Shown piece by piece: positions 1-35,749 of a stretch of 35,749 nucleotides of DNA; position 1 is the stretch's first letter, and every line of letters begins with the position of its first letter. Source of the DNA: Bacteroidales bacterium (lineage in GTDB: Bacteria; Bacteroidota; Bacteroidia; Bacteroidales; Paludibacteraceae); the NCBI GenBank assembly GCA_012518275.1, contig JAAYSS010000044.1, positions 1-35,749 on the forward strand. Reading direction: 5' to 3'. A program made the position numbers and the translations under genes. Below the pieces are notes generated by a model, which was given only the letters and a program-made list of their open reading frames with translations, did no database searches and was not told the DNA's origin.

Positions 1-1155
1 ATCTTTGATTACTGTGGAAACTTTGACTACTTCAGTATGCAGGTGAAAGAACCTAAATCGACAAGGCAAATTTCGTTGACAGAGAAACTTTTTAACCTGA
101 AGTTGGATATTGCTATCGCTCTACAGACCGCCATATATCAGGAGGATGAGTTTGCCAAGCAACTACACGATAGCTTGAAAGCTGAACTGAGAGACCGAAT
201 TGGTTCATTGAACCGCAAATATATCAGCGTAAGAGATAAATTGGAATTAGTAGATAAGTACTCATCTGAAAAAGCGTGGGAATATCTATCGGCAGTGGAC
301 GGATTGGAGGTGAAAAACAATATCTCGCCACTTATCGAGCCAATATTGAAAGAAAAGGAGAGCGCCAAGCGGTTCGATTTGATAATGCTCCATATTGAAC
401 TTTCTCTTTTGGATGAGGAGGTGGATGCAAGTGGTGATATACAGATCGTTGCAGATATTGCCAAGGCTTTGGAAAAGAAAATGAGAATTACACAGGTGAA
501 AGCCAAAAAGAAAACGCTTGCAGAAGTTCAAACAGAGGAGTTTTGGGAGAATATTTCTCTGTCGGAACTCGAACGAGTAAGGAAGGAGTTACGGAGCCTG
601 ATGGAGTTCCTGGAAAAGGAAGAAACCAAAATCTTCAAAATTGATATTGAAGATGAAATAACCGAAGGTAAAAAGGTTGGTACGCTAAGGTTCAAAACCT
701 CTTATAAGCAGAAGGTGTTGGATTACCTAATCGAAAACAGCGACAACCCAGTTATTAAGAAAATAAAAAATCTTGAACAACTTAATATTGGCGATATTAG
801 GCAGTTAGAAAAAGTTTTGTGGCAAGAGTTGGGAAGCAAAAAAGATTACGAAAAGCATATAGGCAACAGAATGTATGGCAACGTTGCAATATTTATCCGT
901 TCGCTTGTGGGTATTGACAGGGAGAAAGCCCTACAAAAGTTTTCGCAATTTATCAATGCCAACTCGCTTAACACTATGCAGTTGGAGTATTTGAAGTCAA
1001 TTCTCGATTATGTAAGTGTGAACGGAGATATAAGCGGTCAAATACTTGTTAACAATAAACCGTTTAATGAATTTAATTGGCAAGAGGTGTATGGACAGCA
1101 TTTGAGGCATATTGGAAAATTTGTTGCGAATATACATGATGTTGTAACGGCGTAG
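1..1155 (+). CDS. hsdR: Type I restriction enzyme R subunit (HsdR), C-terminal part, 5' end outside window
   Basis: The reading frame is open from base 1, so this is the 3' end of a longer gene; the Met codon at 37 is internal. The frame begins IFDYCGNFDYFSM, which resembles the stretch that leads into the C-terminal domain of type I restriction (HsdR/EcoEI-type) motor subunits. Further on, a segment with AKRFDLIMLHIELSLL matches the helical 'AKRFDLL' signature of that domain, and the rest is charged and helical with no transmembrane segment. HsdR is the ATP-dependent DNA translocase and nuclease of a HsdRMS complex. The nuclease and helicase motifs would lie upstream, outside this window, so whether the gene is intact cannot be judged. 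It ends at TAG and is followed by a strong terminator. Confidence 0.8.
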   Translation: MFDYCGNFDYFSMQVKEPKSTRQISLTEKLFNLKLDIAIALQTAIYQEDEFAKQLHDSLKAELRDRIGSLNRKYISVRDKLELVDKYSSEKAWEYLSAVDGLEVKNNISPLIEPILKEKESAKRFDLIMLHIELSLLDEEVDASGDIQIVADIAKALEKKMRITQVKAKKKTLAEVQTEEFWENISLSELERVRKELRSLMEFLEKEETKIFKIDIEDEITEGKKVGTLRFKTSYKQKVLDYLIENSDNPVIKKIKNLEQLNIGDIRQLEKVLWQELGSKKDYEKHIGNRMYGNVAIFIRSLVGIDREKALQKFSQFINANSLNTMQLEYLKSILDYVSVNGDISGQILVNNKPFNEFNWQEVYGQHLRHIGKFVANIHDVVTA

Positions 1156-1180
1156 AGCATAGCTTAGGAGAAAATTATAT

Positions 1181-1208
1181 AAAACGGGCAGTATTGCCCG
1201 TTTTTTTT
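1181..1208 (+). terminator. Intrinsic terminator after hsdR
   Basis: A perfect 7-bp stem (ACGGGCA / TGCCCGT) with a 4-base loop sits about 25 bases after the hsdR stop. An A-run precedes it and eight T's follow. It should end the restriction transcript. Confidence 0.9.
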
Positions 1209-1421
1209 ATTAAAATCTATCTGATTAAGTGGCTATAATTGACTTTTGGATCTTTTTTTGCATTTTTGTTCAATTAGTTTTTAACAAAAGTTATGTTAAT
1301 AATTTGCGATTAATTGGTTAAATAACTTTAACGTGTTGTTCTTTCTTTGTGTTAGGTAGAGTTAATTTGTTTTTATTGGTTTAATTATTTGAAACACAGA
1401 GGTTAAAGTCCTGTTTGTTGC

Positions 1422-1452
1422 TTGCAAAACGCTTTTTTATGCCTTATCTTTG
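1422..1452 (+). promoter_or_regulatory. Bacteroidetes-type promoter for the DUF6266 gene
   Basis: TTG at 1422-1424, a 20-base spacer and TATCTTTG at 1445-1452 match the Bacteroidetes primary sigma factor pattern (TTG, about 19-21 bases, TAnnTTTG). The predicted transcript starts near 1458, giving a 5' UTR of about 80 bases. The rest of the gene-free stretch 1209-1537 is AT-rich and shows nothing else I can name. Confidence 0.65.
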
Positions 1453-1524
1453 TAACGTCTGATGAAAGAAAAGCGCGCGTCTTTCGGAAGATAAAGTTTA
1501 ATTTTTTATTAATTCTTAAAAAAT

Positions 1525-1530
1525 AGGAGG
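1525..1530 (+). promoter_or_regulatory. Strong Shine-Dalgarno AGGAGG
   Basis: A full AGGAGG lies 7 bases before the ATG at 1538. Genes of this phylum usually lack a Shine-Dalgarno, and most starts in this window have only A-rich upstream sequence, so this one stands out. It fixes the start codon and suggests high or differently controlled translation. Confidence 0.75.
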
Positions 1531-1537
1531 AAAAATT

Positions 1538-2167
1538 ATGGCAATAAGCCAAAACCCGCTGACAGGTAAAATGTCAGGAACTGTGGGTAACTTTGTTACC
1601 AGTACCCATCGTGGTCAGAATATCGTGCGCTCAAAAGCGTTTAACCCCAAAGATGCGAACAGCGAGGCTCAGCAAAAGCATCGGAACTTATTTCGGATGC
1701 TGAGTGAGGAGTATGTTTCGTTGGCATCGGTAGTGAAAAATGGTTTCCCAGCTCGTCCAAGAGTTCAAACACCTTACAATGCTTTTATGGCAATTAACAT
1801 CCCAAATGCTGTGGATAAATCAGGAAGTGTTCCTGTGATAGATTATAGCAAAATGGTAATCTCTAAAGGTTCTCTTGTACGTGTAAATCTGCTTGGCGCT
1901 GAGCTAAGTGTTGAGGGTGTAACCATTCGGTATCAACCGCAATCTCATATTCCGGGAGCATCGGAGGATGATGAGGTGGTGGCGGTGCTTAAAACGCAAG
2001 AGGGCGCAGTGTATGTAGCCAGTAAGTTACGCGGAAGCGCAGAAGCGGATGAGTTTTTAATCGCTTTTCCCGATGCATCGGCGGAGCGTGTTTTGTATGC
2101 ATATCTGTTGGTGCTGTCGGCAGATCGGAATAGCGTATCCCAATCTGTGTATGTGAGTGTAACATGA
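1538..2167 (+). CDS. DUF6266 family protein
   Basis: A 209-residue protein with no signal peptide or membrane segment. Its N-terminus (ISQNPLTGKMSGTVGNFV, then RGQNIVRSKAFNP) has the Gly-rich 'G..SGk.GN.v....rg..iiRskp' opening that I associate with DUF6266 proteins, which are found in Bacteroidetes and have no established function. The C-terminal half (about residues 100-209) looks beta-rich. The start is fixed by a strong AGGAGG. It is a single-gene unit: hsdR ends upstream with its own terminator, and a convergent terminator follows. Being next to a restriction locus could mean it lies in a variable island, but nothing in the sequence shows that it works with HsdR. Family assignment is from memory and moderately sure. 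Confidence 0.7.
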   Translation: MAISQNPLTGKMSGTVGNFVTSTHRGQNIVRSKAFNPKDANSEAQQKHRNLFRMLSEEYVSLASVVKNGFPARPRVQTPYNAFMAINIPNAVDKSGSVPVIDYSKMVISKGSLVRVNLLGAELSVEGVTIRYQPQSHIPGASEDDEVVAVLKTQEGAVYVASKLRGSAEADEFLIAFPDASAERVLYAYLLVLSADRNSVSQSVYVSVT

Positions 2168-2185
2168 CGGCAGTAGTGTGAAAGA

Positions 2186-2227
2186 AAAAGGCGTCTTGAC
2201 TTATTGAAAGTCAGACGCCTTTTTTTT
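2186..2227. terminator. Bidirectional terminator between DUF6266 gene and TPR gene
   Basis: Arms GGCGTCT(T)GACTT and AAGTCAGACGCC pair over 12 bp with one bulged T. The hairpin is flanked by A's on the left and eight T's on the right, so it can act on both convergent transcripts: the plus-strand gene ending at 2167 and the minus-strand gene ending at 2247. Confidence 0.88.
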
Positions 2228-2246
2228 ATGTATTGGATTAAATACT

Positions 2247-3476
2247 CTACATACTATCTATTTCTTTCGTAATTTCATCGTATTTTTCAGTCATTCCCAA
2301 GCGATAGTAAAGCATTTTAAGCGCCTGTTTGTAGTCTACTTCTTTCGGGTTAAGTTCTACAGCTTTTTCGAAGTAAGGCTGAGACTTTTTGAAAATTTCA
2401 TTGGCTTTTTCCACTTCGGCATTGTAGAGTCTATTGTCTCTAATTTGATCGGCGGCTTTCAAGATTTCTACAGCTTCATTGAAAATCAGACGTCCGATTC
2501 CGGCATGGGCATCCGCCATATCCGGTTGAAGTTCCAAGGCTTTATCAAAAGCTTTTTGGGCGACATCAATGTTGCCAAGTCTTTCTTCCACGTTCCCTTT
2601 CACGTAGTAGTATTGAGGTACGTTAGGAGCTTGTGCAATAGCACGGTCGAGGTATTTTGATGCTTCTTTTATCTTATCGGTGTAGATATAGTGATTAATG
2701 ATGTTTTGTAGAAACCAGGGTTCATCGTTGTAAAGTTGGAATCCTTCTTCAAGGGTAGCCAAGTATTTTGCTGTATCTTGAATGTTCCGATACTCATCAG
2801 AAAGAAGTTGGTATACGTTTTTAGTTTCGTAGTTATCGTCTTTCAAGTCTTCGTAGATGGCGATGGCTTTTTTGGAATCCTTCATATTGGTAGCTGCCAG
2901 TCCGGAGTAGTATTTAATCATCCGATAGGTAGAATCGGTCATTGAAATTTCGTTGTTCATTACCGGATGTTTCGGGATGTCCAGGAAAATTTGGAATGCT
3001 TCAAAGGCTCCTTTATAGTCTTTGTTATCAAATAGATGCGCACCCCATGTAATCAAATTCCACGAAGAATTGTAGTATTCTTTCAGGTTATCTTTAATTC
3101 TCCTTGAATACTTCGGTCTTATTTTTCCTTTTTTATTCGGGAGTTGATCTAAATCATACGCTTTCAGAAAATACCCATACGATTCTTTGATTGCATTTCC
3201 CTTTTTTACTTGGTCAATGGTTTGCCCCAGTGCGGCACGTTTAATGTAGGTTTCATTTTCTTGATAACCAATCATACCTGCAGTATAGTAGGTTTTTGGA
3301 TCATTTTTAGTCTTTTCATGTTCGAAAGCTTGTTTAATAGCTGCGCGGGCTGCCTTGAAATCAGGTTTTTCCTGCATAATCAAGTTATTCGCTTTTGACA
3401 CATTTGATTTTTGAGCGAATAGCGAAACTGAAAAAACTGTCATTAATAGAAAGATTGATAAAAATAATTTTTTCAT
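2247..3476 (-). CDS. Secreted tetratricopeptide-repeat protein
   Basis: A 409-residue protein. The first about 21 residues (MKKLFLSIFLLMTVFSVSLFA, then Q) form a Sec signal peptide with an AxA-like end and no lipobox Cys, so the product is likely periplasmic. TPR-like helical pairs run along the rest. The clearest is around residues 285-330 (YYYVKGNVEERLGNIDVAQ, then ALELQPDMADAHAGIG), followed by another near 370 (YFEKAVELNPKEVDYK). Such repeats mediate protein-protein contact; the partner is not evident. The gene lies 84 bases downstream of gyrA on the same strand with no terminator between, so it is probably co-transcribed. A functional link to gyrase is not implied. Specific function unknown. 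Confidence 0.85.
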   Translation of the reverse strand: MKKLFLSIFLLMTVFSVSLFAQKSNVSKANNLIMQEKPDFKAARAAIKQAFEHEKTKNDPKTYYTAGMIGYQENETYIKRAALGQTIDQVKKGNAIKESYGYFLKAYDLDQLPNKKGKIRPKYSRRIKDNLKEYYNSSWNLITWGAHLFDNKDYKGAFEAFQIFLDIPKHPVMNNEISMTDSTYRMIKYYSGLAATNMKDSKKAIAIYEDLKDDNYETKNVYQLLSDEYRNIQDTAKYLATLEEGFQLYNDEPWFLQNIINHYIYTDKIKEASKYLDRAIAQAPNVPQYYYVKGNVEERLGNIDVAQKAFDKALELQPDMADAHAGIGRLIFNEAVEILKAADQIRDNRLYNAEVEKANEIFKKSQPYFEKAVELNPKEVDYKQALKMLYYRLGMTEKYDEITKEIDSM

Positions 3477-3560
3477 GACTGTAAGTATTGTTTGTTAAAA
3501 TTTGGATGTTTTCAATATCCGGTTAAAATAATTGTTAATTAGTTATTTGATTTAGTTTAT

Positions 3561-6104
3561 TTATTTTTCAATGTCGTTATTTGTGTTTTCTTCCATATCG
3601 CTTGTCGGGGCTTCATCGTTATTCTCCGAAGTATCTTCTTCTTCAAACTCTTCATCTTCTTTATTCACTTTACAAACCGATGCTATCTCATCGTTGCGCT
3701 TTTCTAAATTGATGATTTTCACGCCTTGAGTTGCTCGTCCCATCACTCGCAATTCTTCTACACCGGTACGTATTGTGATGCCGGACTTGTTGATAATCAT
3801 CAGGTCGTTATCATCACTTACACTCTTTATAGCAACAAGCTTGCCAGTTTTCTCGGTAATGTTGATGGTTTTTACTCCTTTTCCGCCTCGGTTAGTAATA
3901 CGATAGTCTTCGAGTGCGGAACGTTTTCCATACCCTTGTTCAGAAACTACCAGCACGTCTTCACCATCATTTGGCTGCCCACAAATCATGCCAATAACTT
4001 GATCATCATCATCATCCAATCTCATTCCTATAACACCGGCAGCGGTACGTCCCATGGGTCGTACTTTTGATTCGTGGAATCGGATAGCACGTCCGTTTCT
4101 GCTGGCTAATATAACTTCCGAGTTACCGTCGGTCAGGCGTACTTCTATCACATCATCGTTCTCGTTGATGTTTATGGCTCTTACGCCGTTTTGGCGCGGG
4201 CGTGAATAGGCTTCAAGCACTGTTTTTTTAACAATACCGTTTTTTGTGCAAAAGATTATGTAATGTGAATTGATAAATTCTTCATCATCCAATCCTTTTA
4301 CCCGAATATATGCATTTACCTTATCATCCGAATCAATATTCAAAAGATTTTGGATGGCGCGACCTTTTGAGTTTTTGGAACCCTCGGGAATTTCATACAC
4401 TTTGAGCCAGTAGCATTGCCCTTTTTGGGTAAATAGCAACATGGTGTTGTGCATGGTGGCCGGATAGATATGTTCTATAAAGTCTTCATTTCGGAAGTCA
4501 CTGCCTCTGGAGCCGACCCCACCGCGCCCTTGTTGACGGAAGTCGGCAAGGGGTGTACGCTTAATGTACCCGAGGTGCGAAATGGTGATAATCATATCAT
4601 CATCGGCATAGAAATCTTCCGGATTGAACTCTTCGGAGGAATAAACAATTTCGCTCCTTCGTTCGTCACCGTACTTCGTTTTTATTTCGAGCAACTCATC
4701 TTTGATAATTTGCATTCGAAGCTCGATTTTAGCAAGGATTTCCTTTAAGTTTTCAATTTTCTTCATCAACTCTTCGTACTCTGCGCGCAGTTTTTCTTGC
4801 TCCATGCCTGTCAGTTGGCGAAGGCGCATTTCAACTACAGCATGCGCCTGAACATCAGATAGTTCAAAACGTTTCATCAGGCGATTTCGGGCTTCTTCCG
4901 GAGTTTGAGAATTACGGATTATCTGAATGGCTTCATCCAGATTGTCCAGAATAATCATAAATCCTTCCAATAAATGCGCTCTTTTTTCGGCTTCGCCAAG
5001 TTCATATTCAGTACGACGAGTTACAATCTCGTGGCGGTGATCTACGAAATGCTTAATTAAATCTTTGATATTCAGCTGACGTGGGCGTCCGTTAACGAGT
5101 GCAATGTTGTTTACGCTGAAAGAAGATTGGAGAGCAGAGAACTTGTAGAGTTTGTTTAGCACCACATTGGCGTTAGCATCGCGTTTAATGTCGATTACTA
5201 TACGCATACCTTCGCGATTGGATTCGTCGGTGATGTCAGAAATTCCGTCGATGCGCTTTTCATTGACCATATTGGCGATGGCTTTCACCAAATCTGCTTT
5301 ATTAACTAAATAGGGGAGCTCGGTTACAATTAATCGTTCGGAGCCGTTTGTATCTATTTCAATTTCTACTTGAGCCCGCATCACGATTCGTCCGTGTCCG
5401 GTTTCAAATGCTTCTTTTACACCGTCGTATCCGTAGATAATTCCACCGGTAGGAAAATCGGGAGCTTTGATGTAGTGCATCAGCTCAGAAATTTCTATTT
5501 CATTATTGTCGATGTAGGCAATGCAAGCATCAATGGTTTCGGAAAGGTTGTGGGTTGCCATGTTGGTAGCCATTCCTACGGCGATACCGGAAGCTCCGTT
5601 TACAATCAGGTTGGGGATGCGAGAGGGTAGAACTACCGGTTCTCGTAGCGTGTTGTCAAAGTTGGCTTGAAAGTCAACCGTGTCTTTATCAATATCGGCA
5701 AGCATTTCTTCGGCAATTTTCTGCAGACGAATTTCTGTGTAACGCATGGCTGCTGCACCGTCGCCGTCAACAGAACCAAAGTTTCCTTGCCCTTCTACAA
5801 GCATGTAGCGCATAGACCACGGCTGAGCCATACGTACTACGGTACCGTAAATGGATGAATCGCCGTGTGGGTGGAACTTACCCATCACTTCTCCAACTAT
5901 ACGAGCTGATTTCTTAAATGGTTTGTTAGAATTATTTCCTAATTCGTTCATGCCGTAAAGCACGCGTCTGTGCACCGGTTTCATCCCGTCTCTCACGTCG
6001 GGTAGGGCACGGGATACGATTACGGACATGGAATAGTCTATGTACGATGACTTCATTTCGTCATCAATGTTCACCTTAATAATATTGTCTTCTTTATCAA
6101 TCAT
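3561..6104 (-). CDS. gyrA: DNA gyrase subunit A
   Basis: An 847-residue type IIA topoisomerase subunit that with GyrB introduces negative supercoils into DNA. Visible landmarks: [17 protein letters not shown] near residues 31-47; [19 protein letters not shown] at 76-94 (the quinolone-binding helix); the catalytic tyrosine Y122 in [10 protein letters not shown]. The C-terminal pinwheel has a first-blade GyrA box read as QGRGGVG at 525-531, a variant of QRRGGKG, and a later NRGGKG repeat. Presence of a GyrA box favours GyrA over ParC. The last about 35 residues are a very acidic tail, a known place for regulation of supercoiling in some GyrA proteins. Position 87 (E. coli numbering coincides here) is Gly rather than Asp. 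The secreted TPR gene follows. Confidence 0.97.
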
Positions 6105-6256
6105 CAGTAATTAATTTGAATGTACTTCTGTATATGTTATTGATTAATAGTGCATTAAGTGTGTGATAGTAGAAATAATGCATTTCGGAATTTTGCTTCC
6201 GCAAAAATCGCACTAAATTACTACTTTTTTGTGGATTATGCAAGATGAATGGAATG

Positions 6257-6287
6257 AAAAAAAGGATGCGAAATTGCCTTGCATCCC
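6257..6287 (-). terminator. Intrinsic terminator, minus strand, after the doxX remnant
   Basis: Read on the minus strand, GGATGC and GCATCC pair around an 11-base loop and are followed directly by seven T's. It lies 50 bases after the end of the doxX remnant and probably ended the original doxX transcript. The remainder of 6105-6337 is the AT-rich upstream region of gyrA, where I found no convincing -7 element. Confidence 0.75.
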
Positions 6288-6337
6288 TTCGTTCGCTATT
6301 GCTTTTTTCACAAAATTAGTTTTGAAGTTCCATCTCC

Positions 6338-6499
6338 TTAGCGTGTGAACAAAATTGGTTGTAAATCAGTGTAGTTTGAAAGTTTTGCCCAGCTGTGGGT
6401 CAGCATAAAGAAACCGATGGCAAGCCTTAGTAGCAGCAGTCCCCAATTTTTTAGGTCGGAGCAATTTCCACTGTCTGCATGACAAAATCGTTTAATCAT
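6338..6499 (-). pseudogene. Remnant of a DoxX-family membrane protein gene (N-terminal part only)
   Basis: A 53-codon minus-strand frame from ATG at 6499 to TAA at 6338. Residues about 17-42 (LKNWGLLLLRLAIGFFMLTH, then SWAKLSNY) match the first membrane helix and the 'HG..KL' turn of DoxX proteins (small four-helix membrane proteins, typically around 130 residues). The frame stops shortly after this helix and no further DoxX helices are found before the terminator at 6257-6287, so about two thirds of the protein is missing. I read it as a gene decayed by 3' deletion. A functional one-helix peptide is possible but less likely. Confidence 0.6.
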
Positions 6500-6640
6500 G
6501 ATTTCTATTATTTATACTTGATATTCTTGAGTAAAACAGAGTTATCGTCATTCTGTTCAACTCGAGATTAGGAGTTTCGATTGATAAAATGTTGATTCTG
6601 TTTATGGGAAAGGTAAAAATGATGTTTTGCGTCGGTAGCA

Positions 6641-6979
6641 TTACTTGAAGTTAATTCGCTTCACTTTGTAACCCATTTCTTGAAGTATTTCAGCAACTTT
6701 TACCCTAAAATCGCCTTGAATCAATATTTCGCCGTTTCGCTGTGAACCGCCGGAGGCGCATTTGGTTCTTAGGAGTTTGGCTAACTCTTTCAATTCATCG
6801 TCTGTACCTTCAAAATCGGTTATCAGAGTGGCAGGCTTCCCGTTTCGTTTATCAAGTTCGATACGTAAAGGGAAAAGTTGTAGGCTTTCCTGTGCAACAG
6901 TTTCTTGTTGTTCATCTGGTGTGCTTTCTACTTGTGGAAGTTTTGAGCGAAGTTCACTAAGTTTTTCTTTCCAATCCAT
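6641..6979 (-). CDS. SUI1/YciH-family translation factor
   Basis: A 112-residue protein homologous to eukaryotic eIF1 and bacterial YciH. The SUI1 fold covers about residues 36-112: LRIELDKRNGKPATLITDFEG is replaced here by its parts LRIELDKRNGKP and ATLITDFEG, then LLRTKCASGGSQRNGEIL and the terminal QGDF..KV..IL.EMGYKVKR pattern. The 'CASGGS' loop with a basic neighbour is the family hallmark. The first 35 residues are a charged, Gln-rich extension. In E. coli YciH is thought to influence start-site fidelity or act in stress; its role here is inferred by homology only. It lies 59 bases after the TPR gene on the same strand. Confidence 0.9.
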   Translation of the reverse strand: MDWKEKLSELRSKLPQVESTPDEQQETVAQESLQLFPLRIELDKRNGKPATLITDFEGTDDELKELAKLLRTKCASGGSQRNGEILIQGDFRVKVAEILQEMGYKVKRINFK

Positions 6980-7038
6980 AGTTGGTTGAGTAGTTAAAAG
7001 TTTGTAAAGTTGAAAGCTTAAAAATAAGTCTACGGAGG

Positions 7039-7776
7039 CTATTTTGTTAGTTGTTTTTGTAATTCGGGATAATATTTATCTCTGACAATCTTGAAATTGG
7101 GCTCAGTGCGCAGTGTTTTTTCATATCCTTTTTTTGCCGATTCCAAGTTGCCGAGCAGGTCGTTGCAACGGGCTTCGAGCATCAAGAGTTGCACATACAT
7201 CCAGTTCCCGTTGGTGTTTTTTTGTTTTTCGAGTATCGAAATTGCTTTTTGATAATAACTTAACGCTGTTTTTTTGTTACCGCCAAATAGTTTAGGAGGA
7301 TAGTAGTAGGCATTGCCGTTGTCGAAAAGAATTTGGGCATTGCTCGGGTTGAGTGCAAGGGCTTTTTTTATCAATTGTTTACTTTGTTTCTCGAGAGTCA
7401 TTGCTTTTGTTTTGTTGTACGGAATCCGATAGCTGATAAAAACGCCTTTATAATTTACCGCAAGGGCATTGTTCGGCTCTTTTGCCAAAATTTTATCAAT
7501 CCATTTCTCAGCTTTGACGATGTTTGTTTCTGCTTTTTTGTACTGCTTGGAATCGAGCAATTCAGAAGTCCATCCGTAGTAGCAATGGATAAGTTGTAGT
7601 AAATCAGCTGTTTTGTTGAAATTAGTGTTTTGTTCCACTTTTAAAGTCATTGATTCCCACTTTTTAATGTTACGTGAAAGAAAAGCTTGATATAGCTCTT
7701 TACGAACTGTGTGTTGACCAAAGACAGATTGAATCGATAATATGCTGAAGATAAGCAATAGGTGTTTTATTTTCAT
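7039..7776 (-). CDS. Secreted TPR-containing protein
   Basis: A 245-residue protein with a Sec signal peptide (MKIKHLLLIFSILSIQSVFG, then Q), hence periplasmic. Helical repeat units include YYGWTSELLDSKQYKKAET around residues 67-85, ALALNPSNAQILFDNGNAYY near 140-160, and LLGNLESAKKGYEKTLRTEP near 210-230; the last looks like a canonical TPR. No catalytic motif is visible. The start lies 2 bases after the stop of the TrmH-family gene, so the two are very likely co-transcribed and perhaps translationally coupled, although one product is cytoplasmic and the other exported. Precise role unknown. Confidence 0.8.
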   Translation of the reverse strand: MKIKHLLLIFSILSIQSVFGQHTVRKELYQAFLSRNIKKWESMTLKVEQNTNFNKTADLLQLIHCYYGWTSELLDSKQYKKAETNIVKAEKWIDKILAKEPNNALAVNYKGVFISYRIPYNKTKAMTLEKQSKQLIKKALALNPSNAQILFDNGNAYYYPPKLFGGNKKTALSYYQKAISILEKQKNTNGNWMYVQLLMLEARCNDLLGNLESAKKGYEKTLRTEPNFKIVRDKYYPELQKQLTK

Positions 7777-7778
7777 TG

Positions 7779-8315
7779 TTAAAAATTAAGTGATAAATGA
7801 TTAGCAAACTCCCAAATGACAATGGCTGTTGTAACACTTACGTTTAAAGAATGTTTTGTGCCGAATTGGGGAATTTCAATGCAGCTTGAACAAGCATTTA
7901 TTACCGATTGTTGTACCCCCTTTACTTCATGTCCAAGTATTACGGCGTATTTTTTATTGCTGTTGAATTTAAATTTATTGAGCATTGTACTGCCTTCTGT
8001 TTGTTCGATAGCCACGACAGTATATCCTTCTTTTTTCAACTCTTCCACCGCTTGCAAAGCGTCATCAAAATACTTCCAATTCACGGAATTTTCTGCACCC
8101 AGAGCAGTTTTGTGAATTTCCGCATGGGGTGGAGTAGAAGTGATGCCGCAAAGATAGACAGATTTTACCAAAAAAGCATCAGCTGTACGGAAAACCGAGC
8201 CAACATTGTGTAAACTGCGAACGTTGTCCAGTACCACAATCAGCGGGATTTTTTCGTGTTGCTTAAATTCATCAATGGTCAGTCGGTTAAGTTCCGTTAT
8301 TTTTAGTTTACGCAT
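7779..8315 (-). CDS. SpoU/TrmH-family RNA 2'-O-methyltransferase
   Basis: A 178-residue SAM-dependent methyltransferase of the SPOUT (alpha/beta-knot) class that methylates ribose 2'-OH in tRNA or rRNA. All three family motifs are present: motif 1 with the conserved Asn and Arg (NVRSLHNVGSVFRTAD, about residues 31-46), motif 2 (YAVILGHEVKGV, about 123-134) and motif 3 (IPQFGTKHSLNVSVTTAI, about 147-164), which form the knot. There is no N-terminal substrate-binding domain of the RlmB type, so the length is closer to TrmH/TrmL proteins. The RNA target cannot be told from sequence. It lies 48 bases after the S41 protease gene and 2 bases before the TPR gene. Confidence 0.9.
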   Translation of the reverse strand: MRKLKITELNRLTIDEFKQHEKIPLIVVLDNVRSLHNVGSVFRTADAFLVKSVYLCGITSTPPHAEIHKTALGAENSVNWKYFDDALQAVEELKKEGYTVVAIEQTEGSTMLNKFKFNSNKKYAVILGHEVKGVQQSVINACSSCIEIPQFGTKHSLNVSVTTAIVIWEFANHLSLNF

Positions 8316-8363
8316 ATTTGATTAGTGAAATGGTAAAATAGTATGTTGGTGACTTCCTTTCTC

Positions 8364-9383
8364 TTAGTCTTTGGTCAAGATTTTTACAGCTGTTTCGATT
8401 ATCGTGTCGTAGCCCAATAGTTTGTCGATTTCGCTCATTGATACTTTTACATCGGGTTCAATTCCCCATTCTGTGTTTTGCATTTCTGCATCGTACATTG
8501 GGCTTGCCGAGAATCGAACCATCCATCCGTTTGGTAATTCGCTCGACAACGGCATTCCACCGCCACCACCGGTTTTGTCGCCAATGATGGTCGCTTTCGG
8601 GGCATATTTCATTCGGCACACTAAATCGTTGGCAGCACTGTACGTCATTCGGTTTGTCAATACCGCCACCGATCTTTCCCATTTCAACTTTTCGTGCGAA
8701 AGTGTGTATACGGCATTCGGCTTGGAAAAGTCAGAGTGTCCGTTGCCGGTTTTATGGGTGATGTAGCCCGTCAGGGTTTTTTCAGTAAAAAAACAAGAAG
8801 CCAATTGTTCTGAATTGGTTAATAATCCGCCCCCATTTTCCCTGATGTCGATGATAATTCCTTTGCAATCAGCAAAATGTGAAAAAATTTCAAAGATGTT
8901 TTTATCATTAAAACTGTCCGAAAAACTTCCGTAATAAATATAGCCAACTTCGCCTTCGGCAATTTTCTTGTAGCGAAAAGCACCGGCAATGCGGTAATTT
9001 TCACCTAAATAGCGGTTCTTGAAAATCAGCTTGCTGTCAAAATTAGCCGGATAATCGGTAAACCAATTCCAATAACGACTTTTGTCAAATTCGGAGTAAA
9101 GGTTTACGTGTCCGTCTTTCAATTCGGCAAGCATCTCGGCAAATAAATCAAACAAGGTGTACTTATTTGAAATTGTATCAACGTGGGGAGAATATTTTTT
9201 ATAAACAGCGTCCCAATCAATTTCTTTGTAATCGAGATAACAATAACGTGTATCTATAATTTTCCATAAGGCATCAAAATTTCCACGATTTGTATTAGGT
9301 TTTATTTCAGGCTCTTGGATGCATGTTTGTAAAAGAAAGCCCAACAATAGCACAAGGACGATATGAAAAAGCTTTTTACTCAT
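8364..9383 (-). CDS. S41-family (C-terminal processing/tricorn-like) peptidase, probable lipoprotein
   Basis: I start this at ATG 9383, giving 339 residues; an upstream in-frame ATG at 9434 lies well inside the preceding gene and would bury the signal sequence. The N-terminus (MSKKLFHIVLVLLLGFLLQTC) is a signal peptide ending at Cys21 in a loose lipobox (LQTC), so a lipoprotein is likely but not certain. The S41 core shows GIIIDIRENGGGLL (substrate-binding strand), NRMTYSAANDLV with the probable nucleophile Ser in TYSAA, and GDKTGGGGGMP. No PDZ domain is obvious. Such enzymes act on peptides or C-termini in the envelope. The start overlaps the stop of the upstream putative barrel gene by 8 bases, implying translational coupling. 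Confidence 0.85.
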   Translation of the reverse strand: MSKKLFHIVLVLLLGFLLQTCIQEPEIKPNTNRGNFDALWKIIDTRYCYLDYKEIDWDAVYKKYSPHVDTISNKYTLFDLFAEMLAELKDGHVNLYSEFDKSRYWNWFTDYPANFDSKLIFKNRYLGENYRIAGAFRYKKIAEGEVGYIYYGSFSDSFNDKNIFEIFSHFADCKGIIIDIRENGGGLLTNSEQLASCFFTEKTLTGYITHKTGNGHSDFSKPNAVYTLSHEKLKWERSVAVLTNRMTYSAANDLVCRMKYAPKATIIGDKTGGGGGMPLSSELPNGWMVRFSASPMYDAEMQNTEWGIEPDVKVSMSEIDKLLGYDTIIETAVKILTKD

Positions 9384-10221
9384 AAGAACTGATAAAACGA
9401 GTAGGGATTTTACGTTTTTTTCCTGAAAATACATATAAATCTACCACTGTTCCCACAGCAAAATTCAAACCGCTTTTTTTGAAAACTATATTATTTGCCT
9501 TATATCTTAGGTAGTCGTGTTGGATGTTGATTCTAATTGTACTGAAATTCAGCGGGATGTCAAAATCTAAAAAATGCGTCCATGCTTGTCTGTTATGAAG
9601 CGAGCTGAAATGAAATGCAGGTTGCCAATTATTTAGCATAAACATTTCGTAGTACGTAATACCTTGTAAAGGGACAAACATACAGCCGAGTAAGGGTGTT
9701 TGAGCACCATATCGGATGCGAAAATCTTGTCGCCACAGGCTGAAAAGATGCTGTAATCCAGCTGTAGCGTTCAGACCGGTATGAAGGTCGAGCGAAAAGG
9801 GATTGTTCACATTGCGCGATAAGTACTTACCACCGACGCCTAAATCCCAACTTCCACCCAAATGCAACATCAGGTTGTTTGCAGGACGGATGTGGTAGTT
9901 TACACCAAAACTGTAATTCGTGTTAAAAAACATCATCGAGTTGTTTCGGCTTGGATGATGCGCCCACCCGCCATCAATAAATCCTTTGTGCGTGTATGAA
10001 AGCTTGTTGTTTGCAGGATTGAAAAATTTTTGCGCCTTGTTTTGAAGCCTTATTTGCAAGCCGCTGTACTCAAACGGTGATAGGTATGGGTCCAGTATTC
10101 TCGCAAAGCCAGCCCCCACCGTATTGGAAGAAGTGGTTAGTGCATAAAGTGAATCGTTTTCTTGCTGAGCTTGAATAGAAACGGATAGTAATATTAGTAT
10201 TACGGGAAAAATTTTCTTCAT
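9376..10221 (-). CDS. Secreted putative outer-membrane beta-barrel protein (possibly DUF3316)
   Basis: I start at ATG 10221, giving 281 residues with a clean signal peptide (MKKIFPVILILLSVSIQAQ). A longer in-frame reading to 10620 would run deep into the divergent sirtuin gene and is rejected. The mature part has alternating hydrophobic/aromatic strands typical of outer-membrane barrels (for example NSMMFFNTNYSFGVNYHI, NLMLHLGGSWDLGVGGKY, TFIRINIQHDY-like segments near the end) and no enzyme motif. The overall pattern recalls DUF3316 proteins of Bacteroidales; that name is from memory and tentative. It is the first gene of the minus-strand run leading to the S41 peptidase, whose start it overlaps. 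Confidence 0.65.
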   Translation of the reverse strand: MKKIFPVILILLSVSIQAQQENDSLYALTTSSNTVGAGFARILDPYLSPFEYSGLQIRLQNKAQKFFNPANNKLSYTHKGFIDGGWAHHPSRNNSMMFFNTNYSFGVNYHIRPANNLMLHLGGSWDLGVGGKYLSRNVNNPFSLDLHTGLNATAGLQHLFSLWRQDFRIRYGAQTPLLGCMFVPLQGITYYEMFMLNNWQPAFHFSSLHNRQAWTHFLDFDIPLNFSTIRINIQHDYLRYKANNIVFKKSGLNFAVGTVVDLYVFSGKKRKIPTRFISSYE

Positions 10222-10247
10222 TAAAAAATCATCACAATGAGAAAATA

Positions 10248-10255
10248 CAAAAATA
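10248..10255 (-). promoter_or_regulatory. Possible -7 element for the barrel/S41/trmH run
   Basis: TATTTTTG on the minus strand, 26 bases upstream of the ATG at 10221, fits TAnnTTTG. I see no good TTG at the expected distance, so this is a weaker call. Confidence 0.4.
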
Positions 10256-10276
10256 GAAAAAATAAATGATACGGAG

Positions 10277-10307
10277 TTGTGAATTCGGTTATAATTCAAT
10301 AAATTTG
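10277..10307 (+). promoter_or_regulatory. Promoter of the sirtuin gene
   Basis: TTG at 10277-10279, a 20-base spacer and TAAATTTG at 10300-10307 fit the Bacteroidetes promoter pattern. The predicted start is near 10313, about 30 bases before the ATG at 10342. It is arranged back-to-back with the barrel gene promoter. Confidence 0.6.
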
Positions 10308-10341
10308 TGGAAAAAGAATATTTTATTAAGGAAGAAATAGA

Positions 10342-11028
10342 ATGAAAAAACGATTGGTAGTTTTGACCGGCGCCGGGATGAGTGCCGAAAGCGGAATTGC
10401 AACTTTTAGAGGGGCAGGTGGTTTGTGGAACAACGAGCGGGTAGAGGATGTGGCAACTCCGGAAGGCTTTCATAGAAATCCGCAGAAAGTTCTTGATTTT
10501 TACAACAAAAGGCGTAAAGAACTTTTTGATGTGGAACCGAATGAGGGACATCGGATATTGGCTGAGTTGGAAGAAAAATTTGACGTGCGTATCATCACTC
10601 AAAATGTGGACAATCTGCATGAACGAGGCGGAAGCTCAAACGTAATTCACTTGCACGGAGAATTGATGAAAGTGCGCTCAATGGGTGGTAAGGAAGAGGT
10701 GTTTGAACTTACAGAAGACAACTTAGAAATTCACGTAGGTGACAAATGTCCGAAGGGATATCAGCTTCGTCCACATATCGTATGGTTTGGGGAGCCGGTT
10801 CCGGAGATTGAAAATGCAGTTAAGGAAGTTGAAAAAGCGGATATCTTCTTGATTATCGGAACTTCTATGCAGGTTTATCCGGCTGCAGGTTTGATTAACT
10901 ATGCTCCGCGTGATATCCCGATTTATCTGATTGACCCGAATCAAGTGCTGCTACATAATGACCGAGTGCAAGTGATTCAAAAAGGGGCAAGTGAGGGCAT
11001 GAAGGAGTTTGTAAGCTTGGTAGAGTAG
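10342..11028 (+). CDS. cobB: NAD-dependent protein deacylase (class III sirtuin, CobB-like)
   Basis: A 228-residue sirtuin that removes acyl groups from lysines using NAD+. Visible motifs: LTGAGMSAESGIATFRG (residues 8-24, NAD binding), TQNVDNLHERGG (86-97), catalytic His105 in HLHGE, and IIGTSMQVYPAAG. Y54 and R57 (motif YxxR) match the pair that in SIRT5 and E. coli CobB binds succinyl/malonyl lysine, suggesting desuccinylase activity. The zinc module is absent: only one Cys (C136, in GDKCPKG) lies where two CxxC pairs normally sit, and the region is short. I believe related Bacteroidetes sirtuins share this. It is a single-gene unit ended by a hairpin terminator. Confidence 0.92.
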   Translation: MKKRLVVLTGAGMSAESGIATFRGAGGLWNNERVEDVATPEGFHRNPQKVLDFYNKRRKELFDVEPNEGHRILAELEEKFDVRIITQNVDNLHERGGSSNVIHLHGELMKVRSMGGKEEVFELTEDNLEIHVGDKCPKGYQLRPHIVWFGEPVPEIENAVKEVEKADIFLIIGTSMQVYPAAGLINYAPRDIPIYLIDPNQVLLHNDRVQVIQKGASEGMKEFVSLVE

Positions 11029-11083
11029 TAAGTTAAGCTTGGCAAGGAAAGCGAAAGATGGGTTTTAGTATTTAGTTTATAGT

Positions 11084-11107
11084 AAAAAGGCACCGCAGTG
11101 CCTTTTT
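11084..11107. terminator. Bidirectional terminator after the sirtuin gene
   Basis: A perfect 10-bp inverted repeat AAAAAGGCAC / GTGCCTTTTT with a 4-base loop lies between the sirtuin stop (11028) and the convergent secreted-protein gene (stop at 11124). The A and T runs let it serve both strands. Confidence 0.85.
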
Positions 11108-11123
11108 ATGATTGTTATTTGTT

Positions 11124-11705
11124 CTATAAATCATTTATAGCATCTTCTCTGATTTTTTCACTGTTTATTTTGTCAAAGTATGCCAGTTTAATAAAACACT
11201 TGTCTGTGTCGACATGGTCTATAGATAACTGAATTTCGCCTTTATCTGTTTCCCAAATTGAATAGTATTTACATCTGTCAAATTTAACTTCGTGCATTCT
11301 ACTCATATCGTCCTTTGGCTCAAAATCACTTTCAAAGATTTCTAAAACATTGGATGGTTCTCCATACTTTATGGTTAACATTTCCTTTAAGTCGAAATAA
11401 TTGCCAGAAAGAGTTGACCAAGTGTCTCTACTGGGGAAAATTACTCCAATTTTATGTACTAAATTCCTTTGTTTTAACGTTATAACACCAACATAACAAT
11501 TTTTATAACCAGCGAAGTCACCTTTGAGTAGTGCAGTTCCGTCATCTGTCCCCAAGTATGAAAAACCATTTTTTTTCATTTGTGCAATATACTCTTCAAG
11601 AGTCCCATCAATAGGTACTCCTTTAAATGTTAGATGGTCAGAAGTTTGAGCGAAAGAAGTTAATGCTGCAAACACAAAAGCTAGAGATAATAGTAAATTT
11701 TTCAT
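11124..11705 (-). CDS. Secreted protein of unknown function
   Basis: A 193-residue protein with a clear signal peptide (MKNLLLSLAFVFAALTSFA, then Q), so exported. The mature part starts DHLTFKGVPIDGTLEEYIAQM, followed by a mixed alpha/beta domain with KYGEPSNVLEIF and QLSIDHVDTDKCFIKLAYFD near the C-terminus. The 'F.GIPI.G....F...L...GF' opening is one I have seen in small secreted Bacteroides proteins, but I cannot name a function. There is no catalytic signature. The start is supported by AGGAG 6 bases upstream. It lies just downstream of the leucine-operon terminator on the same strand, and appears to be its own unit. Confidence 0.75.
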   Translation of the reverse strand: MKNLLLSLAFVFAALTSFAQTSDHLTFKGVPIDGTLEEYIAQMKKNGFSYLGTDDGTALLKGDFAGYKNCYVGVITLKQRNLVHKIGVIFPSRDTWSTLSGNYFDLKEMLTIKYGEPSNVLEIFESDFEPKDDMSRMHEVKFDRCKYYSIWETDKGEIQLSIDHVDTDKCFIKLAYFDKINSEKIREDAINDL

Positions 11706-11711
11706 ATTGAA

Positions 11712-11716
11712 CTCCT
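11712..11716 (-). promoter_or_regulatory. Shine-Dalgarno AGGAG for the secreted-protein gene
   Basis: On the minus strand AGGAG lies 6 bases before the ATG at 11705. It is one of few real Shine-Dalgarno sequences in this window and supports the chosen start. Confidence 0.5.
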
Positions 11717-11846
11717 TTATTATATTTTTTCTAATAATCTTTTGTATTGTTTTTCCGAAAAGTTATAAGTTACATTTTTACAAAGTAATTTAAATTTTCG
11801 TAATGCTTAATATGGTTGTGTCGATTTAAAAATATCCTTATAAATG

Positions 11847-11878
11847 CAAATATAACCATTTCCTTTTATAAAAAACAA
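11847..11878 (-). promoter_or_regulatory. Possible promoter for the secreted-protein gene inside the leu terminator tail
   Basis: On the minus strand TTG (11878-11876), a 21-base spacer and TATATTTG (11854-11847) resemble a promoter. The TTG is part of the T-tract of the leucine-operon terminator. It would give a 5' UTR of about 135 bases, which is long, so a closer promoter that I did not recognise is possible. Confidence 0.4.
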
Positions 11879-11907
11879 AAACAGCCTTTGAATTTATCAA
11901 AAGCTGT
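11868..11907 (-). terminator. Terminator of the leucine/isoleucine operon
   Basis: On the minus strand, an 11-bp stem (ACAGCTTTTGA / TCAAAGGCTGT, one U-G pair) with a 5-base loop is followed by TTTTTGTTTTTT. It lies 27 bases after the leuB stop. Confidence 0.88.
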
Positions 11908-11933
11908 AATCGTCACTCATCATTTATCACTTA

Positions 11934-13007
11934 TCAATTCTTTTTAATCCACTCCGTAATCCATTGTCCTACTTCGCTGGTTTTGTAGGCTTTTCCGCCA
12001 TTGGCAATATCTTCGGTAACGATACCGGCTTCAAGGCTGGCGGTTACGGCATTGCGGATCAGCTGCCCTTCGGTTTTCATCTCGAAGGCATATTCAAACA
12101 TCAGTGCGGCGGAAAGGATGGCTGCAAGCGGATTGGCAATGTTCTTGCCTGCCGCCTGCGGATACGAGCCGTGAATAGGCTCAAATACCGACGTATGCAA
12201 CCCGATGGATGCCGATGGCAGCATGCCGAGCGAACCGGTGATGACGGATGCTTCGTCGGTCAGGATGTCGCCGAAGAGGTTTTCGGTTACCAGCACGTCG
12301 AAACTTTTGGGCCACTGGATGATGCGCATGGCTGCATTGTCCACAAACATATATTCGGTTTCCACGTCAGGGTATTGCGGGGCAATTTCCTGTGCTATCT
12401 GGCGCCACAAACGGGAAGTGGCAAGGATATTGGCTTTGTCCACTACGGTTACTTTCTTTTTTCGCTGCATGGCAAATTTAAAAGCCAGGTGAAGAATACG
12501 TTCCACTTCTTCGCGGGTGTACACGCACGTGTCGTAGGCGGTGTTTCCATCTTCGCTACGTCCCTGCGGACGCCCAAAGTAGAGCCCGCCCGTCAGTTCG
12601 CGGATGCAGATAAAGTCGGCACCATTCACCAAGTCGGCGCGCAACGGTGATTTGTGAAGCAGTTGTGAAAATGTGTTTACCGGACGAATATTGGCGTAAA
12701 GTCCGAGATTTTTTCGCATTCGCAGTAATCCCTGCTCCGGACGAACTTTCGCGTTTGGGTCGTTATCGTACTTCGGGTCTCCGATAGCGCCGAAAAGCAC
12801 AGCATCGGACTGCATACAGAGTTCGTGCGTTTCAGCAGGGTAGGGGTCGCCCGTGGCATCAATGGCACATGCGCCCGCGAGCGCTTCTTTGTATTCCAGC
12901 TTATGTCCGAATTTCTCACAAACGGCTTTTGTAACGTCTAAGGCTTGTTTAGTTATTTCCGGACCTATTCCGTCGCCCGGAAGGACGGCTATTTTTAATG
13001 TTTTCAT
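11934..13007 (-). CDS. leuB: 3-isopropylmalate dehydrogenase
   Basis: A 357-residue NAD-dependent beta-decarboxylating dehydrogenase that converts (2R,3S)-3-isopropylmalate to 2-oxoisocaproate precursor in leucine synthesis; the same enzyme can act on beta-methyl-D-malate from the citramalate route to give 2-oxobutyrate. Features seen: [11 protein letters not shown] at the N-terminus, the substrate loop with Arg residues ([16 protein letters not shown]), [16 protein letters not shown], and the metal/substrate segment [19 protein letters not shown], then [15 protein letters not shown], and [18 protein letters not shown] for cofactor. Length is normal. It is the last gene of the operon, 18 bases after cimA, followed by a strong terminator. 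Confidence 0.96.
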
Positions 13008-13025
13008 CTGTAAAAAAATTATGAG

Positions 13026-14642
13026 TTACGGCAGATTACCATACTTGATATTGGGCATACTGTCCGTTTCAATCATGTTAAGCATTTTTTCGGTGGCTTT
13101 GATGGCTGCCACGGTTTGGTCGCCGTCAAGTCCACGTGTTTTGAAAGTTTTGCCGGCGTATCGCCACGTGATAATGGTTTGTACGATGGCGTTGGTTTGT
13201 CCGCCGGGCGGGATGTCTACTTCGTAGTCGAGCAACTCCGGTGTCTGTTTCCCGAGTCTTTTGTACATTTTGTACATCGCTTTCGAGAAGGCATTATACT
13301 GTCCGGCGCCCGCTGCCGACTCTTCGTGTAATTCTCCGTTTATTTCTGCTTTCACGTTAGCCATGGGGCGTAGTCCTTGCGAGAGTGAAAGAGAATAATT
13401 GATGATGCGTACTGGTTTTTCTTCGTTGCCGTTCTGAATTACATCGGAGATGATATAAGGCAGGTCTTCGAGCGTAACTACTTCTTTTTGGTCGCCCAAT
13501 TCGATAACGCGTTGGGTAACCTGTTTCATGATTTCGTCATCCAACTCAATGCCGAGCGCCTGTAAGTTTTTACGGATATTGGCTTTGCCTGATGTCTTTC
13601 CGAGCGCATATGAGCGTGTTCGTCCGAAGCGTTCGGGCAATAAATCATTAAAGTAAAGATTTTTCTTGTTATCTCCATCGGCATGAATACCTGCTACTTG
13701 CGTGAAGACGTTATCTCCGATAATCGGTTTGTTGTTCGGGATGCGAATACCCGAGTAACTTTCAACCACCTTGCTGATGTGGTAAATTTTATTTTCAACA
13801 ATGTTAGTTTTGATTTTTAGGTGGTCCGAAATTACAGCCATTACCGAAGTTAACGGTGCGTTTCCGGCACGTTCTCCAAGTCCGTTTATCGTTACGTGTA
13901 CACCTTGCACGCCTGCTTTAACAGCTTCGTACACATTTCCAACTGCCATGTCGTAATCATTATGCGCGTGAAAATCAAAATGCAGGGTAGGGTAGCGCTC
14001 TATCATTTTACGGCAAAAACTTCCTGTTTCATCCGGATTGAGAATACCAAGTGTATCCGGAAGCATAAATCGTTGAATACCTTGATATTGAAGTTCATCT
14101 ACAATTTGATAAACGTACTCTTCCGAATTGCGCATACCGCTTGACCAATCTTCTAGGTAAATATTTACCTTCATACCCATTTCGTTGGCTTTTTTAACAA
14201 CTGCTTTTATATCGGAAAGATGCTCTTCGGCTGTTTTGCAAAGCTGGTGTTTGCAGTGGTTAAGCGAGCCTTTGCAAAGTAGATTGACCACACGGCAGCC
14301 GGTTTTGTAAATCCAGTCGAGCGATGCCGTGCCATCTACGAAGCCGAGAATTTCAATCTTGTCGATGTAGCCATTCGCTTTTGCCCATTGGGCAATTTTG
14401 CTTACGGAATTAAATTCCCCTTCCGAAACGCGTGCCGATGCAATTTCTATACGGTCAACGCCTAAATCTTCGAGTAATAGACGAGTAACACTTAATTTTT
14501 CTTGTGCCGAAAAAGAAACGGCTGAAGTCTGCTCGCCATCGCGAAGTGTAGTGTCCATGATTTCGACATAGCCATTCATTCTGCGGAAGGGGGAATTCTG
14601 GTCAGTTTGTTCAAAATTTTCGATATCCATGTTTGTTTTCAT
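13026..14642 (-). CDS. cimA: (R)-citramalate synthase, CimA type (isopropylmalate-synthase family)
   Basis: A 538-residue protein of the IPMS/citramalate/homocitrate synthase family: TIM barrel (about residues 20-300), linker, and LeuA-type dimer/regulatory domain (about 415-515). I prefer citramalate synthase (pyruvate + acetyl-CoA) to a second isopropylmalate synthase because it follows Leptospira CimA, as I remember it, almost block by block: [91 protein letters not shown]. In LiCMS, two Leu and a Tyr line the pyruvate pocket, and the blocks ILGF, NLL and YLED supply them here; the true LeuA of this operon has [10 protein letters not shown] at the last block. It sits between the yjbR remnant and leuB. 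An alternative start is Met5. Confidence 0.82.
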   Translation of the reverse strand: MKTNMDIENFEQTDQNSPFRRMNGYVEIMDTTLRDGEQTSAVSFSAQEKLSVTRLLLEDLGVDRIEIASARVSEGEFNSVSKIAQWAKANGYIDKIEILGFVDGTASLDWIYKTGCRVVNLLCKGSLNHCKHQLCKTAEEHLSDIKAVVKKANEMGMKVNIYLEDWSSGMRNSEEYVYQIVDELQYQGIQRFMLPDTLGILNPDETGSFCRKMIERYPTLHFDFHAHNDYDMAVGNVYEAVKAGVQGVHVTINGLGERAGNAPLTSVMAVISDHLKIKTNIVENKIYHISKVVESYSGIRIPNNKPIIGDNVFTQVAGIHADGDNKKNLYFNDLLPERFGRTRSYALGKTSGKANIRKNLQALGIELDDEIMKQVTQRVIELGDQKEVVTLEDLPYIISDVIQNGNEEKPVRIINYSLSLSQGLRPMANVKAEINGELHEESAAGAGQYNAFSKAMYKMYKRLGKQTPELLDYEVDIPPGGQTNAIVQTIITWRYAGKTFKTRGLDGDQTVAAIKATEKMLNMIETDSMPNIKYGNLP

Positions 14643-14657
14643 TATTTCTTCTCAAAG

Positions 14658-14830
14658 CTATTTCAGCATTGAATTTATCTTTTTAGGCAATTTCGCTTTT
14701 ACCAAATCATACGAATGCATAATTCACTCTTTTATCTGATTTTCATTACGAGTGTTTCGTCATCAAACGGGAAACTCTCATCTACATGTGGCAAAGAAAA
14801 GCAAAAATCTCGAAGTTCTTCTACATTCAT
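14658..14830 (-). pseudogene. Remnant of a YjbR/MmcQ-family gene with its middle deleted
   Basis: Two minus-strand pieces belong to one small family. The first (14830-14732, 32 codons and stop) reads [20 protein letters not shown] and then PFDDETLVMK, matching the N-terminus of YjbR/MmcQ proteins. The second (14720-14658, another frame) reads HSYDLVKAKLPKKI, matching their C-terminal HSYdLVvakLPkk. The family is usually about 115-120 residues, so around 60 central residues are missing and the frame is broken at the join. The start overlaps the leuD stop as ATGA, so the intact ancestor was translationally coupled to leuD. YjbR proteins are DNA-binding-fold proteins of unclear role. Confidence 0.75.
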
Positions 14831-15426
14831 TTAAATAAATTTGCATCGGATTTTTCCCACTTCTCAATCAGTTCTTTCTTGCTTAGCAAATAGTCGATAT
14901 CGTCAAAACCATTCAGCAGGCAATCTTTTTTGTAGGCATTGATTTCAAAAGTTTCGGCTTTACCGTTAGCATTATTGGTGATGGTTTGATTAAGCAAATC
15001 CACGGTCAGCGTAGTTTTTGGATTTTCATTGACTGAAGCAAAAATCTCAGCCAAAAACTCCGGTGAAACTACCACCGGAAGGATGCCGTTATTCAAAGCA
15101 TTGTTTTTGAATATATCAGCAAAGAAACTTGAAACCACCACTTTAAATCCATAGCCGGCAATTGCCCACGCGGCATGCTCGCGGCTACTTCCGGAACCGA
15201 AATTCTTTCCTGCCACAAGTATTTCACCCGTGTAAGTTGGGTCGTTCAATACGAAATCGACTTTGGGCGTTTTGTCTTTATTGTAACGCCAATCGGCAAA
15301 AAGATTATCTCCGAAACCGTTTTTATCGGTTGCTTTCAGAAAACGGGCAGGAATGATTTGATCGGTATCCACGTTCTCGATAGGAAGTGGAATAATAGTA
15401 CTTGTTATTGTTTTAAATTTTTCCAT
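14827..15426 (-). CDS. leuD: 3-isopropylmalate dehydratase small subunit
   Basis: I choose ATG 15426 ([20 protein letters not shown]), giving 199 residues, the usual LeuD size; an upstream in-frame ATG at 15447 adds seven unconserved residues. LeuD is the swivel domain that joins LeuC to isomerise 2-isopropylmalate to 3-isopropylmalate, and the same pair handles citramalate. Motifs: [14 protein letters not shown] (about residues 18-31), [16 protein letters not shown] (about 73-88), and [18 protein letters not shown] (about 101-118). It follows leuC after 91 bases. Its stop codon overlaps the start of the yjbR remnant by four bases (ATGA). Confidence 0.95.
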
Positions 15427-15517
15427 TTTGAGCTTTCTTGAACACAAATTACTAAATTATGAAGAGAAATTTGTGATAATTTGCGATTTTTTGTGAAATT
15501 TGTATTCTTATTTGATT

Positions 15518-16945
15518 TTATGGTTTTGTAATACAACCGTTTATGGCTGTTGCTGCGGCTACGAGCGGACCGGCAAGAATGGTGCGTGCACCCGGTCCTT
15601 GGCGTCCTTCAAAGTTTCGATTTGATGTACTAACGGCATATTTTCCGGCAGGAATTTTATCGTCGTTCATTGCCAAGCAAGCCGAGCAACCCGGCTGACG
15701 AATGGCAAATCCGGCTTCTTCTAAAATTTTGTCCAACCCTTCTTCTTCAATCTGCTTACGTACTCTCCAGCTTCCCGGTACGAGCCAAGCTGTAATATTG
15801 TCTGCTTTTTTCTTCCCCTTCACATAATTGGCAAACAGGCGGAAATCTTCGATGCGCCCGTTGGTGCAGCTGCCGAGAAACACATAGTCAATCGGCTTTC
15901 CAAGTAGTTTTTCCCCAGGTGCAAAGCCCATATAATCCAACGACTTTTGGAATGAAATACGTCCGGCTGCATCGATCTCATCCAATGTCGGGATGCTATC
16001 GCTGATACCCATTCCCATTCCCGGGTTGGTGCCGTAAGTTATCATCGGCTGAATTTCGCTTGCGTCAAATTCAAGTTCGCGGTCGAAGACGGCATCATCA
16101 TCCGATTTCAGCGTTTTCCAATAAGCAAGTTTTTTATCCCACTCTTCGCCTTTCGGTGCAAATTCACGTCCTTTCACGTAGCTGAACGTTGTTTCATCCG
16201 GCGCAATCAAACCACCGCGCGCACCCATTTCGATGGAAAGATTACAAACCGTCATCCGTTCTTCCATGGTCATATTACGGATGGCTTCGCCGGCATATTC
16301 TACGAAATAACCGGTAGCGCCGCCCGTGGTCAGCTTGGAAATCATATAAAGCGCTAAGTCTTTTGATGTTACACCAGGATTGAGCTTTCCGTTGAAAGTG
16401 ATGCGCATCGTTTTCGGACGAGTTTGTAAGATGCATTGCGTGGCAAGCACCATTTCCACTTCGCTTGTGCCGATACCAAAGGCAATAGTGCCGAAAGCGC
16501 CATGTGTGGAAGTGTGGCTGTCGCCGCAAACAATGGTCATTCCAGGTTGCGTGAATCCATTTTCAGGTCCTATAATGTGAACCACGCCATTTTTCTCATG
16601 ACCGAGCGGGTAGTAAATCGGCATCCCGAAATCTTTCGCGTTTTTGGCAAACTGGTCTAATTGGTTGCGCGAAATCGGGTCTTTTACCGGCAGTTCCTGA
16701 TTGATAGTCGGTGTGTTGTGGTCGGCAGTCATCGTCGTCTTTTCCGGACGAAAAACCTTCAATCTCCGTTCACGAAGTCCGTTGAATGCCTGCGGACTGG
16801 TAACTTCGTGGCAGAAATGGCGGTCTATGTATAGTTGTGTCGGACCGTTTTCAATAGTCGAAACCACGTGTGCGTCCCAGATTTTATCGAAAAGAGTTTT
16901 CCCTTGTTTTTTTGAAAGGGAAATTTGTTGTGGATTATTTGTCAT
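15518..16945 (-). CDS. leuC: 3-isopropylmalate dehydratase large subunit
   Basis: A 475-residue aconitase-family protein carrying the [4Fe-4S] cluster; with LeuD it converts 2- to 3-isopropylmalate. The substrate/cluster motifs are all present: [14 protein letters not shown] near residue 41, [20 protein letters not shown] near 128-147, [20 protein letters not shown], the cluster ligands Cys in [13 protein letters not shown] and the CxxC pair in [12 protein letters not shown], and [18 protein letters not shown] near the C-terminus. Length is normal for bacterial LeuC. The gene begins 12 bases after leuA and is followed by leuD, the standard order. Confidence 0.97.
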
Positions 16946-16957
16946 ATTTTAGAATTT

Positions 16958-18451
16958 TTATTTTACGAATTTATTAATTGCATCAACATAGGCTTCGAGT
17001 GATGCGGCTACAATATCGGTATTTGCACCGAAACCGTAGTACACACCGCCGTTATGCTCAACCTGCATATGCACTTTACCTACGTCATCGCTTCCACGGC
17101 TGATGGCTTGTATGGTAAATTCTTGCAAGGTCATATTGCGCTTGATAATTTGTTTCAGTGCCTTGATGGCGGCATCTACCGGACCATTTCCGCTGGCAGC
17201 TGCTTCAAATTTCTCGCCGGCAATCAAAAGTCCCACGCTTGCTACTGACTTTACGCCAATTCCTGATGTAACTTGCAGGTAATCAACTTTTATTCGTTGA
17301 TTTTCCGCACGTTCCATTCCGGCAAGCATCATCACATCGTCGTCGTTGATGTCTTTTTTCTTATCAGCTAATTTCAGGAATTTTTCGTAAATTTCATCCA
17401 ATTTTTCGTTATCTACTTCGATACCGAGTACATTCAAACGATGTTTCAGTGCTGCTCTGCCACTTCTTGCCGTAAGCAGAATGGAATTTTTGTTGATACC
17501 CACATCGGTCGGATTCATAATTTCGTAGCTTTCTCGGTTTTTCAATACACCATCTTGATGAATTCCGGATGAATGTGCAAAAGCATTTCGTCCTACCACT
17601 GCTTTATTGGGTTGTACGGGCATATTCATCAGACTAGAAACCAACCGGCTGGTCGGATAAATCTTTTGTGTGTTGATGTTTGTTTCAATGCCAATTCCGT
17701 TGTGGCATTTGAGAATCATTACGATTTCTTCCAACGATGTATTACCGGCTCTTTCACCGATGCCGTTGATAGTAACTTCCACTTGGCGTGCACCATTCAG
17801 GATTCCTGCCATCGTGTTTGCGGTAGCCATTCCAAGGTCGTTGTGGCAGTGGGTAGAAATCACAGCTTTGTGGATGTTTTTTACATTTTCATAAAGATAT
17901 TTAATTTTTTCGCCATATTGCCACGGCAAGCAGTAGCCCGTCGTGTCGGGGATATTAACTACAGTGGCGCCAGCTTTGATGACGGCTTCTACCACGCGGG
18001 CAAGATATTCGTTGTCGGTTCGACCGGCATCTTCGCAGTAAAACTCGACATCTTCTACGTATTTTTTTGCGTACTTGGTAGCCAAAACAGCACGTTCCAG
18101 GATATCTTCTTGAGTTGAATTAAATTTGTACTTGATATGTTGCTCCGATGTCCCGATTCCGGTGTGGATACGTTTCCGTTTCGCGTATTGAAGTGCTTCT
18201 GCTGCCGTGTCAATGTCTTTTTCTACACCGCGCGTAAGAGCGCAGATTGTGGGCCAAGTTACGGCTTTGGAAATTTCTACCACTGAATTGAAATCACCCG
18301 GACTTGAAATTGGAAATCCCGCTTCAATCACATCAACACCAAGTCCTTCCAATGCTTTGGCTACTTGAATTTTTTCAACGGTGTTGAGCTGACAACCGGG
18401 TACTTGTTCGCCGTCGCGCAGCGTAGTGTCAAAAATAAAAAGTTTTTCCAT
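16958..18451 (-). CDS. leuA: 2-isopropylmalate synthase
   Basis: A 497-residue enzyme condensing 2-oxoisovalerate and acetyl-CoA, the first committed step to leucine. The barrel starts [20 protein letters not shown] (metal and active-site Arg/Asp), followed by [50 protein letters not shown] (His-x-His metal ligands) and [14 protein letters not shown]. After the linker ([19 protein letters not shown]) comes the C-terminal LeuA dimer domain, about residues 385-497, where leucine normally binds as feedback inhibitor. It is the first enzyme gene of the operon. The leader peptide ORF and a hairpin lie immediately upstream, so expression is probably set by attenuation as well as feedback. Confidence 0.96.
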
Positions 18452-18497
18452 ATCTTTTTACGATTAGTTACTTTTTAATTCGATAAAATTCTTTTTC

Positions 18498-18538
18498 AAA
18501 ATACAAAGCCTTTCTCTGGTGTGAGAAAGGCTTTGTAT
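18498..18538 (-). terminator. Putative attenuator hairpin upstream of leuA
   Basis: On the minus strand a perfect 16-bp stem (arms at 18538-18523 and 18516-18501) with a 6-base loop ends in a U-rich stretch (TTGTATTTTG). The GC core is AGCCTTTCTC / GAGAAAGGCT. It lies 30 bases after the leader-peptide stop and about 50 bases before the leuA ATG, where a terminator would cut off the whole operon. A possible competing pairing is TTTGGTAT (18567-18560), just after the leader stop, with ATACAAA (18538-18532) in the terminator's 5' arm (7 bp, one bulged G). A ribosome resting at the leader stop would mask it. Confidence 0.75.
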
Positions 18539-18568
18539 TTCATTTATCGATATATACACATACCAAAC

Positions 18569-18637
18569 TCACTTCGCCTTGATTTGCAAGAGAATAATAA
18601 TATCGAGTAAGATAATGTGTAAGTTGCTATTTGCCAT
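18569..18637 (-). CDS. leuL: Leu/Ile-rich leader peptide of the leucine operon
   Basis: A 22-codon ORF, ATG 18637 to TGA 18569, starting about 15 bases after the predicted transcription start. The core reads LHIILLDIIILLQI: five Leu codons (TTA, TTA, CTC, CTC, TTG) and six Ile codons (ATT, ATC, ATT, ATT, ATT, ATC), half of the peptide. It is followed after 30 bases by a strong hairpin and then leuA. This is the classical design of a ribosome-mediated attenuator: scarcity of charged tRNA-Leu or tRNA-Ile would stall the ribosome and prevent terminator formation. Sensing both amino acids suits an operon holding leuABCD and cimA. Too short for a database-style call; the evidence is position and composition. 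The symbol is by analogy. Confidence 0.8.
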   Translation of the reverse strand: MANSNLHIILLDIIILLQIKAK

Positions 18638-18657
18638 TGTTTACTTTTATTTCTTTG

Positions 18658-18688
18658 CAAAGATAGTGCGTATTTTTAAAATATCAAA
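18658..18688 (-). promoter_or_regulatory. Promoter of the leuACD-cimA-leuB operon
   Basis: On the minus strand TTTG (18688-18685), a 19-base spacer and TATCTTTG (18665-18658) give an excellent Bacteroidetes promoter. The predicted start is near 18652, shortly upstream of the leader-peptide ATG. The gene-free stretch 18452-18923 thus contains, right to left, the DUF937 promoter region, AT-rich sequence with a small palindrome at 18811-18825, this promoter, the leader ORF and the attenuator. Confidence 0.8.
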
Positions 18689-18856
18689 CAAAAATACAGG
18701 AAAAAGGTTTAATTTTATCACAAAATAATAGTTTTTATTGCAAAACACTCAAAAAAAATGCTATTTCAGTTATAAATCTTTCGTAATTGAAATTATTATT
18801 GTTCTCGAAAAATGAAATTTTCATTGGTTTGTGTTTTTATGAAAAATATTTTACAA

Positions 18857-18907
18857 TTTTACTAACTTATCCAAACTTATCTCGTATATTTGGATAATTT
18901 TACTAAC
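18857..18907. repeat. Direct repeat / inverted repeat structure around the DUF937 promoter
   Basis: TTTTACTAAC occurs at 18857-18866 and again at 18898-18907. Directly inside these copies lie inverted 9-base arms TTATCCAAA (18867-18875) and TTTGGATAA (18889-18897), separated by 13 bases. The right arm overlaps the -7 element. It may be an operator, or the scar of a very small insertion with a 10-bp target duplication. Confidence 0.7.
18885..18892 (+). promoter_or_regulatory. -7 element for the DUF937 gene
   Basis: TATATTTG fits TAnnTTTG and lies 31 bases before the ATG at 18924. No convincing TTG is seen at the usual distance. It sits within the inverted repeat described at 18857-18907, so a bound factor there would block or aid it. 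Confidence 0.5.
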
Positions 18908-18923
18908 TACTAAAAATTAAAAT

Positions 18924-19514
18924 ATGAATTTAACAGATTTATTGAGTAGCTCGATTGGGCAAACGATTGTAAAAAACGTTTCAGGGCAATTTGGTTTGGA
19001 TGAAAATCAAGCCTCTTCTGCTGTGAATGTAGCAATTCCTGTGATTTTAGCGGGATTAAATAAAAATGCTCAGACACCTGATGGTGCCGAAAGTTTGAAT
19101 AATGCATTGGAATCAAAACATGACGGCAGCTTGCTTGACAATATCGGTAGTGTTCTTGGTGGTGGCAATATTACCGATTTATTACAAGATGGTGGTGGCA
19201 TACTCGGTCATGTATTTGGCAACGATGTTCCGAAGGTGGAAAGTGGCGTGGCTCAAAAAACAGGTATCAGTTCCGATAAAATTGGTCCTATTATCAAGAT
19301 GCTTGCACCCGTTGTAATGGCATATTTAGGAAAAGAAAAAACTACGAACAATGTAAGTGCCGGTGGTCTTGGAGATTTACTCGGTACAATGCTTGGTGGG
19401 GGTGCATCCCAAAAACGTTCAAGGGGTGGCCTTTTGGATATGGTAACCGGCTTTTTGGATAAAGATAAAGACGGTAGTGCTATCGATGATATTCTTGATA
19501 TGCTGAAAAAGTAA
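18924..19514 (+). CDS. DUF937 (YidB-like) family protein
   Basis: A 196-residue, Gly-rich, leader-less protein. The N-terminus (MNLTDLLSSSIGQTIVKNVS, then a helical repeat with AIPVILAGLNKNAQTPDGAE) and the later KIGPIIKMLAPVVMAYLGK match the DUF937 pattern of paired helices followed by Gly-rich linkers (LGGGNITDLLQDGGGILGH and GGLGDLLGTMLGGG). The C-terminus has a short FLDKDKDGSAIDDILDMLKK tail, resembling an EF-hand/dockerin-like loop that occurs at the end of many such proteins; calcium binding is only a guess. Function of the family is not established. Single-gene unit with a convergent terminator and an unusual repeat structure at its promoter. Confidence 0.85.
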   Translation: MNLTDLLSSSIGQTIVKNVSGQFGLDENQASSAVNVAIPVILAGLNKNAQTPDGAESLNNALESKHDGSLLDNIGSVLGGGNITDLLQDGGGILGHVFGNDVPKVESGVAQKTGISSDKIGPIIKMLAPVVMAYLGKEKTTNNVSAGGLGDLLGTMLGGGASQKRSRGGLLDMVTGFLDKDKDGSAIDDILDMLKK

Positions 19515-19535
19515 ATTGAAAAACTCAAATAAAGT

Positions 19536-19573
19536 AAAAATCCCGAACTCTTTTATTAAAGTTCGGGATTTTT
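19536..19573. terminator. Bidirectional terminator between DUF937 gene and transporter gene
   Basis: AAAAATCCCGAACT at 19536-19549 pairs with AGTTCGGGATTTTT at 19560-19573 across a 10-base loop. It serves both the plus-strand gene ending at 19514 and the minus-strand transporter ending at 19614. Confidence 0.9.
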
Positions 19574-19613
19574 TATATTTATAGTAATTAATTTGTGGAG
19601 ATTAATACTTCAT

Positions 19614-21290
19614 TTACACAAATATTAAAATCAATAATTGTGCTGCAATAACTCTGAGAAACATAGTTAGGGGATAAACCGTAGAGTATGCTACTGCCGG
19701 TTCATCGGTGGTACCTACAGTATTTGCGTATGCTAATGCGGGTGGATCAGTAGTGCTTCCTGCCATTAACCCCATTAGTGTGAAATAGTTTATTTTTGCA
19801 AATTTTCTACCTATAAAGCCTATGATTAACAACGGAATCATTGTTATGCCGATGCCAACTCCAATCCAAAGCAATCCATTCCCGTTAAATACGGTTTCAA
19901 CAAATTGTCCGCCGGAGGCTAATCCCACACTTGCGAGAAAAAGTGTGATGCCTACTTCGCGTAACATTAAGTTGGCGCTCAGTGTAGTATATGTTATTAG
20001 TTTTAGTTTGTAACCAAAGCGTCCGATTAGTATGGCTACAATTAGTGGTCCGCCGGCCAATCCAAGTTTTACAGGCATCGGCATCCCCGGGAAGTAGAAC
20101 GGTATGCTTCCAAACAAGATTCCGAGGAAAATCCCCACAAAAATTGTAATTATTGGCGGCTCGTTTAATTTTTTCAGCATATTGCCAAGCAATTTTTCTA
20201 CCTTGTTAATCGCATCTAATTCTCCCACAACCATCACGCGATCTCCTACTTGAAGCACAAGATTCGCAGAACCAAGTAAATCGAATCCGGAACGATTTAT
20301 GCGGGTAACATTCACTCCATAAATGGTTCTAAGTTTTAAATCTCCAAGTGTTTTGCCGTTTATTTCACTACGTGTGATTACAATTCGTCTTGAAACAAGC
20401 TGTTTGTTAGACTCTTTCCAGTTTATTTCAGCTTTTTCACCCATAAAAGCAACGATAGGTTCCGCATCGATGGATGAAGCTACGGTGAGCAGAATATCAT
20501 CGATTTCTAAAGTGGTATCAGATTGTGGGATGAAAAATTCATCGTTTCGCATCATTCTGGAAATCACAAATTTGCGTCCAATCATTTGTTTGACTTCATG
20601 AAGTGTTTTACCGGTAATGGCTTTGTTGGTAAGTCTAATGGAGAGCCTTTCCGGTTGTTCTTGCTGTGACTCATCGTCTCTGGCAAGTTCCTTTGCTTCT
20701 TTTTCCAAATTAACTCTGAAGATAACGCGTACCAAAATAATTGAAGAGATAATGCCAACTACTGCAAGAGGGTAGGCAACGGCGTAACCAAGCGCAATTT
20801 GAGGAATTTCGGTTATTTGTCCCGCTTCGTGTACTTGGCGTAGTGCTTCCTGGGCAGCTCCCAGTCCGGGGGTGTTGGTTACCGCACCTGACATTACACC
20901 CACCAACATCGGCATACTAATTTTTCCACCAAGAATGTAATAAAATGCAATAGTAACTAAAACGCCGAGCAGGACGATGCCGGCTGCAAGTAGATTCAAG
21001 GTGATTCCACCTTTTTTGAACGAAGAGAAAAAACCGGGACCGACCTGTAATCCAATAGAATATATAAATAAAATGAGTCCAAAATCTTTAATGAAATCAG
21101 AGGTTTCAGGATTGACCGAAAATCCGAAATGTCCAACTAAAATTCCCATGAAGAGAACAAATGTTGCACCCAGCGAAACGCCAAAAAATTTAATTTTTCC
21201 TAACAGTAAGCCTGTGAAAATTACAAAAGAGTAGATGAGAATGATGTGAGCAATTCCATCTGTAAATAATAGCTCATTTAGCCAATCCAT
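19614..21290 (-). CDS. AspT/YidE/YbjL-family transporter with two TrkA-C domains
   Basis: A 558-residue inner-membrane protein. Two homologous membrane blocks (about residues 15-190 and 375-558) flank two cytoplasmic RCK/TrkA-C domains (about 205-285 and 290-370; the first contains [18 protein letters not shown], the second [15 protein letters not shown]). This duplicated-membrane-domain plan is that of the aspartate:alanine exchanger AspT and the E. coli YidE/YbjL proteins. Conserved Gly/Pro-rich loops are seen in each half ([17 protein letters not shown] and [15 protein letters not shown]), probably at the transport site. The substrate cannot be told; an amino acid or dicarboxylate antiport is a family-based guess. 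Own promoter upstream; divergent from hisB. Confidence 0.87.
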
Positions 21291-21353
21291 GATTTTTTAA
21301 TATTCTGATAATAAGATGAATATGAATTTTTGGAGCTTTTTCCAAATAAAGTG

Positions 21354-21384
21354 CAAAGGTACGATATTTATTTCATTTAATCAA
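21354..21384 (-). promoter_or_regulatory. Promoter of the AspT/YidE-type transporter gene
   Basis: On the minus strand TTG (21384-21382), a 20-base spacer and TACCTTTG (21361-21354) match the Bacteroidetes promoter. The predicted start is about 60 bases before the ATG at 21290. Confidence 0.65.
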
Positions 21385-21453
21385 GTTAGGATTAAAATGC
21401 GTTGTTTTGCCGTAAATCTGTGTGAAATGCGCAATATCTCTAAAGGATTTTTG

Positions 21454-21461
21454 TATCTTTG
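21454..21461 (+). promoter_or_regulatory. -7 element for the hisB run
   Basis: TATCTTTG lies 60 bases before the hisB ATG at 21522. The expected TTG is not clear. No His-codon-rich leader ORF or strong hairpin is seen between it and hisB, in contrast to the leucine operon. Confidence 0.55.
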
Positions 21462-21521
21462 TCTTTTGTTAAAAAAATAGTGATTAACGTAAAATTGCCC
21501 AACAAAACACTTTAATTTAAT

Positions 21522-22652
21522 ATGTCTCAAAAACCTAAAAGAGTGCTGTTTATGGATCGTGATGGGACGATAATTGTAGAACCGCCTGTAACTTACCAGG
21601 TTGACACGCTCGAACAGCTCGAATTTCTTCCTTCCGTTCTTCGCAACTTGCATTTCATCAGGCATAAACTTGATTTTGAGTGGGCGCTGGTAACGAACCA
21701 AGATGGACTTGGAACGCCGGTGTATCCGCAGAAAAATTTCGATAATGTTCAGCGCAAAATGATGCAAACATTGTCCAATGAAGGTATTTATTTTGATAAA
21801 ATATTTATCGATACATCTTTTCCGGAAGATAAATTGCCCACCCGCAAACCGGGAATTGGAATGCTAAAAGGTTTTTTCACTGAAGAATACGATTTGCCTA
21901 ATTCATTTGTAATTGGTGATAGGCTTACTGATGTTGAGCTTGCGAAAAATTTAGGTTGCAAGGCAATATTAATTAGCGCCGATGAGACGATATTTGAAGA
22001 AACTGATTTGGCTAAATTTTGTGTTTTGCAGACAACCGATTGGAACAGAATTACTGATTTTCTGTTTGCCGGTCAGCGCACCGCGAAGGTTGAGAGAAAA
22101 ACGAACGAAACCGATATTTTGGTTGAAATTGACTTGGACGGAAGTGGGAAAACCGATATTTCTACCGGTTTGAAGTTTTTTGACCATATGCTGGAGCAAA
22201 TAGGCAAGCATTCCGGTACAGACTTGAAAATTAACGTTAAAGGAGACTTGGAAGTGGACGAGCATCATACCATTGAAGATACGGCTATTGCATTGGGTGA
22301 AGCACTTTTGAGTGCTTTGGGTGATAAGCGGGGCATTGAGCGTTACGGGTTTACACTGCCGATGGACGATTGCCTATGTTCCGTGGTGCTTGACTTTGGT
22401 GGCAGACCGTGGCTGGTTTATGATGCGGAATTTAAGCGAGAATATGTGGGTGATATGCCTACTGAAATGGTGATGCACTTCTTCAAGTCGTTGAGTGATT
22501 CCGCACGTATAAATTTGAATATCAAAGCTGAAGGTGATAATGAGCACCATAAGTTAGAAGGAATTTTTAAGGCGCTCGCCAAATCAATAAAAATGGCAAT
22601 AAAAAGAGATATTTATAATTATCAACTACCAAGCACGAAAGGAAAGCTGTAA
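21522..22652 (+). CDS. hisB: Bifunctional histidinol-phosphatase / imidazoleglycerol-phosphate dehydratase
   Basis: A 376-residue two-domain histidine biosynthesis enzyme. Residues about 1-165 are a HAD-type phosphatase with the nucleophile motif [14 protein letters not shown] and the late motif [17 protein letters not shown]; this part hydrolyses histidinol phosphate. Residues about 185-376 are the dehydratase, with [17 protein letters not shown], the [17 protein letters not shown] metal motif and the second [17 protein letters not shown] metal motif (His pairs for manganese). Length equals that of other fused HisB proteins. Its neighbours are not his genes; hisIE is 5 kb away on the other strand and the remaining his genes are outside the window, so the pathway is scattered. 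Confidence 0.96.
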
Positions 22653-22676
22653 TATAACTTATTGTTTATTAGGGAA

Positions 22677-24269
22677 ATGCAAAGTATTCGACATCTTTTT
22701 ACAATACTACTTCTCGCAGCGTTTTTTCATTGTTTTTCGCAGGAAAAACCAGCCGACCCGCCGCGTCTTGTGATAGGAATTAAGATTGACGGGTTGCAGG
22801 CTAACCACTTGCACAGGATATGGCGATATTTTACCCCGGATGGGTTTAGAAAAATAGCAGCAGAAAGTGCTGTTGCCGAAAAAATGCATCACAACATTGT
22901 TTCTGCGGGAAATTCTTCGGATGCTGCCACTTTTATAACCGGTACTTACCCGTTTTTTCACGGTGTATGTGGCGATAATTATTACAGCCGTTTTGATAAT
23001 CAGGTGCTTTCTGTTTTACATGATAAAAATCAAGCCGGAATTGGTACCAAAGAAAAGATTTCAGCCCACCGTTTGCTTGCTTCCACGATTTCCGATGAAT
23101 TAATTCTAAGTAATCCACTTTCACAAGTGCATTGCGTGGCAATAGAGCCGGAAGATGCTGTGATGCTCGGCGGGCATAACGCGACTTCTGTAACGTGGAT
23201 TGATGATGTGGCAAATAGATGGGTAACAACAACTTACTACTCAAAAGGACTTTCTCGATGGGCAGATTTGATGAATGTGGACGGCTCATTTAAGCGGATA
23301 ATTTCCGAACGATGGGTTCCTTCGGCAGCTGTTTCAACTTTTATAAATCCTACTGCAAAAGGTTCACGAACAATCCCTTTCAGCTACAATCCGACCAGTC
23401 GTAGAAAAGGCTACTCCGTGAAAAACATGATTCGAAATACACCTGCTGCCAATTCGCTTGTCACAGAGCTTGGCAGAACTATTTTTGAAAAAGAAAGGCT
23501 CGGCACGGACAAAAATACGGATTTGTTGTTGCTACAATATACTGTGAAAATTCCGAATCAGGTCGGTTCTTCGCTTGCCACGGCAGAGCAGGAAGATATG
23601 TACATTCGCTTGGACAGAGACATTCAGTCGCTTCTTTCTTTCGCTTCGTCAAAAATCGGTGCAGAAAACTTATTGGTGTTTGTGGTGGGTAGCGGAACCG
23701 ATTTTCATTCACCTATCGAACTTGGGAAAAATCAAATTCCGGCAGGATTTTTCAATGCCGATAGGGCGTTGGCGCTTCTAAATACCTATTTGATGGCGAT
23801 TTATGGACAAGAAAAGTGGGTTACAGGATATTACGGGAAAAATGTCTTTTTGAATAGAAAGAAAATAGAAGATAAAAAGTTAAATTTGAGTGAATTTCAT
23901 GCGAGAATAACTGAATTTATGATAGAATTTGAAGGTGTGCAGGCAGCTTATTCTGCTTCTAATATCATAAATTATGCAGGTGAAACAAACGATATGTACT
24001 CAAAATTCAGAAATTCTTTTCATAAAAATACTTCGGGCGATATCGTGCTGACGCTGATGCCGGGCTGGGTTGAAGTGGATAACGACGGCAGGGTAGTAGG
24101 AGAAGCCAACAGTCCGCAAAGTTTTGTACCGTTTTATGTGATGGGGAAAGGGATAAAACCGCAGCAAATTTTGAATGCAAACACCATAGACATTGCGCCA
24201 ACCCTTGCTTATCTGATGGGAATCCCCGAGCCCAATGCGTCGATTGGCAAAGTGCTGTATGTTAAATAG
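22677..24269 (+). CDS. Alkaline-phosphatase-superfamily exported protein, apparently lacking most metal ligands
   Basis: I start at ATG 22677 (530 residues); a TTG at 22662 is less likely. MQSIRHLFTILLLAAFFHCF then S|Q is a signal peptide, so the product is exported. The fold resembles PafA/NPP-type alkaline phosphatases: LVIGIKIDGL (D38), a nucleophile-region AATFITGTYPFFHGVCGDN with T85, RLDRDIQSLLSF, and the C-terminal IDIAPTLAYLMGIPEPN. But where relatives have D..VGH, DHG and the later His, this protein has NQVGS (294-298), GSGTD (338-342) and NSPQSFVP. With most metal ligands gone it may be a non-catalytic relative. The alignment is by eye from memory of the family. It follows hisB by 24 bases, so is probably co-transcribed. 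Confidence 0.75.
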   Translation: MQSIRHLFTILLLAAFFHCFSQEKPADPPRLVIGIKIDGLQANHLHRIWRYFTPDGFRKIAAESAVAEKMHHNIVSAGNSSDAATFITGTYPFFHGVCGDNYYSRFDNQVLSVLHDKNQAGIGTKEKISAHRLLASTISDELILSNPLSQVHCVAIEPEDAVMLGGHNATSVTWIDDVANRWVTTTYYSKGLSRWADLMNVDGSFKRIISERWVPSAAVSTFINPTAKGSRTIPFSYNPTSRRKGYSVKNMIRNTPAANSLVTELGRTIFEKERLGTDKNTDLLLLQYTVKIPNQVGSSLATAEQEDMYIRLDRDIQSLLSFASSKIGAENLLVFVVGSGTDFHSPIELGKNQIPAGFFNADRALALLNTYLMAIYGQEKWVTGYYGKNVFLNRKKIEDKKLNLSEFHARITEFMIEFEGVQAAYSASNIINYAGETNDMYSKFRNSFHKNTSGDIVLTLMPGWVEVDNDGRVVGEANSPQSFVPFYVMGKGIKPQQILNANTIDIAPTLAYLMGIPEPNASIGKVLYVK

Positions 24270-24329
24270 TTCTCTGAAAATAGTTGACGTTATAGCATAC
24301 CTTGAATAACATAATAAATTTTCAATAAA

Positions 24330-25502
24330 ATGAAATACGATTTTGACAAAATAATTGACAGACACAATACGGGCGCTGTTAAAATTGAAAAGTGTAAAGA
24401 TTTATTCGGAACGGAAGATGTATTGCCGCTTTGGGTTGCTGATATGGATTTTGCTACGCCGGACTTTATCCTTGATGCTATTAAAAACAGGCTTGAGCAC
24501 CCCATTTTGGGTTATTCCGTTGCGTGCGAAGATTACTTTCAGAGCGTGCTTAAATGGATAAATAATCTACACGGGTGTAAAATTGAGCGCGAATGGCTTG
24601 GTTTTTTGCCGGGTATAGTTCCCGGATTAGCGTTTGCCGTCAATGCTTTTTCGCAACCAAATGATGAAGTGATTGTGCAACCGCCTGTTTATCCGCCATT
24701 TATCAACGTGCCCAACAAGAACAACCGCCAAGTGGTTTTCAATCCGTTGAAAGAAGTAAACGGGCAGTTTGAAATGGATTTGGAAGATTTGGAGCGCAAA
24801 ATTACTGGAAGGACGCGCTTGCTGTTGCTTTGCAATCCGCAAAATCCGGGCGGCAGGGTGTGGGATGCCGAGACCTTGAAAAAACTTGCCGCAATTTGCT
24901 ACAAGCACGGTATACTCGTTATTTCCGACGAAATACATTCAGACATGGCGCTGAATGACAATAAGCACATTCCGTTTGGAACGGTTTCTGAGCAGGCGCA
25001 ACAAAACAGCATAACCTATATGGCACCGAGCAAAACGTTTAACATGGCCGGATTGATTAGTTCGAGCTACATTATCCCGAATCCTGAAATTCGGAAAAAA
25101 TTCCAAGACTTTTTGGAAAACTCAGAACTTGCCAACGGTAATATCTTTGCCTATATTGCCTGTAAAGCGGCTTACGAGAATGGCGCAGAATGGCGCAAGC
25201 AGATGCTGAAATACGTGGAAGGCAATTTGAAGTATGTCGTTGATTTTTTAGCGAAAAATGTGCCGCAAATTAAACCGATGATTCCACAGGCATCTTTTCT
25301 GGTGTGGTTGGATTGTTCTGAAATGAGCATGACCACCAATCAGTTACAAGATTTTATGGTAAAAAAAGCTCAGTTAGGATTGAACAAAGGAACCAGCTAC
25401 GGTCCGGGCGGCGAAAATCATTTAAGGCTAAATATCGGATGTCCGCGCAGTGTGCTGGTGCAAGCTATGGAACAACTTAAAAAAGCCATTGATACATTGT
25501 AA
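24330..25502 (+). CDS. MalY/PatB-type PLP-dependent enzyme (putative C-S beta-lyase/aminotransferase)
   Basis: A 390-residue fold-type I PLP enzyme. Seen in order: the N-terminal [16 protein letters not shown], a MalY/PatB hallmark; [14 protein letters not shown]; the cofactor segment with [25 protein letters not shown] (Asp and His stacking on PLP); the Schiff-base Lys in [11 protein letters not shown]; and the carboxylate-binding Arg in [15 protein letters not shown]. Members cleave cystathionine or related thioethers to homocysteine, pyruvate and ammonia; some act as aminotransferases, so the substrate is uncertain. It is the third gene of the hisB run (60 bases after the phosphatase-like gene) and 11 bases before ung. 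Confidence 0.9.
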
Positions 25503-25513
25503 ATAAAATAGTT

Positions 25514-26176
25514 ATGGATGTAAGAATAGAAGAAAGCTGGAAAAAGCGTTTACAAACAGAATTTGACAAACCATATTTCAAAGAATTGACCGATTTTGTC
25601 AGGAATGAATATCGGACAAAACGGATTTTTCCACCCGCAAAGCTGATATTCAATGCATTTGATTCTTGCCCTTTTGATGATGTGAAAGTTGTAATTTTGG
25701 GTCAAGACCCGTACCACGGAATGGGGCAGGCTCACGGATTGTGTTTTTCGGTAAACGACGGCGTAGAAATACCGCCTTCACTCGTTAATATATTTAAGGA
25801 AATAAATCGCAGTTTGGGAAAACCAATTCCCACAAGTGGAAATTTAACGAGGTGGGCGGAACAGGGTGTTTTATTGCTCAATGCGACTCTTACGGTCAGA
25901 GCGCATCAGGCAGGCTCTCATCAAGGAAAAGGGTGGGAAACTTTTACCGATGCTGCCATTAAAATCCTTGCTGAGGAGAAAGTTAATTTGGTATTTATTT
26001 TGTGGGGGAACTATGCGCAGCGGAAGGGGGCATTTATTGATTCTTCAAAACATTTGGTATTGAAATCGGTTCACCCTTCGCCGCTATCAGCTTTCAGAGG
26101 CTTTATAGGCAACAATCATTTTGTGCTGGCCAATGAGTATTTGCGTAGTCACGGGATAAAAGAAATTGATTGGTAA
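25514..26176 (+). CDS. ung: Uracil-DNA glycosylase (family 1)
   Basis: A 220-residue base-excision repair enzyme that removes uracil from DNA. The water-activating loop is [20 protein letters not shown] (about residues 58-77, Asp within GQDPYHG), followed by the [11 protein letters not shown] proline-rich loop, the uracil-recognition [11 protein letters not shown] (Asn), and the leucine loop [17 protein letters not shown] near 186-202 with the catalytic His. The length and motif order are those of the standard Ung family. It sits 11 bases after the PLP-enzyme gene. Confidence 0.97.
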
Positions 26177-26243
26177 GCAGCTGAAATATAGACTTTATGT
26201 GATCTTAGAAAACAAGTAACTAACAATAAACCAAAAAACTACA

Positions 26244-27113
26244 ATGAAGTGGATTAACAGAAATGACGATACTTCGAATTATGAAGACCGTCGAGGTATG
26301 TCGAGGGGTAAAAAAGCAGCCGTTGGCGGTGGGCTTGGTACAATCATAGTGCTTGCGCTTTATCTATTTACCGGGCAAGATTTTTCACCGGTGGTTGATA
26401 TGTTCAGCGGGGGTGGGGGAGGTACGCAGACAATGCAGATGGATCCTTCTCGTGCCAATGAAAACGAAGATTTAAAAGTTTTTTCATTAGGAGTTTTCAA
26501 CAGTGCCAATGATGTGTGGACAGAGGTTTTTAGGCAGCAACTCGGCAGGCAGTACCGCAAACCAACATTTGTAACGTTTACCGATTTTACTACATCAGCT
26601 TGTGGCGGAGCATCGGAGCAGGTAGGACCGTTTTATTGCCCCGGTGATGAAAAAGTTTACATCGACTTGAATTTCTTTCACAAGCTGGCGAGTCAATTCC
26701 GTGCCCCAGGAGAGCTGGCAATGGCTTATGTAACAGCTCACGAGGTAGGACATCACGTTCAGCGGTTGCTCGGACTTACTGATCAAATGCAGCAATACCG
26801 AGGGCGAATCCCTGAGCGTCAGTACAATGATTTATCGGTGCGATTGGAGCTTCAAGCCGATTTTTATGCGGGGCTTTGGGTACATCACGCCGTGAAAATG
26901 GGAACCATCCAACTGGAGGAGGGTGATATCGAGTCTGCGCTCGGCGCTGCCAACGCGGTGGGTGATGACACCATTCAAAAGCAGGCACAGGGATATGTTA
27001 TTCCCGATTCATTTACACACGGTACAGCGGAACAGCGAATGCGTTGGTTTATGTTGGGTTATCGTACCGGTGATTTTTCAAAAGGTGATACATTTAGCGT
27101 AACAAATCTGTAG
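26244..27113 (+). CDS. ypfJ: YpfJ-family putative neutral zinc metallopeptidase
   Basis: A 289-residue protein with the YpfJ (KPN_02809) layout. It opens with a short cytosolic part MKWINRNDDTSNYEDRRGMS, then one membrane helix (AAVGGGLGTIIVLALYLFTG, about residues 31-50), a Gly-rich linker, and a C-terminal domain with FTDFTTSACGGASEQVGPFY, then the zinc-binding helix TAHEVGHHVQ (HExxH, about 172-181) and LELQADFYAGLW (probable third ligand, E or D). GTAEQRMRWFMLGYRTGDFS near the C-terminus is also typical. The substrate is unknown. It is the last gene of the hisB-led run and is followed by a strong terminator. Confidence 0.9.
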   Translation: MKWINRNDDTSNYEDRRGMSRGKKAAVGGGLGTIIVLALYLFTGQDFSPVVDMFSGGGGGTQTMQMDPSRANENEDLKVFSLGVFNSANDVWTEVFRQQLGRQYRKPTFVTFTDFTTSACGGASEQVGPFYCPGDEKVYIDLNFFHKLASQFRAPGELAMAYVTAHEVGHHVQRLLGLTDQMQQYRGRIPERQYNDLSVRLELQADFYAGLWVHHAVKMGTIQLEEGDIESALGAANAVGDDTIQKQAQGYVIPDSFTHGTAEQRMRWFMLGYRTGDFSKGDTFSVTNL

Positions 27114-27134
27114 TATAATTTTATTAACTAAAAT

Positions 27135-27170
27135 AAAACTGCCGAAGTGTTTTTTTACTTCGGCAGTTTT
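27135..27170. terminator. Bidirectional terminator between ypfJ and ubiE/menG
   Basis: AAAACTGCCGAAGT and ACTTCGGCAGTTTT form a perfect 14-bp inverted repeat with an 8-base loop, between the ypfJ stop (27113) and the ubiE/menG stop (27189). Confidence 0.9.
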
Positions 27171-27188
27171 GTTTCTATAAGGCTCTAT

Positions 27189-27923
27189 CTATTCTTTTTC
27201 CAAAACGTACAAACTACAAACGCCTAAGAAGAACGTCTTGTACTTGATTGATTTGAAGCCGTTTCGTTTCAAAATCTCTATCAATTCTTTGCCCTGCGGA
27301 AATGCTTCCATGGAGTCGGTCAGGTAACGGTAGGCTTTTGGGTCGTTTGAAAATGTTTTTACGGCAAAAGGAATTAACGTGTTGGTATAGAGCAGGTAAC
27401 CTTGTTTGATGACGGGCGTCTTCGGTTCGTTCATTTCGAGTATCACGAATTTTCCTTTCGGTTTAAGCACGCGGTGGATTTCTTGCATGCTTTGTTCCAA
27501 CTTATCAAAATTTCTTATCCCGAAAGAAGTAATAGCCGCATCAAACGTGTTGTCTGCAAAGCTCATTTGACTGACATCTTCCACTTTTAAAGTTATTTTC
27601 TCACTCAATCCTGCTGCGTCAATTTTTGCTTTACCTATTTCAAGCATTTTTTCAGCAATGTCAATCCCTATAACGTGTTTAGGCTCGATGTGTTCAAAAG
27701 CTTTGATGCTGATGTCTGCCGTTCCGGCTGCAATGTCGAGAATTTTAGCGTGGGGAAATTTTCCAAGTTCCAAAATCGCTTTTTTCCGCCATCGACGAGC
27801 CAGTCCCATGCTCATGATGTCGTTGAACTTGTCGTATTTGGAAGAAATCGTATTGAACATCCGGTTCAGCTGCCGGGTCTTATCTTCATCTTTATTATAA
27901 GGCTTTACATCTTTTATATCCAT
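27189..27923 (-). CDS. ubiE: Demethylmenaquinone methyltransferase
   Basis: A 244-residue class I SAM-dependent methyltransferase of the UbiE/MenG family, performing the last step of menaquinone synthesis. Family signatures seen: MFNTISSKYDKFNDIMSMGL near residues 23-42, motif I LDIAAGTADISIKA, the motif GIDIAEKMLEIGKAK, DAAITSFGIRNFDKLEQSM (signature 1/2 region) and GKFVILEMNEPKTPVIKQGY. I call it menG by role because Bacteroidales use menaquinone; the usual symbol for the family is ubiE. It starts 2 bases after the hisIE stop, so the two are in one transcript, although they serve different pathways. Confidence 0.93.
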   Translation of the reverse strand: MDIKDVKPYNKDEDKTRQLNRMFNTISSKYDKFNDIMSMGLARRWRKKAILELGKFPHAKILDIAAGTADISIKAFEHIEPKHVIGIDIAEKMLEIGKAKIDAAGLSEKITLKVEDVSQMSFADNTFDAAITSFGIRNFDKLEQSMQEIHRVLKPKGKFVILEMNEPKTPVIKQGYLLYTNTLIPFAVKTFSNDPKAYRYLTDSMEAFPQGKELIEILKRNGFKSIKYKTFFLGVCSLYVLEKE

Positions 27924-27925
27924 TT

Positions 27926-28519
27926 TTACTTGTGTCTTTTTGCCAATTCGCCGGCAATATCGCTTAGCGAATAACCCTTTGACGTAAGTAAAACAATTAA
28001 GTGATAGAGCAAGTCGGATGCTTCATAGATAAAGTCTTCGTTTGTTCCATTTACTGCTTCAATTACCGTTTCTACGGCTTCTTCGCCTACTTTTTGAGCC
28101 ATACGGTTTACCCCTTTTTTGAACAGCGAAGTGGTGTAAGAGCCTTCCGGCATTTCTTCGTGCCGTTTCGTGATAAAGTCTTGCAGATAAGCCAAAAACG
28201 CAATATCGGTTTTGTTTTCTTCGTTCCAGCAGGTGTCAGCGCCCGTGTGGCAAACCGGTCCTGCGGGGTTAACTTTTACCAAAAGCGCATCGTTATCGCA
28301 ATCAGATGCAATGGAAACCAGATTCAAGAAATTTCCGCTTTCTTCGCCTTTTGTCCAAAGTCTGTTTTTACTTCGGCTGAAAAAGGTTACTTTGCCTGTC
28401 TCTTTTGTTTTTGCCAGCGACTCTTCATTCATGTAGCCGAGCATCAGCACTTTGTTTGTTCTTGCGTCTTGAATTACAGCCGGAATTAATCCTTCCGATT
28501 TCTGAAAATCTAACTTCAT
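27926..28519 (-). CDS. hisI: Bifunctional phosphoribosyl-AMP cyclohydrolase / phosphoribosyl-ATP pyrophosphatase
   Basis: A 197-residue HisIE fusion for steps 2 and 3 of histidine synthesis. The N-terminal cyclohydrolase (about residues 1-105) shows VLMLGYMNEESLAKT, then RSKNRLWTKGEESGN and the zinc segment IASDCDNDALLVKVNPAGPV with its Cys, then CHTGADTCW. The C-terminal pyrophosphatase (about 108-197) shows the acidic helices MAQKVGEEAVETVIEAVN and YEASDLLYHLIVLLTSKG. Both domains look complete. The usual symbol is hisIE. It is promoted from 28550-28580 and runs on into ubiE/menG after a 2-base gap. Confidence 0.95.
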   Translation of the reverse strand: MKLDFQKSEGLIPAVIQDARTNKVLMLGYMNEESLAKTKETGKVTFFSRSKNRLWTKGEESGNFLNLVSIASDCDNDALLVKVNPAGPVCHTGADTCWNEENKTDIAFLAYLQDFITKRHEEMPEGSYTTSLFKKGVNRMAQKVGEEAVETVIEAVNGTNEDFIYEASDLLYHLIVLLTSKGYSLSDIAGELAKRHK

Positions 28520-28549
28520 TGGGTTGGTTTATTAATTGGAAATAGGTTG

Positions 28550-28580
28550 CAAAATTACGAAAATAAGAAGAGAATGACAA
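28550..28580 (-). promoter_or_regulatory. Promoter of the hisIE-ubiE pair
   Basis: On the minus strand TTG (28580-28578), a 20-base spacer and TAATTTTG (28557-28550) fit the Bacteroidetes pattern, about 30 bases before the hisIE ATG at 28519. Confidence 0.6.
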
Positions 28581-28595
28581 TACTAACGTGTCATT
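28573..28595 (-). terminator. Possible weak terminator after asnA
   Basis: AATGACA and TGTCATT form a 7-bp stem with a 9-base loop; on the minus strand it is followed by a pyrimidine-rich TCTCTTCTTATTTT rather than a pure T-run. It lies about 27 bases after the asnA stop (28623), and overlaps the -33 TTG of the hisIE promoter. Confidence 0.4.
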
Positions 28596-28622
28596 ACATC
28601 CACACACTCATTTGCCAATCAT

Positions 28623-29660
28623 CTAAATCAAATGGATATTTGCCTTTTTGCATGCTTTTCTCATCTCGTCGGGCCAAATGCTTGCTTGAATTTCTCCAAT
28701 ATGCGCTTTACGGAGTAAAAACATACAAAGTCGCGATTGCCCAATGCCCCCGCCGATGGAAAGTGGAAGGGTGTCGTTCATTAATCTTTTATGAAAATAA
28801 AGATTTAGTCGGTCTTGTTTGCCGGTAATGTTGAGTTGATGTTGAAGCGCTTTTTTATCAACCCGAATTCCCATGGATGAAATTTCAAAAGGGATATTTA
28901 GTATGTGGTTCCAAAGTAATATATCACCGTTCAAACCGGGAAGTCCGTCTTCACCCGGTGATGTCCAATCATCGTAGTCCGGTGCTCGTCCGTCGTGTGT
29001 TTTCCCGTCGCTAAGTTTGTTGCCAATGCCTATAATAAATACCGCTTTATGTTTTTTGGTGATTTCATATTCACGCTCTTTAGGGGTCAAGTTGGGGTAT
29101 AATTGACAAAGTTCTTCGGCGTGAATGAAAATAATCTTTTCAGGGAGAATAGGTTGAATCTCCGGGAAACTTTCGCTTATCAGGTATTCTGTTCGCAGGA
29201 AGGTTGCGTAGATTTTTTCTACTATCTTTTTTAAGAAATCAATGTTGCGGTTTTCTGCTGAAATTACCTGTTCCCAGTCCCATTGGTCAACATAGAGTGA
29301 ATGGATGTTTCCCAGCTCTTCATCGGCTCGAATGGCGTTCATATCGGTGTAGATGCCGTATCCTTCGGGGATTTGGTAATCTGCCAGGGTTACCCTTTTC
29401 CATTTCGCAAGTGAATGTACCACTTCTGCCTTTTCGTCCTGCATATCTTTGATGGAAAAATTGACTGCGCGTTCCACACCCGTCAAATCATCATTCAAAC
29501 CGGTACCTTTTAATACAAAAAGAGGTGCCGTAACACGTCTCAGACGCAGTTCTGCCGATAGATTGACTTGAAAGAAATCCTTTATTTTCTGAATTCCCAA
29601 CTCGGTTTGCTGTGGATCGAGATAGGGTTTGTAATTTGTCGGTTTAATAAAATAGCTCAT
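28623..29660 (-). CDS. asnA: Aspartate-ammonia ligase (asparagine synthetase A)
   Basis: A 345-residue ammonia-dependent asparagine synthetase related to class II aminoacyl-tRNA synthetases; it uses ATP, aspartate and ammonia. Motifs: LRLRRVTAPLFVLKGTGLND (about residues 39-58), YQIPEGYGIYTDMNAIRADE, LYVDQWDWEQVIS, and the motif-3-like SIGGGIGQSRLCMFLLRKAHIGE near 302-324 with the ATP-binding Arg. A tract RDYDDWTSPGEDGLPGLNGDIL-like block (read as APDYDDWTSPGEDG then LNGDILLW) is the AsnA signature. Length is typical. It stands alone between the hisIE promoter and its own promoter at 29696-29725. Confidence 0.96.
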   Translation of the reverse strand: MSYFIKPTNYKPYLDPQQTELGIQKIKDFFQVNLSAELRLRRVTAPLFVLKGTGLNDDLTGVERAVNFSIKDMQDEKAEVVHSLAKWKRVTLADYQIPEGYGIYTDMNAIRADEELGNIHSLYVDQWDWEQVISAENRNIDFLKKIVEKIYATFLRTEYLISESFPEIQPILPEKIIFIHAEELCQLYPNLTPKEREYEITKKHKAVFIIGIGNKLSDGKTHDGRAPDYDDWTSPGEDGLPGLNGDILLWNHILNIPFEISSMGIRVDKKALQHQLNITGKQDRLNLYFHKRLMNDTLPLSIGGGIGQSRLCMFLLRKAHIGEIQASIWPDEMRKACKKANIHLI

Positions 29661-29695
29661 TATGCTTTTGTGCCTAAAATGCGATAAATAATGTG

Positions 29696-29725
29696 CAAAT
29701 GTACAATAATTTGTTTAATATGCAA
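29696..29725 (-). promoter_or_regulatory. Promoter of asnA
   Basis: On the minus strand TTG (29725-29723), a 19-base spacer and TACATTTG (29703-29696) fit the Bacteroidetes pattern, about 35 bases before the ATG at 29660. Confidence 0.7.
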
Positions 29726-29778
29726 TCAAAATGTTTGAAAAGTTTCTGTTATATGTGTTATTTGATTATGGGGTAATA

Positions 29779-29809
29779 ACAAAAACAGCCTCGATATATC
29801 GAAGCTGTT
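29779..29809 (-). terminator. Terminator after folA
   Basis: On the minus strand AACAGC, a mismatch, then TCGAT AT ATCGA and GCTGTT form a long hairpin followed by TTTTTGTTAT. It lies 24 bases after the folA stop at 29834. Confidence 0.75.
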
Positions 29810-29833
29810 AATAGGGTGGTGTATTGCTACTTA

Positions 29834-30340
29834 TTACTCCTTAACTTTCCTTTTGTACTCACAGAAAGTATAAGGATATGGGTTCTTTTCATCGGCTTCG
29901 TGGCGTTCACTGCTCACCAACTCCCAGTCTTCTTCGCTAAACTTCGGGAAGAAAACATCTGCCGGAAACTCTTCGTGCACCCACGTGATATACATGGTTT
30001 CAACATCAGGATGTTTCAGCGCTTGCTTGAAAACGGATGAGCCGCCGATGATAAAAACTTCGTCTTCATTTTCGCAAAGGGCAATGGCATCTTGCAGCGA
30101 CACGGCTTCATAATACTTGTCGAAATTTCCTTTGGGAGCAGAAGTGAGCACGATGTTTTTTCGGTTTGGGAGCGGTCCGTTGGGTAAACTTTCGAATGTC
30201 CGTCTTCCCATCACTACGGCGTGTCCGGAAGTTATGTTTTTGAAGTGCTTCAAATCCGTCGGCAGATGCCAGATAAGCTTGTTGTTTCTGCCGATTGCGA
30301 AGTTGTCAGCCACGGCAGCAATAATCGAAATTTTTGACAT
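29834..30340 (-). CDS. folA: Dihydrofolate reductase
   Basis: I start at ATG 30340 (MSKISIIAAVADNFAIGR), giving 168 residues, the normal DHFR length; an in-frame ATG at 30418 lies upstream of the predicted transcription start. The enzyme reduces dihydrofolate with NADPH, replenishing the cofactor oxidised by ThyA. Motifs: IAAVADNFAIGRNNKLIWHL (Met20-loop region, with W), acidic active-site Asp in LPTDLKHFK (residues about 26-34), VVMGRRTFESLP and VFIIGGSSVFKQAL (NADPH-binding GG). It follows thyA by 108 bases but has its own promoter, so the two may be transcribed together or separately. Confidence 0.95.
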   Translation of the reverse strand: MSKISIIAAVADNFAIGRNNKLIWHLPTDLKHFKNITSGHAVVMGRRTFESLPNGPLPNRKNIVLTSAPKGNFDKYYEAVSLQDAIALCENEDEVFIIGGSSVFKQALKHPDVETMYITWVHEEFPADVFFPKFSEEDWELVSSERHEADEKNPYPYTFCEYKRKVKE

Positions 30341-30374
30341 ACTGAGTTGTGTTTTTGTTCCTAAACAGACCACG

Positions 30375-30403
30375 CAAAGATACAAAAAAAAGTGAACAAA
30401 CAA
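30375..30403 (-). promoter_or_regulatory. Promoter of folA
   Basis: On the minus strand TATCTTTG (30382-30375) lies 34 bases before the ATG at 30340, with TTG (30403-30401) at 18 bases, one short of the usual spacing. Confidence 0.55.
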
Positions 30404-30448
30404 CTTGTGTTTATTCACTTGATACGTTTACTCGGCGGTATTGATTTT

Positions 30449-31243
30449 TTACACGGCTACAACCCCTTTGATGTGTGGATGCGGATCGTAATCGGTCAGC
30501 TCAAAGTCTTCAAACTTGAAACTAAAAATGTCTTTAACACGGGGGTTAATTATCATCTTGGGTAACGGGCGAGGTTCGCGAGAAAGTTGCAGTTTTACCT
30601 GCTCCAAGTGGTTGTTGTAGATATGCACATCACCCAAGGTGTGAACAAATTCACCTGCTTTTAGTCCCGTAACTTGCGCCATCATTTGTAATAAAAGCGC
30701 GTACGAAGCGATGTTGAAAGGGACACCCAGAAAAACATCGGCGCTGCGCTGATAGAGCTGTAGGCTGAGCTTTCCGTCAGCTACGTAAAACTGAAAGAAA
30801 GCATGGCAGGGCGGTAAGTTCATATTCGGCAAATCGGCTACATTCCAAGCACTCACGATGATGCGGCGCGAGTCCGGGTTGTTTTTAATCATCTCTACCG
30901 CTTCTTTGATTTGGTCAATGTGTCCGCCGCTGTAATCGGGCCACGAGCGCCATTGATAGCCGTAGATGTGGCCTAAGTCACCGTCTTCATCCGCCCATTC
31001 GTTCCAGATACGGACACCGTTTTCTTGCAGGTACTTCACATTGGTATCGCCCGCTAAGAACCAAAGCAACTCGTGAATAATCGATTTAAGATGCAGTTTT
31101 TTGGTCGTCAGACAGGGAAATCCATCTTCCAAATTGAACCGCATTTGATGCCCGAAAACACTGATGGTTCCCGTTCCTGTTCGGTCATCTTTCGGTGTCC
31201 CTTCCGATAGAATACGTTTTAGTAAGTCGTGGTATTGTTTCAT
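30449..31243 (-). CDS. thyA: Thymidylate synthase
   Basis: I choose ATG 31243 ([12 protein letters not shown]), giving 264 residues, the classical ThyA length; an earlier in-frame ATG at 31291 would lie upstream of the promoter's -7 element. It methylates dUMP to dTMP with methylenetetrahydrofolate, making dihydrofolate for FolA. Motifs: [54 protein letters not shown] is represented by its parts WADEDGDLG and YGYQWRSWP, catalytic Cys in [32 protein letters not shown], and the C-terminal KGVVAV whose terminal Val closes the active site. folA follows on the same strand. Confidence 0.97.
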
Positions 31244-31261
31244 GATTAATATTATTTCATG

Positions 31262-31291
31262 CAAATGTAAGGAAAAATAGAGAACGGGCAA
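31262..31291 (-). promoter_or_regulatory. Promoter of thyA
   Basis: On the minus strand TTG (31291-31289), a 19-base spacer and TACATTTG (31269-31262) fit the Bacteroidetes pattern. It supports the ATG at 31243 as start. Confidence 0.7.
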
Positions 31292-31369
31292 AAAACTTGG
31301 TTAATTGATGTGTAAGTAGGGTAGTAGATGAGTTATGCATCTGCCCACCACTCTAAACGTCTATTATCT

Positions 31370-31411
31370 TTCATCTCTTATTTATTAACCATAATGCCAT
31401 CCCTCTGGGGC
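31370..31411. repeat. Possible copy of a dispersed Bacteroidetes intergenic repeat
   Basis: The segment reads, on the minus strand, CAGCCCCAGAGGGATGGCAT and continues TATGGTTAATAAATAAG. A short CCCC/GGG hairpin followed by GGCAT and GGTTAATAAA is a pattern I recall from repeated intergenic elements in this phylum. With only one copy in the window I cannot prove repetition. It lies between the porE-like stop and the thyA promoter. Confidence 0.3.
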
Positions 31412-31453
31412 TGTTTCGCATTTCCAACTTTATAAACTTTTAAACTTATCTTC

Positions 31454-33478
31454 TTAATACATATTATAGGTTGTGGATAGAATAATGAACTCCGTACGGC
31501 GGTTAATCTGATTGGCAACTTCCTGATGCTCTTCCGGTAGCGAACGGATGTATTCTTCAGTCAGCTCCGTGCCAATCGGCAGAAAATCAAACAGTTTGTT
31601 GTGACGCTCATCAATCACAAACGGCTTAATCTCTCCGTAACCGACGGCGCTCAGCCGAGCTCCGTCAATCCCGGCATTGATCAAGTAATCAATTACCGCT
31701 TGCGCACGCTGGTGTGACAAAACGCGGTTGTATTCGTCGTTCCCTTTATAATCGGTGTGGGCACTCATCTCGATGGTGATATTCTGGTTTTCGTTCATCA
31801 TGTCGATGATGGCGTCGAGCCCTTCTTTCGATTCGGGGCGGAGCGTAGCTCGGTCAAAGTCGTAGTATATATTGTCGAGTTTCACCGATTTGAACGTAGG
31901 GGTAAGGGTGAAATTTCTGGTGAATGTTTCACTTTCACGAGGGTTCACGCTGAACGTGGAAATACTGTCTCTTGCATTCAAAAACTCATCAGCAGATGCA
32001 AGCAGTTGGTAGTTGACGCCGGTCTTCATCTTGAAACGGTAACTGCCGTCGCCTTTGGCGTTGATGCGGGCGGTTTCGCCGCCATCGCCAACTATATTCA
32101 GCCGAGCTTCGGGTACGGGACTTCCGTTGCGCGCAAGGATTTTCCCTTCTAATACATATACTAATTCCGGCAAGACGAAACTCCAAAGGGCATCGTAGCC
32201 GCGCGCCATATCCCTATTGGATGAGAAATAGCCCATTTCTTTTTGTCCGTCTTCGGTAGTTCCGGCAAACGTCATCCCGAAATCATCGGCGCTTGAATTG
32301 ATAGGAACCCCCATGTTAGTAATTTTCCACCCTTGTGTGCTATCCGGCTTTTGAATCTTCTCTGCTTGAAAAATATCCAGTCCGCCCATTCCCGGGTGTC
32401 CATTGGATGAGAACAGCAAAGTTCCGTCCGGTTTGAACGTGGGAAACATTTCATCGCCTTGCGTGTTTATTTCCGGTCCTAAATTCTCAATGTAAGTAGC
32501 TTTCCCTGCTTCTAACTTGGTTCGCCAGATGTCTTTACCGCCCATTCCGCCGGGTGCGTCCGATACAAAATAAAGCATCTCTCCGTCGGGTGAAATGGCG
32601 GGATGAGCTACAGATACCGTACTGTCCTTGAATAGCGTAATGGTCGAAGGAGCACCCCATGCACCGCCTGAGCGGTTGGAAACAACTATCATTGTGCCGC
32701 TGCCTTTGTTGTCTTCGGTTTCAGAGCGTGTGTAGTACATGGATTGCCCGTTGGCGGTAATGGATGCTATCCCTTCGTCATTTTTTGAATTGACGTCGCC
32801 TTCAATCACTTCAGGCTTTTCCCAGTTGCCTTTGCTGTTCTTTTTCATCTGAAAGAGAGAATTATTCGGCTGTCCGCTTACGACGTTTCGCTTTTGGTTT
32901 TTCTCCTTTCTGTTGATTTTCCGATTCGACGTAAATACAAGTACATCTGCTTCTTCATCGGCAAATACGGGGCTGAAAGAAGAGCTTCTGCCCACGTTCA
33001 ACTTCTTTTCTTTTTTAATGATGTAACGCGTCGGGTTTGCTTTTAGACTGTCAGCGTTCAAAGCACCTTGTAATCCGCTTTTGCCCAACTCATCATCCGG
33101 AAAAGCTTCTAAATAAGTGGTGTAGTTTTTTATGGCGTCTTTGTATTTCCCCTTTTTATGTTGTGCTTGCGCTAAGCGGAGATAGACAATGGAGTCTTGA
33201 TATTTGTTTCGAAGTGCATTCTTAAAAACCTGTTCTGTCCGTGCGTTACTAATCTTACTGTAGCACTCGCCTTGTTTAAATGCAGTTTCTGCGCGTAACG
33301 GTCTGTCTTTGTATGAGATACGCGAGTAGGCTTTTTTGTAGAGTTCGCCGGCTGTGAAGTATTCGCCGTTTTCATAACTCAAATCGGCTTTACGAAGTGT
33401 CTTTTTTACACTGCCGCAAGACGTTAGTGCAAGCATAATTCCTAACGCAAATAAGTATGATAGCGTATTTCGAGTCAT
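31454..33478 (-). CDS. porE: PorE-like OmpA-family lipoprotein (TPR, PD40 propeller, CRD, OmpA-C), type IX secretion
   Basis: I start at ATG 33478, giving 674 residues with a lipoprotein signal (MTRNTLSYLFALGIMLALTS, then C21); a frame extension to 33565 adds no conserved sequence. Domain order: TPR region (about 27-145), a beta-propeller with PD40 units (about 165-435: SPVFADEEADVLVFTSNR, HPAISPDGEMLYFVSD, FPTFKPDGTLLFSSNG), a carboxypeptidase-regulatory-like domain (about 440-525) and OmpA-C (about 545-674: YYDFDRATLRPES, SAHTDYKGND..., LSHQRAQAV, with the Asp and Arg that bind peptidoglycan). This is the order of PorE of Porphyromonas gingivalis, which anchors the type IX secretion machinery. 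Paralogues of similar plan exist, so the symbol is tentative. Confidence 0.82.
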   Translation of the reverse strand: MTRNTLSYLFALGIMLALTSCGSVKKTLRKADLSYENGEYFTAGELYKKAYSRISYKDRPLRAETAFKQGECYSKISNARTEQVFKNALRNKYQDSIVYLRLAQAQHKKGKYKDAIKNYTTYLEAFPDDELGKSGLQGALNADSLKANPTRYIIKKEKKLNVGRSSSFSPVFADEEADVLVFTSNRKINRKEKNQKRNVVSGQPNNSLFQMKKNSKGNWEKPEVIEGDVNSKNDEGIASITANGQSMYYTRSETEDNKGSGTMIVVSNRSGGAWGAPSTITLFKDSTVSVAHPAISPDGEMLYFVSDAPGGMGGKDIWRTKLEAGKATYIENLGPEINTQGDEMFPTFKPDGTLLFSSNGHPGMGGLDIFQAEKIQKPDSTQGWKITNMGVPINSSADDFGMTFAGTTEDGQKEMGYFSSNRDMARGYDALWSFVLPELVYVLEGKILARNGSPVPEARLNIVGDGGETARINAKGDGSYRFKMKTGVNYQLLASADEFLNARDSISTFSVNPRESETFTRNFTLTPTFKSVKLDNIYYDFDRATLRPESKEGLDAIIDMMNENQNITIEMSAHTDYKGNDEYNRVLSHQRAQAVIDYLINAGIDGARLSAVGYGEIKPFVIDERHNKLFDFLPIGTELTEEYIRSLPEEHQEVANQINRRTEFIILSTTYNMY

Positions 33479-33534
33479 AAAAAGAAAACCCTGAAAATGT
33501 AGTTTGATTGTTATAAATAAACTAAAATTCAGGG
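33479..33534 (-). terminator. Terminator-like hairpin abutting the porE-like start codon
   Basis: On the minus strand CCCTGAA (33534-33528) pairs with TTCAGGG (33495-33489), with a second inner stem TAGTTT / AAACTA (33524-33519 with 33505-33500), and is followed by TTTTCTTTTT, whose last T is the base before the ATG at 33478. It probably ends the DUF1015 transcript, or acts on porE itself. Confidence 0.5.
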
Positions 33535-33583
33535 CTTTTATTGTGTGAAAAAGATTAACAATCAAGCGTGTCGCGTCTCTATT

Positions 33584-34831
33584 TTAGACCAATTCATGTA
33601 TCACGAGTCCCGAACGTAATTTTGGTTCGAACCAAGTGGTTTTCGGGGGCATGATATTTCCTGAGTCTGCAATATCGATAAGTTGTTGCATGGAAACGGG
33701 GTAAAGGGCGATAGCCACGCGCATTTCGCCGCTATCCACACGTCTTTTCAGCTCGCCCAAGCCGCGTATTCCGCCCACGAAATCGATCCGTTTGTCTGAG
33801 CGAAGGTCTTTGATACCCAATATCTCATCCAAAATCAGGTTGGAAACAATTGTTACGTCCAGTACGCCGATGGGGTCGTTGTCGTCGTATGTTCCTTCTT
33901 TGGCGGTCAGTGAGTACCACTTGCCGGAAAGGTAAAGGGAAAAGTTGTGCAGCTTGTTCGGCTTGTAAATCTCAATTCCTTTTTCTTCTACGATAAAGTT
34001 TTCTTCCAGTTTCTTCAAGAAGTCTTGGTCGTAAAGTCCGTTCAAGTCGGTAACCACGCGGTTGTAATCAATGATATTCAGCTGATTGTCCGGGAAGCAT
34101 ACCGCCATAAAGTAGTTGTACTCTTCATCGCCGGTGTGATTTGGGTTTTGCAGTCGTTTTTCATTGCCCACCAGCGCAGCCGCAGCACTTCTGTGGTGTC
34201 CGTCAGCAATATAAAGTGAAGGAATTTCAGCAAAGATTTCCGTTATTCGTCGGATGGTGTTTTCATCGTCTATTACCCAAAATGTATGTCTGAAACCGTC
34301 CAGTTCTGCCACGAAGTTATACTCCGGTTCTTCTTTAATAACTTCTGCTACAATGGCATCCAAGTCATCGCGATGCGGATATGCAAAAAACACCGGCTCG
34401 ATGTTGGCGTTATTCACACGTACATGTTTCATTCGGTCTTCTTCCTTGTCTCGGCGAGTCAGTTCGTGCTTTTTGATTTTTCCGGTCATATAATCTTCTA
34501 CCGACGCACAAACCACAAGTCCGTACTGCGTTCTTTCGTTCATAGTTTGAGAATATACGTAGTATTTTTCGGTTTCATCTTGCACCAGCCAGCCATTCTT
34601 GCGAAATTTAGCATAATTTTCAACCGCTTTTGCATAAACTCGCTCATCATGCTCATCTGTTCTGACCGGAAAGTCGATTTCGGGTCTGGTAATGTGATAC
34701 AAAGAGTATGGATTCCCTTCGGATTCTTTACGTGCTTCATCGGAGTTAAGCACATCGTAAGGGCGAGAAGCTACTTTTTCAACTAAATTTTTTGGGGGAC
34801 GAATGCCTTTGAAAGGTTTGATTGTTGCCAT
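33584..34831 (-). CDS. DUF1015 family protein
   Basis: I start at ATG 34831 (MATIKPFKGIRPPKNLVEKV), giving 415 residues; an upstream in-frame ATG at 34903 falls in the promoter's -7 element. Family landmarks: the opening I.PFKGIRP....V..VASRPYDV (about residues 4-30), NPYSLYHITRPEID, KYYVYSQTM, the central LYIADGHHRSAAAALVGNE (about 204-222) and FPDNQLNIIDYNRVVTDLNG. The DGHHR motif is the same as in ParB/sulfiredoxin-fold nucleotide-binding enzymes, which include free-serine kinases, but I do not know a proven activity for DUF1015. It is divergent from sdaA. No signal peptide, cytoplasmic. Confidence 0.88.
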   Translation of the reverse strand: MATIKPFKGIRPPKNLVEKVASRPYDVLNSDEARKESEGNPYSLYHITRPEIDFPVRTDEHDERVYAKAVENYAKFRKNGWLVQDETEKYYVYSQTMNERTQYGLVVCASVEDYMTGKIKKHELTRRDKEEDRMKHVRVNNANIEPVFFAYPHRDDLDAIVAEVIKEEPEYNFVAELDGFRHTFWVIDDENTIRRITEIFAEIPSLYIADGHHRSAAAALVGNEKRLQNPNHTGDEEYNYFMAVCFPDNQLNIIDYNRVVTDLNGLYDQDFLKKLEENFIVEEKGIEIYKPNKLHNFSLYLSGKWYSLTAKEGTYDDNDPIGVLDVTIVSNLILDEILGIKDLRSDKRIDFVGGIRGLGELKRRVDSGEMRVAIALYPVSMQQLIDIADSGNIMPPKTTWFEPKLRSGLVIHELV

Positions 34832-34900
34832 GTTGTAAATTTGTTGTTTGGTAAATATGTTTGTTTGAATAAATGATAACTTTGTATCTTTCAAACACGG

Positions 34901-34908
34901 CAAAATTA
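34901..34908 (-). promoter_or_regulatory. -7 element for the DUF1015 gene
   Basis: TAATTTTG on the minus strand fits TAnnTTTG, about 70 bases before the ATG at 34831. No clear TTG upstream. Confidence 0.4.
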
Positions 34909-34981
34909 CAAAAATAAAATCACATTACGGAGCTTCGCCTATCCAAAGGCTGTTACAAAGCGATTATATTTTTGAAAACGA

Positions 34982-35012
34982 TTGAAATTTACCAAATTAA
35001 TTGGTATGTTTG
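34982..35012 (+). promoter_or_regulatory. Promoter of sdaA
   Basis: TTG at 34982-34984, a 20-base spacer and TATGTTTG at 35005-35012 fit the Bacteroidetes pattern, with a predicted start about 40 bases before the ATG at 35058. A second -7-like TATTTTTG lies at 34967-34974. Confidence 0.55.
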
Positions 35013-35057
35013 TATGGGAATTTTTAATCGGTTTTATTGACAGAAATACACGTTATT

Positions 35058-35749
35058 ATGGAATCAATCAAAGAATTATACAGGATAGGGCACGGTCCGT
35101 CGAGCAGCCACACTATGGGACCGCGATTTGCGGCAGAGCGTTTCAAGAAAGAAAACCCCGGCGCTGCATCATTCAGAGTTACGCTTTACGGCAGTTTAGC
35201 GGCAACCGGTAAAGGACACTTAACCGACGCAACGATTATTGAAACATTTCTTCCGGAGCAAGTGGAATTTGTTTGGAAGCCTGAAATCGTGCTGCCGTTT
35301 CATACTAACGGGATGAAATTCGAAGCGCTGGATGTGCAAGGAAATTCGGTCAAGGATTGGATGGTTTACAGCGTAGGTGGCGGAAAAATCATGGAAGAGA
35401 ATCAGGATGATTCTGAAAAACACGTTTACGAGCATAATTCGATGTCGGAAATTATGGCGTTGGTGGAGCAGAAAGGGCAAGATTACTGGGAATACGTGAA
35501 AAGGCGCGAGAATAGCGATACGTGGGATTACCTGTTTGAAGTATGGAAAGCGATGAAACGCTCTATTCAAGAAGGATTGGATGCCGATGGCGTACTCCCC
35601 GGCGGGCTGAATCTCAGGCGCAAGGCATCTGCGTATTGGATTAAGGCGAAAGGATATCGTGCCAGCCTTAGAAGCAGGAGTATGATAATGGCTTACGCAA
35701 TGGCTGTCTCGGAGCAAAATGCAAGCGGTGGAGTGGTGGTAACGGCACC
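35058..35749 (+). CDS. sdaA: L-serine ammonia-lyase (serine dehydratase), 3' end outside window
   Basis: A frame open from ATG 35058 to the window edge (230 codons and 2 bases). The N-terminus MESIKELYRIGHGPSSSHTM, then GPRFAAERF, is the signature of the iron-sulfur L-serine dehydratase beta domain, which turns serine into pyruvate and ammonia. It continues with SVKDWMVYSVGGGKI and a junction into the alpha domain (GVLPGGLNLRRKASAYW, then a run up to ASGGVVVTAP), so this is the single-chain form with beta and alpha parts fused. The [4Fe-4S] cysteines lie in the missing part. It is divergent from the DUF1015 gene. Confidence 0.95.
   Translation, partial: MESIKELYRIGHGPSSSHTMGPRFAAERFKKENPGAASFRVTLYGSLAATGKGHLTDATIIETFLPEQVEFVWKPEIVLPFHTNGMKFEALDVQGNSVKDWMVYSVGGGKIMEENQDDSEKHVYEHNSMSEIMALVEQKGQDYWEYVKRRENSDTWDYLFEVWKAMKRSIQEGLDADGVLPGGLNLRRKASAYWIKAKGYRASLRSRSMIMAYAMAVSEQNASGGVVVTA

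Follow-up and report, generated by a model that had tools for sequence, protein, structure and literature searches.

A predicted leucine and isoleucine attenuator upstream of leuA in Bacteroidales

The window (the whole stretch of 35,749 nucleotides that we analyzed) comes from a Bacteroidales genome of 2.40 Mb in 137 contigs, which is 89.8% complete. On the minus strand, a short leader with a hairpin is followed by leuA, leuC, leuD, a cimA-like gene, and leuB, in that order (Table 1). The leader lies on the presumed transcript of leuA, 117 nt 5' of the gene, whose start is at 18451. The nearest named relatives of this leuA are from Bacteroidetes or Bacteroidales MAGs, several of which are labelled Paludibacter.

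Table 1. Features of the leader and of the genes behind it (window positions).
Feature	Position	Strand	Basis or remark
Bacteroidota-type promoter	18658..18688	(-)	TTTG at 18688-18685, 19 nt, TATCTTTG at 18665-18658; by sequence motif
Leader peptide ORF MANSNLHIILLDIIILLQIKAK	18569..18637	(-)	22 codons; 5 Leu, 6 Ile, 0 Val
Stop codon of the leader ORF, TGA	18571-18569	(-)	sequence
Region 1, ORF segments UACACAU, AUC, and ACUC, partners of region 2	18605..18621	(-)	fold of the window leader, alignment A1, and cognate test
Region 2, GAAGUGAG (18575-18568) across the stop codon, and UUUGGUAUGUGUA	18555..18575	(-)	partner is region 1 or region 3
Region 3, terminator 5' arm and loop bases	18521..18540	(-)	CUCAC 18525-18521 pairs with GUGAG
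Extensions in region 3	GCC 18531-18529, AUACA 18538-18534	(-)	in the window's fold, lengthen the antiterminator
Region 4, terminator hairpin, 3' arm	18499..18516	(-)	18 perfect pairs with 18540-18523
leuA, 2-isopropylmalate synthase, first gene controlled	16958..18451	(-)	NF002086 735 bits (cut-off 532); TIGR00973 673 bits (cut-off 599)
leuC, isopropylmalate dehydratase large subunit	15518..16945	(-)	TIGR00170 above cut-off
leuD, isopropylmalate dehydratase small subunit	14827..15426	(-)	TIGR00171 above cut-off
cimA-like, probable (R)-citramalate synthase (isoleucine route)	13026..14642	(-)	best matches among NCBIfam models and solved structures
leuB, 3-isopropylmalate dehydrogenase	11934..13007	(-)	TIGR00169 above cut-off

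The downstream genes are predicted to make the amino acids whose codons fill the leader: leuA, leuC, leuD, and leuB score above curated cut-offs, and the cimA-like gene is assigned by best match. LeuCD and LeuB are enzymes of leucine synthesis, and they also take part, together with CimA, in making isoleucine via citramalate. The best NCBIfam model for the cimA-like gene is that of Leptospira CimA (NF042433; 668 bits, under the cut-off of 950), and the LeuA models reach at most 341 bits. The best match among solved structures is the citramalate synthase of Leptospira (PDB:3ble; 394 bits, with the next at 190). We predict that the fourth gene, whose product has 538 aa, is probably a citramalate synthase. 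The threonine dehydratase model TIGR02079 gave only weak matches in the window's genome (55 and 24 bits; the cut-off is 441). These matches fit isoleucine synthesis via citramalate and are no proof of it, as the genome is incomplete and just 3 of 14 control genomes reach the cut-off.

We then examined the leader itself. The promoter that the sequence-only reading had described (TTTG, 19 nt, and TATCTTTG) is present on the minus strand, and its count of five Leu and six Ile codons in a 22-codon ORF is correct. That reading had also placed a perfect 16-bp hairpin before leuA. The hairpin is indeed perfect, but it is longer: an 18/18-bp inverted repeat (arms 18540-18523 and 18516-18499) with a loop of 6 nt. 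It is the longest perfect hairpin of the window (stem of at least 10 bp, loop of 3-12 nt), and the next distinct one has 14 bp. The leader ORF also has the highest density of Leu and Ile codons among the window's 392 short ORFs, with 11 in 15 codons versus 8 for the next ORF. (We compared ATG-started ORFs of 12-40 codons on both strands and counted nested starts apart.) The folding energy of the leader is -50.8 kcal/mol, versus -30.3 +/- 4.0 for 200 shuffles (z = -5.1). By ORF density, hairpin length, and folding energy, the layout is more than chance. A simple scan for terminators reported no terminator-like site, and our own hairpin filter initially rejected the window's hairpin because its stem runs through the U-rich stretch, which is followed by TGAAAAAG. 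The U-tail of the window's hairpin is weak. Many relatives have clear U-tails, and the position and pairing of the hairpin are conserved.

An equivalent leader (ORF and hairpin) lies before leuA in 66 of 80 named loci, which are labelled Paludibacter, Bacteroides, Phocaeicola, Prevotella, Tannerella, and Dysgonamonadaceae, among others. When aligned, these relatives show conservation of the short Leu/Ile ORF and the hairpin, with covariation, which the sequence-only reading had suggested looking for. (The 14 leaderless loci are L014, L017, L020, L028, L034, L039, L043, L055, L065, L073-L076, and L079; L020 and L034 had just 148 and 50 nt of upstream sequence. Six leaders that the filter missed or misplaced, at L032, L054, L066, L071, L072, and L081, were placed by eye.) At L014, a tRNA-Glu gene (found by ARAGORN at L014:2308-2380) lies 5' of leuA where the relatives have the leader ORF, and a terminator-like hairpin follows it. 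The promoter motif, with TTG 17-22 nt 5' of TAnnTTTG and no more than 90 nt from the leader's ATG, precedes the leader in 62 of 66 loci. Random 90-nt windows drawn from these loci have it in 85 of 6600 cases. (Of the 67 aligned leaders, L031 was too short for this comparison.)

Several features of the codons indicate that the leader ORF is translated. Among 18 leaders that share one layout, the ratio of synonymous to non-synonymous variants in the Leu/Ile core is 19:15 in frame, and 5:25 and 3:24 in the other two frames. Across the 67 leaders, CTA accounts for 32% of the Leu codons, versus 2% in the corresponding leuA genes. (CTA is absent from the window's own leader.) Similarly, ATT accounts for 80% of the Ile codons in the leaders and 43% in the leuA genes. 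It is the synonymous substitutions and the CTA bias that suggest translation; pairing of region 1 could cause part of the codon bias. Overall, these leaders form a defined family of predicted attenuators, spread over many families within a single order.

Elsewhere in the class, we found a clear leader at just two of 29 loci from other orders (L099-L118 and L124-L132). These two, L103 and L104, both belong to family f17 and have ilvD...cimA in the operon. Four of the 29 loci lacked the start of ilvD; that start is covered by L196-L199, and there is no leader there.

We scored three alternative helices on an alignment of 38 of the 67 sequences (A1). For the 3:4 terminator helix, 87.5% of the alignment's cells are paired, versus 35-72% when the strands are slid against each other. 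For the 2:3 antiterminator (GAAGUGAG with CUCACUUC), the figures are 92.4% versus 35-63%. For the 1:2 protector helix, 77.4% are paired in the relatives' register, versus 21-58% when slid; the register of this pairing in the window is two columns off the one scored on A1. The 1:2 helix does not exceed within-column shuffles on A1. In the 2:3 helix, columns 81:137 hold U-A in 30 sequences and C-G in 8, with zero misfits, although the 8 C-G rows may represent one clade and one change. The 2:3 helix has 12 cells that changed on both sides, versus 2.6 in shuffles. Counted as pairs, just 3 changed on both sides, a number that was met in 74 of 500 shuffles. Further compensated versions of the 2:3 helix are found in the wider set, at L078 (GAAAUGGG with CCCAUUUC) and L044 (GUAGUAAG with CUUGCUAC).

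The conserved core of the antiterminator is, in the window, a 5-bp pairing of GUGAG (18572-18568), which lies across the stop codon, with CUCAC (18525-18521). The sequence-only reading had instead proposed UUUGGUAU with AUACAAA. We rejected this as the conserved pairing: 59.1% of its cells in A1 are paired, versus 44-55% when slid by 1-3 columns, and the covariation scores are similar. It does exceed within-column shuffles (0 of 500); relatedness among the sequences can suffice to pass such a control in the absence of structure. In the window's fold, AUACA does pair, but its partner is UGUAU (18558-18554).

As an alignment-free test, we compared the pairing energy of each leader's region 2 with its own terminator arm and with all the other terminator arms. 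The set of 123 leaders comprised 36 from operons of the window's type, 11 from operons without cimA, 10 from operons headed by ilv genes, and 66 named ones. The energy is -15.5 kcal/mol for cognate pairs versus -12.4 for permuted ones, and 0 of 5000 permutations were as good. Some genomes appear twice in this set, as named and as sampled loci, so the permutation test should be more conservative. For the 57 sampled loci alone, the energies are -16.4 versus -12.2, and no permutation was as good. The cognate pair beats the median non-cognate pair in 97 of the 123 leaders: 31/36 of the window's type, 7/11 without cimA, 9/10 headed by ilv genes, and 50/66 named. (L150, L151, and L104 were outside this test, as no hairpin of theirs passed the filter; L150 and L151 were kept in the codon comparison below.) The 1:2 helix also gives better cognate energies (-15.4 versus -12.35 kcal/mol permuted, 0 of 3000). 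The stop codon is within 30 nt of the start of the region 2 strand in all 123 leaders, which the zone searched partly ensures. In 91 of the 123, it overlaps region 2 or lies at most 6 nt 5' of it.

We also folded the window's leader RNA, as the sequence-only reading had suggested, and it takes the expected fold in each ribosome state. With a ribosome on the Ile and Leu codons, the antiterminator forms (GUGAG:CUCAC, GGU:GCC, and UGUAU:AUACA; -12.2 kcal/mol). With a ribosome at the stop codon, so that region 2 is hidden, the terminator forms alone (-27.6 kcal/mol). If no ribosome is present, the fold contains both the 1:2 helix and the terminator. As an example of the switch, the window is not strong: its antiterminator is short, its U-tail is poor, and its cognate energy in the alignment-free test, -14.7, is barely better than the median non-cognate energy of -13.7.

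We propose the following mechanism. RNA polymerase would start about 10-20 nt before the leader ORF (judging from the promoter motif), with a ribosome behind it. If leucine and isoleucine are plentiful, then the ribosome would reach the stop codon and cover region 2, and the 3:4 terminator would form before leuA. If either amino acid is scarce, then the ribosome would stall in the run of Leu and Ile codons and cover region 1. The 2:3 antiterminator would form, and leuA-leuC-leuD-cimA-leuB would be transcribed. If there is no ribosome, then region 1 would pair with region 2 and the terminator would form. These three mutually exclusive choices of helix (1:2, 2:3, and 3:4) fit the comparative data. 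With a probability of roughly 0.9, we think that the leader senses the charged tRNAs of leucine and isoleucine through ribosome-mediated transcription attenuation of the classical kind. The sequence-only reading had proposed an attenuator that tests both amino acids, and the conserved leaders, the covarying 2:3 helix, and the 1:2 and 3:4 helices support it.

We considered three other ways to explain the hairpin. An 18-bp stem could by itself terminate transcription or protect the RNA, so the hairpin might be an ordinary terminator or stability element with the short ORF as an incidental neighbor. This is very improbable given the conservation of the ORF, its synonymous variation, the locus-specific 1:2 and 2:3 pairing, the position of the stop codon, and the way that the codons follow the genes of the operon (see below). 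Another idea is that translation of the leader acts on the initiation of leuA translation, or that the peptide product itself acts, since the leader is on the same presumed transcript and close to leuA. But the distance from the hairpin to leuA ranges from 14 to 254 nt among the placed leaders, and the conserved part ends at the terminator-type hairpin rather than at the start of leuA, so we give this idea very little weight.

The third explanation is that a riboswitch, a T-box, or a protein-binding leader controls the terminator and that translation is not involved. In Firmicutes, leu and ilv operons are controlled by T-boxes and riboswitches. In the window, though, no Rfam family (T-boxes and riboswitches included) reaches its gathering score, and in A1 we saw no conserved aptamer-like core outside regions 1-4. 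We consider this explanation highly unlikely as well. A search of 18440-18700 gave 25 matches with E-values up to 10, and the Leu_leader family (RF00512) is not one of them. The lowest E-value on the leader's strand belongs to Phe_leader (RF01859; E = 0.047, 24.2 bits where 55 are needed), over 18499-18630. This match shows a shared layout, not membership.

If the leader is an attenuator, then its codons should relate to the genes that it controls. We sought leuA and cimA in 159 genomes of the order (67 and 57 had matches at E = 1e-150), and cimA also in the genomes of 50 of the 66 named loci with a leader. (G265, G282, and G362, among the 67 genomes with LeuA, were left out for the leuA leader, and L189 was left out because it is at a contig end.) We sorted operons by gene content, counted codons in the densest 18 codons of each leader, and compared family means with the Mann-Whitney test. 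In leuACD-cimA-B operons (36 loci, 22 families), the leaders average 4.8 Leu, 4.4 Ile, and 0.3 Val codons. In leu operons that lack cimA and are not headed by ilv genes (13 loci, 8 families), they average 6.1 Leu, 1.25 Ile, and 0.1 Val. In operons headed by ilv genes (11 loci, 9 families), they average 4.2 Leu, 4.1 Ile, and 1.6 Val. Ile codons are more frequent if cimA is in the operon than if it is elsewhere or absent (4.4 versus 1.25 per leader, p = 3.4e-4; the latter group has 8 families only, and kinship was handled just by averaging within families). Val codons are more frequent in operons headed by ilv genes (1.6 versus 0.3 and 0.1, p = 9.3e-4). Counts over the whole peptide agree: at least three Ile codons are present in 35/36, 3/13, and 10/11 leaders of the three groups, and any Val codon in 10/36, 4/13, and 10/11. 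Examples are the leaders of L140 (leuA alone; MQSNYLLPFLLWTLLLNNLREKHGCL), L146 (leuACDB; MNTTLLSLSLTSGLTLSK), and L215 (ilvD...leuB; MTLFASLLLVVIIILVVNH). A caveat is that our choice of leaders favored a high density of Leu, Ile, and Val codons (at second-site loci, we took the largest count reached with any one of ten sets of residues), so this comparison tests the make-up of leaders only and is not an unbiased test of their presence.

These data bear on a simpler reading, in which the leader senses leucine only and the Ile codons are filler that is kept by base pairing or drift. Leu codons are present in all 60 of the sampled leaders that were counted (2-14 each), the Ile codons are mostly ATT in a conserved ATTATTATT run, and E. 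coli leuL senses leucine alone. Nevertheless, the Ile codons become fewer in operons without cimA and the Leu codons do not. Also, most of the window's ATT run is unpaired in ribosome-free folds, so pairing does not seem to demand it. And the pathway supplies a reason for testing isoleucine as well as leucine: leuC, leuD, and leuB serve the leucine pathway as well as, together with CimA, the citramalate pathway to isoleucine. We consider the leucine-only reading unlikely, though less so than the three alternatives above, and we favor a leader that senses both amino acids.

The sensed amino acids thus tend to match the predicted products of the controlled genes, as a statistical rule with exceptions. 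Ile codons do not strictly require cimA in the operon, as L144 and L145 (family f68) keep them while their cimA is at another site. Nor do ilv genes strictly come with Val codons: L216 is headed by ilvD and has no Val codon, and L149 has ilvD and ilvB behind leuB, yet its leader has no Ile and one Val codon. We also expected separate cimA or leuCD-cimA-leuB operons to have an Ile leader of their own, but we found no leader at such operons at L083, L085, L087, L089, L133-L135, L200, L201, or L203-L208. (The form headed by ilvD in G330 does carry such a leader, L218.) In the sample of the order, no leader was found at 5 of 35 loci where leuA heads an operon with cimA, or at 7 of 16 loci without cimA and not headed by ilv genes.

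A broader hypothesis, towards which we lean, is that leader peptides of Bacteroidales act as an amino-acid address that follows the content of the operon: Leu for leu genes alone, Leu and Ile with cimA, and Val (together with Leu and Ile) in operons headed by ilvD. The leader would be rewritten as genes move between operons. Operons that genes have left or joined amount to natural experiments, in which the amino acids that are apparently sensed change. If the hypothesis is correct, then leader codons could predict the isoleucine route and the products of uncharacterized operons, and could help to annotate pathways in uncultured Bacteroidales. How the codons of a leader relate to the genes of its operon most deserves a test. 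Attenuation depends on the coupling of transcription and translation, and genetically tractable Bacteroides species would allow a direct test of this coupling in the phylum.

We also looked for other leaders with a covariance model built from A1. In the window's genome, the model finds the window's leader (E = 5.8e-18, as expected, since this leader is in the model) and a second site that is outside the model (E = 4.5e-6). This second site (L219/L223, C11:2436-2575) is an attenuator-like leader on another contig, directly before ilvD. Its peptide, MNLNINILLVITLLVENQR, has Leu, Ile, and, unlike the window's, Val. The sequence-only reading had missed this sister leader, as well as the cimA in the operon and the 1:2 protector helix. 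Across the order, the model has matches at E <= 0.01 in 73 of 159 genomes, which is not a count of leaders, as many of the matches away from leuA are weak and some are on the opposite strand of a hairpin.

Among 18 sites away from leuA in other genomes, which we picked by hand from the stronger matches, 15 precede a gene that is 61-79% identical to ilvD from the window's genome. We read both leaders in 11 genomes, including the window's, and in all 11 the ilvD leader has more Val codons than its leu counterpart (Wilcoxon p = 0.001). It has fewer Ile codons in 8 of 11 genomes (p = 0.02, with help from one trimming choice). Specifically, the ilvD leaders of G232, G310, and G334 were cut to an internal ATG, and a GTG was read as Met in G350. 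These cuts take Leu, Ile, or Val codons away from the ilvD leaders; the one in G232 loses three Ile codons, which favors the Ile comparison but not the Val comparison. (This set omits G282, G265, and G362, whose leu leaders were not fetched; G321, in which no leu leader was found; and G320, which has no LeuA match.) Two ilvD leaders, L237 and L238 (from G238 and G321), have runs of seven and five Val codons (MKLLNTVLVVVVVVVLKNIE and MKLSSIILVVVVVLFANRTR).

How do these leaders relate to known systems? Attenuators of Proteobacteria include the leader of E. coli leuABCD (leuL; Leu_leader, RF00512) and the trp, his, and pheA leaders. Like these, the leaders described here have codons for the product, mutually exclusive protector, antiterminator, and terminator helices, and a stop codon that adjoins the antiterminator. 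Rare CTA codons for leucine, as in leuL, are seen across the family (if not in the window). Unlike leuL, the leader has a Bacteroidota promoter, codes for two amino acids, has cimA in the operon, has a GUGAG:CUCAC core across the stop codon, and does not match the Leu_leader family of Rfam. A single leader tests more than one amino acid in E. coli too, as those of ilvGMEDA and ilvBN do with several branched-chain amino acids. Here, however, the code is Leu and Ile with little or no Val, before leuACD-cimA-B, and it is the ilvD leaders that are richer in Val. What is new is that the dual Leu/Ile code fits an operon that would also make isoleucine via citramalate. In other words, the logic of the pathway would explain a sensor of two amino acids, as the citramalate route to isoleucine is encoded in the same operon.

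The mechanism is known, and the family and the taxon appear to be new, although an earlier survey may overlap. Lopatovskaya, Seliverstov, and Lyubetsky (2010, Mol Biol 44:128; cited in PMC4833913) reportedly surveyed attenuation of amino acid and aminoacyl-tRNA operons in bacteria, to judge by the title; the survey may include Bacteroidetes, and it could already list a leu leader in the phylum. The Bacteroid-trp motif (RF01692), which is linked to trp, is not among the Rfam matches in the window. It is listed as a candidate cis-regulatory RNA of Bacteroidetes (PMC2864571). According to a passage of Naville and Gautheret, leader peptide systems had, to their knowledge, been shown just in Proteobacteria and Actinobacteria before their case from Firmicutes, the ermC leader apart (PMC2965389). 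Closer to our family, a transcriptome paper on Flavobacterium psychrophilum has a passage on strong clues that amino acid operons are attenuated by leader peptides (PMC9723704), and a passage on the map of B. thetaiotaomicron describes sORFs in long 5' UTRs as reminiscent of leader peptides (PMC7366714). These candidates are from the same phylum; compared to those passages, the leu/ile leader, the helices, and the link between codons and operons are given here only. Among the titles and abstract openings of the literature searched (few subscription journals and no supplements), we found no description of this leader. Within that literature, this would be an attenuator family in a phylum where leader peptides were only hinted at.

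Finally, a few other sites are of interest. In G211, a leader rich in Phe and Tyr (MRKFLFTYTNFYYFWFFKQKRGLYV; L243, C139:3709-3841) precedes a gene closest to prephenate dehydratases (213 bits; the cut-off is 219), and this is likely a pheA attenuator of the same layout. At L150 and L151 (family f136), Leu-rich ORFs (LALLLLLLSNLLLLR and ANILNRRFLLL) precede leuA, with no terminator hairpin that passes our filter; perhaps they use a different mechanism that does not involve a terminator. In the window's genome, a weak match to the A1 model (L226, C115:46655-46748; E = 0.003) has a short ORF rich in Ile and Leu. It precedes a gene that looks by eye like lumazine synthase, and the match may be due to chance. 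In G309, whose leuA showed no leader, a Leu-rich leader that ends in ...NILSAALLLALLLNRKLRGY (L235, C10:228490-228632) precedes a gene similar to class I/II aminotransferases, with an unclear substrate. Among the NCBIfam models shown for this gene, none is over its cut-off, and the leader suggests a role for the gene in branched-chain amino acid metabolism.
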